From Peptoniphilus vaginalis (lineage in GTDB: Bacteria; Bacillota; Clostridia; Tissierellales; Peptoniphilaceae): DNA of 64,000 nt. The translations under genes were made by a program, and so were the position numbers. A model generated the notes under the pieces. The model saw nothing but the letters and a program-made list of their open reading frames with translations. It ran no database searches and was not told the DNA's origin. The DNA is taken from assembly GCF_900176605.1 (NCBI RefSeq), contig NZ_FXLP01000004.1, positions 496,001 to 560,000 on the forward strand, read 5' to 3'. Shown here piece after piece: positions 1 through 64,000 of the stretch (its first letter is position 1; every line of letters starts with the position of its first letter).

Positions 1-467
1 CCTGGATCAAGAGAGAGGGTGATGGTTATAAGGCCTTCAAAGAAATCTATGGTTTTGACTTTAAGACAGTTTACCCCATGGACATTGGCTTAGTTTATAC
101 AGCCCTTGCCAGTGGAGAGATGGACCTAGTCCTTGGATATTCCACAGATGGAAAGATTTCATCCTATGACCTAGTTGTCCTAGAAGATGACAAGAGACTT
201 TTCCCACCTTACGACTGCTCACCAGTTTTGTCAAAGGCAATCGTGGAAAAATATCCAGAGCTTGAGACAATAATGATGAAGCTTGTGGGACAAATCTCAT
301 CAGAAGATATGCAAGAGTTAAACCGTCAAGCAGACGAAGACCTAGAGATGCCAACAAAGGTTGCAGAGAACTTTTTAAAGAAGCACAAGTATTTTGAAGA
401 TGTAAAAGTTGACGAAAACAAGATAAAAGAATATAAGGAATTTGTGGAAGGAGGAAAAAATGTCTGA
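1..467 (+). CDS. opuCC: Osmoprotectant ABC transporter substrate-binding protein, 3' part
   Basis: The open frame enters from the left edge (first whole codon at base 3), so the N-terminus, including any lipoprotein signal, is outside the window. About 154 residues of the C-terminal lobe of an OpuAC-type binding protein are visible, with segments typical of glycine betaine/choline/carnitine binding proteins (YPMDIGLVYTALASGEMD, VLGYSTDGKI, LEDDKRLFPPYDCSPV). The protein would capture the osmolyte outside the membrane and deliver it to the permease that follows. The next gene starts inside its last codons (8-bp overlap), so the two are co-transcribed. It could instead be the C-terminal half of a fused permease-binding protein; the missing 5' end prevents a decision. 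Confidence 0.85.
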   Translation, partial: WIKREGDGYKAFKEIYGFDFKTVYPMDIGLVYTALASGEMDLVLGYSTDGKISSYDLVVLEDDKRLFPPYDCSPVLSKAIVEKYPELETIMMKLVGQISSEDMQELNRQADEDLEMPTKVAENFLKKHKYFEDVKVDENKIKEYKEFVEGGKNV

Positions 468-1104
468 TGTAATAATTTACTATATGGAGAACGCATCCTA
501 TGTCTTTGAACAATTTATTAGACACTTTCTAATTTCCATCTACGGAGTTCTCTTTGCATCAATAGTAGCAATACCACTGGGCTTTGCAGTAGCGAGAAAG
601 AGAAAATTATCAAGACTTACAATAAGCATAGCCAATGTGATGCAGACCATACCATCCCTTGCCATGCTGGCTATCCTTATGTTTTTAATAGGGACGGGAC
701 CAAACACAGTGGTCTTTGCAGTCTTCCTATACGCAATCCTTCCAATATTAAAAAACACAGTGGGAGGAATAAGCTCTGTTACGCCAGACCTTGTTGATGC
801 AGCCAAGGGAATGGGAATGACAAAATACCAAATAATGATAAAGGTAGAACTTCCCCTTGCCATTTCAATAATAATGGGTGGTATAAGAAATGCCCTTGTC
901 CTTGCCATAGGAGTAACAGCAGTGGGTACCTTCATAGGAGCAGGAGGCCTCGGAGATATAATCACAAGGGGAATCACAGTTGCCAATGGAAGCCCCATAA
1001 TAATAGGAGGAGCAATCCCAACAGCCCTCATGGCAGTCTTGGCAGACTTCGTCCTTGGTGCAATAGAAAATAAATTAAAGCCAAGAACCTTTACAAAGAT
1101 ATAG
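460..1104 (+). CDS. opuCD: Osmoprotectant ABC transporter permease (OpuB/OpuC type)
   Basis: A 214-residue integral membrane permease of the BPD_transp_1 family with about five to six hydrophobic spans. The conserved cytoplasmic coupling loop is visible (DAAKGMGMTKYQIMIKVELP), the EAA-type motif that contacts the ATPase. The ATG at 460 is preferred over the one at 442 because GGAGG lies just upstream of it, and the N-terminus MSDVIIYYMEN then resembles family members. It overlaps the binding protein gene and ends just before a strong terminator, so it is the last gene of the operon. Codons are markedly A-ending compared with the ribosomal genes. Confidence 0.88.
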   Translation: MSDVIIYYMENASYVFEQFIRHFLISIYGVLFASIVAIPLGFAVARKRKLSRLTISIANVMQTIPSLAMLAILMFLIGTGPNTVVFAVFLYAILPILKNTVGGISSVTPDLVDAAKGMGMTKYQIMIKVELPLAISIIMGGIRNALVLAIGVTAVGTFIGAGGLGDIITRGITVANGSPIIIGGAIPTALMAVLADFVLGAIENKLKPRTFTKI

Positions 1105-1110
1105 AATAAT

Positions 1111-1143
1111 AAAAACTCAGGTTGTAAAAGATCTGAGTTTTTT
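1111..1143 (+). terminator. Rho-independent terminator of the opu operon
   Basis: Stem AAACTCAG/CTGAGTTT with a 12-nt loop, followed by a T run, 9 bp after the permease stop codon. A group II intron begins immediately after the T run. Confidence 0.85.
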
Positions 1144-1625
1144 GTGGTATGACGGGCATGTTCTAATGCTGGGGTGAAATTCCCTACGGAGCGTAGTTAC
1201 CGACGAATCTAATAGCGACTTGCAAGTTTTAGATGGTGACATCTAGGAGAGAAGAAGCAATAGCGAAATCGTGACTTGACGAACAGAAACAGAATATGAG
1301 GCGCAACAGGTGGGCAAGCTAGCCACAGATAGCAAAAACCCAAAAGGTAACCGTAAACCCAAAACGTAAATTCTGCGAGTAAACGATGAGAGTATTAGGG
1401 CTTATCCCGTGAGGTCTCACTAGCGAAACAGTAGTAACAACGAATAGTGAGAAGTCAGCAGAAGTCATAGTAGGTGGAAACACTGAAGGGCTGAACAATT
1501 TAACAGCACAAGTAAAATGTATGTTGCATAACAAATCTGACAGAGAAAGTAGCAGAAACGTAAATGAAAACAAAATCTCACACCTAAGAAATAAGTTATG
1601 CAAGCGGAAAGGAGCAAGTGCACAC

Positions 1626-2906
1626 ATGGAAGATAAACTGATAAGTCAAATCCTAAATCCAGAAAACATGCACCAAGCCAAACTAAAAGTTATCTCCAAT
1701 AAAGGAGCGGCGGGAATAGATGGCATAAGTGTAGAAGAAATAGATGAATACATCAAAGAAAACTGGACAAGGATAAGACAAGAAATTATCGAAAGACGCT
1801 ACAAACCACAACCAGTAATTCGAGTAGAAGTTCCAAAACCAAACGGAGGGAAAAGGAAACTCGGAATACCAACAGTAATGGACAGAATAATCCAACAAGC
1901 AATCGTGCAAGTTCTAACACCAATAATAGACCAAAGATTTTCTGAAACAAGCTATGGCTTCAGACCAGGAAGAAACTGTCAAATGGCAATAACAAAAAGC
2001 CTAGAATACCTAAACGACGGATTCGAATGGGTAGTAGATATAGACTTAGAAAAATTCTTTGACAAAGTGCCACAAGATAAACTAATGAGCAAAGTTCATG
2101 AACATATCAAAGCGCCAGACACAGAATCACTAATCAGAAAATACCTAAAAGCGGGAATAATGAACAAAGACGTATACGAAGAAAGTGAAATAGGAACCCC
2201 ACAAGGTGGAAACCTATCACCACTACTAAGCAACATTATGCTAGACAAACTAGACAAAGAACTAGAATCAAGAAGACTTAGATTCACTAGATACGCAGAC
2301 GATTGTCTAATATTTGTAGGAAGTAAAGCAGCAGCAACAAGAGTAATGTATTCAGTAACAAGATTCATAGAAAATAAACTTGGCTTAAAAGTAAATGCAG
2401 AAAAAAGCAAAATAACAAGACCAAGCAAGATTAAATATCTAGGATTTGGCTACTGGAAAAACAACAAATCAAAACAATGGAAAGCACGAGTCCATGAAAC
2501 ATCATTTAAAAGATTCAAAGACAAAATAAAAAAACTAACCACAAGAAAGTGGTCAGTTCCTTTTGAATACAGAATCAAGAAATTAAATGAAGTAACAAGA
2601 GGCTGGATAAATTACTTTAGGATTGCGGATATGAAAAGCAAACTAAAAAGATTTAGTGAACAATTAAGAACTAGGCTCAGAATAATATGTTGGAAAATGT
2701 GGAAAGTACCGAAGAAAAGACAATGGGCGTTAATGAAAATGGGGGTAGGAAAAGACCTAGCAAGAATAACCGCCTATTGTGGAGATAGGTATTACTTTGT
2801 AGCAACAAAAACCTGCTTAGTAAGAGTAATCACAAAGGAAAAACTAACCAAAACAGGATTAGTAGACCCATACGATTACTATATAAGCAGGTCATGTGTA
2901 AATTAA
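1626..2906 (+). CDS. ltrA: Group II intron-encoded reverse transcriptase/maturase
   Basis: Protein of 426 residues. The RVT_1 domain shows KGAAGIDGI (RT block 1), PKPNGGKRKLGIPTVMDRI, SYGFRPGRNC, GTPQGGNLSPLLSNI and the catalytic YADD in RFTRYADDCLIF. A group II maturase (GIIM/domain X) region follows, containing WINYFRIADMKSKLKRF. The protein ends soon after domain X (YYISRSCVN) with no HNH endonuclease, as in En-minus intron proteins. ATG 1626 is favoured because AAAGGAG lies 11 bp upstream and the start MEDKLISQIL matches typical intron proteins; an in-frame ATG at 1521 would add 35 atypical residues. It promotes intron splicing and retrohoming by target-primed reverse transcription. Confidence 0.93.
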   Translation: MEDKLISQILNPENMHQAKLKVISNKGAAGIDGISVEEIDEYIKENWTRIRQEIIERRYKPQPVIRVEVPKPNGGKRKLGIPTVMDRIIQQAIVQVLTPIIDQRFSETSYGFRPGRNCQMAITKSLEYLNDGFEWVVDIDLEKFFDKVPQDKLMSKVHEHIKAPDTESLIRKYLKAGIMNKDVYEESEIGTPQGGNLSPLLSNIMLDKLDKELESRRLRFTRYADDCLIFVGSKAAATRVMYSVTRFIENKLGLKVNAEKSKITRPSKIKYLGFGYWKNNKSKQWKARVHETSFKRFKDKIKKLTTRKWSVPFEYRIKKLNEVTRGWINYFRIADMKSKLKRFSEQLRTRLRIICWKMWKVPKKRQWALMKMGVGKDLARITAYCGDRYYFVATKTCLVRVITKEKLTKTGLVDPYDYYISRSCVN

Positions 2907-2909
2907 ATT

Positions 2910-2975
2910 GAACCGCCGTATGCCGAACGGCACGTACGGTGGTGTGAGAGGGCTATTTATTTAGCCCTACTCGAT
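2910..2975 (+). ncRNA. Group II intron domains V and VI
   Basis: Domain V is the hairpin ACCGCCGT-ATG-CC-GAAC-GG-CAC-GTACGGTGGT, with GAAC as the tetraloop and the asymmetric bulge typical of this catalytic domain. Domain VI follows as GGGCTA/TTAGCCC with an unpaired A-containing 3' flank ending CTACTCGAT, the usual intron 3' end. Confidence 0.85.
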
Positions 2976-3126
2976 TGTGAAGATTTTTATAAAATCATTT
3001 TTCAAATTTTATCATCTTATAACTTTTATATTTAATTTTAACATTAACTTTCTAAACTTATTAATTTAAATTTTTTCATTTAACTTAATCCTTATTTTCA
3101 AAATTTATTTTCAAAGTTTTCTTAAA

Positions 3127-4434
3127 CTACTTCTTGTCCTTAGACTTATAGAAGTCCACTACAGAAAAGATTGCGTTCACTAGGATGATGTAGTGGTGGT
3201 AGAAGGAGAAGTAAACGGACACTATTGGTGCGCCAATCATTTCCATTGGTGTCCTTCCTGCTATGTTCCAAGGGATGTAGACTGGAGTCATAACTGCTGA
3301 GTTCTCCATATCAAGGGCTAGCTTGTCTCTGTCGTCATAACTTTCTCTTGCCATTTCATAAGTTAGCATAATCGAAAGAGTTTGGTTAGAAGAAAAAATT
3401 GAAATTATTGTAGACATAAGAGGCATAAGCACCATATTAGGTAGCTTCTTAAAAATTTTGTTTACAAATTTCTTCACACCAACTAATAGGTCGGTCTCTT
3501 TGAAGAAACCAAAGTAGCCAGAAGAAATTCCAACGATTAGAAGCATCTTGAACATAGAGAAAAATCCACCGCCGTTGATTAACTTGCCAGCTGGAGAATC
3601 CAAATGAAAACCAAAGATTAAGGCATGAAAAACTTCTTTTATAGACTTGTCTTGTAAGATAACTGCAAAGATTATTGAGATTCCTATAGAAATCATCAAA
3701 TTTTTTCTTAAATCAAGCTTCAAAATTGAGAAGATAATAATGGATAGGGTTGGGAGTATTAGAAGAGGACTGAAATTAAAGAGGTTTCTTATCATCTCAA
3801 TACTATCCTTGTCGACTCTTGCTTCGATACCAAAATTAAAAATTTGGTAAGTAGCAATAGTTAGTATAAGAGGTATGATGCAGGTCCTAAACATATTCTT
3901 CAAGTTGGTATAAAGGTCTGTCTTTGTAAGAGTTGCCACCAAGAGGGCTGATGTTGACATTGGTGATGATCTGTCTCCAAAGAAGCCACCTGACAAAATT
4001 GCCCCACCACACACAAGAGGGTTGAAGCCCATGGCATTGGAAATCGACATAGATATAATCCCTGCTGTAGAAGCAGTACCAAAACTTGTCCCTGTTAAGA
4101 AGGAGATGGAAGCGTTAAAGACAAAGACTCCCACGTAGAAAAATTTGGGAGAGATTAAAGAAGTTCCGTGATAAATTATGTAGGCAATAGTGCCTGAAAG
4201 TCTCCAAATTCCTGTTATCATTCCAATGAGGGAAAATACGGTTAAGATAGTCTTGGTGTCCCTTATGCCTGTGTATGCCATAGACCAAATTTCTCTTGGA
4301 CTAAATTTTCTCATATAAGCATAAATGGATAAGAGAATTAAATTCAAAAAGAGGGCAATTACAATTGAAATATTAAAAATTATTGCCACAAAGAGAGTCA
4401 CCATAAATAAAATTAAAATTAAAATTTCTAGCAT
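3127..4434 (-). CDS. nhaC: NhaC-family Na+/H+ antiporter
   Basis: 435 residues, about 11 hydrophobic segments. Family signatures are SFLTGTSFGTASTAGIISMS and GGAILSGGFFGDRSSPMSTS, matching the GTSFGT and GxYFGDK/RxSP motifs of NhaC antiporters. It would exchange cytoplasmic Na+ (or a carboxylate, as in the malate-lactate members) for protons. It stands alone between the intron and a divergent export operon; the start lies 8 bp downstream of a GAGGTG ribosome binding site (read leftward). Substrate beyond Na+/H+ cannot be told from sequence. No clear terminator was seen in the AT-rich 150 bp after its stop. Confidence 0.85.
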   Translation of the reverse strand: MLEILILILFMVTLFVAIIFNISIVIALFLNLILLSIYAYMRKFSPREIWSMAYTGIRDTKTILTVFSLIGMITGIWRLSGTIAYIIYHGTSLISPKFFYVGVFVFNASISFLTGTSFGTASTAGIISMSISNAMGFNPLVCGGAILSGGFFGDRSSPMSTSALLVATLTKTDLYTNLKNMFRTCIIPLILTIATYQIFNFGIEARVDKDSIEMIRNLFNFSPLLILPTLSIIIFSILKLDLRKNLMISIGISIIFAVILQDKSIKEVFHALIFGFHLDSPAGKLINGGGFFSMFKMLLIVGISSGYFGFFKETDLLVGVKKFVNKIFKKLPNMVLMPLMSTIISIFSSNQTLSIMLTYEMARESYDDRDKLALDMENSAVMTPVYIPWNIAGRTPMEMIGAPIVSVYFSFYHHYIILVNAIFSVVDFYKSKDKK

Positions 4435-4560
4435 CTTTCACCTCGTTGATTTTCTTAACTCTAGCTTTATATTTCTTATTTTATAATTAAGCCTAGATAT
4501 CTTTCAAGGGAATTTAGAGAAATCTTAATAAATTTGAAAGAAAATTGCAGTTCTTTACTA

Positions 4561-4590
4561 TTGTAATTTTTGAAAAGCTTACTATATAAT
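4561..4590 (+). promoter_or_regulatory. Predicted sigma-70-type promoter of the MacAB-like operon
   Basis: TTGTAA and TATAAT separated by 18 bp, 18 bp upstream of the adaptor start codon and just before its GGAGG site. Confidence 0.55.
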
Positions 4591-4607
4591 TAAACCTGGA
4601 GGTAGAT

Positions 4608-6683
4608 ATGAAAAAATTTTACATAAAAGCGAAGGATACCCTACTTAAAAACAGAAGAAATAAAATTATAGCGTTAGTTATACTTGTTCTAGCCCTAGGC
4701 TTATTCATAAGACCAATCTTATCTGGACTCGGTGGAGGAAAGGCTGAAACAATTTCTGAAAACCAAGTTGTAAGCTTAAAGAAGGGAGATGTTACTAACT
4801 CCGTCAGTGAAAAGGGAAAGGTAGTTCCATCAAACTCTGTGGAAGTCTTTTCTGAAAAGGCATTGCCAGTCACTGCAATAAATGTAAAAGTTGGCGACAA
4901 GGTTAAGAAGGGCGACATAATTGCCAAGCTTGACTCATCAAGTATAGAGCAACAACTGAGGTCAAGGAAGGCACAAAAGGCAGCTACAGACAAAAACTTG
5001 TCGGCACAAATTTCTGCTGCCAAGAAGAGACTTACTGAAGCCGTGACTGGTCAAAAGTCTGGAAAGAGTCCTGCCCTTGTGGCAGCTGAAACTTCCCTAA
5101 CCCAAGCCATGGACCAGTACCTTGCAGCAGAGAAGTCCTACAATGACTTCAAGAGAAGTCTTGACGAGAGATACAATCAAGGACTTGTGGCAGAGAAGGG
5201 TTCAAGAGAAAGTCTTACCTACCAAGAAGAAGCAACAGACTTAAGATACAAGCAGTTGGTGGATGACCTAAACAAGAACAGGGATAAGATTTCTCAAAAC
5301 AAGTCCCTTGCCTATGGTGCATCAAGGTCCAAGGACTATCTCCAAGCTGATTTAGACAATGCTAAGAGGAGACTTACTGAGATTGGAATTGAAATATCTG
5401 ATCTTCAAGGTCAAATAACTGAAAAACAAGGAGAACTTGCAGGCGAAGGAAGGCAAAATATCCAAAGTCCTCCTAAGAATAATAATTTAAATGCAGAAAA
5501 AAAGAGTATCAACGCAGGCACTCTTGAAAGTAAAATTGTAGAGAACACTACAGTGGGAAAAAATTCTGACACTAAAAATATCCAAAATGAAATAGAAAAC
5601 CTAAAAAATAAAATCAAGAGCCTAACAAGAGAACAAGCAGAAACAGAAATCCTAATTGGAAAAATTTCTGAAGACCTAGCCACTGCCAAGGCTGATGAAC
5701 AAAAATACCAAGCTGAAGCCGAAGCTCTTGAAAAGGAAATTGAAGGCCAAGCAAAGCAAGTTGAATCCACAAGCCTTGAAGTGAGAAAGGCGAAGGAAGA
5801 CCTATCAGCTGATGCCGACAAGGCATTAAAGGCAGGGAAATCTCGTCAAGACGAATTAAAAACCCTTGAACAAAGTCTTGAAGCTGCAAAGGACAACTAC
5901 GAAAGTGCCAAGAAGAATCTGGAATCAACCAAAATCCAAGTTGCCAATGAAATCTCTGGTCTAAGGGACAACCTAAAGACAACTCAGGCAGGAGCCAACA
6001 ATTTAGATAATGTAGAAATTGAAAACCTAAGCGAAGAACTTGAAAAAGTTATGATAAAGGCACCAGCAGATGGAACTGTTACAGAAGTCCCAGCCAAGGA
6101 AGGTCAAGTGCCAACTGGCTACCTTGTTAAAATCGAAACCATTGACAAGCTTAGGATAGAATCACAAATTAAGGAATACGATAAGAACTCCATCAAGGTG
6201 GGAACAGAAGTTGAAATGACATCAGACTCCCTTGTGGGACAAGTCTACAAGGGCAAGGTCATCTCCATTGATCCAGCACCAATGCCAGTAGCTGATGACA
6301 ACAAGTCTGGCGAAGTCCTCTACAAGACTGTAATAGAAATTGATGAGGGGCAAGAAGAGAAGTTTGCTCCAGGTATGACCCTTAGGGTTAAGTACATCAT
6401 TAGCCAGGAAGAAAACACCTTCAAGGTGCCAAGTGATGCCATCTTCGAAAGAGATAACAAGTCCTATGTCCTTGGTCTAAAGAAAAAGGGAAAGGATAAC
6501 TATCAGGTAGAAAAAGTTGAAGTGACAAGGGGACTTGAAAATGATGCAGAAACTGCCATCAAGTCCAAAGACCTCAAAGAAGGGGACAAGGTCCTTGCCA
6601 CATCAGGAGGCTATGGAGAAGGCAGCCTGGTTAATATTACAAAAAACCTAGAAGCCGAAGAGAAGGATGCAAATGACAAGTAA
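4608..6683 (+). CDS. MacA/HlyD-like membrane fusion (adaptor) protein with extended coiled coil
   Basis: 691 residues. An N-terminal membrane anchor (about 19-37, IIALVILVLALGLFIRPIL) is followed by a split biotinyl-lipoyl hairpin: first half near SVEVFSEKALPVTAINVKVGD and GDIIAKLDSSS, second half near VMIKAPADGTVTEVPAKEGQ. Between them lies a very long alpha-helical coiled coil (about residues 110-480, rich in K/E/Q/A). The C-terminal beta domains follow. Typical MacA proteins are about 370-400 residues, so the hairpin is roughly doubled. It overlaps the ABC ATPase gene and is followed by a MacB-type permease, so it forms a tripartite-like ATP-driven exporter for a peptide, antibiotic or lipid-like substrate (inference). 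Confidence 0.88.
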   Translation: MKKFYIKAKDTLLKNRRNKIIALVILVLALGLFIRPILSGLGGGKAETISENQVVSLKKGDVTNSVSEKGKVVPSNSVEVFSEKALPVTAINVKVGDKVKKGDIIAKLDSSSIEQQLRSRKAQKAATDKNLSAQISAAKKRLTEAVTGQKSGKSPALVAAETSLTQAMDQYLAAEKSYNDFKRSLDERYNQGLVAEKGSRESLTYQEEATDLRYKQLVDDLNKNRDKISQNKSLAYGASRSKDYLQADLDNAKRRLTEIGIEISDLQGQITEKQGELAGEGRQNIQSPPKNNNLNAEKKSINAGTLESKIVENTTVGKNSDTKNIQNEIENLKNKIKSLTREQAETEILIGKISEDLATAKADEQKYQAEAEALEKEIEGQAKQVESTSLEVRKAKEDLSADADKALKAGKSRQDELKTLEQSLEAAKDNYESAKKNLESTKIQVANEISGLRDNLKTTQAGANNLDNVEIENLSEELEKVMIKAPADGTVTEVPAKEGQVPTGYLVKIETIDKLRIESQIKEYDKNSIKVGTEVEMTSDSLVGQVYKGKVISIDPAPMPVADDNKSGEVLYKTVIEIDEGQEEKFAPGMTLRVKYIISQEENTFKVPSDAIFERDNKSYVLGLKKKGKDNYQVEKVEVTRGLENDAETAIKSKDLKEGDKVLATSGGYGEGSLVNITKNLEAEEKDANDK

Positions 6684-7356
6684 GCTTATAAAAATGGAGG
6701 ACATAAAAAAGTCCTTTAACATTGGAAAAGAAAATGAATTAGAAATCCTTCACGGCATAAACTTTGAGGTAAATGATGGCGACTTTGTATCAGTTGTGGG
6801 TCAGTCTGGCTCCGGCAAGTCAACCCTTATGAACATCATTGGACTTCTTGACAGACAGACTTCAGGCTACTATGAGTTAAACGGAGTTGAAATTTCCACC
6901 CTAAAGGACAGCGACTTATCAGCCTACAGGTCCAAAAAAATTGGCTTCGTCTTTCAAAACTTTAACTTAATTCCCAGGTCCAACGCCCTAAAAAATGTTG
7001 AACTTCCCATGACCTACGCAGGAGTGGGGAAAAAGGAAAGAGCCGAAAGGGCGGAAAGGCTACTTGAAATAGTAGAGATGAAGGACAGGATGGGTCACCT
7101 TCCCAACGAGCTATCAGGTGGGCAAAAGCAGAGAGTTGCCATAGCCAGGTCCATGGCAAATAACCCCGATATCATCTTGGCAGACGAGCCAACGGGAGCC
7201 TTGGACTCCAAGACTGGGAGAAATGTAATGGATCTCTTCCACAAACTCAACAAAGAGGACAAGAGGACCATAATCATCATCACCCACAACATGGAACTCG
7301 CCAAGGAAGCAGGCAGGATTTACAAGATGACTGACGGACTTTTGGAGGAGATTTAA
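6673..7356 (+). CDS. MacB/LolD-type ABC transporter ATP-binding protein
   Basis: 227 residues with a complete ABC ATPase: Walker A GQSGSGKST, Q-loop VFQNFNLIP, signature LSGGQKQRVAIARS, Walker B IILADEPTGALDS and switch histidine IIITHN. It energises the FtsX/MacB-type permease encoded next. ATG 6673 is chosen because AGAAGG ends 6 bp before it; ATG 6667 overlaps that site. Its 5' end lies inside the adaptor gene (11-bp overlap) and its stop overlaps the permease start in TAATG, so the three genes are translationally coupled. Confidence 0.93.
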   Translation: MTSKLIKMEDIKKSFNIGKENELEILHGINFEVNDGDFVSVVGQSGSGKSTLMNIIGLLDRQTSGYYELNGVEISTLKDSDLSAYRSKKIGFVFQNFNLIPRSNALKNVELPMTYAGVGKKERAERAERLLEIVEMKDRMGHLPNELSGGQKQRVAIARSMANNPDIILADEPTGALDSKTGRNVMDLFHKLNKEDKRTIIIITHNMELAKEAGRIYKMTDGLLEEI

Positions 7357-8609
7357 TGGATATACTAGAAACAATAAAACTCTCCCTTGAAGGACTGAGG
7401 GCCAACAAATTAAGGTCCTTCCTCACCATGTTGGGGATAATAATTGGCATCGGATCAGTAATCGGCATCACAACAATTGGGAATGCCCTTAGCAAGTCAG
7501 TCAACAAGGCCTTCGACTCCATAGCCAACACAGCAGTCCAAATTTATGTAAAGACAAAAAACTCTGACAGTGATGGGGGTGATCTTTACGACTCTGATTA
7601 CTTCTCAGAAAATATAATAAACTATTTAGAAGCTCAAGAGGGCAGGACCATTGAAGACCTAGTCTACCAAGGAGCCAGTGGTCAAGGCTATGTCAAAGAA
7701 GGGAGAAACAAGGAAGCAGTATCCATAGTTTCCACATCAGAGGGCGAAAAAAATATCTTCAAACTCAAGATGGTTGCCGGCAGATTTTTAAATGAAGAAG
7801 ACGTGGCAAGGGGCAAGTCTGTTGCAGTAATATCAGACAAGGTCCTTGAAAAAGTCTACAAGATCCCAGCACCAGAAGTCTTAGGTCAAGAAGTAAAAAT
7901 TGACGTCAATGGTAAACTCCTAGTTGCCACAATAATTGGAGTCTACAAGTACGAAGAGATGAAGGTCATGGGTCAATCACTTAACGGGTCAAGCTCATCA
8001 CTTTACATCCCAAGGACAACTGGGGACAGGGAACTTTTGACAGAGCCAAGGACATCCTACTACGATATCTCCATGACTTTGAAAAACCCTGACACAATAG
8101 AAGAAGATGCCAAGTCCCTAGTTGATGATTTAAATTCCAAATTCTACAAGGACAACCCGCGAGCAGAAGTTGCATACTATTCAGCCAAGAGCCAAATATC
8201 ACAAATGAACTCAGCCATGGGGTCCATCCAAGTTGCCATAGGAGCCATCGCAGCCATCTCCCTTTTAGTTGGGGGCATCGGCGTAATGAACATCCTCCTT
8301 GTGTCAGTGACAGAGAGGACGAGAGAAATTGGAATTAGAAAGGCCCTAGGGGCAACCAGGGGCGACATAAGAAAGCAATTTATCATCGAGTCCGTCATAA
8401 TTTGCATCATTGGAGGATTCTTCGGCATAATTTTGGGGTCTGCAATAGGTATGGTTGGATCCAAACTCTTAAAAGCACCGAGTCTTCCGTCCCTTAGCTC
8501 CATAGTAGTGGCAGTTGGTTTCTCAATGTTAATAGGAATCTTCTTCGGCTACTACCCAGCCAACAAGGCAGCCAAGTTAGATCCAATCGAAGCCTTGAGG
8601 TACGAATAA
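7356..8609 (+). CDS. MacB-like ABC transporter permease (FtsX family)
   Basis: 417 residues with the MacB topology: one N-terminal membrane helix (FLTMLGIIIGIGSVIGITTI), a large extracellular MacB_PCD domain (about residues 45-270), then three C-terminal helices (ISLLVGGIGVMNILLVSVTERTREIG start of the FtsX domain, IIGGFFGIILGSAIGMVG, VAVGFSMLIGIFFGYYP). The ending PANKAAKLDPIEALRYE is the classic MacB C-terminus. It acts with the preceding ATPase and adaptor in export by mechanotransmission. The start overlaps the ATPase stop by one base and GGAGGAG precedes it. Confidence 0.93.
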   Translation: MDILETIKLSLEGLRANKLRSFLTMLGIIIGIGSVIGITTIGNALSKSVNKAFDSIANTAVQIYVKTKNSDSDGGDLYDSDYFSENIINYLEAQEGRTIEDLVYQGASGQGYVKEGRNKEAVSIVSTSEGEKNIFKLKMVAGRFLNEEDVARGKSVAVISDKVLEKVYKIPAPEVLGQEVKIDVNGKLLVATIIGVYKYEEMKVMGQSLNGSSSSLYIPRTTGDRELLTEPRTSYYDISMTLKNPDTIEEDAKSLVDDLNSKFYKDNPRAEVAYYSAKSQISQMNSAMGSIQVAIGAIAAISLLVGGIGVMNILLVSVTERTREIGIRKALGATRGDIRKQFIIESVIICIIGGFFGIILGSAIGMVGSKLLKAPSLPSLSSIVVAVGFSMLIGIFFGYYPANKAAKLDPIEALRYE

Positions 8610-8667
8610 GTTGCAAGCTATTGGAAGCTTATAAAGAATAATTAAATATTTGTGCCAGTTTTATGGG

Positions 8668-8760
8668 GAAATATCAATATCTAATTCACAAAATTGCCCT
8701 GCTTTCTAAATCTCGACCTTCGATTTGAAAGCAAGGTAATTTTTTATATAGTATATTCTT
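8668..8760. repeat. Intergenic hairpin repeat related to the one at 28745-28912
   Basis: Imperfect stem AAAATTGCCCTGCTTTC-TAAATC / GATTTGAAAGCAAGG-AATTTT around loop TCGACCTTC. The sequence GCTTTCTAAATCTCGA recurs at about 28783-28799, and GATTTGAAA and ATAxxATATTCT also recur in the same order there. It is a short member of a dispersed hairpin family. Confidence 0.7.
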
Positions 8761-8786
8761 AGCAAGGAGCTTTTAAATTAATACAT

Positions 8787-8838
8787 AAAAAACGTGCAGC
8801 TAATGTGTACAACACATTTAACTTGCACGTTTTATTTT
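8787..8838. terminator. Bidirectional terminator between the exporter operon and iadA
   Basis: AACGTGCA (8791-8798) pairs with TGCACGTT (8824-8831), flanked by an A run on the left and T run on the right. It can therefore terminate both the rightward exporter operon and the leftward dipeptidase. Confidence 0.8.
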
Positions 8839-10023
8839 TTAAATATTTTCAAAAGTTCCTAGGACTTCTGGTTTTTTATTTCTTACCATGACTTTGCCCA
8901 GGGCGAGGACTGTTTCTATTTCTAATGTTTTTTCATCTAAGAGGTTAATGTCTGCGTCGCATCCAACTTTGATTGACCCCTTAGTCTTTAGGGACAAGAT
9001 CTTGGCTGGGTTGGTTGTAAGACCTCTTAGGGCGATTTCTAGTGGGATTTCTTCTTTGAAGGCGCACTCTTGTATGGCTTCTAAGAGGCAAGATGATTTG
9101 CCAATGCCAAGTCCCAGGTATTCATTCTTTTCGTTGAACATTGGGAAGCTGCCTTGTCCGTCTGATGTGAAGGTGAAGTTGTCTAGGCAGATTTTTTCAT
9201 CTAGGATGCGTTTTAATGCTTTGGAGATTCTCACTTCGCCATATTCTTTTTCCCAGAGGTCGGGGTCATCGGCGCCTGTAAAGTCGCAGTAGCCACCACG
9301 TTTTAAATACTTGATGCTTTCTTCAAATAGTTCTGGGTTTCTACCACAGTGGGTTGGCAAAAATTGTGAAATTGGAATTTCTGTTTCGTCAACTGCTCGG
9401 TTGAGGTAGGCTAGGTTGGATTTGCCGTCGCCCATGTGGATGTTTATTATCCCAGCCTTGCCAGATAGCATGCCAGCAACTCTGACGTTGGCAGCAAGTC
9501 TTATGAACTCTTCAAAGGTTGGTTGTGAGGACCTGTGGTCGGAGAGGGCAATTTCTCCTGCCCCAATGATCTTGTCTATTGACATGATGTCCTTCATTAC
9601 ATCGCCAGTGAGGGTTGGCGTTGGGACTTGGTAGGCTCCTGTGTAGATGTAGGATGTGATTCCTTCTTCTTCAAGGCCTCTTGCCTTGGCAAGGAGGGCA
9701 GAGGTATCTCTTGCCAGTCCATCTGTGCCAAGGGTTCCTACTACTGTTGTGACACCAGCTTTTGTTAGGGTTGTAAGTGTTATCTCAGGTGTTCTTGTTT
9801 TGAAGCCACCTTCTCCACCGCCACCAAGTATGTGAACGTGGGAGTCTATGAAGCCAGGTGTTAAAATTTTTCCTGTGCCGTCAATTTCTTCTACTTCCAT
9901 GCAGGACACCTTTAGCTTTATCTCGTCTTCTATGCCTGCAATTTTGTCGCCAAGTATTAGGACGTCTTTGGTACCTAAAAAGTCTGGGCTATAAACTTTT
10001 ACATTTTTAATAAGTTTAATCAT
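8839..10023 (-). CDS. iadA: Isoaspartyl dipeptidase (beta-aspartyl peptidase), amidohydrolase family
   Basis: 394 residues. It hydrolyses beta-aspartyl dipeptides arising from damaged proteins or diet. Amidohydrolase metal motif HVHILGGGGEGGF, then GEIALSDHRSSQPTF, HMGDGKSNL, QFLPTHCGRN and the metal-binding aspartate region TFTSDGQGS are all recognisable IadA signatures. In the E. coli enzyme a carboxylated lysine bridges the metals in KCAISDHRS; here the position reads E in GEIALSDHRS. It lies 11 bp downstream of a YfcC-type carrier gene on the same strand, so transport and hydrolysis of the peptide or its product are probably linked. Confidence 0.9.
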   Translation of the reverse strand: MIKLIKNVKVYSPDFLGTKDVLILGDKIAGIEDEIKLKVSCMEVEEIDGTGKILTPGFIDSHVHILGGGGEGGFKTRTPEITLTTLTKAGVTTVVGTLGTDGLARDTSALLAKARGLEEEGITSYIYTGAYQVPTPTLTGDVMKDIMSIDKIIGAGEIALSDHRSSQPTFEEFIRLAANVRVAGMLSGKAGIINIHMGDGKSNLAYLNRAVDETEIPISQFLPTHCGRNPELFEESIKYLKRGGYCDFTGADDPDLWEKEYGEVRISKALKRILDEKICLDNFTFTSDGQGSFPMFNEKNEYLGLGIGKSSCLLEAIQECAFKEEIPLEIALRGLTTNPAKILSLKTKGSIKVGCDADINLLDEKTLEIETVLALGKVMVRNKKPEVLGTFENI

Positions 10024-10034
10024 CTTATCACTTC

Positions 10035-11747
10035 CTATTGAAAATTAATCATTACTGCAATAATTAGGATTATTGAACCAAGTAGGAAGAAGAAGGCTTG
10101 CATCTTGATTTGGAATTTCGCCCACTTGGACCAGTCAATACCTGCAACACCAAGGACACCAATTAAACTTGCTGATACTGGTGTAAAGGCATCCATAAAG
10201 CCTGCACCCATTTGGTAGGCAAGGACTGCGATTTGCCTTGAAAGACCAACGAGGTCAGCAAGGGGTGCCATGATAGGCATTGTCAAGGCAGCTTGTCCTG
10301 AGTTGGATGTAACTACTAGGTTGAAGAGTGATTGGAAGAGGTACATGCCAATTGCTGCTAGAGCCTTTGGAACTCCTGCGAAGGCATTGCCCATGGAGTA
10401 AAGAATTGTGTTTAAGGCAGAGAAGGAATTTGCATCACTGCCACCAAGTACAATTAGAATACCCTTTGCCATACCTACAACTACTGCAGTGCCTGCTAGG
10501 TCTGCTGCACCTGATTGGAAGCAGGAAGCCATATCGTTAATTGTCATATTGTTTAGCTTGAAGATTACAGCTGTAAGTCCTGCTACTAGACCCATTACAA
10601 AGAATTGGGATGCGATTTCTGGGATGTAGTAACCTTGTTTCATAACTCCCCAAACTATCCAAACTAATACTGCTAGCATTTCAAGTAGGATGATCTTGTG
10701 ACCAAGTTTAAATTCTTGGGCCGAATCGTCTTCTGCTAATTTTTCCCTAAATTTGTTGTCTGTTTCATATACTACTGAGTGACTTGGGTTCTTACGAATT
10801 CTTTCTGCATAAACCATAGTGTAGGCTGCACCAAGTCCTGTTACGATAACCCAGCAGGCAAGTCTAAAGCCTGCACCAGATAGTACTGGTATGCCAGCTA
10901 TACCTTGGGCAATGGCAACTGAGAAAGGACTCATCCATGAAACTGCGTTGCCAAGTTGTGATGCAACGAAGGTAACTGTAACTGCAACAATGGAGTCGTA
11001 GCCAAGGGCAATTACAAAGGGAACCATGACCATGGAGAAGGGGATGACTTCTTCACTCATACCAAAGGTAGCTCCACCAAGTGAGAAGAGATAGAATAAA
11101 ATTGGAATTGCAAATTTTTCAAGGCCCTTTGTCTTGTTGATTACGGCATAGATACCTGCATCAATGGCACCAGTTGACATAATGATACCAAAGGCGCCAC
11201 CAACAACTAAAAGAAGTGCAACAATACCAACTGCTGATCCGTACTTATCTCCTGATACAAGACCTTCGAAGAGGTAGTTAAGGAAACCAAAGCCATTAAA
11301 GTCATCTGTTCCCCAAATTTTTGCAGTCTTGTTTAGGTTGACAGAATTGTCATAAAACTTGTCCTCATAAAGTCCGTAGAGTACATCATCTGTCAAGCCA
11401 ACCTTGTCAAGGGTAGCTTGGTCCCAAGTGTCTGCTGGAGTCTTTAAAAGTTCTCCAAAGGCCTCTTGGTCTACTTCATTTTCTTCTAAGATAGGCTTGT
11501 CTTGATACAATTTGTCAAGATTTTGTGCTAAGAAGTCCTTGTTGAGAGGATGCATGTACCTAAAGGTATCAGTTTGCAAAACTGTTCTCTTGTCAATTTC
11601 GCCAGAGGCATTTTCAAATTCAACTTCGTGAGTTGAGAATTTACCAGCCGGGATTAAAAAAGTTAGACCCCAACAGATAAGAACTACAACAAAAATAATT
11701 GCATAAGTGTGTGGCGTTTTGAATTTTGTTAAATCTTTTTTGCTCAT
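10035..11747 (-). CDS. yfcC: YfcC-family (AbgT/DcuC-like) amino acid or peptide carrier
   Basis: 570 residues, about 12-13 membrane spans. After the first span (TYAIIFVVVLICWGLTFLIPAGKF, quoted in part: IPAGKF) comes a roughly 110-residue hydrophilic extracellular insertion, then the transport core with GGAFGIIMSTGAIDAGI and SNSGQAALTMPIMAPLADL, typical of the YfcC family. ATG 11747 is preferred to the one at 11780 because AAGGAG precedes it. It is upstream of iadA in the same transcription unit. Substrate is not proven; the neighbour suggests acidic dipeptides or aspartate-related amino acids. Confidence 0.82.
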   Translation of the reverse strand: MSKKDLTKFKTPHTYAIIFVVVLICWGLTFLIPAGKFSTHEVEFENASGEIDKRTVLQTDTFRYMHPLNKDFLAQNLDKLYQDKPILEENEVDQEAFGELLKTPADTWDQATLDKVGLTDDVLYGLYEDKFYDNSVNLNKTAKIWGTDDFNGFGFLNYLFEGLVSGDKYGSAVGIVALLLVVGGAFGIIMSTGAIDAGIYAVINKTKGLEKFAIPILFYLFSLGGATFGMSEEVIPFSMVMVPFVIALGYDSIVAVTVTFVASQLGNAVSWMSPFSVAIAQGIAGIPVLSGAGFRLACWVIVTGLGAAYTMVYAERIRKNPSHSVVYETDNKFREKLAEDDSAQEFKLGHKIILLEMLAVLVWIVWGVMKQGYYIPEIASQFFVMGLVAGLTAVIFKLNNMTINDMASCFQSGAADLAGTAVVVGMAKGILIVLGGSDANSFSALNTILYSMGNAFAGVPKALAAIGMYLFQSLFNLVVTSNSGQAALTMPIMAPLADLVGLSRQIAVLAYQMGAGFMDAFTPVSASLIGVLGVAGIDWSKWAKFQIKMQAFFFLLGSIILIIAVMINFQ

Positions 11748-12137
11748 AATTTTCTCCTTTCGAGTTAAGATTTTATCCATAGTATTCTTTAAGAGTCTGG
11801 GTAAATTTTATGAATTTTATAAAATTTATGAGTTTATAAAAATTTCCGAGGTCTTTAAAGTCAGCTAAGTTATTAAAAAATATAAGCTCGGGGTCTTGGA
11901 CGAGTTTATAAACTTTTGTAACTTAGTAAATTGTTATGGACTTATAAAAAAGATAGGACCTCCTAGATATTTATAAAGTTTTTGCTTTAAAGGAGTCTAC
12001 CTTTGTAATTAGTATATATCAAAAGGCCTTCACTTTGTAGAAGCAATCTATTTACTAGGGACTTTTTTATATTTTTTCTTTGACTTACATATACTTGGCT
12101 TGTAAGTCTTATAAATGATTTTTATTTAGGGCATAAG
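11748..12137. other. AT-rich noncoding stretch
   Basis: Very AT-rich sequence with repeated near-palindromic snatches such as TTTATGAATTTTATAAAATTTATGAGTT style runs (11806 onward). The promoter of the leftward yfcC-iadA unit must lie here but no convincing -35/-10 pair stands out. No coding potential that I would defend. Confidence 0.5.
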
Positions 12138-12200
12138 AAAAAGCTATGACTTACTCATAGCTTTTCTTAGTATATTTTCGATTTTGCTTAGTTAATTTTT
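12138..12200. repeat. Direct repeat, copy 1, flanking the subtilase gene
   Basis: Contains hairpin AAAGCTATGA/TCATAGCTTT followed by TCTTAGTATATTTTCGATTTT and GTTAGTTAATTTT-like sequence. A near-identical copy lies at 19317-19379, downstream of the subtilase. Could act as a terminator or be a dispersed repeat. Confidence 0.75.
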
Positions 12201-12443
12201 ATCGCTTTCAAATTTGATTTATTGTTTTTATTTTGTTTTTTATTAGGCCTTGATTTATAAAAATTACCGTAAAATCCTAAAAAAGCATTAATAATTTTAA
12301 AAGGAATTAGATTGGCATATTTAAGCCTTTTATTCAAGGGAAAAGTCAGTAATATTTTTAATTTTTCTAATGGTGATATCAATTGATAAAATATTGTATT
12401 TTTGTATTTAAATTCAAAAAATAATTTGTTAAACTATAAAAAG

Positions 12444-12459
12444 TTATCATTAATGATAA
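12444..12459. promoter_or_regulatory. Perfect 16-bp palindrome upstream of the subtilase (possible operator)
   Basis: TTATCATTAATGATAA is perfectly self-complementary and sits 29 bp before the ATG, within AT-rich promoter-like DNA. Size and composition resemble sites of Fur/PerR/DtxR-type regulators, but no regulator assignment can be made from sequence alone. Confidence 0.45.
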
Positions 12460-12487
12460 GTATTATTGTTAAAAATTTGGAGGTAAT

Positions 12488-15400
12488 ATGAATAAAAATT
12501 TAAAAATATATTCTTCGCTAGGTTTATCTTTAATTTTTGTAATGAGTTCTTTTAATGGAGTTTTTGCTGAAGGCAATAATATTAACAAGCCTTTAAGTGA
12601 GACTGAGAGACTTGTTATAAGTCAAAAGGAAAAGAATTCCAATAAAAGTAAAATTCTTGAAGATTTTGAAAAAGATGAAGCTTGCGTAAAGGTTAAGAGG
12701 GAAAAGGTAGTTTACTTTGTAGAATTTGATAATGTAGCTAACAAGGCCCAAGTTATAAATAGCTTAAAAGAGATTAAGGATGTAAAAGTTCTTTATGAAT
12801 ACAATATTTTGTTCCAGGCTGTTTCCGTTGAAGCTTACCCTGAAGAGCTTGACAAGTTAAAAAGCATTAAGGGCGTAAAAGATGTTGAAAGGGCTGGCAA
12901 GTTAGTTCCTCTTATGGAAAATGCGAGAAAACTTGTTGGCGTCGACAGGGCAAGCGACTATCTAAAAAGTTTAAATGCAATTAATGCAAATCTTGGCAAG
13001 AACTATGATGGTAGAGGGATGATTATTGCCAACATTGATACGGGTATGGATGCAAGTCATAAGGCTATGCGTATTGATGATGATGCTAAGAATTCTCTAA
13101 AGTTAAAAAAGGATGATCTAAAGGGTTCTGATAAGGAGTTTTGGCTTTCTGATAAGGTACCACATTCTTTTAATTACTTAAATGGTGGCAAGATAACAAC
13201 AGAGAAGTATGATGATGGTTCAGATTATCATGACCCACATGGCATGCACATTGCTGGGATTTTGGCTGCTAATGATACTGATGAAGATATTAAGGCCCAT
13301 AAGGGAATAAGAGGTATCGCTCCTAATGCTCAACTTTTTTCTTATAAGATGTATTCAGATGCAAGCGATGGATTTGCTGGTGATGAGACTATGTTTCACG
13401 CCTTTGAAGACTGTATAAAACATGATGTTGATGTTATTTCTGTTTCTTCTGGATTCACAGGAACTGGTTTGGCTGGAGAAAAGTACTGGCAAGCCATTAG
13501 ATCTTTGAGGAAGGCTGGAATTCCTATATGTGTAGCGACAGGTAATTATGCAACTTCATCTTCTAGCTCGTCATGGGACAGGTATGCAAATAATTCTCTT
13601 AAGATGACTGATACTGGTAATGTTACTAGGACGGCAGCACATGAAGATGCTATTGCTGTTGCTTCTTCTAGAAATACAAAAATCGAATATGAAGGCGTAA
13701 ATATTGGAGGCAAGGATTTTAGGTATTCACAAATTGGTGCCTTCTTCGATAAGAGAAATTTCAAACAAGATAAGTACAAGTTCATATATTTGGGACAATG
13801 CCAAGATGAAGATATTGCTGGTAAGGATTTAAAAGATAAGATTGTTGTAATGGATAGGATTTATACCAAGGACTTAAAATACTCATTTAAAAAGGTATTT
13901 GATAAGGGAGCAAGGGGTGTAGTTGTAGTTAATACTGTGTCCTATTACAACAGAGATGATTGGGAAAATATTCCTGCCATGGGATATGAAGAAGATGAAA
14001 ATACAAGAGTTCCTGTATTTTCAGTATCAGGTATGGATGGTAAGTTAATCTGGGATATGATTTGCGGCAGAACTCCTGATGAAAAAGAAGATTTCAAGGC
14101 AAAGAACTCTGACTATAGAATTGATATGGAGAAGTATAATTCTAAAAAACCTAAGGTTGGAGAGGAAAAAGAGCTTAGTATAAAATTCTTAGATCATAAG
14201 ATTACCTGGGAAGATACTAATGTGCCAGCTGGTTCCACTTCTTGGGGTCCTAGAATAGACTTGATGTTAAAGCCAGATGTATCTGCTCCAGGTAAGAATA
14301 TTTATTCAACTTTAAACAAGATAGATGGGGTGGATAATTATCAATATATGTCAGGAACATCTATGGCAGCGCCTGTTGTTTCTGCTTCTACTGTCTTAAT
14401 TAGGCCAAGGATAAAGGAGCTTGTCAAGGAACCAGTTATTAAGGCAAGGGGAATTGATGTAACTTCTCTTACTAAAATAATGCTTCAGAATACTTCTAGA
14501 CCAATGATTGATCCAACAACAGATGATGGTAAGGGCAATTATCTATTTGCATCGCCAAGACAACAGGGATCGGGTCTTATTAATGTTGAAAGGGCATTGA
14601 AGAGTAATTTAATCATTTCATATAAGGTGGAAGATTCAGTGGGAGAAATGAACTCTTATGGAGCGGTTTCTCTTAAAGAAATAAAGTCTGACAAAAAAGA
14701 TTTTACTATAAATATAGACAATCCTTCTGACAGGGATATTACTGTTAAAGTTTCTTCGTCAAAGGTAACTACTGATGGAGAAGTTAATAAGAAAAAATTA
14801 GATGAACAATATAAGGATGAAAGTAGTAAGGATGGTATCCAAAATATTGCAGAAATTCATCCTAAAGAGGTTAAAGGAGCAAGTATAAGTTTTGCACAAG
14901 ATGAGATTACAATTCCTGCAAGGGGTTCGTTTAATTTAGGTGCTACTCTTAATGTTGGAGAAGCAAGGGACAAGGATATGTTCGTAGAGGCCTTTATTAA
15001 TTTTGAATCTAAGGAAGAGAAGGAGAATGTAAAAGATCCACAACCTTCACTTTCAATGCCTGTGATGGGTTTTGCTGGAGATTGGAATAAGGAGCCTATT
15101 ATAGACAAGTGGGCATGGGAAGATGGTTCTAGATCCAAGGGGATTGTAGGTTATGATGATGAGGGTAATCCAAAAATTCCTGGCACTTTAAACAAGGGCC
15201 GTGGTGGTGAACATGGAATAGATTTATTTAAACCAGCTGGTGTAATTCAAAATAGAGAAAATGAAAATAAGACTCTAGACCAGGACCCTGAATTATTTGC
15301 TTTTAACAATTCACAAGATTTTACAATGAGTTCCACAGGTGAAAGTAAAATTATTTCTAAAAATGAAATTGATAGGGGGCTTACTCCTAGTCCTTTGATA

Positions 15401-18400
15401 TTAAGATCAGCTTCTGATTGTAAAATTTCCATTGTAAATACTATGGATGAAAAGAATCAAAAAGATCTTAAGGTAATTACAGTGGATCATTTTATAAAGG
15501 GGATTTTAAACTCTAAGAGAAGTGACGCTAAGGGGATTAAGTCTTCAAAATTAAAAGTCTATGGAGATTTGAGATGGGACGGATTGATTTATAATCCTCA
15601 TGCAGAAGATAAGAGTGATTCAAATTATGTGGAAGGAAAATTTGATCCTATTGCAGAGGGCCAATACTATTACAAATTCCAATACAGGCTTTCTCCTAAA
15701 TATCCTTATCAAGTTTCTTATATTCCTGTAAAAATTGATAGGACTCCACCTAAAATTATTAGCTTAAATGCAGATAATCCTGATGAAATGATCTTAAAGG
15801 TTAAGGATACTTACCATGTTCAAAACGATCACAGTAAGACTTTATTCCAAAGGGATCAAGAAAAGAATTCAGGTGATTTTAAAGAAACAAATAACAAGGT
15901 TTGGTTTGCAGGCGCTGCCTTTATCAATGAAGATGGAGAAATCGAAGAGAATTTAAAGGTAGTAAATACTGGAAAAGTTGACAAGTATGGTAGCTTTGAG
16001 ATGGATAAGGAAGGAAATTCTGTTTATAAGATTCTTGGAGCAAATAAAAATCTTCTTGGCAAGACCTTAGAGGTAGCGGCACTTGATGGGGCATCAAACT
16101 TCACTAATCTTTATAGGGTTAAGTTTGACAATGAAGTTAAGGATGGTAAACTTGCTTATTATTTGGAAGATGGTAAAAATACTAAGCTTGGGGAAATTGG
16201 TGCATCTAAACTTAAAAATGTAGAAAACAAAGATCACGAAGAAAATAAGAATGAAAATAAACTAGAAAAGAATAGTAGAGAAAATATCAGTGAAAAACCT
16301 GCAGTAGTCCTTGACGACAACTCTTATGTAAAGCAGCTTTCTGAAGAGGATACAAAGAGAATTATAAAACCAAAAGAAACAGTGACTACCAATGAATTTA
16401 CTGGAGATACAAGTACTGACTATGATTATGGTGATATAAGTTCAGTAGATAAATATGGTATTCCTTCTAAATATTCTAATGGCGACCCAATGGAGTTTAA
16501 GGATAAGGATCTTGCAGCATTAAAGGATATGGGTTATGTTGGGAAAATTGTCCCTGACGAAAGGGGAGGTTTTGACTTAAGTGGATATGTAAAAAATGTA
16601 TCTCCTGATGCAAAAATTTATTTTAGATCTACAAGAATGATACAGACCAATAAGAGAGAAGAACTAAAGAGGGTTCCTGGTTCTTATGACGAAAAAACTC
16701 ACTCTTTCAAATTTAATTTATGGGGAAATAAGGATGATGTTGACAACAATAAGGGAACTGACTACAAGGGAGACATTGAATTATATGTAGTAGATGGTAA
16801 AGAGAGAAGCGAGAGTATTTTCCTCAGAATGCCAAAGGAAATAAATGATAGTGTAGAGAAAAAGCAAAAGGCAAAACTATTAACTTCACAAAAAAGTATT
16901 ATTGAACTTGGAAAAGCTGAACTAGGTGGCGAACTTAAAGAGAAAAAGGATGAAAATGGAAAAGTTCATTATGAAGTAAAAGATGAACTTAAAATAAGCA
17001 AGGGTTATGGAGTTAGAATCATCTCCAGAAATCCAGGTAAGACAGGCTTAGATGCTAATTATAGGAAAGATTTCATAAATAATAATGAAGATGTAAAGAT
17101 TGTTGATGCATATATCTGGGGTCTTGATGGCTTTAATGTAATTAGATATGAAATTTACAAGTTAGATGGCAGTGGAGTGCTTAAAGAAGAAAACTTAGTT
17201 GAAGAAATGGGCAAGTGTCTTTACATCGATAGGGATGGAGTTCAATTAGACATGGACCAAGATACATTTAATCCTTACACTGATGGAGGAAAAGGGGAAC
17301 TTTATGTTAGGAAGAGTCCACATACCCTAAGAGGAAGGATTGGAGATAAGGGTGGCTTTAACTGGCACCTTAGAATAAATGAATCAATGGTAGACCAATA
17401 TTTAATTTATGGTGATTTGAAATCTGATAACTCAAAGGATTTTGAAGTTACATTTGATGTAAGGGACAATGATGTAATGGATTGGTCTGCTAAGGACTAT
17501 AAATTAAATGGTCCAGAAAAAGAAATTTTATCACAATATAGGATTTATTTAGACATCGTTAAACCAGATATAAAATTATCTAAAAATGAAATTAGTGGAA
17601 ATGACATTTTGCTTAAATATAAGGACAAAACTTATTATCTTAATATCTCTGACAAGAGAGATGGTGACAAAGTAGGACGTGTAGAAAGCAGTAAAATTTA
17701 TGTAAATGGTAAAGAATTTGATTCAACTAAAAATTTTGAAGATTATGCCAAAGGTGGAAAAGTTGAAGTAAGAGTAGTAGCCTCAGACTATGCAAAGAAT
17801 ACAAGTGTGAAAATTTACTCTATTGACCTAGATTCAGATACAATTACTGAAGTAGAAAACAAGGAAATAAAAGTAAAGGTTAATGGGGAAGAAGTACCTG
17901 TAAAAGAAGGCGAAGATTTTGTACTTCCAGAATTTACTGGGCCTGAAGAAAAGGGTAAAAAATTCATAGGATGGAATGTCGGAGGGGTAAATCAAAAACC
18001 TGGACACATCTTTATAGCTCAAGGGGGTATTGAAATCACTCCAAACTTTGAAGAAGTTAGACAAACTACACACAGGGTTGAATTTGAAGCCAATGGTGGA
18101 AGTGGAAGGATACCTTATATCAATGTTGGAGATAAGGAAGAAATTAACTTGCCACAAAATACATTCACTTCACCAAGTGGAAAAGTTTTTGATGGATGGA
18201 TTGTTTCTGGAAATAGAGGTAAGAAGAATCCAGGAGATAAAATTGAGGTTGATTCAGATATAACTATTACAGCTTCTTGGAAAGACATGGACAAGGAAGT
18301 GCCACAAGAAGATAATAAACCATCTAATGAAAATAGACCTTCAGATAATAAACCAGCTGATAGTTCTCCTGAAATAGAAAACAACTGGGATAAGGGTATT

Positions 18401-19024
18401 CTTAGAAGGAGAAGTCATGAAAACACAAGTAAAGTTGTGACAGGATCTAAGGGCAAAAACACAAGTATTTTCTCCTCTTATAATTCAAATCCAAGTTCTA
18501 TTGAAAATCACTGGGCAAAGAAGGCTATTATGTATGCAGTGGAAAAAAATTATTTCAAAGATATAGCTGACCTAAATAACTTTATGCCAGATAAGAGTCT
18601 AACAAGAGCTGAATTTGTAACTATACTTGGCAGGATTGCAAATATAGATGAAAGTAAGTATAAGGACAAGGTCTTTAATGATATTGATGCAAACAAGTAT
18701 TATTCACCATATATTGATTGGGCTTATAAGAATAAAATAGCAAGTGGATTTGGCGATGGTAAATTTATACCGGACAAGGAACTTTCAAGAGAAGAAATGT
18801 GTGCCTTTTTATCAAGATTTAACAAGGTTCATAAGATAAATAATAAAGAAGAAAATATTAAAATTAGCTTCAAAGATAAAAAGAATATTTCAGATTGGGC
18901 TAAGGAATCTGTGAGAGAAATGGTTAGACTAGGTCTAATCAAGGGAATGGACGATGGAAAATTCATGCCAAAAGAAAAATTAACAAGGGCACAAATTGCT
19001 CAAGTGGTATTTGGGATTAAGTAA
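12488..19024 (+). CDS. Giant secreted subtilase (S8) with SLH cell-wall anchor
   Basis: 2178 residues. Signal peptide at 1-27 (cleavage near VFA-EG), an inhibitor/propeptide-like region, then a subtilase domain with the triad Asp184 (NIDTGMD), His251 (DPHGMHIAG) and Ser625 (SGTSMAAP). A PA-like insertion lies between His and Ser (about 400-530). After the catalytic domain come Fn3/C5a-peptidase-like beta domains, a charged linker, two InlB/Flg_new-type repeats (about 1800-1935, e.g. VEFEANGGSG), a proline-rich linker, and three SLH repeats from about residue 2004 (HWAKKAIMYAVEKNYF; YIDWAYKNKIASGFGDGKF; RLGLIKGMDDGKFMPKEKLT). It is probably a cell-surface protease supplying peptides or cleaving host proteins, attached to pyruvylated wall polymer through SLH domains. 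GGAGGT precedes the start. Monocistronic. Confidence 0.93.
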   Translation: MNKNLKIYSSLGLSLIFVMSSFNGVFAEGNNINKPLSETERLVISQKEKNSNKSKILEDFEKDEACVKVKREKVVYFVEFDNVANKAQVINSLKEIKDVKVLYEYNILFQAVSVEAYPEELDKLKSIKGVKDVERAGKLVPLMENARKLVGVDRASDYLKSLNAINANLGKNYDGRGMIIANIDTGMDASHKAMRIDDDAKNSLKLKKDDLKGSDKEFWLSDKVPHSFNYLNGGKITTEKYDDGSDYHDPHGMHIAGILAANDTDEDIKAHKGIRGIAPNAQLFSYKMYSDASDGFAGDETMFHAFEDCIKHDVDVISVSSGFTGTGLAGEKYWQAIRSLRKAGIPICVATGNYATSSSSSSWDRYANNSLKMTDTGNVTRTAAHEDAIAVASSRNTKIEYEGVNIGGKDFRYSQIGAFFDKRNFKQDKYKFIYLGQCQDEDIAGKDLKDKIVVMDRIYTKDLKYSFKKVFDKGARGVVVVNTVSYYNRDDWENIPAMGYEEDENTRVPVFSVSGMDGKLIWDMICGRTPDEKEDFKAKNSDYRIDMEKYNSKKPKVGEEKELSIKFLDHKITWEDTNVPAGSTSWGPRIDLMLKPDVSAPGKNIYSTLNKIDGVDNYQYMSGTSMAAPVVSASTVLIRPRIKELVKEPVIKARGIDVTSLTKIMLQNTSRPMIDPTTDDGKGNYLFASPRQQGSGLINVERALKSNLIISYKVEDSVGEMNSYGAVSLKEIKSDKKDFTINIDNPSDRDITVKVSSSKVTTDGEVNKKKLDEQYKDESSKDGIQNIAEIHPKEVKGASISFAQDEITIPARGSFNLGATLNVGEARDKDMFVEAFINFESKEEKENVKDPQPSLSMPVMGFAGDWNKEPIIDKWAWEDGSRSKGIVGYDDEGNPKIPGTLNKGRGGEHGIDLFKPAGVIQNRENENKTLDQDPELFAFNNSQDFTMSSTGESKIISKNEIDRGLTPSPLILRSASDCKISIVNTMDEKNQKDLKVITVDHFIKGILNSKRSDAKGIKSSKLKVYGDLRWDGLIYNPHAEDKSDSNYVEGKFDPIAEGQYYYKFQYRLSPKYPYQVSYIPVKIDRTPPKIISLNADNPDEMILKVKDTYHVQNDHSKTLFQRDQEKNSGDFKETNNKVWFAGAAFINEDGEIEENLKVVNTGKVDKYGSFEMDKEGNSVYKILGANKNLLGKTLEVAALDGASNFTNLYRVKFDNEVKDGKLAYYLEDGKNTKLGEIGASKLKNVENKDHEENKNENKLEKNSRENISEKPAVVLDDNSYVKQLSEEDTKRIIKPKETVTTNEFTGDTSTDYDYGDISSVDKYGIPSKYSNGDPMEFKDKDLAALKDMGYVGKIVPDERGGFDLSGYVKNVSPDAKIYFRSTRMIQTNKREELKRVPGSYDEKTHSFKFNLWGNKDDVDNNKGTDYKGDIELYVVDGKERSESIFLRMPKEINDSVEKKQKAKLLTSQKSIIELGKAELGGELKEKKDENGKVHYEVKDELKISKGYGVRIISRNPGKTGLDANYRKDFINNNEDVKIVDAYIWGLDGFNVIRYEIYKLDGSGVLKEENLVEEMGKCLYIDRDGVQLDMDQDTFNPYTDGGKGELYVRKSPHTLRGRIGDKGGFNWHLRINESMVDQYLIYGDLKSDNSKDFEVTFDVRDNDVMDWSAKDYKLNGPEKEILSQYRIYLDIVKPDIKLSKNEISGNDILLKYKDKTYYLNISDKRDGDKVGRVESSKIYVNGKEFDSTKNFEDYAKGGKVEVRVVASDYAKNTSVKIYSIDLDSDTITEVENKEIKVKVNGEEVPVKEGEDFVLPEFTGPEEKGKKFIGWNVGGVNQKPGHIFIAQGGIEITPNFEEVRQTTHRVEFEANGGSGRIPYINVGDKEEINLPQNTFTSPSGKVFDGWIVSGNRGKKNPGDKIEVDSDITITASWKDMDKEVPQEDNKPSNENRPSDNKPADSSPEIENNWDKGILRRRSHENTSKVVTGSKGKNTSIFSSYNSNPSSIENHWAKKAIMYAVEKNYFKDIADLNNFMPDKSLTRAEFVTILGRIANIDESKYKDKVFNDIDANKYYSPYIDWAYKNKIASGFGDGKFIPDKELSREEMCAFLSRFNKVHKINNKEENIKISFKDKKNISDWAKESVREMVRLGLIKGMDDGKFMPKEKLTRAQIAQVVFGIK

Positions 19025-19044
19025 CAGGTCAAAAATAAAAAGTT

Positions 19045-19080
19045 TATGAGGCTCGAGAAATCGAGTCTCTTATTTTATTT
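19045..19080 (+). terminator. Terminator of the subtilase gene
   Basis: GAGGCTCGA-gaaa-TCGAGTCTC stem followed by TTATTTTATTT, about 25 bp after the stop. Confidence 0.75.
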
Positions 19081-19225
19081 CTTAGAGGAACAAAATAAAC
19101 TTGCAAAAGATACGATTATTTAGGAAAGATAATATTTGAAATAGGATATTATTTACAATTACGTAGTAGATTATAAATAAAAAGGGATGTTTTTGTTTTT
19201 CTGGAATAAGAAATTTGATCAAGTG

Positions 19226-19312
19226 ATAATAGAGGAACACATATTTTTGACAAGCAAAAATATGTGGGCAGACTTATCAAAATTTCTTATAGAAATTTGA
19301 TAAGTCTATGCC
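19226..19312. repeat. Dispersed double-hairpin repeat, copy A
   Basis: Contains AGGAACACA, hairpin ATATTTTTG-acaag-CAAAAATAT, and hairpin GGCAGACTTATCAAAATTTC.../GAAATTTGATAAGTCTATGCC. A second copy with the same order and compensating differences lies at 28594-28681. Confidence 0.8.
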
Positions 19313-19316
19313 AAGT

Positions 19317-19379
19317 AAAAAAGCTATGATTTCTCATAGCTTTTCTTAGTATGTTTTCGATTTTGGTTAGTTAATTTTG
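19317..19379. repeat. Direct repeat, copy 2, flanking the subtilase gene
   Basis: AAAGCTATGA-TTTC-TCATAGCTTT hairpin plus TCTTAGTATGTTTTCGATT, matching 12138-12200 with few differences. The rest up to 19502 is AT-rich with no gene. Confidence 0.75.
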
Positions 19380-19502
19380 GTATATTTTTTTTAAGAGTGA
19401 TTTGTTTTAGAATTTTTTAAATTCTTTTGATTTTAAATAATGTCTTTTTAATTGATTTCTTGCTTACTAATTATAAATAATTGATAAATTCGTCCCATGA
19501 AC

Positions 19503-20933
19503 TTAGTGGGACATTTTTTTGAATACGTGAACGTATTTATGGAAGAGTTTTTCTAACTCGTCGACTTCGTACTTTTGACTGAAGTCTGACTCCATGATTT
19601 CTTCCAAGCTGTGGTGGATCTTGTTGTGGATCTTGACGTCTGAAACTATAGATGTGGAAGTGAGTATGCCGTCGTCATTGATCTTCTTGAAGAACATATT
19701 GTTATCATTGATGAAGAAGTTGAACTTGTCGAGGCCCATAGCTTGGAGGGGCCTATTGTCTTTTATGATGTAAAAGTTTATGTTTTTGTTCTTCTTCATA
19801 ATTGAAATGATGTTGTTCAAGTGGACTTGAATCTCTTCAGTGGAAAGCTTGGCCCTTAGGGAGCAGTAGAAAATTTCTCCTGTCTCAAAGTATTTTAAAA
19901 GGTCTGTCCTAGTTACCAAGAAGTTGATCTCTGCATCAGCAAAGAGTTCTTCCCAAAGGAGTTTGATGCCCTGGACTTCTGTCTTCTTGAAGTCCTTGTC
20001 TTTGTCGATTTCTCTTATTATCCTGTCGATTATGGGGTTGGGTAGAAGAAATTCAAAGCCATAATTGGAGAGGAAGAGGAACTCGTTGTCGGAGTAGAAG
20101 TACTTCCTGTAGTTCGACTTTGCCAATTCTTCTTCTTGGGAAAAGACTATTATCTTGTTGAGGTCTTTGAAAAGTCCTGTGATGAAGGAGGAGATTTCAA
20201 AGAGGGTGTCAAGTTCTTCGCCATGGGTTAAGATGGAGAAGCCTTCTTCCTGCCTAAGGATAAGGTAGGCAGTTTCTCTTACTAAGATAATGTCGTAGTC
20301 AATGCCTGGGTCCTCGTAGAGCTCAATGTTGATGTCTGCGTTGTCAGTTATTATCTTTAGGATGTCTAACTTGTCAAGGTTTTTTTTCTTGCAAAGGAGG
20401 TGGAGATTAAATTCCACATCCTTATTTAAATTTTTACCTATTTGTAAGAGGATTTGGGCGGAGTGACTATTGATGTCAAAAGTTGCCCAGATGTCAACTT
20501 TTTTCTTTTTCCCAATTATTCTCTCCAAGCTCTCTCTTAGGTCCTTGTCAAGGGAAGAGTTCTTGAAGATTAAGTTTGTATTTGAGACTGTCTCTGGGGG
20601 TAGGTCTTGGTTGGAGTCCATGTAAGCTTCGTTTAAGAGTTTGTAGATCAAGACTTCTAGGCCCTTTATTGAATCACCCTTTAAGACATCCTTGTTGTTC
20701 ATCTTAAAGGCTATGAAGAAGTCCTCCACCTTGTCTTCTTCTATGATGACCTTGGCAAATAGGGAGGATAGTTTTCTATTTATAGTGTAGATGTTCTTAG
20801 ATGAAGGTAACTTCCTCCCGCTATTCCACTTACTTATGTAGGATATGTCATAACCCAAGCTAAAGGCAACAGTGGATAGTTTTGTATTTGTTAAGTCTAT
20901 TAAAGTTTTAAAAGCTTGTCTGTATTGCCACAT
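19503..20933 (-). CDS. HTH (Xre-like) protein, probable transcriptional regulator
   Basis: 476 residues. The N-terminal 60 residues look like a lambda-type helix-turn-helix (FKTLIDLTNTKLSTVAFSLG, YDISYISKWNSGRKLPS). The remaining 400 residues are an alpha/beta-rich region I do not recognise, with no membrane span. It is transcribed divergently from the lactate oxidation operon, and inverted repeats lie in the shared upstream region, so local control of that operon (and of itself) is a reasonable inference but not shown. The C-terminal part may be a ligand or signal-sensing domain. Its codon use does not differ strikingly from neighbours. Confidence 0.65.
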   Translation of the reverse strand: MWQYRQAFKTLIDLTNTKLSTVAFSLGYDISYISKWNSGRKLPSSKNIYTINRKLSSLFAKVIIEEDKVEDFFIAFKMNNKDVLKGDSIKGLEVLIYKLLNEAYMDSNQDLPPETVSNTNLIFKNSSLDKDLRESLERIIGKKKKVDIWATFDINSHSAQILLQIGKNLNKDVEFNLHLLCKKKNLDKLDILKIITDNADINIELYEDPGIDYDIILVRETAYLILRQEEGFSILTHGEELDTLFEISSFITGLFKDLNKIIVFSQEEELAKSNYRKYFYSDNEFLFLSNYGFEFLLPNPIIDRIIREIDKDKDFKKTEVQGIKLLWEELFADAEINFLVTRTDLLKYFETGEIFYCSLRAKLSTEEIQVHLNNIISIMKKNKNINFYIIKDNRPLQAMGLDKFNFFINDNNMFFKKINDDGILTSTSIVSDVKIHNKIHHSLEEIMESDFSQKYEVDELEKLFHKYVHVFKKMSH

Positions 20934-20949
20934 AATATCTCCTCAATCT

Positions 20950-21016
20950 CTTGTAAATACAAGATAATTATATTAGTAACTTGAATAAAAGTCAAATAAT
21001 TGAGGAATAATTCAAG
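20950..21016. promoter_or_regulatory. Inverted repeats in the divergent regulator/lactate-operon promoter region
   Basis: CTTGTA-AA-TACAAG (20950-20963) lies 17 bp from the regulator start, and CTTGAAT (20980-20986) is mirrored by ATTCAAG (21010-21016). Both are plausible operators for the adjacent HTH protein. Confidence 0.45.
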
Positions 21017-21058
21017 ATATTTCAAACAGGAAAACAAATTTTTTTAGGTGGTCCATTA

Positions 21059-21064
21059 TATAAT
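21059..21064 (+). promoter_or_regulatory. -10 box of the lactate oxidation operon
   Basis: TATAAT 40 bp before the start codon. No good -35 is found 16-18 bp upstream, which suggests an activator-dependent promoter. Confidence 0.45.
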
Positions 21065-21103
21065 ATTGATAATAATATTTTTAATGAATTATTGGAGGGA
21101 AAA

Positions 21104-22516
21104 ATGGTAAATTATAACGCTGTTACAGATAATGTGATAGAAGAAATTAAAAATGCTGTATCAGGCAAAGTTTATGTTGGGGAAGAGATTAACATCGACT
21201 TCTTCCATGATGAAATGCCTATCTATGGCGAAGGACAACCTGAATTAGTTGTTGATGCAACTAATGCTGAAGAAATTGCTAAGGTTGTAAAAATTTGTAA
21301 CGACAATAAGATTCCTGTTGTTCCAAGAGGTGCAGGTACTGGTCTTACTGGTGCTGGTGTTTCTAGACACGGTGGAGTTATGATTAATATGCAATCAATG
21401 AACAAGATTCTTGATTATGATGAAGAAAATATGGTTGTTAAAGTTCAACCTGGCGTTCTATTAAATGACCTTGCTGAGGATTGTCTATCAAGAGGTTATA
21501 TGTACCCACCTGATCCAGGTGAAAAGTTCGCTACTTTAGGAGGAAACGTAGCAACTAACGCTGGTGGTATGAGAGCTGTTAAGTATGGTACTACTAGAAA
21601 CTATGTACGTTCAATGGAAGTTGTTACTCCAACTGGTGAAATCACTACTTTTGGTGCAACTGTTTCTAAGACTTCTACTGGTTACTCCCTAAAGGACCTT
21701 ATGATTGGTTCTGAAGGTACTCTTGGTATTATCACTGAGCTTACTCTTAAGATTATCCCAGCTCCAAAGGAAACAATGTCTTTAATCGTTCCTTACGAAG
21801 ATCTTGACACTTGTATTTCTACTGTTCCAAAGTTATTTAAGGCTAACTTAAATCCTCAAGCAATTGAGTTCATGGAAAAAGAAATTGTTAATATGTCAGA
21901 AATCTACATTGGAAAGTCAACTTTCCCTAAGGAATTAGAAGGAATTGATATTGGCGCTTACCTTCTTATCACTTTTGATGATGAAGATGAAGATGCACTT
22001 AACGATATTGTTGAACAAGCTGCTGAAGTTCTTATGGAAGCTGGAGCAATTGACATCCTAGTTGCTGACACTCCAAATAAGATGAAGGAAGCTTGGGCTG
22101 CTAGATCTTCTTTCCTAGAAGCTATTGAATCTCAAACTAAACTTCTTGACGAATGTGACGTTGTAGTACCTATTAACATGATTGCTAAGTATGTTCATTA
22201 TGTTAACGAAAGAGCTAAGGACTTCCCATTTGAAGTTAAGTCTTTCGGTCACGCTGGTGATGGTAACTTACACATTTACACTTGCTCAAACGATATGGAA
22301 AAAGAAGAATTCATTAAGCAAGTTGATGTATTTATGAATGACATCTACAAGAAGGCTTATGAATTTGGCGGACAAATTTCTGGTGAACACGGAATCGGAT
22401 TTGGTAAAAAGACATTCCTACACGAATTTGAAGGCGCAGTTAACACTGAGTTAATGAGAGGAATTAAGAGAGTATTCGATCCAAACTTAATTCTTAACCC
22501 AGATAAAGTTGTTTAA
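21104..22516 (+). CDS. FAD-linked D-lactate dehydrogenase/glycolate oxidase (GlcD family)
   Basis: 470 residues. N-terminal FAD_binding_4 (PCMH) domain with VVPRGAGTGLTGAGV and GGNVATNAGGMRAVKYG; C-terminal FAD-oxidase_C domain with GHAGDGNLHIY and SGEHGIGFGKK. These are signatures of GlcD/D-lactate dehydrogenases. It would oxidise lactate (or another 2-hydroxy acid) to the keto acid. Its operon partners EtfB and EtfA recall the electron-confurcating lactate dehydrogenase/Etf complex of acetogens, where flavin electrons pass to EtfAB. ATG 21104 follows TTGGAGGG; an in-frame ATG at 21092 overlaps that site. Substrate and stereochemistry are inferred. Confidence 0.88.
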   Translation: MVNYNAVTDNVIEEIKNAVSGKVYVGEEINIDFFHDEMPIYGEGQPELVVDATNAEEIAKVVKICNDNKIPVVPRGAGTGLTGAGVSRHGGVMINMQSMNKILDYDEENMVVKVQPGVLLNDLAEDCLSRGYMYPPDPGEKFATLGGNVATNAGGMRAVKYGTTRNYVRSMEVVTPTGEITTFGATVSKTSTGYSLKDLMIGSEGTLGIITELTLKIIPAPKETMSLIVPYEDLDTCISTVPKLFKANLNPQAIEFMEKEIVNMSEIYIGKSTFPKELEGIDIGAYLLITFDDEDEDALNDIVEQAAEVLMEAGAIDILVADTPNKMKEAWAARSSFLEAIESQTKLLDECDVVVPINMIAKYVHYVNERAKDFPFEVKSFGHAGDGNLHIYTCSNDMEKEEFIKQVDVFMNDIYKKAYEFGGQISGEHGIGFGKKTFLHEFEGAVNTELMRGIKRVFDPNLILNPDKVV

Positions 22517-22535
22517 TAGAAGGAGATTTTAATAA

Positions 22536-23672
22536 ATGTCATATTTAATTTCAGAAGAAGCACAGGACTTACTTTTAGATATTAGAAATTTTTGCGAAAA
22601 AGAAGTTATAGAAGTTTGTAAAGAAGCAGATAGAACTGGCGAATTTCCAACAGAACTTTATGAAAAGGCAAAGGAACAAGGTTACTTTGCCCTTGAAGTT
22701 CCTGAAGAACTAGGTGGACCTGGTCTTTCTAGGGTTGATGTTGCTGCCCTATTCGAAGAAATGGCTAAGGCTGATGCTGGTTTTGCAACTACTATCTCTG
22801 CTTCAGGTCTTGGTATGAAACCAGTTCTTATTGCTGGAAACCAAGAACAAAAAGAATATATTGCTGACGTAACACTTGAAGGCGGACTTGGTGCTTTCTG
22901 TCTAACTGAACCAGGTGCTGGTTCAGATGCTAGTGCAGGAACAACTACTGCTGTTAAGGACGGCGACGAATACGTATTAAACGGAAGAAAGTGCTTCATC
23001 ACTAATGGTGCAGTTGCTTCTTACTACTGTATTACTGCAGCTACAGACAAGTCTCAAGGTGTTAGGGGTCTTTCAATGTTCCTAGTACCTGCTGGTACTC
23101 CTGGACTAAGTGCTGGTAAGGAAGAAGACAAGATGGGAATTAGAACTTCAAACACAACTGACGTTGTTCTTGAAGATTGTAGAATTCCTGCAAAGAATCT
23201 TATCGGACAAGAAGGACAAGGCTTCTCAATAGCAATGAAGACTCTTGACCAAGCTAGAGCATGGATGGGTTGTATTGCTGTTGGTATTGCTCAAAGAGGA
23301 ATCAACGAAGCTAAGAAATATACAACTGAAAGAATTCAATTTGGCAAACAAATTAACAAGAACCAAGCTATCCAATTTAAATTAGCTGATATGGACATTC
23401 AAACAGAAGTTGCAAGACAAATGGTTGCTAACGCTCTTACTAGAATGGACTTGGGACTAACTTACAATAGAGAATCTGCAATTGCTAAGTGCTTTGCTTC
23501 TGATATAGCTATGAAAGTTGCTGAAGATGCTATCCAATTATTTGGTGGATATGGATACTCAAGAGAATATCCTGTTGAAAAGCTTCTAAGAGATGCTAAG
23601 ATCTTCCAAATCTTTGAAGGTACTAACGAAGTTTTAAGAATAGTTGTTGCTAATAATTTATTGAGAGGTTAA
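22536..23672 (+). CDS. Acyl-CoA dehydrogenase (butyryl-CoA dehydrogenase-like)
   Basis: 378 residues, the usual short-chain acyl-CoA dehydrogenase length. Signatures: FCLTEPGAGSDASAGTTTA, RKCFITNGA and the C-terminal QLFGGYGYSREYPVEKLLRDAK followed by IFEGTNEVLR (quoted in pieces; catalytic Glu in the YEGT/FEGT motif). It is a FAD enzyme reducing an enoyl-CoA or oxidising an acyl-CoA, using EtfAB as electron partner. It sits 19 bp after the lactate dehydrogenase gene and 10 bp before etfB, so lactate oxidation and crotonyl-CoA reduction may share one Etf. The exact chain-length preference is not determined. Confidence 0.92.
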   Translation: MSYLISEEAQDLLLDIRNFCEKEVIEVCKEADRTGEFPTELYEKAKEQGYFALEVPEELGGPGLSRVDVAALFEEMAKADAGFATTISASGLGMKPVLIAGNQEQKEYIADVTLEGGLGAFCLTEPGAGSDASAGTTTAVKDGDEYVLNGRKCFITNGAVASYYCITAATDKSQGVRGLSMFLVPAGTPGLSAGKEEDKMGIRTSNTTDVVLEDCRIPAKNLIGQEGQGFSIAMKTLDQARAWMGCIAVGIAQRGINEAKKYTTERIQFGKQINKNQAIQFKLADMDIQTEVARQMVANALTRMDLGLTYNRESAIAKCFASDIAMKVAEDAIQLFGGYGYSREYPVEKLLRDAKIFQIFEGTNEVLRIVVANNLLRG

Positions 23673-23682
23673 GGATTAAATA

Positions 23683-24453
23683 ATGAATATTCTAGTATTT
23701 ATAAAAGAAGTGCCTGATGACTCAGTAGCAGTTTCTGTCCAAGGGGACAGAGCTGCTATCTCTGATATCACACCTGTTGTTAATGCTTTCGATACTTACT
23801 CCCTTGAAATGGCTGTAAGACTTAAGGAAGCTAATGAAGAAAGTCAAGTAGTTGTAGTTTCTATAGGAAATGAAGAGGTTAAAAACTCTCTTAAAAACTG
23901 TCTAGCAGTTGGTGCTGACAAGGCTTACTTAGTTAAGAATGACGATTATAGAAAGCTTGATGCTAAAGCTATAAGTGAAATTCTTATGGGAACAAGAGAA
24001 AAATTAGAAGCAGAACTTGGTGCTTTTGATGTAATTTGCTTCGGTAAAGAAACTACAGATGCAGAAGCTTCACAAGTTGGAGTTTACTTTGCAAACAAGT
24101 CTGAACTTGGTGTTGTTACATCTGTTATCGCAATGGAAAAAGATGGGGACAAGCTTGTTACTAAACAAGAAATTGATGGCGGTTATAGACAAGTTGAAAC
24201 ACTACTTCCATCTGTTGTAACAATTGCAAAACCAGACTATGAACCAAGATACCCTACTATAAAATCTAAGATGGCTGCAAGAAGGCAAAAGATTGATGAC
24301 TTTGAAGTAGAAGCAACTTCTAGCCCAATACTTGAAGAAGTTAAGGACTTCGAACCTAAGAAGAGGGAAGCTGGAGTTAAGATCCAAGAAGAAGAAGTTG
24401 AAGATACTGTAGCAAAGGCTATTAGCCTAATGTTAGAACAAAAGGTTTTATAA
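23683..24453 (+). CDS. etfB: Electron transfer flavoprotein beta subunit, copy 1
   Basis: 256 residues of the EtfB family: MNILVFIKEVPDDSV start, NAFDTYSLEMAVRLKE, FGKETTDAEASQVG (flavin/AMP-site region GxxxxDxxxxQVG) and KMAARRQKIDDF. It pairs with the next gene to carry electrons between the lactate dehydrogenase and acyl-CoA dehydrogenase. In bifurcating Etfs this subunit holds an extra FAD; sequence alone suggests but does not establish that here. Ribosome binding site overlaps the end of the dehydrogenase gene. Confidence 0.93.
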   Translation: MNILVFIKEVPDDSVAVSVQGDRAAISDITPVVNAFDTYSLEMAVRLKEANEESQVVVVSIGNEEVKNSLKNCLAVGADKAYLVKNDDYRKLDAKAISEILMGTREKLEAELGAFDVICFGKETTDAEASQVGVYFANKSELGVVTSVIAMEKDGDKLVTKQEIDGGYRQVETLLPSVVTIAKPDYEPRYPTIKSKMAARRQKIDDFEVEATSSPILEEVKDFEPKKREAGVKIQEEEVEDTVAKAISLMLEQKVL

Positions 24454-24465
24454 TAGGAGGAAAAG

Positions 24466-25437
24466 ATGAAAAATATATTAACTTATATAGAAATTAAAGA
24501 TGCTGCTCCTATTAAACTTAGTTTAGAATCTCTTTCTAAGGCAAGTGAACTTGCGAGTGATAAGGGCGGCAAGTCTATTGCTCTTATTGCTTTTGAACTT
24601 GCTGATGGAGAATTAGCTAAATTAAAGGCTGCTGGAGCAGTAGAAATTGTACTTGTAAAAAGAGAAGCTTATAATATGGAAGACTTCGCAAACATTATTG
24701 TTGAAGTTTCTAAAAAATATGATTGTGAAGACATATTTATCCCAGGGACTCTTGACGGCAAGGACCTAGCTCCGTACGCTGCTGCAAGTCTTGACACAGT
24801 TTCTATTACTAACGTAATGGACATCAAGTTTGAAGGTGATGATGTTATTTATGTAACACCTTCTTACGGTGCAACTGTTTTAACTGAATCAAAAATTATG
24901 AAGGCTCCAAGAATTGCTGTTGTAAGAGCAGGATCCTTTGACAAGAGAGACGACCTTAATGGCGCAGGAAATCTTGTAGAAGAAAATATTGATGAAGTTA
25001 AGGACCTAAAGGCTGTTATCAAGGATATTGTTACTTCTAACGAAGGACTTATTAACCTTGAAGATGCTCCAATCATTGTAACTTGTGGTAGAGGTGCATC
25101 AACTGATGAAATCTTCCCACTTGTTAAAGAACTAGCTGACGTATTTGGCGCTCCAATTTCTGGAACAAGACCTGTAATTGATGATGGTGTGCTTCCAAAG
25201 GCTTCACAAATTGGTCAATCAGGTAAGATTGTTGCTCCAGCTCTATACATCGGTTGTGGTGTAAGTGGTGCAGTACAACACCTTTCTGGTATTGAAAACT
25301 CAAACTTTATTGTAGCTATTAACAAGGACGAAGACGCTCCTATCTTTAACATAGCTGATATTGGAATTGTTGGAGATTGTAAGCAAGTTCTTCCATTATT
25401 TATTGAAGAAGTGAAAAAAATAAAGGCTAACGCTTAA
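24466..25437 (+). CDS. etfA: Electron transfer flavoprotein alpha subunit, copy 1
   Basis: 323 residues with N-terminal Etf domain and C-terminal FAD domain: [54 protein letters not shown] and [20 protein letters not shown] are the standard EtfA FAD-binding motifs. Forms a heterodimer with the preceding EtfB. A second EtfBA pair is encoded leftward at 30311-32112, so the two pairs probably serve different dehydrogenases. Preceded by GGAGG. Confidence 0.94.
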
Positions 25438-25450
25438 TAGGTGGTGACCT

Positions 25451-25801
25451 GTGAATTATTTAAAGGAATTTGTCATACTCTGTGTATGTCTGATGCTTGG
25501 AGTAGCGACAAGACACTTAATAAACTTCCCAATACCTGAGGCAGTTTATGGGATGATCTATCTCTTTATTGCCTTTGCAGTGGGACTTATTGAGCCAGAT
25601 GATGTTAAGAAAACTTCAAATGGTATCCTTCAAAATCTAGCTATTCTTTTTGTGCCAGCAGGTGTTGGCATTATAAATAGCTATGATGAAATCAAGGGCA
25701 AGGCAGGCCTACTTGTGGGACTTGTTATAATTGGTACTGCAATAACAATGGGCCTAACTGGTAAGATTATTGAATTGCTACAAAGGAGGAAAGATGTTTA
25801 G
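25451..25801 (+). CDS. lrgA: LrgA/CidA-family membrane protein
   Basis: 116 residues, four predicted membrane spans (LCVCLMLGVATRHLI, AVYGMIYLFIAFAVGLI, ILFVPAGVGIINSY, GLLVGLVIIGTAITMG), matching the LrgA family including IPEAVYGM. GTG start at 25451 after AGGTGGTGA. LrgAB pairs were first linked to murein hydrolase control and later to facilitated pyruvate transport in Bacillus and Streptococcus. Its place at the end of a lactate oxidation operon favours a pyruvate/lactate carrier role. It overlaps lrgB by 8 bp. Confidence 0.87.
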   Translation: MNYLKEFVILCVCLMLGVATRHLINFPIPEAVYGMIYLFIAFAVGLIEPDDVKKTSNGILQNLAILFVPAGVGIINSYDEIKGKAGLLVGLVIIGTAITMGLTGKIIELLQRRKDV

Positions 25802-26486
25802 TAATAAATATTTTGGTATCATCCTTACTTTTGCAACTTTTGAAATTGGTAAGATGATCAACAAGAAACTAAAGACTCCTTTGGCAAACCCTCTTTTAAT
25901 ATCCATTGCCCTATGTATATTATTTTTAAAGGTAACTGGTATTTCCTATGAAGATTACAAGCAAGGTGGGGACTTCATTATGTTCTTTATCGCACCTGCT
26001 ACAGTTGCCATGGTAGTTGATTTGTACGAAAACCTTCCAGAACTTAAGAAAAATTTAATCCCAATTTTATCTGGAACAATTTTAGGTTCTGCTATTGCTG
26101 TCTTATTTGTTGTTTTCGTTTCAAGCTTCTTAGGCATTGACGAAAATCTTGTGGTATCCGCAACTCCACAATCAATCACAACAGCAATTGCAATTTCTCT
26201 TTCTGAAGAGTATGGAGGAGCCTCAGCTATAACTGCAGTTCTTGTAGTTATAAGAGGAGTTACTGGAGCAGTAATCGCTCCACTTATTATGAAACTCTTT
26301 AGGATCAAGGACCCAACTGCACAAGGAGTTGCCATTGGTACTTCTTCCCATGCTGTTGGTACTTCTGAAGCGAGAAAGCTTGGAGAAATCCAAGGAGCTA
26401 TGAGTGGACTTTCTATCGCAGTGGCAGGTCTTGTGACTGTAATCCTAATGCCAGTTGCAATGAAAGTTATAGAAATGTTATTTTAA
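25794..26486 (+). CDS. lrgB: LrgB-family membrane protein
   Basis: 230 residues with about six to eight hydrophobic spans and LrgB signatures ATPQSITTAIAISLSEEYGG and GTSSHAVGTSEARKLGE. ATG 25794 is chosen since AAAGGAGG lies 5 bp before it and the start MFSNKYFGIILTFATF resembles other LrgB proteins. Acts with LrgA in one membrane complex. Last gene of the lactate operon. Confidence 0.9.
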   Translation: MFSNKYFGIILTFATFEIGKMINKKLKTPLANPLLISIALCILFLKVTGISYEDYKQGGDFIMFFIAPATVAMVVDLYENLPELKKNLIPILSGTILGSAIAVLFVVFVSSFLGIDENLVVSATPQSITTAIAISLSEEYGGASAITAVLVVIRGVTGAVIAPLIMKLFRIKDPTAQGVAIGTSSHAVGTSEARKLGEIQGAMSGLSIAVAGLVTVILMPVAMKVIEMLF

Positions 26487-26521
26487 TTAATATAAATATA
26501 AGTAAAGAATACGTAAAAATT

Positions 26522-26552
26522 AGACCTATTGTCTCCCTCAATAGGTCTTTTT
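26522..26552 (+). terminator. Terminator of the lactate oxidation operon
   Basis: AGACCTATTG-tctccct-CAATAGGTCT stem followed by TTTTTAAT. Confidence 0.88.
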
Positions 26553-26591
26553 AATGATAAGAAAGGGGCTGTTGCAAAAGTCCCATCATAG

Positions 26592-26629
26592 AAAAAAGAC
26601 GAGGAAACATAAAAATCCTCGTCTTTTTT
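26592..26629. terminator. Inverted repeat guarding the transposase start
   Basis: AAAAAAGACGAGGA / TCCTCGTCTTTTTT, a perfect 14-bp stem with a 10-nt loop, 15 bp before the transposase ATG. It can terminate transcription arriving from outside and also leaves little room for a ribosome binding site. Confidence 0.8.
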
Positions 26630-26643
26630 GATACAATGTATTT

Positions 26644-28203
26644 ATGAAAACCGCTAAAAATACATCATCATTAACTAACTATACACTAGTTAATGATACA
26701 ATTCAACTAAGATTAAACTTTAATACAGAAATATATATAAAAGATGATGTTAAACTAAGGCTTGTAAAAAATATAATTGAAAGGATGAATCTATCAGAAC
26801 TAAAAAAAGTCTACTCATCACTTGGAAGAAAACCTACTGTAAATCCAGTAACAATGCTTCAAATAATAATATTCTGCTATTCAGAAGGAATATTTTCATC
26901 AAGAGAAATAGAAAAATCATGCAAATATGATTTAAGAATTAAGTACCTACTCGATACAGAACAACCACCAGACCATAGCACAATAAATAGATTTAGACAG
27001 AAAATACAAGAACTAACACCAGAACTACTAAATCAAATGGTACAAATACTGATAGAAGAAAAACAGATAGACCTATCAAGCATCTATATAGATGGAACAA
27101 AGATAGAAGCCTATGCCAACAGATATAGTTTTGTATGGAGAGGAAGTATAGAAAAATGGCAAGAAAAATTAATAGAAAAAATAAAAGAAGAACTAGGACT
27201 AAGTAAAAGTCTAATTCCAGGCCAAGTACTTCAAGCAGTAACAACAATCTTTAAGCAATTGAGAAAATACTGCAAAGAGAAAAAAATAAAATTCGTTTAT
27301 GGAAAAGGAAAAAGAAAAACAAAAGAACAAAGAGACTATGAACATTTAAAAGAATGGAAAGAAAAACTAGAAAGCTACAAGAAACATCTAGAAATAATGG
27401 GAGACAACAGAAACTCCTACTCAAAAACAGACCATGATGCAACCTTCATGAGAATGAAAGAAGACCACATGAAAAATGGTCAACTAAAACCAGCCTACAA
27501 TATCCAATTAGCAAGTGCATCAGGCTTCATCATAGGAGAAAACATATCCCACCATCCATCTGATATGTACACCCTAAAACCATTCTTAAAAGACCTTCTA
27601 GAAAAAAATCCAAACAAGCTAAACAAGATAGTAGCAGATGCAGGATACGAAAGCGAAGAAAACTATGTATATCTAGCAGAAAATAATTTAACATCCTACA
27701 TAAAACCATCAAACTATGAAAAGTCAAAAACACGAAAATATAAAAAAGAGCAAGAATTTAAGAAAAGCTTAAAATACGATGAAAGACAAGACAAATACAC
27801 ATCACAAGAAGGCAAAGAATTCATAAGATGCAGTGACAGATACAGAAAAAGAAAAAGTGGATACGTAACAACAACAAAAGTCTACAGATGCTTCGATTGG
27901 AACAAAGAAGGACAAAAAACCAAAGGAATCTACATATCAGAAACATTTCAAAAATATAGAGAAGAATCCTTAAAAAACATAAAATCCGACCAAGGAATAG
28001 AAGAAAGAATAAATAGATCAATACAAGCCGAAGGAGCATTCTCCAAAATAAAATCAGGCTTAAACTACAACAGATTCCACCACAGAGGAAAAGAAAATAT
28101 AAAAAGTGAGATATGCCTCATATCAATAGCACTAAACTTAAATAAACTGACATCAAAAATAGAAAATAATAACCTAGAAATCATAAAATACAAAGCTGCT
28201 TAA
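26644..28203 (+). CDS. IS1182-family transposase
   Basis: 519 residues. N-terminal DUF772-type domain (VTMLQIIIFCYSEGIFSSRE, DHSTINRFRQK) and a DDE_Tnp_1 catalytic domain, with acidic residues in IYIDGTKIEAYANRYSF and in KIVADAGYESEENY, and a final part YNRFHHRGKENIKSE typical of the family. Full length with no frameshift seen. Very A-rich codons (AAA, ATA, AGA) differ from the neighbouring operon and are consistent with a mobile gene. Confidence 0.93.
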   Translation: MKTAKNTSSLTNYTLVNDTIQLRLNFNTEIYIKDDVKLRLVKNIIERMNLSELKKVYSSLGRKPTVNPVTMLQIIIFCYSEGIFSSREIEKSCKYDLRIKYLLDTEQPPDHSTINRFRQKIQELTPELLNQMVQILIEEKQIDLSSIYIDGTKIEAYANRYSFVWRGSIEKWQEKLIEKIKEELGLSKSLIPGQVLQAVTTIFKQLRKYCKEKKIKFVYGKGKRKTKEQRDYEHLKEWKEKLESYKKHLEIMGDNRNSYSKTDHDATFMRMKEDHMKNGQLKPAYNIQLASASGFIIGENISHHPSDMYTLKPFLKDLLEKNPNKLNKIVADAGYESEENYVYLAENNLTSYIKPSNYEKSKTRKYKKEQEFKKSLKYDERQDKYTSQEGKEFIRCSDRYRKRKSGYVTTTKVYRCFDWNKEGQKTKGIYISETFQKYREESLKNIKSDQGIEERINRSIQAEGAFSKIKSGLNYNRFHHRGKENIKSEICLISIALNLNKLTSKIENNNLEIIKYKAA

Positions 28204-28420
28204 GAAAAAAATATTCATTAAAGCCAGCTTTATTAAGTGCACCCATTTTTATATGAAACAAGATAAATCTATCCAGAAAATAACTTAAAAGCAAAAAACA
28301 TAATGGCTAAACTTAAATATTTGATAAAAAAATGATGTCGCAGAGTAGAATCATCTATTCTGCAACATCACCTTTCTGGTTTTCACAGCAAATGCGAGCG
28401 TTAGCGAAGCATGAGCTGAT

Positions 28421-28541
28421 GAAAAATCTTATCCAGCGACTGCAGAAGAAACGACCGAATAGGGAGTTTCTTCAAAGGAGTCGGATTAAGTAAGCATAGA
28501 AAAGTTTAATTAGAGGCAGTCACAAAGTCGACTGTCTTTTT
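28421..28541 (+). ncRNA. Structured repeat with terminator, copy 2 (candidate noncoding RNA)
   Basis: 67 nt from 28428 are identical to 52835-52901. The core folds as nested stems: CTTATCC with GGATTAAG, GACT with AGTC, and GAAGAAAC with GTTTCTTC around the loop GACCGAATAGGGA. About 20 nt later a terminator-like stem GGCAGTC/GACTGTC plus TTTTT ends it, as in the other copy. No ORF crosses it. Function unknown; transcription is inferred from the conserved terminator. Confidence 0.55.
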
Positions 28542-28548
28542 AATATGA

Positions 28549-28592
28549 CTTCAAGCTGAAGGCGACTAAAACTATGAAAAATCTTATCCAGC
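28549..28592. repeat. Truncated copy of the same structured repeat
   Basis: CTTCAAGCTGAAGGCGACT and CTATGAAAAATCTTATCCAGC match 52789-52845 closely, then the match stops at AGC where another repeat (28594 onward) begins. It looks like a copy interrupted by the double-hairpin repeat; CGACCGAATAG and GAGTCGGAT at 28684-28719 may be its displaced 3' part. Confidence 0.6.
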
Positions 28593-28593
28593 T

Positions 28594-28681
28594 ATAATAT
28601 AGGAACACAGATTTTTGACAAGCAAAAATTTGCGGGCAGACTTATCAAAATTTCTTGTAGAAATTTGATCAAGTCTCAGCC
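28594..28681. repeat. Dispersed double-hairpin repeat, copy B
   Basis: AGGAACACAG, hairpin ATTTTTG-acaag-CAAAAAT, then GACTTATCAAAATTTC / GAAATTTGATCAAGTC. Same layout as 19226-19312. It appears inserted within a structured-repeat copy (left piece 28549-28592, right piece 28684-28724). Confidence 0.78.
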
Positions 28682-28744
28682 TGCGACCGAATAGAGACCA
28701 TTGTCGAGTGAGTCGGATATCTTGAAATAAATTAAATAAAAAAC

Positions 28745-28912
28745 AAAATCCTATTGGTCGAATATCTCATTACAAAAATTGAAGCTTTCTAAATCTCGAA
28801 CTTCTAAAATCGCAAACTCGCTACGCTCAAACAATGCGATTTTGGTCGAAGTTCTTCGATTTGAAATCTTTACAATTTTTTTCATAGGATATTCTCCTCA
28901 ATAGGATTTTTT
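28745..28912. repeat. Long (about 168-bp) imperfect hairpin element
   Basis: Arms of roughly 70 nt: outer AAAATCCTATTG / CAATAGGATTTT, middle CAAAAATTG / CAATTTTT, inner AAAATCGCA / TGCGATTTT, around loop AACTCGCTACGCTCAAACAA. The loop type recurs in the elements at 49929-50016 and 50422-50501. No coding potential. Confidence 0.8.
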
Positions 28913-28925
28913 AGTTTATGATGAA

Positions 28926-29991
28926 TTGCAAATAATATTGCGACACCTAAATTAAACTAAGTTCATGTAAAAATAATTCAAATGGAGTTTGATAATTTAG
29001 ACATTTCCTAGGCCTGCTGTTAAGCTCCATTAAATTTTTAATAAGATCTTCTTCAGATATCTCTGCTAAATCTGTCTTTTTAGGATAATATTCTCTCAAT
29101 AGACCATTTGAATTTTCATTACTTCCTCTTTGCCATGCTGAATATGGGTCAGCAAAGTAAAAGTCTATCCCAAGCTTTTCAACTTCATCATAGCAAGCAA
29201 ATTCTTTTCCTCTATCTGATGTAAAACTTTTTAAGGCTTCTTTTGGAAGTGATTTAACAAGTTTATTTATTGCTTCAAACATTGAATCTTTGCTTCTATC
29301 TTTCATTGGTAATGCTATATAAAACCTTGTTTTTCTTTCAACAAATGTTGCTAAACACCCTTTGCTTTTTCCTCTAGAAGACACAACTGTATCAAGTTCC
29401 CAGTCTTGTGCCCCTTGGGTATGTCCGAAGGAAACCCTATACTTTATGTTTTTTGGTCTTTTTCTTATAGATGTACCTATGTTAAATTTTCCTCTTGTTT
29501 CTTTGCTTTTTCTAGACTTACCTTTTCTTCTTAATCTTGAAATATCAAAATCTATTACTCCAGAATAAATCCAGTTATATATTGTTTTAAAGCTTAATAT
29601 TCCTTTATAAAGGCAACCTACAATTTGCTCAGGTGACCATTTAGAATTAAGCTTTTCTTTGATATTTTCTAATATTTCATAAGTTACTTTAGTTTTTCTT
29701 CCTTTTAATGATGATTTAGATTCTTTATCTCTTTCTGCTAGGTCAGCTTCGTATTCAGTATCACATCTTTTAAGCTCTCTAGCTATTGTGGAATGATGAC
29801 ATCCTAAAATTTTCGCTATTCTTCTAGAAGAATAGCCCTCTTTGTTTAATACCTCTATCTTATTTCTTTCGTTTAGTGTAAGATGTTTATAGCTCATATT
29901 AACCTCCGTGTGTGTTTTTGTCGTTATTAACATTTTACACGAAGTTAGTATGAGTTTTTATTTTTTATTTGTGTCGCATTTAATTTTACAA
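28926..29991 (-). mobile_element. IS30-family insertion sequence
   Basis: Imperfect terminal inverted repeats TTGCAAATAATATTGCGACAC (left; 21 nt, core GCGACAC) and GTGTCGCATTTAATTTTACAA (right) bound a single transposase gene whose stop codon directly abuts the left end. Size about 1.07 kb, normal for IS30 elements. Confidence 0.85.
28947..29897 (-). CDS. IS30-family transposase
   Basis: 316 residues. N-terminal IS30 HTH (HLTLNERNKIEVLNKEGYSS, RRIAKILGCHHSTIARELKR) and an rve-type DDE core: WELDTVVSS, TSDRGKEFA and the WQRGSNENSNGLLREYYPK region. Intact length. ATG 29897 is preferred over 29933 because GGAGG precedes it and MSYKHLTLNERNKIE is the usual start. Confidence 0.93.
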   Translation of the reverse strand: MSYKHLTLNERNKIEVLNKEGYSSRRIAKILGCHHSTIARELKRCDTEYEADLAERDKESKSSLKGRKTKVTYEILENIKEKLNSKWSPEQIVGCLYKGILSFKTIYNWIYSGVIDFDISRLRRKGKSRKSKETRGKFNIGTSIRKRPKNIKYRVSFGHTQGAQDWELDTVVSSRGKSKGCLATFVERKTRFYIALPMKDRSKDSMFEAINKLVKSLPKEALKSFTSDRGKEFACYDEVEKLGIDFYFADPYSAWQRGSNENSNGLLREYYPKKTDLAEISEEDLIKNLMELNSRPRKCLNYQTPFELFLHELSLI

Positions 29992-30058
29992 CTTATTTTA
30001 TGATAATACATATAAAAGATACTAATGTAAATCACGAAGAATTATATGAGGTGAGATT

Positions 30059-30211
30059 ATGGACAATAAGTCGGCAATAATAATTGCAATTTCAATAATA
30101 ATTGCGAGCGTTATTATAGGACTATGCATATTTAAAGGGTTAGACTCAGTATCTGGAGCTATTATACTCAGTATCTGGAGCTATTATACTCAGTATCTGG
30201 AGCTATTATAG
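30059..30211 (+). CDS. Small membrane protein, 50 residues, 3' end altered by tandem repeat
   Basis: ATG after GAGGTGAG. Residues 6-24 (AIIIAISIIIASVIIGLCI) form one membrane span, followed by FKGLDSVSGAII. The tail is encoded by three perfect copies of a 22-bp unit; since 22 is not a multiple of three each copy is read in a new frame (SGAII, then SIWSYYT, then QYLELL) before a stop. The protein is of a small single-span type I cannot name. Its original C-terminus was probably different. Expression is unproven; it lies between IS30 and a terminator. Confidence 0.55.
   Translation: MDNKSAIIIAISIIIASVIIGLCIFKGLDSVSGAIILSIWSYYTQYLELL
30145..30210. repeat. Tandem triplication of a 22-bp unit
   Basis: CTCAGTATCTGGAGCTATTA plus TA, three exact head-to-tail copies at 30145, 30167 and 30189. 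Perfect identity suggests recent slippage. Confidence 0.95.
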
Positions 30212-30246
30212 TGTCACAATATTAGGTAATCTTAAAAATAGCCATT

Positions 30247-30285
30247 AAAAAAGCTTGGTGAGAGTGAAATTTCACCAAGCTTTTT
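30247..30285. terminator. Bidirectional terminator between the small ORF and etfA2
   Basis: AAAAAGCTTGGTGA / TCACCAAGCTTTTT perfect stem with A and T runs on either side. Confidence 0.88.
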
Positions 30286-30310
30286 AAGTTAAATTATTTT
30301 ATCTGTTATT

Positions 30311-31306
30311 CTATCTTCTATTTTTTATTGCTTCGATTAATCCAGGAACTACGTTAAATAAGTCGTCAACAATTCCGTAGTGGGCTGTTTTAAAGATGGC
30401 AGCGTCTGGGTCATTGTTGATGGCGATTATTGTTGTGGAGTCTTCCATTCCCTTAGTGTGTTGGATTGCTCCAGAAAGTCCAAGGGCAATGTAAAGGTCT
30501 GGTCTTACTTGAACTCCAGTTACACCTACTTGTATGTCTTTGTCACACCAACCAAGGTCTGTTACAGCCTTAGTTGCTCCAACTGCACCGCCAAGTGCTT
30601 CTGCGAGTTCTTCTACTAGGTGCCAGTTTTCTGGTCCGCCAAGTCCTCTACCACCAGATACAACAACTTTTGCATTCATTAGCTTGTCAAGAAGTGGGTT
30701 GATTTCTTCTTCTTCAAAGTTTATGAATTTAGTCTTGACATCATCTGCTGTGATATTTGCATCTTCTTTAATTACTTCAGCTACTCTTGCTTCATCGAAA
30801 GGAGCTTCAACGAAGGCACCTCTACCAATTGTAGCCATCATTGTTTCAGAAAGGATTCTTATGTCACAGAATAATTTTCCATCAAAGGATGGTCTAATCC
30901 ACTTGATGTCTTCCTTGTCTTCAGTTAGTTCAAGGTTAGAACAGTCGGCAACAAGTCCAACTCCTCTTTTTGCTGAAACCCTACCTGCAAGGTCACGACC
31001 ATCGTTTGATGCTGGAAGCATAACTATTGCTGGATCGTATTTATCCATTAGGCCTTCTAGGACTTTGGCATAGGCACAAGTGTTGTAATTTTCTAGAAGT
31101 TCATCAGATACTTGGATTACCTTGTCGGCTCCAAGATTGCCTGATAGTTTTACCTTGTCATCATTATTGTAGCCAATTTCTACTGCTACAAGTTCTTTAT
31201 CTAAATCATCAGAAAGTTCTCTTGCTATAGACATCATTTCTTTAGTTATAAGTGAAAGTGAGCCTTCTGAAGTTTCATTTACTACCCAAATATTTCCTTT
31301 TTTCAT
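30311..31306 (-). CDS. etfA: Electron transfer flavoprotein alpha subunit, copy 2
   Basis: 331 residues. EtfA FAD-domain motifs GRGLGGPENWHLVEELAEAL, GATKAVTDLGWCDKDIQVGV, YIALGLSGAIQHTKGM and AINNDPDAAIFKTAHYGIV. It differs clearly from copy 1 (for example GLGGPENW in place of GASTDEIF), so this is a separate subfamily, not a recent duplicate. Co-transcribed with the EtfB 8 bp upstream. No dehydrogenase gene is adjacent, so its partner is encoded elsewhere; butyryl-CoA dehydrogenase is a guess. Confidence 0.93.
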   Translation of the reverse strand: MKKGNIWVVNETSEGSLSLITKEMMSIARELSDDLDKELVAVEIGYNNDDKVKLSGNLGADKVIQVSDELLENYNTCAYAKVLEGLMDKYDPAIVMLPASNDGRDLAGRVSAKRGVGLVADCSNLELTEDKEDIKWIRPSFDGKLFCDIRILSETMMATIGRGAFVEAPFDEARVAEVIKEDANITADDVKTKFINFEEEEINPLLDKLMNAKVVVSGGRGLGGPENWHLVEELAEALGGAVGATKAVTDLGWCDKDIQVGVTGVQVRPDLYIALGLSGAIQHTKGMEDSTTIIAINNDPDAAIFKTAHYGIVDDLFNVVPGLIEAIKNRR

Positions 31307-31314
31307 ATTATCAC

Positions 31315-32112
31315 CTACACTAACACTTTTGAGTCTTCAATTATCTTAACAATTGCTTCTATGTTCTTTTCAGAAGAACCTTCATCAATTATGTTGCCTG
31401 TTTCATTCTTGTCTGGAGCTGAAAGGTCTGTTACCACTGTAAGGGATCCCTTTTGTCCAATCTTGTCAAGGTCAAGCCCAAGTAATTCAGAAGTTAAGTT
31501 ATGAATTTCTTTTTCTTTTGCGATATTAGATCTCTTTAGGGCAAACTTTGAAGGTTTGTTAACTGAACCCTTTAGGGCAGATGCAAGGAAAGGCGTCTTT
31601 AAGGAAACTGTTTCAGTTCCGTCAGCAGTACTTCTCTTAACTTCAAATTCGCCATCCTTGTAGTTGATGTCGGAAATGTAAGTCACTTGGTTTATGCCAA
31701 GTCTTTCGGCAATTTGTGGACCGATTTGTCCAGTGTCTCCGTCCATAGTTTGGTCGCCAGTGAAGATTATATCGTAGTCGCCAATGTGCTTAATAGCTTC
31801 TGAAAGGGCATAAGAAGTTGCATAAGTGTCAGAACCTTTAAACTCTTCGCCTTCTAATAAGTAGGCTTCTTCTGCTCCCATTTGGATACATTCACGAAGA
31901 TATTTTTCTGCGTCTTGTGGTCCCATAGTTAGGACGTCAATTTGTACATTTTCTTCAACTTGTTCAGTGACATTAAGTGCAAATTTTAAACCACAAAGGT
32001 CTGATGGGTTAATAACTGTTTTGATCCCATCTCTCTTTAAGTTCTTTGTTTCCGGATCTATTTTTGCATTTGTAGTGTCAGGAACAATTTTCATTAGTAA
32101 TAATATTTTCAT
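31315..32112 (-). CDS. etfB: Electron transfer flavoprotein beta subunit, copy 2
   Basis: 265 residues: MKILLLMKIVPDTTNAKIDP start, GLKFALNVTEQ, TGDQTMDGDTGQIGPQIAERLG (flavin/AMP site, quoted in part: TGDQTMDGDTGQIG). First gene of a two-gene EtfBA unit; start preceded by AGGAGG. The TGDQTxDGDTGQ version is the one common in clostridial butyryl-CoA dehydrogenase-associated Etfs. Confidence 0.93.
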   Translation of the reverse strand: MKILLLMKIVPDTTNAKIDPETKNLKRDGIKTVINPSDLCGLKFALNVTEQVEENVQIDVLTMGPQDAEKYLRECIQMGAEEAYLLEGEEFKGSDTYATSYALSEAIKHIGDYDIIFTGDQTMDGDTGQIGPQIAERLGINQVTYISDINYKDGEFEVKRSTADGTETVSLKTPFLASALKGSVNKPSKFALKRSNIAKEKEIHNLTSELLGLDLDKIGQKGSLTVVTDLSAPDKNETGNIIDEGSSEKNIEAIVKIIEDSKVLV

Positions 32113-32334
32113 AGTTCCTCCTAAAATTTTATTCCATATATCTATATCATACCCAAAAAGGTTGAAAGTATTAATAAAAAATTTAAATAATTGATAAAAA
32201 TAATCAAAGATTTTAAAGTTTTATATTATGGGATTTTTGTAGTTTCTAATGAACTTATAAATTTTTACAAGCTTATTAACTTGGAGGTGATAAGAATTTT
32301 TTTATATTTCATCGAAATTTGTGAGTTAATAAAT

Positions 32335-32525
32335 TTTTATGAGTTCATAAACTTTTTACAACTTCATAAATTTTTGTGACATCATAAACTTTTTACAACT
32401 TCATACATTTTTGTGACATCATAAACTTTTTACAACTTCATACATTTTTACGACTTCATAAACTTTTACAAAATCATAATTTTTTACAAAGTAATTAACT
32501 TCTACAAACTCATAAATTCTTACAG
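32335..32525. repeat. AT-rich degenerate repeat array upstream of ahpC
   Basis: Recurring units of the form ACTTCATAxAxTTTT and TGACATCATAAACTTTTT, with an almost exact repeat of about 38 bp between 32367 and 32445 and decaying copies on either side. Noncoding: any frame through it is low complexity. The remainder of 32113-32635 is AT-rich and holds the promoters of etfBA (leftward) and ahpC. Confidence 0.7.
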
Positions 32526-32537
32526 TTTTTATTAAAC

Positions 32538-32552
32538 TAATTATCATAATAA
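32538..32552 (+). promoter_or_regulatory. PerR-like box upstream of ahpCF
   Basis: TAATTATCATAATAA matches 11 of 14 informative positions of the PerR consensus (TTATAATNATTATAA) and is centred on the 5-1-5 palindrome ATTAT-C-ATAAT. TTATCA (32541) and GATAAT (32564) with 17-bp spacing may be the promoter it overlaps. Confidence 0.5.
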
Positions 32553-32635
32553 TTTTAAGAGAAGATAATTTTTCAGGGTATATTAAATATTGAAAGTTGT
32601 TATCAATTTAAAAATTTAAATATAAGGAGGACAAT

Positions 32636-33205
32636 ATGTCACAAATAGGAAAGAAAATACCTGAGTTTAAAACTATGGGCTATGCGCCTAGCAAGGAAGA
32701 GTTTGTAGAAGTTACTAATAAGGACTTTGAAGGCAAATGGACAGTTCTAATGTTCTATCCTGCTGACTTTACTTTCGTGTGCCCAACTGAACTTGAAGAT
32801 ATGCAAGAACAATATGGCAAACTAAAGGAACTTGGAGCAGAAGTTTACTCAATGTCAACTGATACTCACTTCGTTCACAAGGCATGGCACGACCACTCTG
32901 AAGCTATTAACAAGCTTGAGTTCACAATGTTAGCTGATCCTCACAAGTCTATTGCAAGGGACTTTGATGTTCTTGATGAAGAAGCTGGTCTTGCACAAAG
33001 AGCAACTTTTATCATTGATCCAGATGGAGTTATCCAAACTCTAGAAATCAATGCTGATGGAATTGGTCGTGATGCAAGCCAAGTTTATGACAAGATTCGT
33101 GCAGGTCAATTTGTAAGAAACAATCCTGGTCAAGTTTGTCCGGCAAAATGGAAGCAATCAGGAGAAACTTTAACTCCAGGTCTAGACCTAGTTGGTAAGA
33201 TTTAA
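32636..33205 (+). CDS. ahpC: Alkyl hydroperoxide reductase C (2-Cys peroxiredoxin)
   Basis: 189 residues. Peroxidatic Cys49 in [13 protein letters not shown] and resolving Cys168 in [19 protein letters not shown] and [10 protein letters not shown] are AhpC-type. Reduces hydrogen peroxide and organic hydroperoxides, regenerated by the AhpF encoded next (TAATG overlap). In an anaerobe this is a main oxidative defence. A PerR-like box lies about 85 bp upstream. Confidence 0.95.
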
Positions 33206-34728
33206 TGTTAGATCAAAATTTAAAAAATCAAGTTAAGGGATATTTACAACTTCTCGAGAGGGAGGTTGTAATTTCTATTAGCCTTGATGATTCAGAAAAT
33301 TCAAAAAAGTTAAGGGACTTTGTGGATGAAGTAGCCAGCCTAACAGACAAGATTAAGCTAGAGGAAGCTGACTTGAAGTTTAAACCAAGCTTTAGCCTTT
33401 CATCTGGGCCTGTAAGTGGAATTACTTTTGCTGGACTTCCTCTAGGCCATGAGTTTGAGTCCTTTATCCTAGCCCTCTTGCAAGTTGGAGGTCGTCCTCC
33501 AAAGATTGATGACAAGACTAGGAAGAGGATAGAGGCTCTTGATGAGGAAATGGATTTTGAAACTATGGTTAGCCTATCCTGCCACAATTGTCCTGAAGTT
33601 GTTCAGTCCCTAAACATTATGACGGTATTAAATCCTAAGATTAGGCACACAATGGTTGACGGATCTGTATTCACAGACTATGTTGAGGACCTTGGGGTCT
33701 TGGCAGTTCCAACAACTTACTTAAACTCTGAAGTCTTTAACAATGGCAAGGCTTCTTTAGGTGAAATTCTAAACAAGATTAGTCATGAAGAAGTGGACTT
33801 AAAGCTAGAGGAAAAACCTGTCTTTGACAGCATCGTTATTGGCGGCGGACCTGGTGGAGCAACAGCTGCAATTTATGGAGCAAGAAAGGGAATAAAAGTT
33901 GGACTTGTGGCTGAGAAATTTGGCGGTCAAGTTAAGGAAACTCTTTCGATAGAAAACATCACTGGTATTGAATACACAGAGGGTCCAAAGTACATGGATG
34001 ATGTGAAGGCCCATCTGGATAAGTACAAGGTGGATATTATTGAAGGAGCAAGTGTCACTGGCATAGAAGAAGGCAAACCTTTAAAAGTTATCACTAATAG
34101 GGGAGAACTCTTTGCCAAGACAATAATAATTGCAACTGGTGCCAAGTGGAGGTTAATTGGAATTCCTGGAGAAATAGAATTTAGGAATAAAGGCGTTGCC
34201 TACTGCACACACTGTGACGGACCACTCTTTAAGGGTAAGAAGGTAACAGTAATAGGTGGTGGAAACTCTGGTATCGAAGCTGCAATTGATCTTGCCAGCC
34301 TTGCCAAGGAAGTCTTAGTCCTAGAATTTTTACCAGAGCTAAAGGCAGATAAGGTTCTTCAAGACAAGCTAAGGGAATTTAAAAATGTAAGAATAGTTAC
34401 TAATGCAGAAACCCAAGCCTTGACTGGAGAAAAAGTTTTGGAAAAAATTTCTTATAAGGACAGGATAAGTGGCAAAGTTATAGAAGAAAACACTGAAGGC
34501 TGCTTTATCCAAGTTGGCCTTGTGCCAATGACAGATTGGGCAGATATGGTGGAAAAAAATTCTCGTGGAGAAATTATTGTAGATGAATTTGGAGCAACAA
34601 GCCTTGAAGGAGTTTACGGAGCAGGTGACTGCACTAACTCTGCCTTTAAGCAAATTGTTATAGCAGAAGGGTCTGGTGCAACAGCTGCCCTAGGAGCCTA
34701 CAATTATTTAATGACTAAGTCCAAGTAA
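33205..34728 (+). CDS. ahpF: Alkyl hydroperoxide reductase subunit F
   Basis: 507 residues with the AhpF architecture: two N-terminal thioredoxin-like folds with CHNC (in VSLSCHNCPEVVQSL), then a thioredoxin reductase-like module with FAD motif VIGGGPGGATAAIYGARKG, redox centre CTHCDGP and NAD(P)H motif VIGGGNSGIEAAIDLA, ending GAGDCTNSAFKQIVIAEGSG. Transfers electrons from NADH to AhpC. Start codon overlaps the ahpC stop, and no separate GGAGG is apparent, so it depends on coupling. Confidence 0.94.
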   Translation: MLDQNLKNQVKGYLQLLEREVVISISLDDSENSKKLRDFVDEVASLTDKIKLEEADLKFKPSFSLSSGPVSGITFAGLPLGHEFESFILALLQVGGRPPKIDDKTRKRIEALDEEMDFETMVSLSCHNCPEVVQSLNIMTVLNPKIRHTMVDGSVFTDYVEDLGVLAVPTTYLNSEVFNNGKASLGEILNKISHEEVDLKLEEKPVFDSIVIGGGPGGATAAIYGARKGIKVGLVAEKFGGQVKETLSIENITGIEYTEGPKYMDDVKAHLDKYKVDIIEGASVTGIEEGKPLKVITNRGELFAKTIIIATGAKWRLIGIPGEIEFRNKGVAYCTHCDGPLFKGKKVTVIGGGNSGIEAAIDLASLAKEVLVLEFLPELKADKVLQDKLREFKNVRIVTNAETQALTGEKVLEKISYKDRISGKVIEENTEGCFIQVGLVPMTDWADMVEKNSRGEIIVDEFGATSLEGVYGAGDCTNSAFKQIVIAEGSGATAALGAYNYLMTKSK

Positions 34729-34781
34729 TCTTCTCAAAGTTGTAAAATTATAAAAGTAAAAATTAGCAATAAAATTGCAAG

Positions 34782-34810
34782 AAAAGTATGGTGGTCTGCC
34801 ATACTTTTTT
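34782..34810 (+). terminator. Terminator of ahpCF
   Basis: AAAAGTATGG-tggtctg-CCATACTTTT followed by TT. Confidence 0.88.
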
Positions 34811-35173
34811 ATTTCTTCTATAATAAGGGTTAGGCATAGGACTATCTTAGAAAATATTTTATAAACAAAAGATTTGTTTACGAAAAAAATTTTACGAGAT
34901 AAGTTAGAAAAATTTATAAAAAATAAAAGCCTAAATTAAGTAGGAAGAAAATTTTTAAAAGCGATTAAGTTATAAAAAATAAAATTGAAAAAATTATTTA
35001 TTAATAATAGGAAGAAAATTAAAAATAATTTTGTAAACAAATATAAATCCTTGCAAATAGAGGACTTTTAGATTATATTAGAGAGAGTGTCTATAAACTT
35101 AGACGCAAAAAAATTTAGCGAAAGTATTCTTAATAAAAAATCTGAAGAAATTCAAAAAAACCTGTAAATTTCC
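34811..35173. other. AT-rich noncoding stretch before the ribosomal cluster
   Basis: Over 80% A/T by eye, with GTAGGAAGAAAATT-like sequence at 34940 and again near 35020. No defensible ORF. It may supply an UP-element-like region for the S10 promoter. Confidence 0.5.
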
Positions 35174-35202
35174 TTTACAAGTGGTATTTTTTATTATATA
35201 AT
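35174..35202 (+). promoter_or_regulatory. Strong promoter of the S10-spc-alpha cluster
   Basis: TTTACA and TATAAT with exact 17-bp spacing, followed by a roughly 200-nt untranslated leader. Confidence 0.78.
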
Positions 35203-35208
35203 ATTTGA

Positions 35209-35412
35209 GCGTTTAAAAAAGAATGTTGCGATGAAGTCATAAGTTGCTTGAGACTTTGTTGAAAAAAAGGAGTTTCAAGGTAATTATGGCCGAGAAGTCC
35301 AGGCTGGACTTGGGCGTGGGTTATTTTTTTCAAATGTACCCTTTTTACACACCAGGGTGCGTGTATCGATAACCCCATTCGCAAGTAAGGCTTTAGCGAA
35401 TAGGAGGTAAAT
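35209..35412 (+). promoter_or_regulatory. Structured leader of the S10 operon
   Basis: Contains AAGTCC-aggct-GGACTT (about 35295-35311), ACACACC/GGTGCGTGT-like pairing near 35348, and ATTCGC/GCGAAT (35377-35401) ending just before AGGAGG. Higher GC than the surroundings and without ORF. A ribosomal-protein-binding autoregulatory leader is a plausible role; I do not recognise a known family. Confidence 0.5.
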
Positions 35413-35730
35413 ATGTCTAACAAAGGCAAACAAAAAATCAGAATTAAACTTAAAGCTTATGATCACGAACTACTTGACAATTCAGCGCTAAGAATTGTTG
35501 ATGCTGCTAAGAAGAGTGGTGCAGAAGTATCTGGACCAATCCCTCTTCCAACTGAAAAGGAAATCATCACAATTATAAGAGCTGTACACAAGTACAAGGA
35601 TTCAAGAGAACAATTTGAGCAAAGAACTCACAAGCGTCTAATTGATATATTAAACCCTACACAAAAAACTGTAGATTCACTTATGAAGTTAAATCTACCA
35701 GCTGGTGTAGATATTGAAATTAAACTTTAA
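35413..35730 (+). CDS. rpsJ: 30S ribosomal protein S10
   Basis: 105 residues, canonical: [58 protein letters not shown]. First gene of the cluster, start preceded by AGGAGG. Also the NusE transcription-antitermination factor in bacteria. Confidence 0.98.
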
Positions 35731-35788
35731 AACTTTGCTTTATATGACTTCTAGATAGAAGTCCGCTGTAAATATTAGGAGGTGCAAC

Positions 35789-36421
35789 ATGAAATATTTA
35801 GTAGGTAAAAAAATTGGCATGACCCAAATTTTTGATGAAGAGGGTACTGTCACTCCTGTCTCAGTTATTGAAGTAGAACCAAATGTTGTTGTGCAAAAGA
35901 AAACAATCGAAAGCGATGGCTACAACGCTATCCAAGTTGCAGCACAAGAGGTTAAGGAAAGAAGATTAAACAAACCTGAGAAGGGACATTTTGACAAGGC
36001 TGGCGTAGGATATAGAAGACATCTTTCAGAATTTAGAACTGATGATGTAGAATCTTACAAGCTTGGAGATGAAATAAAAGTAGATTTATTTGAAGTTGGA
36101 GAACACGTTGATGTTGTTGGAACTTCAAAGGGTAAAGGAACTGCTGGTATTATCAAACGTCACAACTTCGGACGTGGTAGAGAAACTCACGGTTCTAAAT
36201 TCCACAGAATGCCAGGTGGTATGGGAGCTGCTTCTTATCCAGGAAAAGTTTGGAAAAACCACAGAATGGCTGGAAAAATGGGTAACGAAAGAGTTACTGT
36301 ACAAAACTTAGAAATCGTAAGAATAGATACAGATAAAAATTTAATTTTAGTTAAGGGTGCTATTCCAGGACCTAAGAAGGGAACTGTTAGAATTAAAAGC
36401 ACTGTTAAAATAACTAAATAA
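35789..36421 (+). CDS. rplC: 50S ribosomal protein L3
   Basis: 210 residues; [19 protein letters not shown] start and the methylated-Gln loop region [18 protein letters not shown] (usually GSIGA.S.P.RV). Binds 23S rRNA near the peptidyl transferase centre and initiates 50S assembly. Separated by 58 bp from rpsJ. Confidence 0.98.
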
Positions 36422-36438
36422 GATAGGGAGGTTAAGAA

Positions 36439-37062
36439 ATGCCTAAAATTCAAATGATTGACATTAAGGGAAATCCTGTTGAAGAAGTCGAACTAAGTGA
36501 AGGGCTATTTGCTGCTCCTGTTAGCACTCATGCTGTTTATTTAGTTGTTAAAAATATTTTAGCTAACAAAAGACAAGGTACTCACTCTGCTAAGACACGT
36601 GCTGAAGTTCGTGGAGGCGGAAGAAAGCCTTGGAGACAAAAGGGAACTGGTCGTGCAAGACAAGGTTCTATTAGATCACCTCAATGGAGAGGCGGTGGAG
36701 TTGTATTCGCTAAGAAACCAAGAGATTACTCTTACACAACTCCTAAGAAGGCTAGAAGAGTTGCTCTTAAGTCAGTTCTTACTAGCAAGTTACAAGATGG
36801 CGAAATGATTCTTGTTGATTCCATTCAAATGGAAGAAGCTAAGACAAAAGTTTTTGCTAACATCTTAAAGAATATTGGTGCTGGTAAGAAAGCACTTGTA
36901 GTTGTTAATGATGACGAAAAAGATGTTCAAAGAGCAGCAAGAAACATCGCTGGTGTTAAAACATCAAGAGCTACAGACATTAACGTATACGACTTATTAA
37001 AGTACGATAACCTTGTTATCACAAAGTCTGCACTTGATGTTGTTGAGGAGGTTTTTAACTGA
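36439..37062 (+). CDS. rplD: 50S ribosomal protein L4
   Basis: 207 residues with the extended tunnel loop [20 protein letters not shown] and [21 protein letters not shown]4 lines the peptide exit tunnel; in enterobacteria it represses the S10 operon through the leader, a mechanism not shown in this group. Stop overlaps the rplW start region. Confidence 0.98.
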
Positions 37063-37349
37063 TGAATAAATTTGACGTTATAAAAAGACCTTTAGTCACT
37101 GAACAAAGTATGGACATGATGGCAGAAAACAAATACACTTTTGAAGTTGTTAAAACTGCTACAAAACCTGAAATCAGAGAAGCTGTTGAAGAAATCTTCG
37201 GCGTTAAGGTTGAAAAAGTATATACAATAAATATGCGTGGTAAACTTAAAAGACAAGGAGTTCATCAAGGAAGACGTCCTTCATGGAAAAAGGCTATAGT
37301 TAAGCTTACTGATGACTCAGAGCCGATAGAATTTTTTGATTCTATCTGA
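37062..37349 (+). CDS. rplW: 50S ribosomal protein L23
   Basis: 95 residues: [21 protein letters not shown] (quoted in part: VTEQSMD), [20 protein letters not shown]. Sits at the exit tunnel mouth and docks trigger factor and SRP. ATG follows GGAGG embedded in the end of rplD and shares bases with its stop. Confidence 0.97.
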
Positions 37350-37367
37350 TAGTAGGAGGTATTAATA

Positions 37368-38198
37368 ATGGCGATTAGAGGATTTAAACCTACAACTCCT
37401 TCCCGTAGAAAGATGACAGTTGCTACATTCGAAGAGATAACTAAGACAACACCTGAAAGATCTCTTGTAACAACTATCAACAAGACTGCCGGTAGAAATG
37501 CTCACGGTAGAATTACTAGTAGACACAGAGGCGGCGGAGTTAAAAGAAAATACAGAATTATAGATTTAAAGAGAGATAAAGACAATATTCCTGCAAGAGT
37601 AGCAGCTATTGAATATGATCCATACAGAACAGCTTACATTGCTCTTCTAAACTATGCTGATGGTGAAAAAAGATACATCATCCAACCAAATGGTTTAAAG
37701 GTAGGAGACGTAGTTGAATCTGGTTCAGATGCAGATATTAAAGTTGGTAACACATTAAGACTTGCTGACATTCCAGTTGGTACAACAGTACACAACATCG
37801 AAATGACTCCAGGTAAGGGTGGACAAATTGCAAGATCTGCTGGTTCATGTGCACAACTTATGGCAAAAGAAGGAAAGTTCGCTCAACTTAGACTTCCTTC
37901 AGGTGAATTTAGATTAATCGACCTAAGATGTAGGGCAACTATTGGACAAGTTGGAAATATTTCTCATGAACTTATCACTTTAGGTAAGGCAGGTAAGAGC
38001 AGGTATCTTGGAAAGAGACCTCACGTAAGAGGATCTGCAATGAACCCTGTTGATCACCCTCATGGTGGTGGGGAAGGTAGAACTCCAATTGGTAGACCTT
38101 CACCAATGACTCCTTGGGGCAAGAAAGCTCTAGGACTTAAGACTAGAAAGAAATCTAAAAAATCTGACATGTACATTGTAAGAAGAAGAACTAAGTAA
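37368..38198 (+). CDS. rplB: 50S ribosomal protein L2
   Basis: 276 residues; contains the conserved C-terminal [19 protein letters not shown] with the histidine implicated in peptidyl transfer, and [18 protein letters not shown]. Binds 23S rRNA at the subunit interface. Normal length. Confidence 0.98.
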
Positions 38199-38211
38199 TC
38201 GGAGGGTATTA

Positions 38212-38496
38212 ATGAGTAGATCAATAAAAAAAGGACCATTTGCTGATGAACACCTTCTAAAGAAGGTTGACGAGCTTAATGATAAGAATGAACACAAAGT
38301 AATTAAAACTTGGTCTCGTCGCTCAACTATTTTCCCTGAATTTGTTTCTCACACAATTGCTGTTCACGACGGCAGAAAACATGTGCCAGTATACATTACT
38401 GAAGACATGGTAGGACATAAATTAGGTGAATTTGTTCCAACAAGAACATATAGAGGCCATGGCGGCAAGAGCGAAAAGAGTACTACACTTAAGTAA
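38212..38496 (+). CDS. rpsS: 30S ribosomal protein S19
   Basis: 94 residues: [54 protein letters not shown]. In the 30S head with S13. Confidence 0.98.
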
Positions 38497-38507
38497 GGAG
38501 GGTTATA

Positions 38508-38843
38508 ATGCAAGCACAAGCAATTGCTAAATATGTAAGAATATCACCTCTAAAGGTGAACTATATTTGCGCAGAAATACGCGGAAAAAGCGTTGATGAA
38601 GCCCTCTCTATTTTAAAGTTTACTAATAAAAGAGGAGCTCATGAACTATATAAGGTACTACATTCAGCTGTAGCTAACGCTGAAAACAACCTTAACCTAG
38701 ACAGAGGAGATCTTTATGTTAAAAAGGCTTACGCAAACGAAGGCCCAACAATGAAGAGATTCCGTCCTAAGGCTAAAGGTATGGCTTATCCAATTTTAAA
38801 GAGATCAAGTCACATTGGCGTTGTAGTAGCAGAAAGAGAGTAA
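38508..38843 (+). CDS. rplV: 50S ribosomal protein L22
   Basis: 111 residues: [30 protein letters not shown] and the tunnel-loop region [20 protein letters not shown]. Lines the exit tunnel opposite L4. Confidence 0.98.
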
Positions 38844-38854
38844 GGAGGTAGAGA

Positions 38855-39610
38855 ATGGGTCAAAAAGTAAACCCACATGGACTTCGTGTTGGAGTAATCA
38901 AAGATTGGGATTCAAAATGGTACGCAGATAAGAAAAATTTTGCCGATCTATTAGTTGAAGACAACAATATTAGAAATTACGTAAAGAAAAAACTTTATGC
39001 TGCAGGTATCTCTAAAATCGAAATCGAAAGAGCTGCTAATAGAGTTAAAATTTCTATTAATACAGCAAAGCCTGGTATGGTAATTGGCCGTGGCGGTGCT
39101 GGAGTTGAAGAACTAAGAACTGAAATTGAAAAACTTACAGATAAATCTGTTGTAATAAATGTAGAAGAAATTAAAAACCCAGACCTAGATGCACAAATTG
39201 TTGCTGAAGGCATTGCTGAAGCTCTTGAAAGAAGAGTTGCATTTAGACGTGCTATGAAACAAGCAATCCAAAGAACTATGCGTCAAGGAGCACTTGGTAT
39301 TAAAACTTCTGTTGCAGGTCGTGTTGGTGGTGCCGACATGGCAAGAACTGAAGGATATTCTGAAGGAACTATTCCTCTACAAACTTTAAGAGCTGACATT
39401 GACTACGGTTTTGCTGAAGCTGATACAACTTACGGAAAACTAGGCGTTAAAGTTTGGTTATACAAGGGTGAAGTTCTTCCTGAAATCGAAGACGAAAGAG
39501 GAAGAAAACCTAGAGACAATAGAGATAACAGAAATCGCAAGAGACGCGATAACAAAAACAATAATTTCAATAGAAATAACAGAAAAGACAATAAAAATAA
39601 AGAGTCTTAA
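38855..39610 (+). CDS. rpsC: 30S ribosomal protein S3 with basic C-terminal tail
   Basis: 251 residues: [22 protein letters not shown] domain [16 protein letters not shown]-terminal domain with [13 protein letters not shown]. After the usual end (about residue 215) a low-complexity tail of about 35 R/D/N/K residues follows ([19 protein letters not shown] and on), longer than the common 210-220-residue form. Part of the mRNA entry channel; the tail may contact mRNA or rRNA. Confidence 0.97.
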
Positions 39611-39627
39611 AGAAGGGGGGAATAGTC

Positions 39628-40059
39628 ATGTTGATGCCTAAGAGAGTAAAATATCGTAAAGTTCACAGAGGCAGAATGAAGGGCAAGGCTATGCGTGGTA
39701 ATGAGCTTGCATACGGCGAATATGGTATAAAAGCTTTAGAACCTTGTTGGATAACTTCAAATCAAATAGAAGCGGCACGTCGTGCTATGACAAGATATAT
39801 TCGTAGAGGTGGAAATATCTGGATTAAGATTTTCCCAGACAAACCTGTTACAGAAAAGCCTGCTGAAACTCGTATGGGTTCCGGTAAAGGTGCACCAGAA
39901 TACTGGGTAGCAGTTGTTAAACCAGGAAGAGTTTTATTTGAAATGGGTGGTGTTTCAGAAGAAGTTGCAAGAGAAGCTATGAGACTTGCATCAATGAAAC
40001 TCCCTATTAAAACAAAATTCGTTATGAAAGATAAGGATGGTGACTCAAATGAAGGCTAA
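39628..40059 (+). CDS. rplP: 50S ribosomal protein L16
   Basis: 143 residues: [59 protein letters not shown]. Contacts the A-site tRNA elbow. GGGGGG-rich site precedes; overlaps rpmC by 11 bp. Confidence 0.98.
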
Positions 40060-40255
40060 TGAAATTCGCAAGATGTCTAGCGAAGATTTAAATAATAAAG
40101 TTAATGAACTTAAAAATGAACTTTTTAATTTGAGATTTAGATTGGCAACTGGCCAACTTGACAATCCATCAAGTATTAAAAGTGTTAAAAGAGATATAGC
40201 AAGAGTAAAAACGATCATTAGAGAACGTGAACTTGAAGTTGGAAAGGAGGCTTAA
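40049..40255 (+). CDS. rpmC: 50S ribosomal protein L29
   Basis: 68 residues: [57 protein letters not shown] 40049 gives the family-typical start and has GGTGA upstream; ATG 40037 would add four residues and lacks a site. Confidence 0.95.
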
Positions 40256-40259
40256 TCTC

Positions 40260-40514
40260 ATGGAAAGAAATTCAAGAAAAACTATAACAGGAATTGTTGT
40301 AAGCAATAAGATGGATAAGACTATTGTAGTTCAAACTGAGACTTTAAAGACTCATCCAATCTATAAGAAGAGATTTAAGAAGTCTACTAATTTCAAGGCT
40401 CATGATGAAAATAATGAATGTGGTATTGGTGATCGCGTAAGAGTTATGGAAACTAGACCACTAAGTAAAGATAAAAGATGGAGACTTGTAGAAATTATTG
40501 AAAAGGCTCAATAA
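40260..40514 (+). CDS. rpsQ: 30S ribosomal protein S17
   Basis: 84 residues: [63 protein letters not shown] 40260 follows AAAGGAGG; an upstream in-frame start inside rpmC is not supported. Confidence 0.97.
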
Positions 40515-40537
40515 TTTTAGCTTGAAAGGAGAATAAC

Positions 40538-40906
40538 ATGATTCAACAAGAAACAAGATTGCGTGTTGCTGACAATTCAGGTGCAAGAGAACTATCTGTT
40601 GTTAAAGTCCTTGGTGGTACTAATAGAAGAACAGCCAGCATTGGTGATATTGTAGTATGTTCTGTTAAAAATGCAACACCCGGTGGCGTTGTCAAAAAAG
40701 GTTCTGTTGTAAAGGCAGTTATCGTAAGAACAAACAAGGGAATCAGCAGAAAAGACGGATCTTATATCAAATTTGACGATAACGCAGCTGTTGTAATAAA
40801 AGATGATAGAAGCCCTGTTGGGACTCGTATTTTTGGACCTGTAACTAGAGAACTTAGAGCTGGAAACTTTATGAAGATCATATCTCTAGCTCCGGAAGTA
40901 CTATAA
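40538..40906 (+). CDS. rplN: 50S ribosomal protein L14
   Basis: 122 residues, canonical length: [57 protein letters not shown]. Forms an intersubunit bridge; GGAG precedes the start. Confidence 0.98.
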
Positions 40907-40920
40907 TTTGGAGGTGTAAT

Positions 40921-41229
40921 ATGAGAATTAAAAAAGATGACATCGTAAAAGTTATAGCCGGAAAAGATAAAGGCAAGACTGGTAAAGTCCTAAGAACAAT
41001 TCCTAAGAAAGACTTAGTTGTTGTAGAAAAGGTTAATGTTGTAACTAAACATATGAAACCAAAGGGACCTCAAGCACCAGGTGGAATTGAAAAAATGGAA
41101 GCGCCAATTCATGTATCTAATGTAATGTACTTTGACAGTGCGTCAGGAAAGGCTACTAGAGTTGGTTATAAATTTGAAGACGGAAAAAAAGTTAGATTTG
41201 CTAAATCTAGCGGAAAGACAATTAAGTAG
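40921..41229 (+). CDS. rplX: 50S ribosomal protein L24
   Basis: 102 residues with N-terminal KOW motif [20 protein letters not shown] and [20 protein letters not shown]. Early 50S assembly protein. Confidence 0.97.
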
Positions 41230-41240
41230 GGGGTAGAATA

Positions 41241-41786
41241 ATGACTTCAAGATTACAAGAAAAATATAAGACAGAAGTTGTGGGCCACCTAATGGAACGC
41301 TTCAATTATAAAAGCGTTATGGAAGTACCGAAACTTGAAAAGATCACTATTAACATTGGTCTTGGCGAAGCTAAAGATAACCACAAGGCACTAGAAGCAG
41401 CAGTTGAAGACCTAACTATTATTTCAGGTCAAAAGGCACTTGTAACTAAGGCAAGAAAATCTATAGCCAACTTTAAACTTCGTGAAGGTCAAAATGTTGG
41501 TGTTAAGGTAACTCTAAGAGGCGATAGAATGTATGATTTCTTAGATAAGCTTATGAATGTTGCTCTTCCAAGAGTAAGAGACTTTAGAGGTGTTAAACCA
41601 ACTGCATTTGATGGCAGAGGTAACTATGCACTAGGTCTTAAAGAACAACTTATCTTCCCAGAAATCGAATATGATAAAGTAGACACTATTAGAGGTATGG
41701 ACATCAATATAGTAACTACAGCTAAAACTGATGAAGAAGCTAAAGAATTCCTAGATAAAATGGGAATGCCTTTTGCTAAGGCTTAA
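41241..41786 (+). CDS. rplE: 50S ribosomal protein L5
   Basis: 181 residues: [60 protein letters not shown]. Binds 5S rRNA and P-site tRNA. Confidence 0.98.
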
Positions 41787-41797
41787 GGAGGTACAAA

Positions 41798-41983
41798 GTG
41801 GCTAAAAAATCAATGATTGCTAAACAAAAGAGGAAACAAAAGTATTCTTCTCGTGAATATACTAGATGTAAAATTTGTGGAAGACCACATTCAGTTTTAC
41901 AAAAATATGGAATATGTAGAATATGCTTTAGAGAACTTGCGTACAAGGGACAAATTCCTGGCGTAAGAAAAGCTAGCTGGTAA
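41798..41983 (+). CDS. rpsZ: 30S ribosomal protein S14, zinc-binding type
   Basis: 61 residues, GTG start at 41798 after AGGAGG. Four cysteines in [20 protein letters not shown] form the zinc site that defines the C+ (type Z) S14, in contrast to the longer zinc-free paralogue. Confidence 0.97.
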
Positions 41984-42013
41984 TAAGCCTTAGATGAAAG
42001 GAGGCAAACTGAT

Positions 42014-42409
42014 ATGATGACAGACCCAATTGCAGATATGCTATCAAGAATTAGAAATGCAAATAATGCAAGACACAAATCTGTTGATGTTCCTTGTTCA
42101 AAGATCAAAAAAGAAATCGCTAAGATTCTTCTTGATGAAGGTTATATAAAAGGATATGACGTTGTTGAAGACGACAAACAAGGAATGATTAAGATAGATC
42201 TTAAATATTCTCAAGATGGTGAAAGAGTTATCTCTGGATTAAAGAGAATATCTAAACCGGGACTTAGAGTTTATGTTAAGTGCGACGATGTTCCTAAAGT
42301 TCTTGGAGGACTAGGAATAGCAATTATCTCTACATCTAAGGGAATAATTACAGATAAATTGGCAAGACAGGAAAAAGTTGGCGGAGAGGTAATCTGCTAC
42401 GTTTGGTAA
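42014..42409 (+). CDS. rpsH: 30S ribosomal protein S8
   Basis: 131 residues: [54 protein letters not shown]. Two adjacent ATGs (42014, 42017); the first has the better spacing to AAAGGAGG. Binds central-domain 16S rRNA; in E. coli it represses the spc operon. Confidence 0.97.
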
Positions 42410-42423
42410 TTTGGAGGTGAAAA

Positions 42424-42960
42424 ATGTCAAGAATTGGCAAAAAACCTATTGAAATCCCAAAGGGCGTTGAAGTTAAAGTTGACGGCCAAACAGTTATTGT
42501 TAAGGGACCAAAGGGTGAACTAAAACAATCTTTCGATAAAGATTTAAAAATAGAATTAAATGACGGAGTTCTCACTGTAGAAAGACCAAATGATATTAAA
42601 AGAATTAAGGCACTTCACGGTTTAACTAGAACTCTAATTTACAATATGATAATTGGCGTTACAGAAGGTTATACAAAATCTCTAGAAATAGTTGGAACAG
42701 GATATAGAGCTGCTAAGAAGGGAAAGGTTCTTTCTCTTAACTTAGGTTTCTCTCACCCTCTTGATATAGAAGATCCAGAAGGTATTGAAGTAGAAGTTCC
42801 ATCTCCTAACTCAATTATTATTAAAGGTAACGATAAACAACAAGTTGGCGCTTATGCTGCTTACATTAGACGCTTCAGAGAACCTGAACCATATAAGGGT
42901 AAGGGTATTAGATATACTGATGAACATGTAAGACGTAAAGTTGGTAAGACTGGTAAGTAA
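42424..42960 (+). CDS. rplF: 50S ribosomal protein L6
   Basis: 178 residues: [60 protein letters not shown]. Two L6 folds, normal length; located by the GTPase-associated region. Confidence 0.98.
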
Positions 42961-42975
42961 GAAAGGAGAATTTAA

Positions 42976-43338
42976 GTGTTAAATAAAATTAATAGAAACG
43001 AAAACAGAATTAAAAGACACAAAAGAATTAGAAATCACATCTCCGGAACTTCAATGAGGCCTAGACTTTCAGTTTACAGATCATCTAAACATATTTATGC
43101 TCAATTAATTGATGATGAAGCTGGCAATACTTTATTAAGTGCATCTACACTTGATAAGGGATTGAATTTAGAAAACACTGGAAATATTGAAGCAGCTAAA
43201 TCTGTTGGAGAATCTATTGCTAAGAAAGCATTAGAAAAAGGAATTGAAGAAGTAGTCTTTGATAGAAGTGGATATATATTCCACGGTAAAGTCAAAGCAC
43301 TTGCTGATGCAGCTAGAGAAGCTGGTCTAAAATTCTAA
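42976..43338 (+). CDS. rplR: 50S ribosomal protein L18
   Basis: 120 residues from a GTG start at 42976 that follows [67 protein letters not shown]. Binds 5S rRNA with L5. Confidence 0.97.
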
Positions 43339-43351
43339 GAAGGAGGAAGTA

Positions 43352-43858
43352 ATGAAGCGTTCATTAATAAATGCGGCAGAACTTGATCTTGAAGAAAGAG
43401 TTGTATCTATAAACAGAGTTGCCAAAGTAGTTAAGGGTGGTAGAAACTTTAGATTCTCTGCTCTTGTAGTAGTTGGTGACAGAAACGGACACGTTGGGGT
43501 AGGTACTGGTAAGGCTCTTGAAGTTCCTGAAGCAATAAGAAAAGCAACACAAGATGCTAGAAAGAATATTGTAAGAATTAACTTACTAAACACTTCTATT
43601 CCTCATCAAGTAACTGGAATTTATGGTGCAGGTAGAGTTTTCTTAAAGCCAGCAAGAGAAGGTACAGGAGTTATTGCCGGTGGTGCAGTGCGTGCTGTAT
43701 GTGAACTTGCAGGTATTTCTGATATTCGTACTAAAAACATTGGTACTAACAACCCAAGAAATGTAGTTAATGCAACTCTAGAAGGTCTAAAGTCTCTTAA
43801 GACTGCAGAATCTGTTGCAAAACTTAGAAATAAATCTGTTGAAGAAATTTTAGGATAG
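43352..43858 (+). CDS. rpsE: 30S ribosomal protein S5
   Basis: 168 residues: [59 protein letters not shown]. Decoding-accuracy protein; starts after AAGGAGG. Confidence 0.98.
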
Positions 43859-43868
43859 GAGGAAAATC

Positions 43869-44045
43869 ATGAGTACAATTAAAATTAAGCTTGTTAAAAG
43901 TCCTATCGGTAAAGTGCCTAAACACAGAAAAACAATCGAAGCTCTTGGTTTTAAGAAGGTAAACCAAGTTATTGAAAAAAATGATACTCCTCAAATTAGG
44001 GGAATGTTAAAACAAGTCGATTATATGATCGAAGTAGTAGAATAA
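43869..44045 (+). CDS. rpmD: 50S ribosomal protein L30
   Basis: 58 residues: [58 protein letters not shown] after AGGAGG, between rpsE and rplO as in most Firmicutes. Confidence 0.96.
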
Positions 44046-44058
44046 GGAGGTGTACCTA

Positions 44059-44508
44059 ATGAAGTTACATGACTTAAGACCTAACGAAGGCGGCGGAGTT
44101 AAAGCTAGAAAAAGAATAGGTCGTGGAATTGGTTCCGGTACTGGTAAGACTTCCGGCAAGGGTCACAAAGGACAAAATGCTAGAAGTGGCGGCGGGGTTA
44201 GACCTGGATTTGAAGGTGGACAAATGCCACTATTCAGACGTCTTCCTAAGAGAGGATTTACAAATATATTTAAGAAAGAATACGCTGTATTAAACGTAGC
44301 TGATCTTAATGTATTTGAAGAAGGAACTGAAATCACTCCTGAATTCTTAATCGAAAATAAATTTATTAAAGCTGGTAAGGCTAAAGACGGACTTAGAATC
44401 TTGGGAGATGGTGAATTAAATGTTAAATTAACTGTTAAAGCTCAGCATTTCTCAAAATCTGCTATAGAAAAAATTGAGGCTTGCGGAGGAAAGGCCGAGG
44501 TGATTTAA
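44059..44508 (+). CDS. rplO: 50S ribosomal protein L15
   Basis: 149 residues: [62 protein letters not shown] 44059 gives the canonical start; AGGAGG is 9 bp upstream. Stop overlaps the secY start in TAATG. Confidence 0.97.
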
Positions 44509-45788
44509 TGCTCTCTACTTTTAGGGATGCTTGGAAGGTTGAGTCACTTCGTAAGAAGATGCTTTTCACTCTTTTCATGCTTCTATTATATAGACTTGGA
44601 TCACACATTGCCGTTCCATACATGAACTCACAAGTTATTTCACAACTTATGAGTGGAGCAGGCGGATCAATTTTCTCCTTCCTTGACTTAATGGCAGGGG
44701 GAAACTTTAGAAGATTTACAATATTCGCTGCTAACATTTATCCATATGTTACAGCATCAATCATACTTCAACTTTTGACAATTGCTATTCCTTCATTGGA
44801 ATCTCTTGCAAAAGAAGGAGAAACTGGTAGAAAGGCTATTGCAAAATACACTAGATACCTTTCTATTGCTATCGCTCTTGTTCAAGCAGTTGGTTATACT
44901 TTTGGTCTATTTAGACAAGCAGTTAACGCAACAAGCCCTATTGAATACACAACTATTATCCTATCAATAGTTGCTGGTACAGCGGTACTAATTTGGATAG
45001 GAGAACAAATTACTGAACACGGAATTGGAAATGGTATTTCAATCTTAATTTTTGCAGGTATCGTTTCAAGATTCCCACTTGATATAGCTCAATCTGTTGC
45101 TCTTGTTAAGGCAGGAAAATCTAGCCCTTTATTCTTAGTGTTATTCGTAATAATTGCTATTGCAATTGTTGTTTTCGTAGTAACACTAACTGAAGGTGAA
45201 AGAAGAATTCCTGTACAATATGCAAAGAGAGTTGTTGGTAGAAAGATGTACGGTGGTCAATCCACTCATATTCCAATTAAGGTTTTAATGACTGGTGTTA
45301 TGCCAATTATCTTTGCTAACTCACTACTTGCTATCCCAGCAACTATTGCTATGTTTACAAGTGAATCAACTAGAAATTGGATTCAAAAGTGGTTAACTCC
45401 AGCTGGAGGACCAGGAGCTGTGCTTTATATAATATTTACTGTAATTCTTATTGTATTCTTCACATTCTTCTACACTACAATCCAATTCAACACTGTTGAA
45501 TACTCTAAGAACCTTCAAGCTAATGGTGGTTTTATTAGTGGTATTAGAGCAGGAAAACCTACAAGTGATTATTTAGGTAGAACTTTAAATAGGTTAGTTA
45601 TGCCGGGAGCAATTGCACTTTCTATACTTGCAGTTCTTCCAACTATCCTAACACTTATTTCAGGTCTACAATTCAACTATGGTGGTACATCAATTATCAT
45701 CGTTGTTGGTGTTGTACTTGAAATCCACAGAGTGTTAGAACAACAATTAATCATGAGAAATTATCGTGGATTCTTAAAGAATAAGTAG
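44508..45788 (+). CDS. secY: Protein translocase subunit SecY
   Basis: 426 residues with ten membrane helices, e.g. GRKAIAKYTRYLSIAIALVQ, GNGISILIFAGIVSRFP, ERRIPVQYAKRVVGRKMYGG. Central channel of the Sec translocon. Starts at the ATG overlapping the rplO stop, with GAGGTGA upstream; a longer in-frame start inside rplO is not supported. Confidence 0.98.
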   Translation: MLSTFRDAWKVESLRKKMLFTLFMLLLYRLGSHIAVPYMNSQVISQLMSGAGGSIFSFLDLMAGGNFRRFTIFAANIYPYVTASIILQLLTIAIPSLESLAKEGETGRKAIAKYTRYLSIAIALVQAVGYTFGLFRQAVNATSPIEYTTIILSIVAGTAVLIWIGEQITEHGIGNGISILIFAGIVSRFPLDIAQSVALVKAGKSSPLFLVLFVIIAIAIVVFVVTLTEGERRIPVQYAKRVVGRKMYGGQSTHIPIKVLMTGVMPIIFANSLLAIPATIAMFTSESTRNWIQKWLTPAGGPGAVLYIIFTVILIVFFTFFYTTIQFNTVEYSKNLQANGGFISGIRAGKPTSDYLGRTLNRLVMPGAIALSILAVLPTILTLISGLQFNYGGTSIIIVVGVVLEIHRVLEQQLIMRNYRGFLKNK

Positions 45789-45797
45789 GAGGTAATT

Positions 45798-46439
45798 ATG
45801 AAATTAGTTATATTGGGACCTCCAGGGGCCGGCAAGGGCACACAAGCTGAATATATTGTTGAAAGATACAATATCCCACATATTTCAACTGGAGATATCT
45901 TTAGAGAAAATATTAAGAACAACACTGAACTTGGAAAGGAAGCTAAGTCTTATATGGACAAGGGTCTTTTAGTTCCTGATGATCTTGTTATTGCACTTGT
46001 TGAAGATAGACTTAACAAGGACGATGCTAAAGAAGGATTTCTACTAGACGGTTTCCCAAGAACTGTAGCTCAAGCTGTTAGCCTTGACTCAATCTTAGAT
46101 AAGAATGACGACAAGCTAACTAAGGTAATTAACATTTCAGTTGATCCTGAAATCTTAATTGAAAGAGCTGTTGGAAGACGTGTTTGTAAAACTTGTGGAA
46201 TGACTTATCACGTTAAATTCAATCCTCCAAAGGAAGAAGGAGTTTGTGATAAGGACGGCACTAAGCTTATTCAAAGAGATGACGATACTGAAGAAACTGT
46301 AAAGACTAGAATTTCTGTTTACTTTGATCAAACAGCACCTCTTATTGATTACTATAGGGCTCAAAATCTATTAATTGATATTGACGGTGCTAAGGATATT
46401 GACAAGGTATTTAACGATATAGTTATTGGTCTCGAATAG
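45798..46439 (+). CDS. adk: Adenylate kinase
   Basis: 213 residues. P-loop GPPGAGKGTQAE, STGDIFREN, DGFPRTVAQA. The LID domain holds a zinc site of Firmicutes type: CKTCGMTYH and CDKDG (three Cys plus Asp). Catalyses ATP + AMP = 2 ADP. In many relatives methionine aminopeptidase (map) follows; here an RNA-binding KOW protein comes directly. Confidence 0.98.
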   Translation: MKLVILGPPGAGKGTQAEYIVERYNIPHISTGDIFRENIKNNTELGKEAKSYMDKGLLVPDDLVIALVEDRLNKDDAKEGFLLDGFPRTVAQAVSLDSILDKNDDKLTKVINISVDPEILIERAVGRRVCKTCGMTYHVKFNPPKEEGVCDKDGTKLIQRDDDTEETVKTRISVYFDQTAPLIDYYRAQNLLIDIDGAKDIDKVFNDIVIGLE

Positions 46440-46442
46440 TTC

Positions 46443-46697
46443 ATGGATAAAACATTTAGTCTTTTGAAAGGACAAGTGGTAAGATCCAAAAAGGGTAGAG
46501 ATGAGGGCAAGGTTTATATCATAATGGAAATTATTGATGATGACCTTCTCTTGCTCGTTGATGGAAAACTAAGAAAGCTAGATCGACCAAAGAAAAAAAA
46601 GGTAAAACATCTTTATATATATAAGGATGTCATAGATACTGAGGTTAGTGACTTTAGTGACATCTATATTAGAAAGAAACTATTACCTTATAGCTAA
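46443..46697 (+). CDS. KOW-domain RNA-binding protein (L14e-like)
   Basis: 84 residues. KOW-like motif at the N-terminus (LLKGQVVRSKKGRDEGKVYI) and a basic stretch DRPKKKKVKHLYIYKD. Small proteins of this type are found between adk/map and infA in clostridia and are thought to bind RNA or the ribosome. It starts 3 bp after adk with a weak ribosome binding site, so coupling to adk is likely. Confidence 0.85.
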   Translation: MDKTFSLLKGQVVRSKKGRDEGKVYIIMEIIDDDLLLLVDGKLRKLDRPKKKKVKHLYIYKDVIDTEVSDFSDIYIRKKLLPYS

Positions 46698-46715
46698 AGG
46701 AGGATCCTTAATAAT

Positions 46716-46934
46716 ATGGCTAAAGAAGATGTAATTGAAGTAGAAGGCGTTGTTGTTGACGCTCTTCCAAATACTCATTTCAAGGTTGAACTTGAAAATG
46801 GACATATCATACTTGCTCATATTTCAGGTAAATTGAGAATGAATTATATTAGAATTCTTCCTGGTGATAAGGTGACAGTTGAGCTTTCACCTTACGATCT
46901 TACACGAGGTAGAATAACTTGGAGAAAGAAATAA
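46716..46934 (+). CDS. infA: Translation initiation factor IF-1
   Basis: 72 residues, OB fold: [60 protein letters not shown]. Canonical length; AAAGGAGG upstream. Confidence 0.98.
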
Positions 46935-46956
46935 TCCAGAGTCAGGAGGCATTTAG

Positions 46957-47070
46957 ATGAAAGTAAGACCATCTGTAAAAAAGATGTGCGAAAAGTGCAA
47001 AATAATTAAAAGAAACGGAAGAGTAATGGTAATCTGTGAAAATCCGAAACATAAACAAAGACAGGGATAA
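46957..47070 (+). CDS. rpmJ: 50S ribosomal protein L36
   Basis: 37 residues: [20 protein letters not shown], then [17 protein letters not shown]. Zinc ribbon ligands C-C-C-H present. AGGAGG upstream. Standard place between infA and rpsM. Confidence 0.97.
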
Positions 47071-47081
47071 GGGAGGTAATT

Positions 47082-47444
47082 ATGGCTAGAATTTCCGGTG
47101 TTGATTTACCTAGAGAAAAAAGAGTTGAAATTGGACTCACTTACATCTATGGTATTGGAAAACCCAGATCTCAAGAAATATTAACTGCAGCTGGCGTAGA
47201 CTTTGACACTCGTGTTAAAGACCTTACAGAAGCAGAACTTGCTAAGATTAGAGAAGAAATAGATAAGTACCACGTAGAAGGTGATTTACGTCGTGATGTT
47301 GCTATGAACATCAAGAGACTTCGTGAAATTAACTGCTACCGTGGAAGAAGACATAAAATGGGTCTTCCTGTAAGAGGACAAAAGACTAAGACAAATGCTA
47401 GGACAAGAAAAGGTCCTAAGAAACTTGTTTCTAAGGGTAAGTAA
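47082..47444 (+). CDS. rpsM: 30S ribosomal protein S13
   Basis: 120 residues: [54 protein letters not shown]. Contacts P-site tRNA and bridges to the 50S. Confidence 0.98.
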
Positions 47445-47456
47445 GGGGGGACTTAA

Positions 47457-47852
47457 ATGGCAAAAAAACAAAAAGCTACACGTGCTAGAAGACGTGTACG
47501 TAAAAATATTGAAAAAGGTGAAGCACATATAGCTTCAACATTTAACAACACTATGGTTACTCTTACTGATATTAACGGTAATGTTATATCTTGGGCTAGT
47601 GCTGGACAACTTGGATTTAGAGGTTCAAGAAAGTCTACTCCTTTTGCAGCTCAAGAAGCAGCACAAGAAGCAGCTGAAAAAGCTAAAGAACACGGACTAA
47701 AAAGCGTTGACGTATATGTTAAGGGTCCAGGTTCAGGAAGAGAAGCTGCTATTAGATCTCTTCAAGCATCAGGACTTGAAGTAACAATGATTAAAGATGT
47801 TACTCCAATTCCTCACAATGGATGTAGACCACCAAAACGTAGAAGAGTCTAA
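47457..47852 (+). CDS. rpsK: 30S ribosomal protein S11
   Basis: 131 residues: [55 protein letters not shown]. The next gene is rpoA: rpsD, which lies between rpsK and rpoA in many clostridia, is absent here and must be elsewhere. Confidence 0.98.
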
Positions 47853-47878
47853 ACTATTTACCGAGAAGGAGGGTACCC

Positions 47879-48826
47879 ATGATTGAAATTGAAAAACCTA
47901 GAATTAGTATTGAAGAATTAGATGAATCAGGTTTATATGGCAAGTTTGTCGTTGAACCTCTAGAAGCTGGATTTGGTATCACTATTGGAAATTCCTTAAG
48001 AAGAGTGTTACTTTCCTCTCTACCAGGCGCAGCTGTATCTTTTATCAATATACGTGGCGTTGAACATGAATTTGATACAATTCCAGGGGTATTGGAAGAT
48101 GTACCTGAAATAGTTTTAAATATTAAATCTATAGTTTTAAAGATGACTGAAGATGAGCCTGTAAAACTAGTAATAGAAAAAAAGGGCAAGGGTGAAATAA
48201 AAGCCTCTGATATTGAACTTGTTCCGCACGTAAGTGTTATTAATCCAGATCAACATATAGCAACCCTAAATGATGATGCTGATTTCTATCTTGAAATGAT
48301 GGTGGAAAAGGGAAGAGGCTACGAACCTTCTGAACTTAAGAAGGATGAAATATCTGAAATAGGAATTATTCCTATGGATTCTAACTTCACTCCTGTGGAA
48401 AAAGTAAACTGGAAGGTTGAAAACACAAGAGTTGGACAAAGAACAGACTACGATAGATTAATCCTTGAAGTTACAACAGATGGTTCAATGAAGGCTGATG
48501 AAGCAACATCTCTTGCAGCAAAAATCTTGACAGAACATCTTGAACTCTTCATTGGCCTAAAAGAACATGTCAGTGAAATAAATTTGATGGTTGAAAAAGA
48601 AGAGGATCAAAAGGAAAAAGTTCTCGAAATGACAGTTGAAGAATTAGACTTATCTGTAAGATCATTCAACTGCTTAAAGAGAGCAGGCATAAATAGTGTT
48701 GAGGAACTAACTAATAAAACTGAAAGTGAAATGATGAAGGTTAGAAATCTTGGTAGAAAATCTCTACTAGAAGTAACTGAAAAACTTGATGAGTTAGGCT
48801 TAAGCCTCAAACCAGAAGAAGAATAA
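47879..48826 (+). CDS. rpoA: RNA polymerase alpha subunit
   Basis: 315 residues. N-terminal assembly domain [20 protein letters not shown] and [17 protein letters not shown]-terminal DNA-binding domain [20 protein letters not shown] and [13 protein letters not shown]. Start preceded by AAGGAGG. Confidence 0.98.
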
Positions 48827-48836
48827 GGAGGATATT

Positions 48837-49178
48837 ATGGCAAAAAATAGAAAACTTGGCCGTAATTCAAGTCATAGACGTGCAATGCTAAGAAACCTTG
48901 TTACTTCTCTCTTAGCTGAAGGTAGAATTCAAACTACTCACACAAGAGCAAAAGAAGTTCAAAGAATTGCTGATCGTATGATTACACTTGGAAAAAGAGG
49001 CGATCTTCACGCAAGAAGACAAGCTTTAGCATATATTTATTCAGAAGATGTTGTAACAAAACTATTTACTGAGTATGCAGAAAAATATGCTGACAGAAAC
49101 GGTGGATACACTAGAGTTTTAAAGATGGGTCCAAGACGTGGAGACGGCGCAGAAATTTCAATTCTAGAATTAGTATAA
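48837..49178 (+). CDS. rplQ: 50S ribosomal protein L17
   Basis: 113 residues: [53 protein letters not shown]. Last gene of the cluster, immediately followed by a terminator. Confidence 0.98.
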
Positions 49179-49206
49179 GGAAATCCAATGGGGTTTCCTT
49201 TTTTTT
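49177..49206 (+). terminator. Terminator of the ribosomal protein cluster
   Basis: AAGGAAATCC-aatg-GGGTTTCCTT followed by a T run; it overlaps the rplQ stop codon. Confidence 0.9.
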
Positions 49207-49225
49207 ATAAACTTTTGGAGGCAAT

Positions 49226-49762
49226 ATGCTTTACAAAAAATTGTACAAGTCATTGTTGGGGGACATATTAATAGTGTTCGATGAAGAAGCCTTGCTTGGA
49301 CTCTACCTAGAGCGTCAAAAAGAATATGAAGAAAGACTAAGAGATAGTGAGATAGTTAAGAATGATGAAACTGCTTTGCAGGATTCTAAAGAAGAAGACT
49401 ATAATATCTTAAAACTTACAGAAGCTTGGTTAGATAAATATTTCTCAGGAGAAGATCCAGGCTTTATTCCTCCAATCAAAGTTATAGGAAGTGAATTTAG
49501 AAAAGACGTCTGGGACATCTTACTTAAGATAAGCTATGGAGAGACAAGAACCTATAAAGAAGTGGGAGAAGCTTTACTTGCAAGTGGGAAGTATGAGAGA
49601 GTATCCAACCAGGCAGTTGGAGGAGCAGTAGGTCACAATCCAATTTCATTAATAGTACCCTGCCACAGAGTCATAGGAAGTGATGGGAGTTTAAGAGGGT
49701 ATGCAGGGGGATTAGAGGTTAAGAGAAAGCTCTTGGAGCTTGAGGGGAAGAGGAAAAAGTAA
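49226..49762 (+). CDS. ogt: Methylated-DNA--protein-cysteine methyltransferase
   Basis: 178 residues. Active-site PCHRVIGSDGSLRGYAGG with the acceptor cysteine, and the DNA-binding domain EFRKDVWDILLKISYGETRT and SNQAVGGAVGHNPISLIV. Removes alkyl groups from O6 of guanine in a suicide reaction. Has its own GGAGG after the ribosomal terminator. An acidic insertion (about residues 30-55) lies in the N-terminal domain. Confidence 0.95.
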   Translation: MLYKKLYKSLLGDILIVFDEEALLGLYLERQKEYEERLRDSEIVKNDETALQDSKEEDYNILKLTEAWLDKYFSGEDPGFIPPIKVIGSEFRKDVWDILLKISYGETRTYKEVGEALLASGKYERVSNQAVGGAVGHNPISLIVPCHRVIGSDGSLRGYAGGLEVKRKLLELEGKRKK

Positions 49763-49807
49763 AAAGGGTTTTTAAAATTGCTTAAAGAAGTTTTCTTTAA
49801 AAAGTTT

Positions 49808-50017
49808 TATTAAAAGCTGACGCTTTTATAATTGCTCTTGGAGGGGCTTAGGGGCATCGTGAGGCCCCCTTGTGCCTGCGTGGTATTGCCCCTCCAAACC
49901 ACCCCTTCACCCCACGTACGTTGAGTCCAAAAAAATCGGTCATGCTAAATTTTCAAAACTCATTCGCTTCGCGAATTCAAACAGTTGAAAATTTTTAACG
50001 CATAACCGATTTTTTTG
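49808..50017. repeat. GC-rich hairpin element, copy E1
   Basis: Left end AAAAGCTGACGCTTTT, then a GC-rich double stem: GGAGGGGC (49840) with GCCCCTCC (49888) enclosing GGGGC/GCCCC, a C-rich single-strand stretch, and a long hairpin AAAAAAATCGGT/ACCGATTTTTTT (49929-50016) with inner AAATTTTCAA/TTGAAAATTT and loop ACTCATTCGCTTCGCGAATT. The same order is found inverted at 50422-50627. Noncoding; GC content is far above the surrounding DNA. Confidence 0.8.
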
Positions 50018-50124
50018 TTCATTATATACACTTGATTAGCTCACTGCTAAATCCTTAAGTTGTTCTAGTATAAATATTAAATAAAAATTATACACATATA
50101 AATAAAATTAAACTAATAAATCAA

Positions 50125-50205
50125 AAAATCTTAATCATATTGATATGTACCCTCTTTACTGGACAAACCAGTAAGGAGGGTACATATCAATATGATTAAG
50201 ATTTT
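50125..50205 (+). repeat. 38-bp near-perfect hairpin with 5-nt loop
   Basis: Arms 50125-50162 and 50168-50205 pair over 38 bp with one T/G mismatch (a G-U pair in RNA), around loop ACAAA. The inner part is GTACCCTCTTTACTGG. A T-rich tract TTTTCTTTTT follows on the + strand, so it would also be a very strong terminator. It lies midway between E1 and E2. Confidence 0.92.
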
Positions 50206-50421
50206 CTTTTTATAAGCTTGTAATTAATTATGAGTTTGTAAACTTTCGTGACTTCATATAAAACTACAAGGTGATATTAAGTTAATAGTTTATAAGATGT
50301 TATAACTCCATAAGAAACTCAAACTTGGTGCTTAGTAGTGAACTGATAGAGTGCTCCAGCTTGTTGAAGTTTTATGAGATAGTAAAGTTTGCCAATAAAC
50401 CGCAAGCTAATAAGGTAGTAA
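50206..50421. other. AT-rich spacer between hairpin and E2
   Basis: No gene or site recognised. A frame opening at 50325 runs into the E2 repeat and looks spurious. Confidence 0.6.
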
Positions 50422-50627
50422 GCAAAAAGTTCGGAGACGTTAAAAAAATTTCACTGTTTGAGCGAAGCGAGTTTGAAATTTTTAGTCGGAGAGCTTTTTG
50501 CGTATTAATGGGTCGGGCCCCCTGCCAGGGCGATGGGGTCAGGGGGGAGGTTTAAGGAGGGGGTCAGGGGCCTCGCTCGCCCCTGGCTCCCCCTCCTTAT
50601 AAGTAATATAAAAGCGTCAGCTTTTAA
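50422..50627. repeat. GC-rich hairpin element, copy E2 (inverted relative to E1)
   Basis: Read on the minus strand it repeats the E1 layout: AAAAGCTGACGCTTTTATA, double stem AAGGAGGGGG/CCCCCTCCTT enclosing AGGGGC/GCCCCT (50554-50598 on +), C-rich stretch, then hairpin GCAAAAAG/CTTTTTGC type (50422-50501) with loop containing AACTCGCTTCGCTCAAACA. Stem sequences differ from E1 but stay paired, so structure is better kept than sequence. Confidence 0.8.
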
Positions 50628-50718
50628 GAAACTTTCTTAGTTTTCTAAATTCATTAAAAAGAGGAATTAAAACCTTAGGTTTTACAAAATTTTTTAAAGA
50701 TTTCTCTTTAAAGAATAC

Positions 50719-50747
50719 TTGAAAAAATTTTTCTTTTGAGTTATCAT
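50719..50747 (+). promoter_or_regulatory. groESL promoter
   Basis: TTGAAA and TATCAT separated by 17 bp, placing transcription start close to the CIRCE-like repeat. Confidence 0.65.
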
Positions 50748-50754
50748 ATACATA

Positions 50755-50781
50755 TTAGCAGAAGAGATAAGTGAGTGCTAA
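50755..50781 (+). promoter_or_regulatory. CIRCE-like HrcA operator of groESL
   Basis: TTAGCAGAA-N9-GAGTGCTAA against the consensus TTAGCACTC-N9-GAGTGCTAA. The right half is perfect; the last three bases of the left half deviate. It sits just after the promoter, as usual for HrcA control. Confidence 0.8.
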
Positions 50782-50814
50782 AAATAAATTATAAATTTTA
50801 GGAGGCTTATATAA

Positions 50815-51096
50815 ATGAAATTGAGACCACTTGATGACAAGATTGTCATTAAAAAGATAGAAAAAGAAGAAACTACTGCTTCTGGTATTGTACTTCCTTC
50901 TTCAGCTAAGGAAGAATCAAACATAGCAGAAGTTGTTGCAATTGGCAACAAATTAGATACAGACGAAGATATGAAGGGACTTGTTAAGGTTGGGGACAAG
51001 GTTGTTTTCTCTAAATACGCAGGAAGTGACATTGAACTTGACCATGAAAAATACACTATAATCAAGTTCCAAGACATCTTGGCAGTTATTGAATAA
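50815..51096 (+). CDS. groS: Co-chaperonin GroES
   Basis: 93 residues: MKLRPLDDKIVIKKIEKEET, TASGIVLPSSAKEESNIAEV, GDKVVFSKYAGSDIELDHEK. Caps the GroEL chamber. GGAGG upstream; 28 bp before groEL. Confidence 0.97.
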   Translation: MKLRPLDDKIVIKKIEKEETTASGIVLPSSAKEESNIAEVVAIGNKLDTDEDMKGLVKVGDKVVFSKYAGSDIELDHEKYTIIKFQDILAVIE

Positions 51097-51106
51097 GGCC
51101 TATTGA

Positions 51107-52747
<1,641 letters not shown>

Positions 52748-52756
52748 TTAATGGTA

Positions 52757-52786
52757 GTATCAATCGTGACGAGTCACGATTGATAC
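52757..52786. terminator. Perfect palindrome after groEL (possible terminator part)
   Basis: GTATCAATCGTGAC-GA-GTCACGATTGATAC, 14-bp arms, 10 bp after the groEL stop. No T run follows, so termination is uncertain. Confidence 0.6.
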
Positions 52787-52788
52787 GG

Positions 52789-52951
52789 TCTTCAAGCTGA
52801 AGGCGACTGAAAGGAGCCTGAAGCTATGAAGAACCTTATCCAGCGACTGCAGAAGAAACGACCGAATAGGGAGTTTCTTCAAAGGAGTCGGATTAAGTAA
52901 GTACAGAAAAAGCATAATTAAAGGCAGTCACAAAAGTGGCTGTCTTTTTTA
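52789..52951 (+). ncRNA. Structured repeat with terminator, copy 1 (candidate noncoding RNA)
   Basis: Starts with small hairpin CTTCA-agc-TGAAG, then the 67-nt core (52835-52901) identical to 28428-28494 with three nested stems around GACCGAATAGGGA, and ends with GGCAGTCAC-aaaa-GTGGCTGTC plus TTTTTT (52922-52950). Compared with copy 2 the terminator stem differs in sequence but is still paired. It may be the 3' UTR of groESL or an independent RNA. The rest to 53081 is AT-rich and holds the promoter of the next gene. Confidence 0.55.
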
Positions 52952-53081
52952 ATTGTAAGTAAAGCTATGAAAAATATTAATTATACAGTTAAAAAATCAC
53001 ACAATAATTTAATAAAAAACAACAAACCAACACCCATGTTTAGATCCCACCAATAAGAGTAAGAATATTATGAGGTGTTTT

Positions 53082-53771
53082 ATGGATATTAGATATATTA
53101 AAGCTTTTAATGACAATTACATTTGGACTATTGAGAAGGGTGGCAAGATAATAGTTGTTGATCCTGGTGACGCAGGTCCTGTTATTGATTATTTAAGGGG
53201 CAGAAATCTTGACTATATTATTTTAACCCACAAGCACATGGATCACGTTGGTGGTCTTGATGAACTTAAGATTAAATACGGACCGAGGGTCTTTGGGCCT
53301 GTTGAAACTAGGGAATACAATGACGTGACTTTAAGGGATGGAGATGAATTTGAACTTCTTGGAGAAAACTTCAAGGTGATTTCAACTGGTGGCCACACTC
53401 AAGACCACATTTCCTATTTAGTTGATGGCAACTTATTCTGTGGAGATGCCCTCTTTCTTGCAGGCTGCGGCAGGGTCTTTACTAGGGACTACAAAAAATC
53501 CTATGAGGGTCTTATTAAGTTAAAAAATTTAGCTGACGACACTCTAGTTTATCCTGGTCATGAGTATTCTCTTGCCAATTTAGAATTTGCCAAGTCTCTA
53601 ATCTCCAATGGGGACTTGGACAGGGAATATGAAAGGGTAAAGAAGCTCAGGGAAGAAGGTAAGATTACTCTTCCATCAACAATTGGAAAAGAGAAAAAAA
53701 TAAATCCCTTCTTCTTGGCAAGGGATTTAGATGAGTTTATTTACTTTAGAAATAAAAAGGATAATTTTTAA
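53082..53771 (+). CDS. gloB: MBL-fold hydrolase, glyoxalase II-like
   Basis: 229 residues. AFNDNYIWTIEKGGKIIVVD start typical of hydroxyacylglutathione hydrolases, metal motif THKHMDHVGG, further ligands in STGGHTQDH, GDALFLAGCGR and PGHEYSLANL. It hydrolyses a thioester such as lactoylglutathione or a bacillithiol/other thiol analogue; the natural thiol in this organism is not known. ATG 53082 has GAGGTG upstream; ATG 53070 overlaps that site. Confidence 0.88.
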   Translation: MDIRYIKAFNDNYIWTIEKGGKIIVVDPGDAGPVIDYLRGRNLDYIILTHKHMDHVGGLDELKIKYGPRVFGPVETREYNDVTLRDGDEFELLGENFKVISTGGHTQDHISYLVDGNLFCGDALFLAGCGRVFTRDYKKSYEGLIKLKNLADDTLVYPGHEYSLANLEFAKSLISNGDLDREYERVKKLREEGKITLPSTIGKEKKINPFFLARDLDEFIYFRNKKDNF

Positions 53772-53787
53772 GTAAAAATCTGCAAAA

Positions 53788-53825
53788 GAAAAGTGCTGGC
53801 TAATAGGAAAGCCAACACTTTTTTG
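53788..53825. terminator. Bidirectional terminator between gloB and the NSS transporter
   Basis: AAGTGCTGGCT-aataggaa-AGCCAACACTT stem with A run left and T run right (one internal mismatch). Confidence 0.85.
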
Positions 53826-53839
53826 ATTATAAAATTTCA

Positions 53840-55180
53840 TCAACCAATACCACCAAGTATTGCACCAGCTATTAGGGCAACTATGGCAGCTGTTACATAT
53901 ACATATTTTGCTAATGGATAGTACCATCCTCCAATTTTCTTTGGTGAGCCTTCATTGACTGCAGCAAGGACATAATCTTTGTCTGCAACCCAAAGGAACA
54001 TTATGCCAGCAAGGGCTGCTCCAAGTGGGCAAATGTAAATTGAAACAACGTCCATCCAACCACTTACTATGCCTTGAATCAAAATTGCAACGAGGCAACC
54101 AATGATGTGGATAATTGTAGTTGCAAGAAATCTTGACGCATTGAATTTTTCTTGTAGGTAGGCAACTGGTGTTTCGTAAAGGTTAATTATTGAAGATACT
54201 CCTGCAAAGAGAACGCAGATGTAGAAAATCATTCCAATAATTTTTCCAATAGGCATGCCGTTAAATACATGTACAAGGAAGATAAACATAAGACCAGGGC
54301 CACCAGTGTCAAGTGGTGCATCAGCTGCTGCCATGGCAGGGATGATTACAAAGGCTGCCAAGAGGGCTGCTATTGTATCAAAGACTGCAACATTTCTTGC
54401 TGATGATGGAATACATTCATTCTTAGGAAGGTAAGATCCATAAATTACAGTGCCTGAGCCTGCTACTGATAAGGAGAAGAAGGCTTGTCCAAAGGCAAAT
54501 ATCCAAACCTTAGGATCCTTTAATCCTTCAGGGTTTACTGTGAAAATATACTTATATCCATTTGCAGCACCTGGAAGGAAGAGGATGTAGATTGCAAGTC
54601 CTACAAATAAAATGAATAGGGCTGGCATCATAATTTTGTTTGCCTTTTCAATTCCACCAGATACACCCATTACCATTATGGCAAAGCTTGCAAGTATTGC
54701 TACTACAACCCAGATGTTTGCACCAAAGGCTCTTGCTGTTAGACCAAAGGTACCACCAATTACATCCATATCTTGTCCCATTTCATAAAGGTGACCTGAT
54801 AGAGAAAGGAAGGTGTATTTAAAAATCCAAGCCATTACACAAGTGTAGCCTATAGCTAGTGCCAAAGAGCCGAGAACTGGGATAAGACCAATTAATTCGC
54901 CAGGCTTTTTGTTGCCAGTTCTTAATTCTGTACATTTTCCAAAGGCACCAACTGGTCCAGCATTTGCTGACCTACCTAGTGCCATTTCAGAAATTACTCC
55001 TGTAGATCCTATTAAGGTTACGAAGATAAAGTAAGGAATGAGGAAAGTCATCCCACCATAAGTTGAAACCATTATAGGGAATCTCCAAATATTACCCATA
55101 CCAACTGCGGACCCAATACAAGCTAGTATAAAGCCCCATTTGCTTTTAAAACCATCACGAGTTTTTAAGTTGTTATCCAT
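53840..55180 (-). CDS. Neurotransmitter:sodium symporter family transporter, probably tryptophan/aromatic amino acid
   Basis: 446 residues, 11-12 membrane spans, LeuT-like fold: WGFILACIGSAVGMGNIWRF (first sodium/substrate site), GSTGVISEMALGRSANAGPV, FSLSVAGSGTVIYGSYLPKN. It lies 84 bp downstream of tryptophanase on the same strand, matching the known tna gene pairing in which an NSS (TnaT-type) carrier imports tryptophan. Sodium coupling is known of the family; the substrate is inferred. GGAGAAAAA precedes the start. Confidence 0.88.
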   Translation of the reverse strand: MDNNLKTRDGFKSKWGFILACIGSAVGMGNIWRFPIMVSTYGGMTFLIPYFIFVTLIGSTGVISEMALGRSANAGPVGAFGKCTELRTGNKKPGELIGLIPVLGSLALAIGYTCVMAWIFKYTFLSLSGHLYEMGQDMDVIGGTFGLTARAFGANIWVVVAILASFAIMVMGVSGGIEKANKIMMPALFILFVGLAIYILFLPGAANGYKYIFTVNPEGLKDPKVWIFAFGQAFFSLSVAGSGTVIYGSYLPKNECIPSSARNVAVFDTIAALLAAFVIIPAMAAADAPLDTGGPGLMFIFLVHVFNGMPIGKIIGMIFYICVLFAGVSSIINLYETPVAYLQEKFNASRFLATTIIHIIGCLVAILIQGIVSGWMDVVSIYICPLGAALAGIMFLWVADKDYVLAAVNEGSPKKIGGWYYPLAKYVYVTAAIVALIAGAILGGIG

Positions 55181-55206
55181 AATTTTTCTCCTTAAAGGGT
55201 AATTTA

Positions 55207-55224
55207 CCCCTCGACTAAGAGGGG
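55207..55224 (-). promoter_or_regulatory. Hairpin between tnaA and the transporter
   Basis: CCCCTC-ttagtc-GAGGGG read on the minus strand, about 27-44 nt before the transporter start and without a following T run. It may protect mRNA ends or tune the transporter relative to tryptophanase. Confidence 0.5.
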
Positions 55225-55264
55225 TTTATTTAATTTTTTGTATTTATAAAAAGTTTAGAGAAAT

Positions 55265-56908
55265 TTATTTTTCATCTTCAGAAGCTTCATAAGTTTCAAG
55301 GAAAGCGTGGAAGTGACGCATTGGAAGATTCTTTCCCTTGACTATTCTAATATTAGGAATAGTAGCACGATCTTCGTAAAGAGCTTTAACTGCTGCAATT
55401 ACATAATCCATGTGTTCCTTAGAAAGTTGACTTCTATTTATTGCGAAACGAACTACGTTAGCTACTTCGGCTTGTTGCTCTGGAGTCTTTAGGTCATATT
55501 CCATTGAGTAGTTACCAAGTTCTGCAGTTCTAATTCCATATCTTCTTATTAATTCAACAGAGAAGCCTTGACCTGCAAAAGTTTCTGGTCCCCTCTTGTT
55601 GTCGAAGAATTCGTCCATGTTGATATAAACACCGTGACCACCAGCAGGAAGTACAACTCCCTTAACGCCAGCCTTGTAAAAACCTTGAGCAAGGTATTCA
55701 CATTGTTTAACACGAGCATCAAGATAATCAAACTTAGCTGCTTCATAAAGACCTGCAGCAAGAGCCATAATATCTCTACCACTCATACCACCGTAGGAGT
55801 CGTTGCCGTAAGAAGAAATTTGTTTAACTTTTAGGAGTATACCTACATCAGTTTTAACTGTGCCGTCTTCGTTAAAGTCAGAAAACTTCTTCCAGAATAG
55901 TCCCTTATCTCTAAAGGCAAGAACACCGCCCATATTTGCGTGTCCATCTTTTTTAAGTGATGCAGTAAAGCCGTCGCAGTAAGAGAACATTTCTTTTGCA
56001 ATTTCTGGGATTGACTTGTCAGCATAACCTTCTTCATTAACCTTGATGAAGTAAGCATTTTCTGCCCATCTAGCAGCATCAAACATATAAGGTATGTCAT
56101 ACTTATGAGCAATTCTTGAACATTCTCTCAAGTTTGCCATAGAAACTGGTTGACCACAAACTGTGTTGTTAGTAATAGTTGTGTAAATTAGTGGGACATT
56201 TTCAGGTCCTAACTTAGTGATAAGTTCTTCTAGTTTTTCAGTGTCCATGTTGCCCTTAAATGGATTCTTTTCATAGTGACCATTTTCAGGAACTTCCCAT
56301 AGCAATTTTTTGTTGTATAGGTTTCTTGGGATTGAACCCATTTGCTTAATATTACCTTCAGTAGTGTCGAAGTGACCATTAGAAGGAATAGTATAAATCT
56401 TTCCTGGTTCTCTTGCGTTTAGTATTTTTTTGACAAGTTCGAATAAAACAGATTCAGCTGCACGACCTTGTTGAATGATAAAGGTATTTGGTCTTTCCAT
56501 TTGGGCAGAGCCACCATTAAATAGGCCACCTTCATATTCGCAAAGGTAAACTTCGTCCATCATTTTTTCAACATCTTCGCAGTCAGTTCTTACAAGGTCG
56601 ATGATTCTTTTTTGATCGTCGCCTCTTTCGAATACATCCCTAAAGGCATCGAGAAGGACATAGTAGCCCTTGTTTCTACCATAGGATTCATCTCCTAAGA
56701 ACATTGCAGACCATTGAACGTCTGTCATGGCTGTAGTTCCTGAGTCTGATAGCATGTCAATAGTTAACATTCCTGCAGGGAAGGCAAATTCATTGTAGTG
56801 AGTAGCCTTAAGAGCCCTTTCCCTTTGTTCAACTGTTACATTTGGGATATTCTTTGTTACATAAGTGTAGGAATGTGGTGTAGGTACGTCTAATTGATAC
56901 TTTTTCAT
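55265..56908 (-). CDS. tnaA: Tryptophanase (beta-eliminating PLP lyase), long form
   Basis: 547 residues. Family motifs: DSGTTAMTDVQWSAMFLGDE, GRAAESVLFELV, TIPSNGHFDTTEG, DAARWAENAYFI and the PLP lysine Lys320 in TASLKKDGHANMGG. Cleaves tryptophan to indole, pyruvate and ammonia; tyrosine phenol-lyase is a close relative and cannot be fully excluded. The enzyme is longer than the usual about 470 residues; extra sequence lies at the N-terminal part (about 85-130), in the middle, and at the C-terminus. Downstream NSS transporter supports tryptophan as substrate. Start preceded by GGAGG; no TnaC-like leader peptide seen. Confidence 0.87.
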   Translation of the reverse strand: MKKYQLDVPTPHSYTYVTKNIPNVTVEQRERALKATHYNEFAFPAGMLTIDMLSDSGTTAMTDVQWSAMFLGDESYGRNKGYYVLLDAFRDVFERGDDQKRIIDLVRTDCEDVEKMMDEVYLCEYEGGLFNGGSAQMERPNTFIIQQGRAAESVLFELVKKILNAREPGKIYTIPSNGHFDTTEGNIKQMGSIPRNLYNKKLLWEVPENGHYEKNPFKGNMDTEKLEELITKLGPENVPLIYTTITNNTVCGQPVSMANLRECSRIAHKYDIPYMFDAARWAENAYFIKVNEEGYADKSIPEIAKEMFSYCDGFTASLKKDGHANMGGVLAFRDKGLFWKKFSDFNEDGTVKTDVGILLKVKQISSYGNDSYGGMSGRDIMALAAGLYEAAKFDYLDARVKQCEYLAQGFYKAGVKGVVLPAGGHGVYINMDEFFDNKRGPETFAGQGFSVELIRRYGIRTAELGNYSMEYDLKTPEQQAEVANVVRFAINRSQLSKEHMDYVIAAVKALYEDRATIPNIRIVKGKNLPMRHFHAFLETYEASEDEK

Positions 56909-56938
56909 AAAAAAACCTCCATATAATAATAAAAAAGT

Positions 56939-57028
56939 TATAGAGGAACCCCGGTCATTAATATAAATTAACTAGCGGACAGTATCCTATAGAGAACCCC
57001 GGTCATTAAAAATTTAACTAGCGGACAG
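56939..57028 (-). promoter_or_regulatory. Tandem 42-nt motif in the tnaA leader
   Basis: In the transcript direction two copies (57028-56988 and 56982-56939) read CTGTCCGCTAGTTAA, a variable spacer (ATTT in one, TTTATA in the other), then TTAATGACCGGGGTTC and CTCTATA. TTAA-loop-TTAA and CCG/CGG can pair, making each unit a small hairpin with conserved flanks and variable loop. They lie between a predicted promoter and the tnaA ribosome binding site, so they are transcribed. Looks like a tandem aptamer or protein-binding RNA (or a repeated operator); I know no described family with this sequence. Confidence 0.75.
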
Positions 57029-57059
57029 CACTCCAGATAATATTTATTATCTATGCAAC

Positions 57060-57088
57060 AGTTTACATTATGAAAGAATAATTGTCAA
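57060..57088 (-). promoter_or_regulatory. Predicted promoter of tnaA
   Basis: On the minus strand TTGACA (57088-57083) and TAAACT (57065-57060) with 17-bp spacing, giving a leader of about 145 nt that carries the tandem motif. Confidence 0.65.
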
Positions 57089-57171
57089 CAATAAACTGCA
57101 TAAATACAAGCTTTAACTAATATTAGAAGATAAAGAAAAACATTTGCAAATTAAGAAATTAAAACAAAAAT

Positions 57172-57196
57172 AAGATCTCCAAAAATTGGAGATCTT
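57172..57196 (-). terminator. Terminator of the aldolase gene
   Basis: AAGATCTCC/GGAGATCTT perfect stem with loop AATTTTT, followed on the minus strand by TTATTTTTGTTTT. Confidence 0.85.
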
Positions 57197-57210
57197 AAAA
57201 ATTTTACGCT

Positions 57211-58101
57211 TTATTTTTCAACTGAAGCTGAGTAGTTCTTTTCGATAGAGTCGTCAAGCATCTTTGTAAATTCTTCTGCACTTTGATTTACATTTAGTCC
57301 TTCAGTAAGGGCTCTTGAGTAAGAAGCAATTACGCCCCTGTTCTTTCTAAGTTTTTCGTTGGCTTCATCTCTTGAGTAGCCACCAGATAGGGCAACGATC
57401 CTAACAGTTTGATCAAATTCGTAAAGGTCTTCGTAAAGATTTTCCTTTTCTGGAAGACTTAACTTAAACATTACATAAGTGTCCTTATCTAATTTTTTAA
57501 GTTCTTCCACAAGATATTTTTTAAGGACTTCTTCGATTTGTCCCTTGTCCTTAGCGTGGATATCAACTTCTGGCTCGATAATAGGAACAAATCCTGCTGC
57601 GGAAATTTTCTTTGCGTAGTCAAATTGTTGTTCAACCACTTTTTTAATGGATTCTTCATTGAGTTCTTTTACAAGAGAACGCATCTTAGTTCCAAAAATA
57701 TTTCTTTCCTTTGCATTGGCAAGAAGCTCGTCAATGTGTTTGAAAGGCTTCATAAGTTGAGCACCATCTTTTTCTTCATCAAGTCCCTCGTCAACTTTAA
57801 GGATTGGAACAATGCCCTTTTCTTCCCAAAGGTAGTCGCCAGTGAACTTGCCGTCGATTTTAGAGTTCATAGTAACCTTAAATAGGATTGCAGCTAAAAT
57901 TCTATCAGATGTAAAGGCCTTATCCTTTATAATTCTCTTTCTCATTTCGTGAACTTGTTCAAACATTTCTTCTTCGTTTGAATAAGCATCTTCAGTCACA
58001 CCATAATTTAATAGGGCCTTTGGTGTTGATCCACCAGATTGGTCAAGAGCAGCAATGAAGCCCTTGCCATTTTTCATTCTTTCAAATTGTTCTTTGTTCA
58101 T
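57211..58101 (-). CDS. fda: Fructose-bisphosphate aldolase, class I (small bacterial type)
   Basis: 296 residues: [40 protein letters not shown] and [17 protein letters not shown], signatures of the Staphylococcus-type class I aldolase (Schiff-base, metal-free). Cleaves fructose 1,6-bisphosphate to DHAP and glyceraldehyde 3-phosphate. ATG 58101 follows GGAGGTAAAA; the upstream in-frame ATG at 58113 lacks a site. Monocistronic. Confidence 0.94.
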
Positions 58102-58138
58102 TTTTACCTCCAAAAGTCTAGACTTCTAATTACTTCTA

Positions 58139-58167
58139 ATTATATAATAAGTAGACATAGTTGACAA
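58139..58167 (-). promoter_or_regulatory. Promoter of the aldolase gene
   Basis: Minus-strand TTGTCA and TATAAT with 17-bp spacing. The same TATAATA tract on the plus strand (58143) can serve as -10 for the divergent RNase H gene, so the two promoters overlap. Confidence 0.6.
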
Positions 58168-58189
58168 ATCACAAAATTTTGAGGTGAAC

Positions 58190-58768
58190 ATGAAGTATTA
58201 CGCAGTTAGAATAGGAAGAAATCCTGGCATCTATCACACCTGGGATGAGTGCAAGCGAGAAATCATGGGCTTTAAGGGAGCAAGTTTCAAAAAGTTTTCC
58301 ACTCGTGAAGATGCTGAGGCCTTTATAAATGAAATAGAAGAAAAGAAGAAGGAGTCAGCAGAAAAGGACGAGCTTGTAGTTTACGTCGATGGATCCTATA
58401 GGGACAGCGACAAGTCTCACTCCTATGGTGTCTATATGTTTAATGATGAAGAAGAATACACTTACTCAAAGAGATTTTTCAAGGACTCAGATATGAGAAA
58501 TGTGTCGGGAGAAATCAAGGGAGCCATGCGTGCCATGGAAGAAGCAACAAAGCTTGGCAAGAAAAAAATCTACCTTCACTACGACTACGAAGGCATAAGG
58601 TCATGGGCACTTGGTTTTTGGAAGACGAATAAAGAAGGAACAATATATTACAAGGACTTTTATGATTCCATAAGGGACAAGTTGGAAGTAAAATTTATAA
58701 AAGTTGAGGCCCACACTGGGGTCAAGTACAATGAGTTAGTTGATAAACTTGCAAAGGAGGCAAAATGA
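58190..58768 (+). CDS. rnhA: Ribonuclease H with N-terminal viroplasmin/RNA-binding domain
   Basis: 192 residues. N-terminal caulimovirus viroplasmin-like domain (YYAVRIGRNPGIYHTWDECK, GASFKKFSTREDAEAFI) binds RNA/DNA hybrids; RNase HI domain follows with catalytic acidic residues in VVYVDGSYRDSDKSHSYGVY, GEIKGAMRAMEEA and VEAHTGVKYNELVDKLAK. Degrades RNA in hybrids (R-loops, primers). ATG 58190 preceded by GAGGTG. Overlaps the next gene by 4 bp (ATGA). Confidence 0.92.
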   Translation: MKYYAVRIGRNPGIYHTWDECKREIMGFKGASFKKFSTREDAEAFINEIEEKKKESAEKDELVVYVDGSYRDSDKSHSYGVYMFNDEEEYTYSKRFFKDSDMRNVSGEIKGAMRAMEEATKLGKKKIYLHYDYEGIRSWALGFWKTNKEGTIYYKDFYDSIRDKLEVKFIKVEAHTGVKYNELVDKLAKEAK

Positions 58769-59184
58769 GAAAGTCTTGGGATGAATATTTTATGGAGATA
58801 ACACAAATGGTTGCAACAAGGTCCACTTGCGACAGAGCCTTCGTAGGCTGCGTCCTTGTGAACTCGGACAACAGGATAATTTCAACAGGCTACAATGGAT
58901 CAGTGACAGGCAACCCCCACTGTGACGAAATTGGACATACAATGCGTGATGGCCATTGCATAGCCACAATCCACGCAGAGATGAATGCCCTCCTATACTG
59001 TGCCAAGGAAGGAATATCAGTTAGGGGAGCCAAGGCCTATGTAACACACTTCCCTTGCCTTAACTGCACAAAGGCCCTTATCCAAGCAGGCATAGGAGAA
59101 ATAATTTATCACGAAGCCTATAGGGTGGATGACTACGCTATGGAACTTTTGAAAAAGAACAAGATTATCTTAAAACAAATTTAA
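58765..59184 (+). CDS. comEB: Deoxycytidylate (dCMP) deaminase
   Basis: 139 residues. Zinc and catalytic motifs HAEMNALLYCAKEG and PCLNCTKALIQAG, plus CDRAFVGCVLVNSDNRIIST (quoted to length) and GNPHCDEIGHTMRDGHC typical of the dCMP deaminase/ComEB family. Makes dUMP for thymidylate synthesis. Translationally coupled to rnhA. Confidence 0.93.
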   Translation: MRKSWDEYFMEITQMVATRSTCDRAFVGCVLVNSDNRIISTGYNGSVTGNPHCDEIGHTMRDGHCIATIHAEMNALLYCAKEGISVRGAKAYVTHFPCLNCTKALIQAGIGEIIYHEAYRVDDYAMELLKKNKIILKQI

Positions 59185-59205
59185 AAATTACAAAGACAAA
59201 GAGAG

Positions 59206-59230
59206 ACCTGGGATTAATTCCTAGGTTTTT
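59206..59230 (+). terminator. Terminator after the dCMP deaminase gene
   Basis: ACCTGGGA-ttaat-TCCTAGGT followed by TTTTT. Confidence 0.82.
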
Positions 59231-59319
59231 TAATTAAAGTTTTTTTATCAACAAGCTGGGTAATAAATATTCAATAAGAAATTATTTTTAATTATTAAAT
59301 TACATATGAAGGAGGAAAA

Positions 59320-59739
59320 ATGAAAAAATTTGCTAATGAATTTAGAGAATTTATTGCACAAGGAAATGTTATGGATATGGCTGTAGGCGTTATCATAGGT
59401 GGAGCCTTTGGTAAAATCGTTGCAAGCCTTGTTGAAAATATTTTAATGCCCCTAATAGGTATCTTACTTGGTGGAGTTAGTTTTGAAAATCTTGCTCTTA
59501 CAGTGGGAACTGCTGAGGTCAAGTATGGAATATTCCTACAATCAGTTTTTGATTTCTTGATTATAGCTTTTGTTATCTTTATTATGATAAAACAAATTGC
59601 AAAAGTTACTGACAAGTTCAAGAGGGAAGAAGAAGCTCCAGCTCCAACCGAAAAGGTGTGCCCTTTCTGTAAGTCTAAGATTGATATTAATGCAACAAGA
59701 TGTCCACAATGTACATCTGAATTAGGAAGTGTGAAATGA
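59320..59739 (+). CDS. mscL: Large-conductance mechanosensitive channel with C-terminal zinc ribbon
   Basis: 139 residues. MscL core: [39 protein letters not shown] and the second helix [20 protein letters not shown]. The C-terminus carries an added zinc ribbon ([19 protein letters not shown], two CxxC pairs) in the cytoplasm. Releases solutes on hypo-osmotic shock; the ribbon could steady the pentamer bundle or sense metal/redox. Start after GGAGG; ends overlapping the next gene by 4 bp. Confidence 0.94.
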
Positions 59740-60767
59740 AAAAGTGGGCATTAGTTCTTGAAGGCGGAGGAGCCAAGGGTGCCTACCAAGTAGGTGCCTA
59801 CTTCGCCCTTATGGAAATGGGATTTGATTTTTCGAAAATTGTTGGGACTTCTATAGGTGCTTTTAATGGAGCCATGTTTGCCCAAGGAGATGCCTATGAA
59901 TGTTTTAAGGCTTGGAAGAGCCTAGACTTTTCTGCCTTTGAAACTGAGTTACAAGAAATAGAAAAGGACGATAATTTATTTTCAAAAATTGTAGATAAGC
60001 TTCGTGAACACGACATAAAAGTTCCTGAACTTACTAGATCACCCTATCCTCTCTACAAGTTAGTGGACAAGTTCATCAATGAAGATAAGCTTAGAAGGTC
60101 TGATATTGATTTTGGTATGTGTACAGTGAATGTATCTGACCTCAAAGTTGAGAGATTATTTAAGAAGGATATTAAAGAGGGTCTATTAAAGGACTATATT
60201 ATTGCCTCTTGTTATCTTCCCTTTTTTAAATTACAACGTCTTCACGGCAAGTATTTTATTGATGGTGGCTTTGCATCACCAGCTCCCATGGAGATGATAG
60301 ATGAAGACACAGATATTGTCCTAGTAAGACTTTCAAGGCTACCCCTCAAAAACATCGAAAGGGCAAGTTATATAATTAAAGCAAATAAAAATCTTGGGTC
60401 ATCCCTTGGCTTTGACAAGGAAAAGGCTGACGACCTAATAAAACTTGGTTACTTCGATGCCTGTAAGGCTGTTAAGGGTCTCAGGGGAGAAGACTATTAT
60501 ATTATGCCTCTTGACGAAGGAGAAAGCCTAAAGTATATTTATAGGCTCCTAAAGGACAAGGTCAAGGAAAGTGAAAACAAGATTGCAAGGATAATCTTTG
60601 AAGACTATGTTCCAAGGCTTGCAGAAGAACTAGAGATGCCAGAAAGCTTTAGGTATGATGACCTCTTATATATGCTCCTAGAAAGAGAAGGCAACAAAAG
60701 ACAGATTGACAGGTTTAGAATTTACACAGTAGAAGAATTTATGAGGGAGATAGAAAATGCCAACTGA
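59736..60767 (+). CDS. Patatin-like phospholipase
   Basis: 343 residues. Patatin signatures: oxyanion hole [11 protein letters not shown], nucleophile serine in [12 protein letters not shown], and catalytic aspartate in [17 protein letters not shown]-terminal helical region (about 200-343) is of unknown role. No signal peptide, so it should act in the cytoplasm on membrane lipids. ATGA overlap with mscL and 11-bp overlap with the following gene make an operon of membrane-stress-related look. Confidence 0.9.
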
Positions 60768-61386
60768 CCAAGACTTAAATTTAGAAAAAATTAAAGCCAA
60801 GGTCCAAGAAATAAAACCCATGCCCATTGACGTGAAAAATAGGTTTTCCGTCATGATTCCTCTTATAAAAAGAAATGGGGAAATTCATCTTCTCTTTGAG
60901 GAGAGGGCCTTTACTCTAAGAAACCAACCTGGAGAAATATCCTTCCCAGGAGGCAGGATTGAAGAGGGAGAAAGTCCAAGGGATGCAGCTCTTAGGGAGA
61001 CTTCAGAAGAGCTTTTAATTTCAGAAGGTGAGATTGAAATTTATTCTGAGGGTGACTTTGTAGTAAATCCCTATGCAGCAATTATTCACAGTTTCATTGG
61101 AGAAATAAAAAGAGACTTTGACAAAATATCTCCATCAAGAGATGAGGTGGAGAAGGTTTTTACAATTCCACTTTCTTATTTTTTAGAGACCAAACCAAGA
61201 TCCTACAAGATTGACTTAAAGGTTGAGAGGAACAAGGACTTTCCCTATCACTTGATTCTCAATGGTATCAACTACAAGTTCAGAAGGGGTAGAGAAGAAG
61301 TCCTCTTTTATGAATATGATGGAAAAATTATTTGGGGCTTCACTGCCAAGATGGCTAGACGTTTTGTAGAAAAGCTAATGTCATAA
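60757..61386 (+). CDS. CoA pyrophosphatase (Nudix hydrolase)
   Basis: 209 residues. Nudix box GGRIEEGESPRDAALRETSE with following EL, preceded by LRNQPGEISFP; the combination LLFEERAFTLRNQPGEISFP (UPF0035 motif) identifies the CoA/NADH-type pyrophosphatase subfamily. Would hydrolyse CoA or its derivatives to 4'-phosphopantetheine compounds and 3',5'-ADP. Starts inside the end of the patatin gene. Confidence 0.9.
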   Translation: MPTDQDLNLEKIKAKVQEIKPMPIDVKNRFSVMIPLIKRNGEIHLLFEERAFTLRNQPGEISFPGGRIEEGESPRDAALRETSEELLISEGEIEIYSEGDFVVNPYAAIIHSFIGEIKRDFDKISPSRDEVEKVFTIPLSYFLETKPRSYKIDLKVERNKDFPYHLILNGINYKFRRGREEVLFYEYDGKIIWGFTAKMARRFVEKLMS

Positions 61387-61406
61387 TTTAAAAAATCAAA
61401 AAGATG

Positions 61407-61459
61407 AAAAGCTTAGAAAATTATTTTGATTTTAATTTTTTAAGCTTTTTATTTTTTTA
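61407..61459 (+). terminator. Terminator of the mscL-patatin-nudix operon
   Basis: AAAAGCTTAGAAAATTA / TTAATTTTTTAAGCTTTT long AT stem followed by TATTTTTTT. The stretch from here to 61724 is AT-rich with no gene. Confidence 0.75.
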
Positions 61460-61724
61460 GAGTAAAACAAGCCTCTAATAAGAAATAAGACTTAGAAAAC
61501 TTTAAAGTTCACTTACTGAAATGAGCCTTTTATCAAAAAATTAATAAAATAAGGAAAATATTATAAGATTTTGTAACATAAACGTAATACTTTATAAAGA
61601 ATACCTAATTTTCCAGCTTTGAGAGAGGTTTTATTTTTATTTTAAAATAGATTTAATTGACACAAGTTTTAAAATGGCTCAACTAAGCCGTGTGTAGAGA
61701 GATTTACAAAAAAGTTACAAAAAA

Positions 61725-61753
61725 TTGACAAATCTTACTTTTTTTAATATACT
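61725..61753 (+). promoter_or_regulatory. Promoter of the G5/3D-domain protein
   Basis: TTGACA and TATACT with 17-bp spacing, about 77 bp before the start codon. Several GTTACAAA repeats flank it (61713, 61769, 61783). Confidence 0.8.
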
Positions 61754-61829
61754 CTTAAAAGATTAGAAAAAGTTACAAAGTAGTAACAAAATTTACAAGT
61801 TTGTAACTGAATTTATGGAGGGAATATTT

Positions 61830-62816
61830 TTGAATAAACAGAACATTTTTAGAAATGCGAAATTTATGCTGATTGTCCTAGCTCTTGTGTCAATCCTTAC
61901 AATGGGTTTTAGCACAGCTCTAGGTAAAAACGTTGAATTAAATATTAATGGAAAAACTAAGACAGTATTTACATATGAAAAAACAGTAGGAGACTTCTTG
62001 GAAAAAGAAGGCATTGTTCTTAAGAACAAGGACCTTGTAAGCCCAGGTCTTGATGAAGAGATTACTAAGGACACAAAGATCCTTATTACTTCACCAAAGT
62101 CTTATCACATAAAAGATGGAAACAAGACACTAATAGCTGAAGCAAATGGATACACAGTTGCTGATGTACTTGAAAATCTTGACATAAAACTAAACAAGCT
62201 TGACAGAGTTTCCCTTCCTCTTGATGAAATTGCTAAGCAAGGAATGGAAATCAAAATTGATAGAGTTGTTGAAGAAAATTTAGTTAACAAAGTTGAAATT
62301 CCTTTTGAAACAGAAACTCGTGAAAATAATGAAATGTTTAAGGATGAAAAGAAAGTTATCACTAAGGGACAAGTTGGAGAAAAGGTAGAAAACCTAAAGA
62401 ACACTTATGTAAATGGAAATTTAGAAGCTACTGAAGTCCTAAAGAGTGAAATTACTAAAGAGCCTGTAAAGGAAGTTGTAGAAGTTGGAACTAAACAAGG
62501 ATCTGCTGCTCCTAATGGAAAGTCAGCTAAGAGAGTAATTATTATGCAAGCTACTGCTTATGACCCTTCTGCAGGTTCAAGGACTGCTATGGGAACAAGG
62601 GCAAGAGTTGGTGCAGTTGCTGTTGACCCTAGGGTTATCCCACTAGGTTCAAAGCTTTACATTGAGAGTATGGATGGCTTTGCATCTTATGGCTATGCTA
62701 CAGCAGAAGATACTGGTGGAGCAATTAAGGGAAATAGAATCGACTTATTCTACAGCACAAGTTCCCAAGCTAGAAATTTTGGAAGAAGAAACGTAAAAGT
62801 TTATGTACTTGATTAA
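61830..62816 (+). CDS. Secreted cell-wall protein with DUF348, G5 and 3D domains (YabE-like)
   Basis: 328 residues from a TTG start at 61830, 7 bp after GGAGGG; the in-frame ATG 61815 overlaps that site. N-terminal membrane/signal segment (FMLIVLALVSILTMGFSTAL), DUF348 modules (VELNINGKTKTVFTYEKTVG; TLIAEANGYTVADVLENLDI), a G5 domain (about 145-220), then a C-terminal 3D domain with the aspartates of MQATAYDPSAGS, AVAVDPRVIPLGSKLYIE and GNRIDLFYSTSSQA. Related to YabE/resuscitation-promoting-type wall lytic enzymes that cut glycan strands. Monocistronic. Confidence 0.9.
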   Translation: MNKQNIFRNAKFMLIVLALVSILTMGFSTALGKNVELNINGKTKTVFTYEKTVGDFLEKEGIVLKNKDLVSPGLDEEITKDTKILITSPKSYHIKDGNKTLIAEANGYTVADVLENLDIKLNKLDRVSLPLDEIAKQGMEIKIDRVVEENLVNKVEIPFETETRENNEMFKDEKKVITKGQVGEKVENLKNTYVNGNLEATEVLKSEITKEPVKEVVEVGTKQGSAAPNGKSAKRVIIMQATAYDPSAGSRTAMGTRARVGAVAVDPRVIPLGSKLYIESMDGFASYGYATAEDTGGAIKGNRIDLFYSTSSQARNFGRRNVKVYVLD

Positions 62817-62819
62817 GAG

Positions 62820-62842
62820 AGTCCTGGTAACAGGACTTTTTT
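62820..62842 (+). terminator. Terminator of the 3D-domain gene
   Basis: AGTCCTG-gtaa-CAGGACT followed by TTTTT. Confidence 0.9.
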
Positions 62843-63075
62843 ATTGCTTATTTTTAAGCTAAGAGAGATAAAGACTTAATAAGTTATAGATTTAGAAAAA
62901 ATTATTTATAAAAAGTTTAAATTATAAAATTCTAAAGGACTTATAAAAAAATTGAAATTAATCACCAATCAAAAATTTATTGCTCCTAAATACGAAGTAA
63001 AAATAATTTATAAATTTGTGATTAGTCATTTAAAAGAACCAATATTTAACTTATAATGTATGTGAGGATGATTTT

Positions 63076-63969
63076 ATGAAGTTAATTGAACATGAACTCG
63101 TCGATAGATATATTTATTATTTGCAAAGATACATCCCCTATGACAAGCAAGAGGCTGCCAAAGAGGATTTTTTAGATATACTGAGAGATAGACTTCCGGA
63201 GATTTATACAGAAGAAGACATAAAAAAAGAATTAAATAGGATGGGGAACCCTTACGAGTTTGCAGGAGCCTATAGCGACTCAGGCAACTTCCTCTTAAGT
63301 GGAAAGAATTATGAAATCTTTAAGGCCTTTTTAAAGATACTTTCAATTTCTGCCCTTCTTGGTCTTGTAGCATTTACCTTTAACTACTTTAGACGCTTTC
63401 AAGGGACAAATTTGTTTGACATCTTAAAGAGTCTTGTAGTTAGCATCTTCATATTGAGCCTTTTGCCATCTTGGATTTGCGAAAAGATTAAGACTACAAA
63501 AATCTTAAAGGCCCTTATGGATGAATGGGACATAGAAAACCTCTACGAGTCCAAAAAGTTAAAGCTAGAGGTCTATGAGATAGGTCTACTTATGGTGAAG
63601 TTTTCCATGTACTTTATGCTACAAGTTTACATCTTGACTGCTAGCATAAATATTTCCAAAGCTACTTATTTCTTTGTCATGTTTTTATTTTTTATCAATG
63701 TGCTTTCTGTAAATATTAAATTTTCAGAGAACACAATTTTTTCAAAGACAATGTATGTGGAATATTTTGTTGACATCTTTAGCATCATTAGTTTGATCTT
63801 TTTAACAAGCTATCACATGCCAAGAGTCTTTGGCACAAATATAATAATTCTATGTAATATTGTTAATTTAGTTTTAAATTCTTACACTATTTCCAAGTCT
63901 AAAAATATACTCCTATCGCGAAAAAAGAGAAAGAAAAACAGAAAAAGAAACAAAAAAGACAGAGATTAA
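63076..63969 (+). CDS. HAAS-domain integral membrane protein
   Basis: 297 residues. The N-terminal 75 residues (LVDRYIYYLQRYIPYDKQEA, AKEDFLDILRDRLPEIYTEE, LNRMGNPYEFAGAY) look like a HAAS/DUF1700 signalling domain, often found with PadR regulators. About six membrane segments follow, and the tail is highly basic (SRKKRKKNRKRNKKDRD). No PadR gene is visible in the window. Function unknown; possibly a stress-responsive membrane protein. The stop codon lies within the following terminator. Confidence 0.75.
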   Translation: MKLIEHELVDRYIYYLQRYIPYDKQEAAKEDFLDILRDRLPEIYTEEDIKKELNRMGNPYEFAGAYSDSGNFLLSGKNYEIFKAFLKILSISALLGLVAFTFNYFRRFQGTNLFDILKSLVVSIFILSLLPSWICEKIKTTKILKALMDEWDIENLYESKKLKLEVYEIGLLMVKFSMYFMLQVYILTASINISKATYFFVMFLFFINVLSVNIKFSENTIFSKTMYVEYFVDIFSIISLIFLTSYHMPRVFGTNIIILCNIVNLVLNSYTISKSKNILLSRKKRKKNRKRNKKDRD

Positions 63970-63996
63970 ACTCATTGAGTAATCCCTGTCTTTTTA
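63958..63996 (+). terminator. Terminator of the HAAS-domain gene
   Basis: GACAGAGATTA / TAATCCCTGTC with loop AACTCATTGAG, followed by TTTTT; overlaps the last codons of the gene. Confidence 0.85.
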
Positions 63997-64000
63997 ATTT

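Follow-up and report, generated by a model that had tools for sequence, protein, structure and literature searches.

Tandem copies of a putative natural L-tryptophan aptamer in the tryptophanase leader of Peptoniphilus vaginalis

The tnaA locus and its leader

The sequence examined was a 64-kb window from Peptoniphilus vaginalis (assembly GCF_900176605.1, contig NZ_FXLP01000004.1, positions 496,001-560,000), the window being the whole stretch of DNA that was analysed. The tryptophanase gene tnaA, its leader and the gene behind it lie on the minus strand, with the following features in order of transcription:

57060..57088, minus strand: promoter-like site TTGACA-17-TAAACT, from a consensus scan; the transcript would start near 57053
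57035..57052, minus strand: hairpin AGATAAT/ATTATCT at the presumed 5' end of the transcript, from the fold of 57025-57056
56988..57035, minus strand: putative aptamer copy 1, internal loop CUA/GAC, from the alignment and a covariance-model match (R2, 58.6 bits)
56940..56989, minus strand: putative aptamer copy 2, internal loop CUA/GAC, from the alignment and a covariance-model match (R2, 62.3 bits)
56939..56946, minus strand: CCUCUAUA, the 8-bp complement of the Shine-Dalgarno region, overlapping the 3' strand of the outer stem of copy 2
56916..56923, minus strand: UAUGGAGG, the Shine-Dalgarno region of tnaA
55265..56908, minus strand: tnaA, tryptophanase, 547 aa (NF009709, 611.9 bits; nearest solved chain 8sl7)
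53840..55180, minus strand: sodium-dependent transporter gene behind tnaA (NF037979, 64.4 bits, cut-off 50)

The tnaA product exceeded the cut-off of the NCBIfam tryptophanase model NF009709 (285 bits) and fell below the cut-offs of the TnaA equivalog models. Its best solved relative, 8sl7, is a 569-aa chain named Tryptophanase. Compared with the NF009709 profile stretch that it matched, the window protein has about 78 extra residues, and 8sl7 is also long. The tnaA product of genome G084 was 100% identical, after rounding, to that of the window. The sodium-dependent transporter gene probably belongs to the same operon as tnaA.

The promoter ranked first among six promoter-like sites, with 2.4 expected, and no intrinsic terminator was found between it and tnaA. 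The segment holding the 5' hairpin (57025-57056) folded to -7.5 kcal/mol (z -2.81), a value that none of 200 shuffles reached. In the tandem leaders that were read, CATAGATAAT or a close form followed the promoter, and its pairing partner differed among species. Elsewhere in the window, group II intron matches (RF02001, RF01998 and RF00029) were located at 1230-2975 on the plus strand.

The first-pass annotation had described a two-copy repeat at 56939-57028, with unequal loops between TTAA arms, downstream of the promoter and upstream of the GGAGG of tnaA. Both copies lie on the minus strand and agree exactly in their shared blocks, and the TTAA arms enclose 4 nt in copy 1 and 6 nt in copy 2. 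The repeat does lie between the promoter (57088-57060) and tnaA, with GGAGG preceding the ATG; its extent needed a small revision, the element running a few bases beyond the interval given. CTCTATA, which had been counted as part of the repeat, belongs after copy 2 to the stretch complementary to the Shine-Dalgarno region.

A strict form of the repeat pattern was present at two places in the 64-kb window, and 100 shuffles gave no instance of it; a looser form had no occurrence in the 1.88-Mb genome beyond these two. Across the genome collection the looser form led to three loci, in Anaerococcus ihuae, A. jeddahensis and Peptoniphilus genitalis, all of them directly before tnaA.

A conserved and covarying RNA fold

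A TnaA search of 199 genomes of the order supplied tnaA leaders, from which 22 sequences were aligned (alignment A2). These were 22 of 30 matches; both rows each of L002, L007, L010 and L013 were omitted as repeats or near-repeats. RNAalifold predicted 13 pairs on A2, five of them changed on both sides. Covariance model R1 was built from A2 and was followed by a later model, R2. The final alignment, A3, comprised 32 distinct rows out of 38. The rows omitted from it were both L002 rows, L011:1423-1472, L037:1500-1549, L056:1511-1562 (a shifted sub-match) and L061 (long loop).

From the outside inwards, the element has a stem P1, a loop that carries an invariant G, a CCG/CGG stem, an internal loop of 3+3 nt and a variable upper hairpin P2. 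Its consensus in A3, with 15 invariant columns, reads P1-AC-UGN-CCG-CYM-P2-loop-P2'-RAC-CGGG-GU-P1'. Above P2 the loop can be as short as GAAA (L069) or as long as about 60 nt (some first copies and L061).

The A3 fold was compared with shuffled alignments, and three measures stood above all 500 of them: 93.5% of cells were paired (87.0% in shuffles), 37 cells were changed on both sides (13.9 in shuffles) and the covariation score was 0.325 (0.208 in shuffles). Two further measures were not above the shuffles, namely pairs with both-side changes (observed value reached in 123 of 500) and further pair types (315 of 500). In slid controls, 34-55% of cells paired. Because related rows inflate covariation statistics, weight was placed on the compensatory exchanges themselves: C-G to U-A at columns 20-93 in 7 rows, A-U to G-C at columns 21-92 in 11 rows, and G-C to A-U at columns 4-107 in 11 rows. 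The folding energy of single copies was ordinary, with z-scores of +1.00 for the piece with copy 1, -0.04 for the piece with copy 2 and -0.31 for the pair.

Rfam 15, T-box included, was searched with the window leader and with 18 related loci. Nothing in the leader, and nothing at the element in the other loci, scored at gathering level, and relaxed E-values gave low-scoring, irrelevant matches only. The T-box was rejected on this ground. As a control, the same search recovered a purine riboswitch elsewhere in the Anaerococcus ihuae locus L001 (595-692, plus strand, 50.9 bits), which lies before an ORF at 750-2171 and a few kb from tnaA.

The element is almost certainly a structured, cis-acting RNA of tryptophanase leaders. 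The first-pass annotation had proposed searching other genomes with a covariance model and looking for covariation in homologues; both searches were positive.

Distribution across genomes

With R1, the element was matched in 26 of 130 genomes of the family and in 28 of 249 genomes of the order, those 26 included. Four of 398 genomes of the phylum were matched: the genome of the window itself, G632, G392 and G638. The G632 match (28.3 bits) lay before tnaA, and one of 73 genomes was matched in the order of G632. Those in G392 and G638 (22-23 bits) were discarded; they lay inside unrelated ORFs and were the sole matches away from tnaA.

With R2, six of 391 genomes of the class were matched, including the new genome G728, as were two of 82 in the class of G632, including the new genome G592, and one of 188 in the order of G728. 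Neither G592 nor G728 was in either model at the time of discovery. In total, the element was found directly before tnaA in 31 genomes from four families and two classes. It preceded both types of tryptophanase, the long (547-aa) and the short (464-467-aa). Absences in these genome searches are soft, the searches having used stricter filters and a limited number of candidates scored per genome.

Among the 21 genomes of the TnaA search with a long-type tnaA, 15 carried the element. No match was obtained at the other six long-type loci (L017, L018, L019, L022, L025 and L026) or at nine short-type loci (L027-L035). At L025 and L026 the element-less tnaA follows, at about 14 nt, a gene that resembles pdxS by eye; a pyridoxal phosphate synthesis gene would fit a PLP enzyme. 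In L015, L016 and L058, GCAAAGGATTTCCT recurs between the promoter region and the aptamer, and L020 has part of it, as GCAAAGGATTGC.

Tandem and single copies

Two matches were present in 14 of the 31 genomes (10 in the genus of the window and four in the genus of A. jeddahensis), and a single match in the remaining 17. With only one match in so many genomes, any cooperativity between copies cannot be a general requirement.

The copies of a pair tended to differ in their internal loops. Nine of the ten first copies in A3 had the loop CUC/AAC, and second copies had CUA/GAC (seven of nine) or CUA/AAC (two of nine). The one exception among first copies was copy 1 of the window, which combines first-copy flanks with a second-copy core and is identical in P. 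genitalis (one row kept). From this arrangement of flanks and core, copy 1 appears to have been converted recently by copy 2, and such a conversion would account for the strong likeness of the two copies in the window.

Repeated DNA operators for a transcription factor had been among the suggestions of the first-pass annotation, and two direct repeats downstream of a promoter are what such operators would look like. Both arms of the stems change together, the conserved halves stand anywhere from 4 to about 60 nt apart and more than half of the genomes gave one match, all of which makes operators very improbable.

A core shared with tryptophan-binding RNA

The simplest L-Trp site in the selections of Majerfeld and Yarus (2005) and Majerfeld et al. 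(2010) is reportedly a CYA/GAC internal loop. In A3, the internal loop was CYA/GAC in 14 of 32 rows, CUC/AAC in 11 and CUA/AAC in seven. The combination C16-G93, which would close the loop by a Watson-Crick pair, was absent from the aligned rows.

The synthetic tryptophan riboswitch Blc3, for which the in vitro selection of an L-tryptophan aptamer is cited, contains GGGGACGCCACTGG-ACTAGGTAAG-CCAGGACCGTACGTC in the accessible part of its report (PMC11126579). About half of the tested Blc3 mutants gave a nearly five-fold higher signal with tryptophan, according to the same portion of that source (PMC11126579). Within Blc3, CTGG and CCAG are complementary, which places CCA opposite GAC, and ACG and CGU can pair below. 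The core CG-CYA-stem-GAC-CG is identical in the natural element and in Blc3 as far as the latter's sequence is given there (PMC11126579). A search for another publication with both aptamer strings in print gave none. Folded alone, Blc3 had a different lowest-energy structure, at -15.7 kcal/mol compared with -8.8 kcal/mol for the CCA/GAC form.

A G flanking the selected tryptophan site is described as essential, though its position varies, in the part of PMC5492135 that was available. In the natural element a G is invariant in 32 of 32 aligned rows, 5 nt ahead of the loop, and Blc3 likewise has a G there; this invariant G would correspond to the essential flanking G of the selected site. The available passages of two sources also state that Trp sites concentrate anticodons (PMC5492135) and that the codon or anticodon of tryptophan was present in its simplest aptamer (PMC1894784).

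Within the 64-kb window, the strict core with a 4-bp stem was confined to the repeats, where it was matched by both copies and by one overlapping artefact. Fifty first-order simulations did not produce it once, and 13 of the 32 aligned sequences contain it. By a rough estimate, chance alone would match the 3+3 loop plus CG closing pairs at a rate of about 1 in 30,000, or more often if other forms count as well.

L-tryptophan is likely the ligand of the predicted aptamer. A riboswitch of the same fold could instead bind a ligand near tryptophan (indole, another aromatic amino acid or a tryptophan derivative), or the CUC/AAC copies could bind a ligand other than that of the CYA/GAC copies. The same structural and genomic evidence applies to such a switch, tryptophanase makes indole, and the loop varies between copies. 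What tells against it is that a synthetic riboswitch responding to tryptophan has the identical core, and we regard this alternative as unlikely.

A somewhat less probable alternative again is that an RNA-binding protein recognises the hairpins and so governs the translation of tnaA or the stability of its mRNA. Small conserved hairpins ahead of one gene can be protein sites, and two loop types could mean that a protein tolerates both. The match of the core to a tryptophan aptamer would then be a coincidence. TRAP, the sole candidate protein searched, was absent from all eight element-bearing genomes examined, with B. subtilis as a positive control, and regulation by TRAP was rejected.

Complementarity to the Shine-Dalgarno region and a proposed switch

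In the window, CCUCUAUA after copy 2 can pair over 8 bp with UAUGGAGG, with a predicted duplex energy of -10.2 kcal/mol, compared with -5.1 kcal/mol in shuffles (p 0.010). In other genera the complementarity is kept in another register, UACCUCC with GGAGGUA. Folding runs covered 26 last copies, and the duplex test covered 25 of them, the linker of L069 being too short. L010, L039, L045, L070, L077 and L083 were left out of both. Shine-Dalgarno complementarity was above the shuffle mean in 24 of the 25 leaders, which are related, and reached p < 0.05 in 13. The leader not above the shuffle mean in this test was L066. In L066 and L083, CAAAUACC in the 5' strand of P1 can instead be set against GGUAUUUG, just after the Shine-Dalgarno sequence.

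At minimum energy, the window leader was predicted to have copy 1 folded, P1 of copy 2 open and the Shine-Dalgarno region paired to CCUCUAUA. When the aptamer and P1 were forced, with the sequence ended at AUG, 17 of the 26 leaders gained more than 0.05 in openness of the Shine-Dalgarno region, which closed in five (L001, L002, L059, L060 and L069). For the window, openness rose only from 0.04 to 0.06 with P1 forced. Folding with coding sequence and without the full P1 gave mixed results across leaders and no switch for the window.

In other systems, the substrate of tryptophanase induces the enzyme. A switch acting through an intrinsic terminator was set aside because the stretch from promoter to tnaA contains none. 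A translational ON switch is the most likely mechanism because of the Shine-Dalgarno complementarity, the folds with P1 forced, the lack of a terminator and the substrate induction known elsewhere. In such a switch, the internal loop and the neighbouring G would form the tryptophan site, by analogy with the selected aptamer, and binding would stabilise P1. Without ligand, the P1 strand or adjoining bases would pair with the Shine-Dalgarno sequence or start region of tnaA; with P1 formed, this region would be freed, translation of tnaA would rise and tryptophan would induce its own breakdown. On balance, the predicted aptamer would be expected to activate tnaA translation.

In enterobacterial tna, a leader peptide, TnaC, couples tryptophanase expression to tryptophan. 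Tryptophan-dependent attenuation by a TnaC-like peptide has this known system in its favour, and in the window leader it can be practically discounted. The only ATG ORFs closed within that leader encode MTGVLYRILSAS and MTGVPL, both without Trp; the leader lacks a terminator, and the RNA stems covary. The first-pass annotation had likewise seen no TnaC peptide, and no ORF of the leader has an in-frame Trp codon.

Taken together, the repeats are probably two tandem copies of a small natural L-tryptophan aptamer in the tnaA leader, acting as a putative translational ON switch. A small aptamer for tryptophan sensing had been one of the initial suggestions, and it is now strongly favoured by the covarying fold, the position before tnaA in 31 genomes and the core of a tryptophan-binding RNA.

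Significance and comparison with known systems

As is looked for in metabolite riboswitches, a conserved, covarying candidate aptamer occupies the 5' leaders of related genes. The literature searched contained artificial tryptophan riboswitches only and no natural one; novelty is provisional, because subscription papers and preprints lay outside that search. The scales tip modestly towards a putative natural L-tryptophan riboswitch class, in which evolution and test-tube selection would have reached the CYA/GAC site independently, at times with CCA, the tryptophan anticodon triplet.

If this is true, a natural tryptophan riboswitch would fill a gap among amino-acid sensors, and it would explain how Gram-positive anaerobes, without TnaC, control tryptophanase, the bacterial source of indole. 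It would also provide a natural counterpart for an aptamer that has figured in the debate about the genetic code and RNA-amino acid affinity, and would make the convergence of nature and selection testable. The shortest form (34 nt, in L069) would be among the smallest aptamers.

TnaC control is based on a peptide and the ribosome, and the window leader is without a Trp-coding ORF. The glycine, guanidine-II and preQ1 riboswitches have very small aptamers or two aptamers in series. The element resembles them in being very small or serial, and it matched no Rfam family at gathering level in the leader and the 18 related loci searched.

The trpB motif (SRC-39-1), an untested riboswitch candidate of Firmicutes and Fusobacteria, is likewise a leader RNA at amino-acid and tryptophan genes in the part of its description available (PMC11109978). 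That description gives it two hairpins, the second an intrinsic terminator, and places it mostly before ABC transporters and at times before trpB (PMC11109978). The present element has no terminator and precedes tnaA only; the distinction is drawn from the available description of the trpB motif.

The closest likeness in the core is to the selected L-tryptophan aptamer and the synthetic riboswitches derived from it, Blc3 (PMC11126579) and 70-727 (PMC12566513). CYA opposite GAC, CG pairs below, a stem above and a G in a loop a few bases below, as seen in Blc3, recur in the element, the CYA/GAC loop itself in 14 of 32 rows. Riboswitch 70-727 exposes a ribosome-binding site in tryptophan excess, as stated in the available part of PMC12566513, which is like the proposal made here. 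The element differs from the selected aptamer in being natural, in standing before tryptophanase, in its conserved UGN/G loop and P1, and in carrying CUC/AAC or CUA/AAC in 18 of 32 internal loops.
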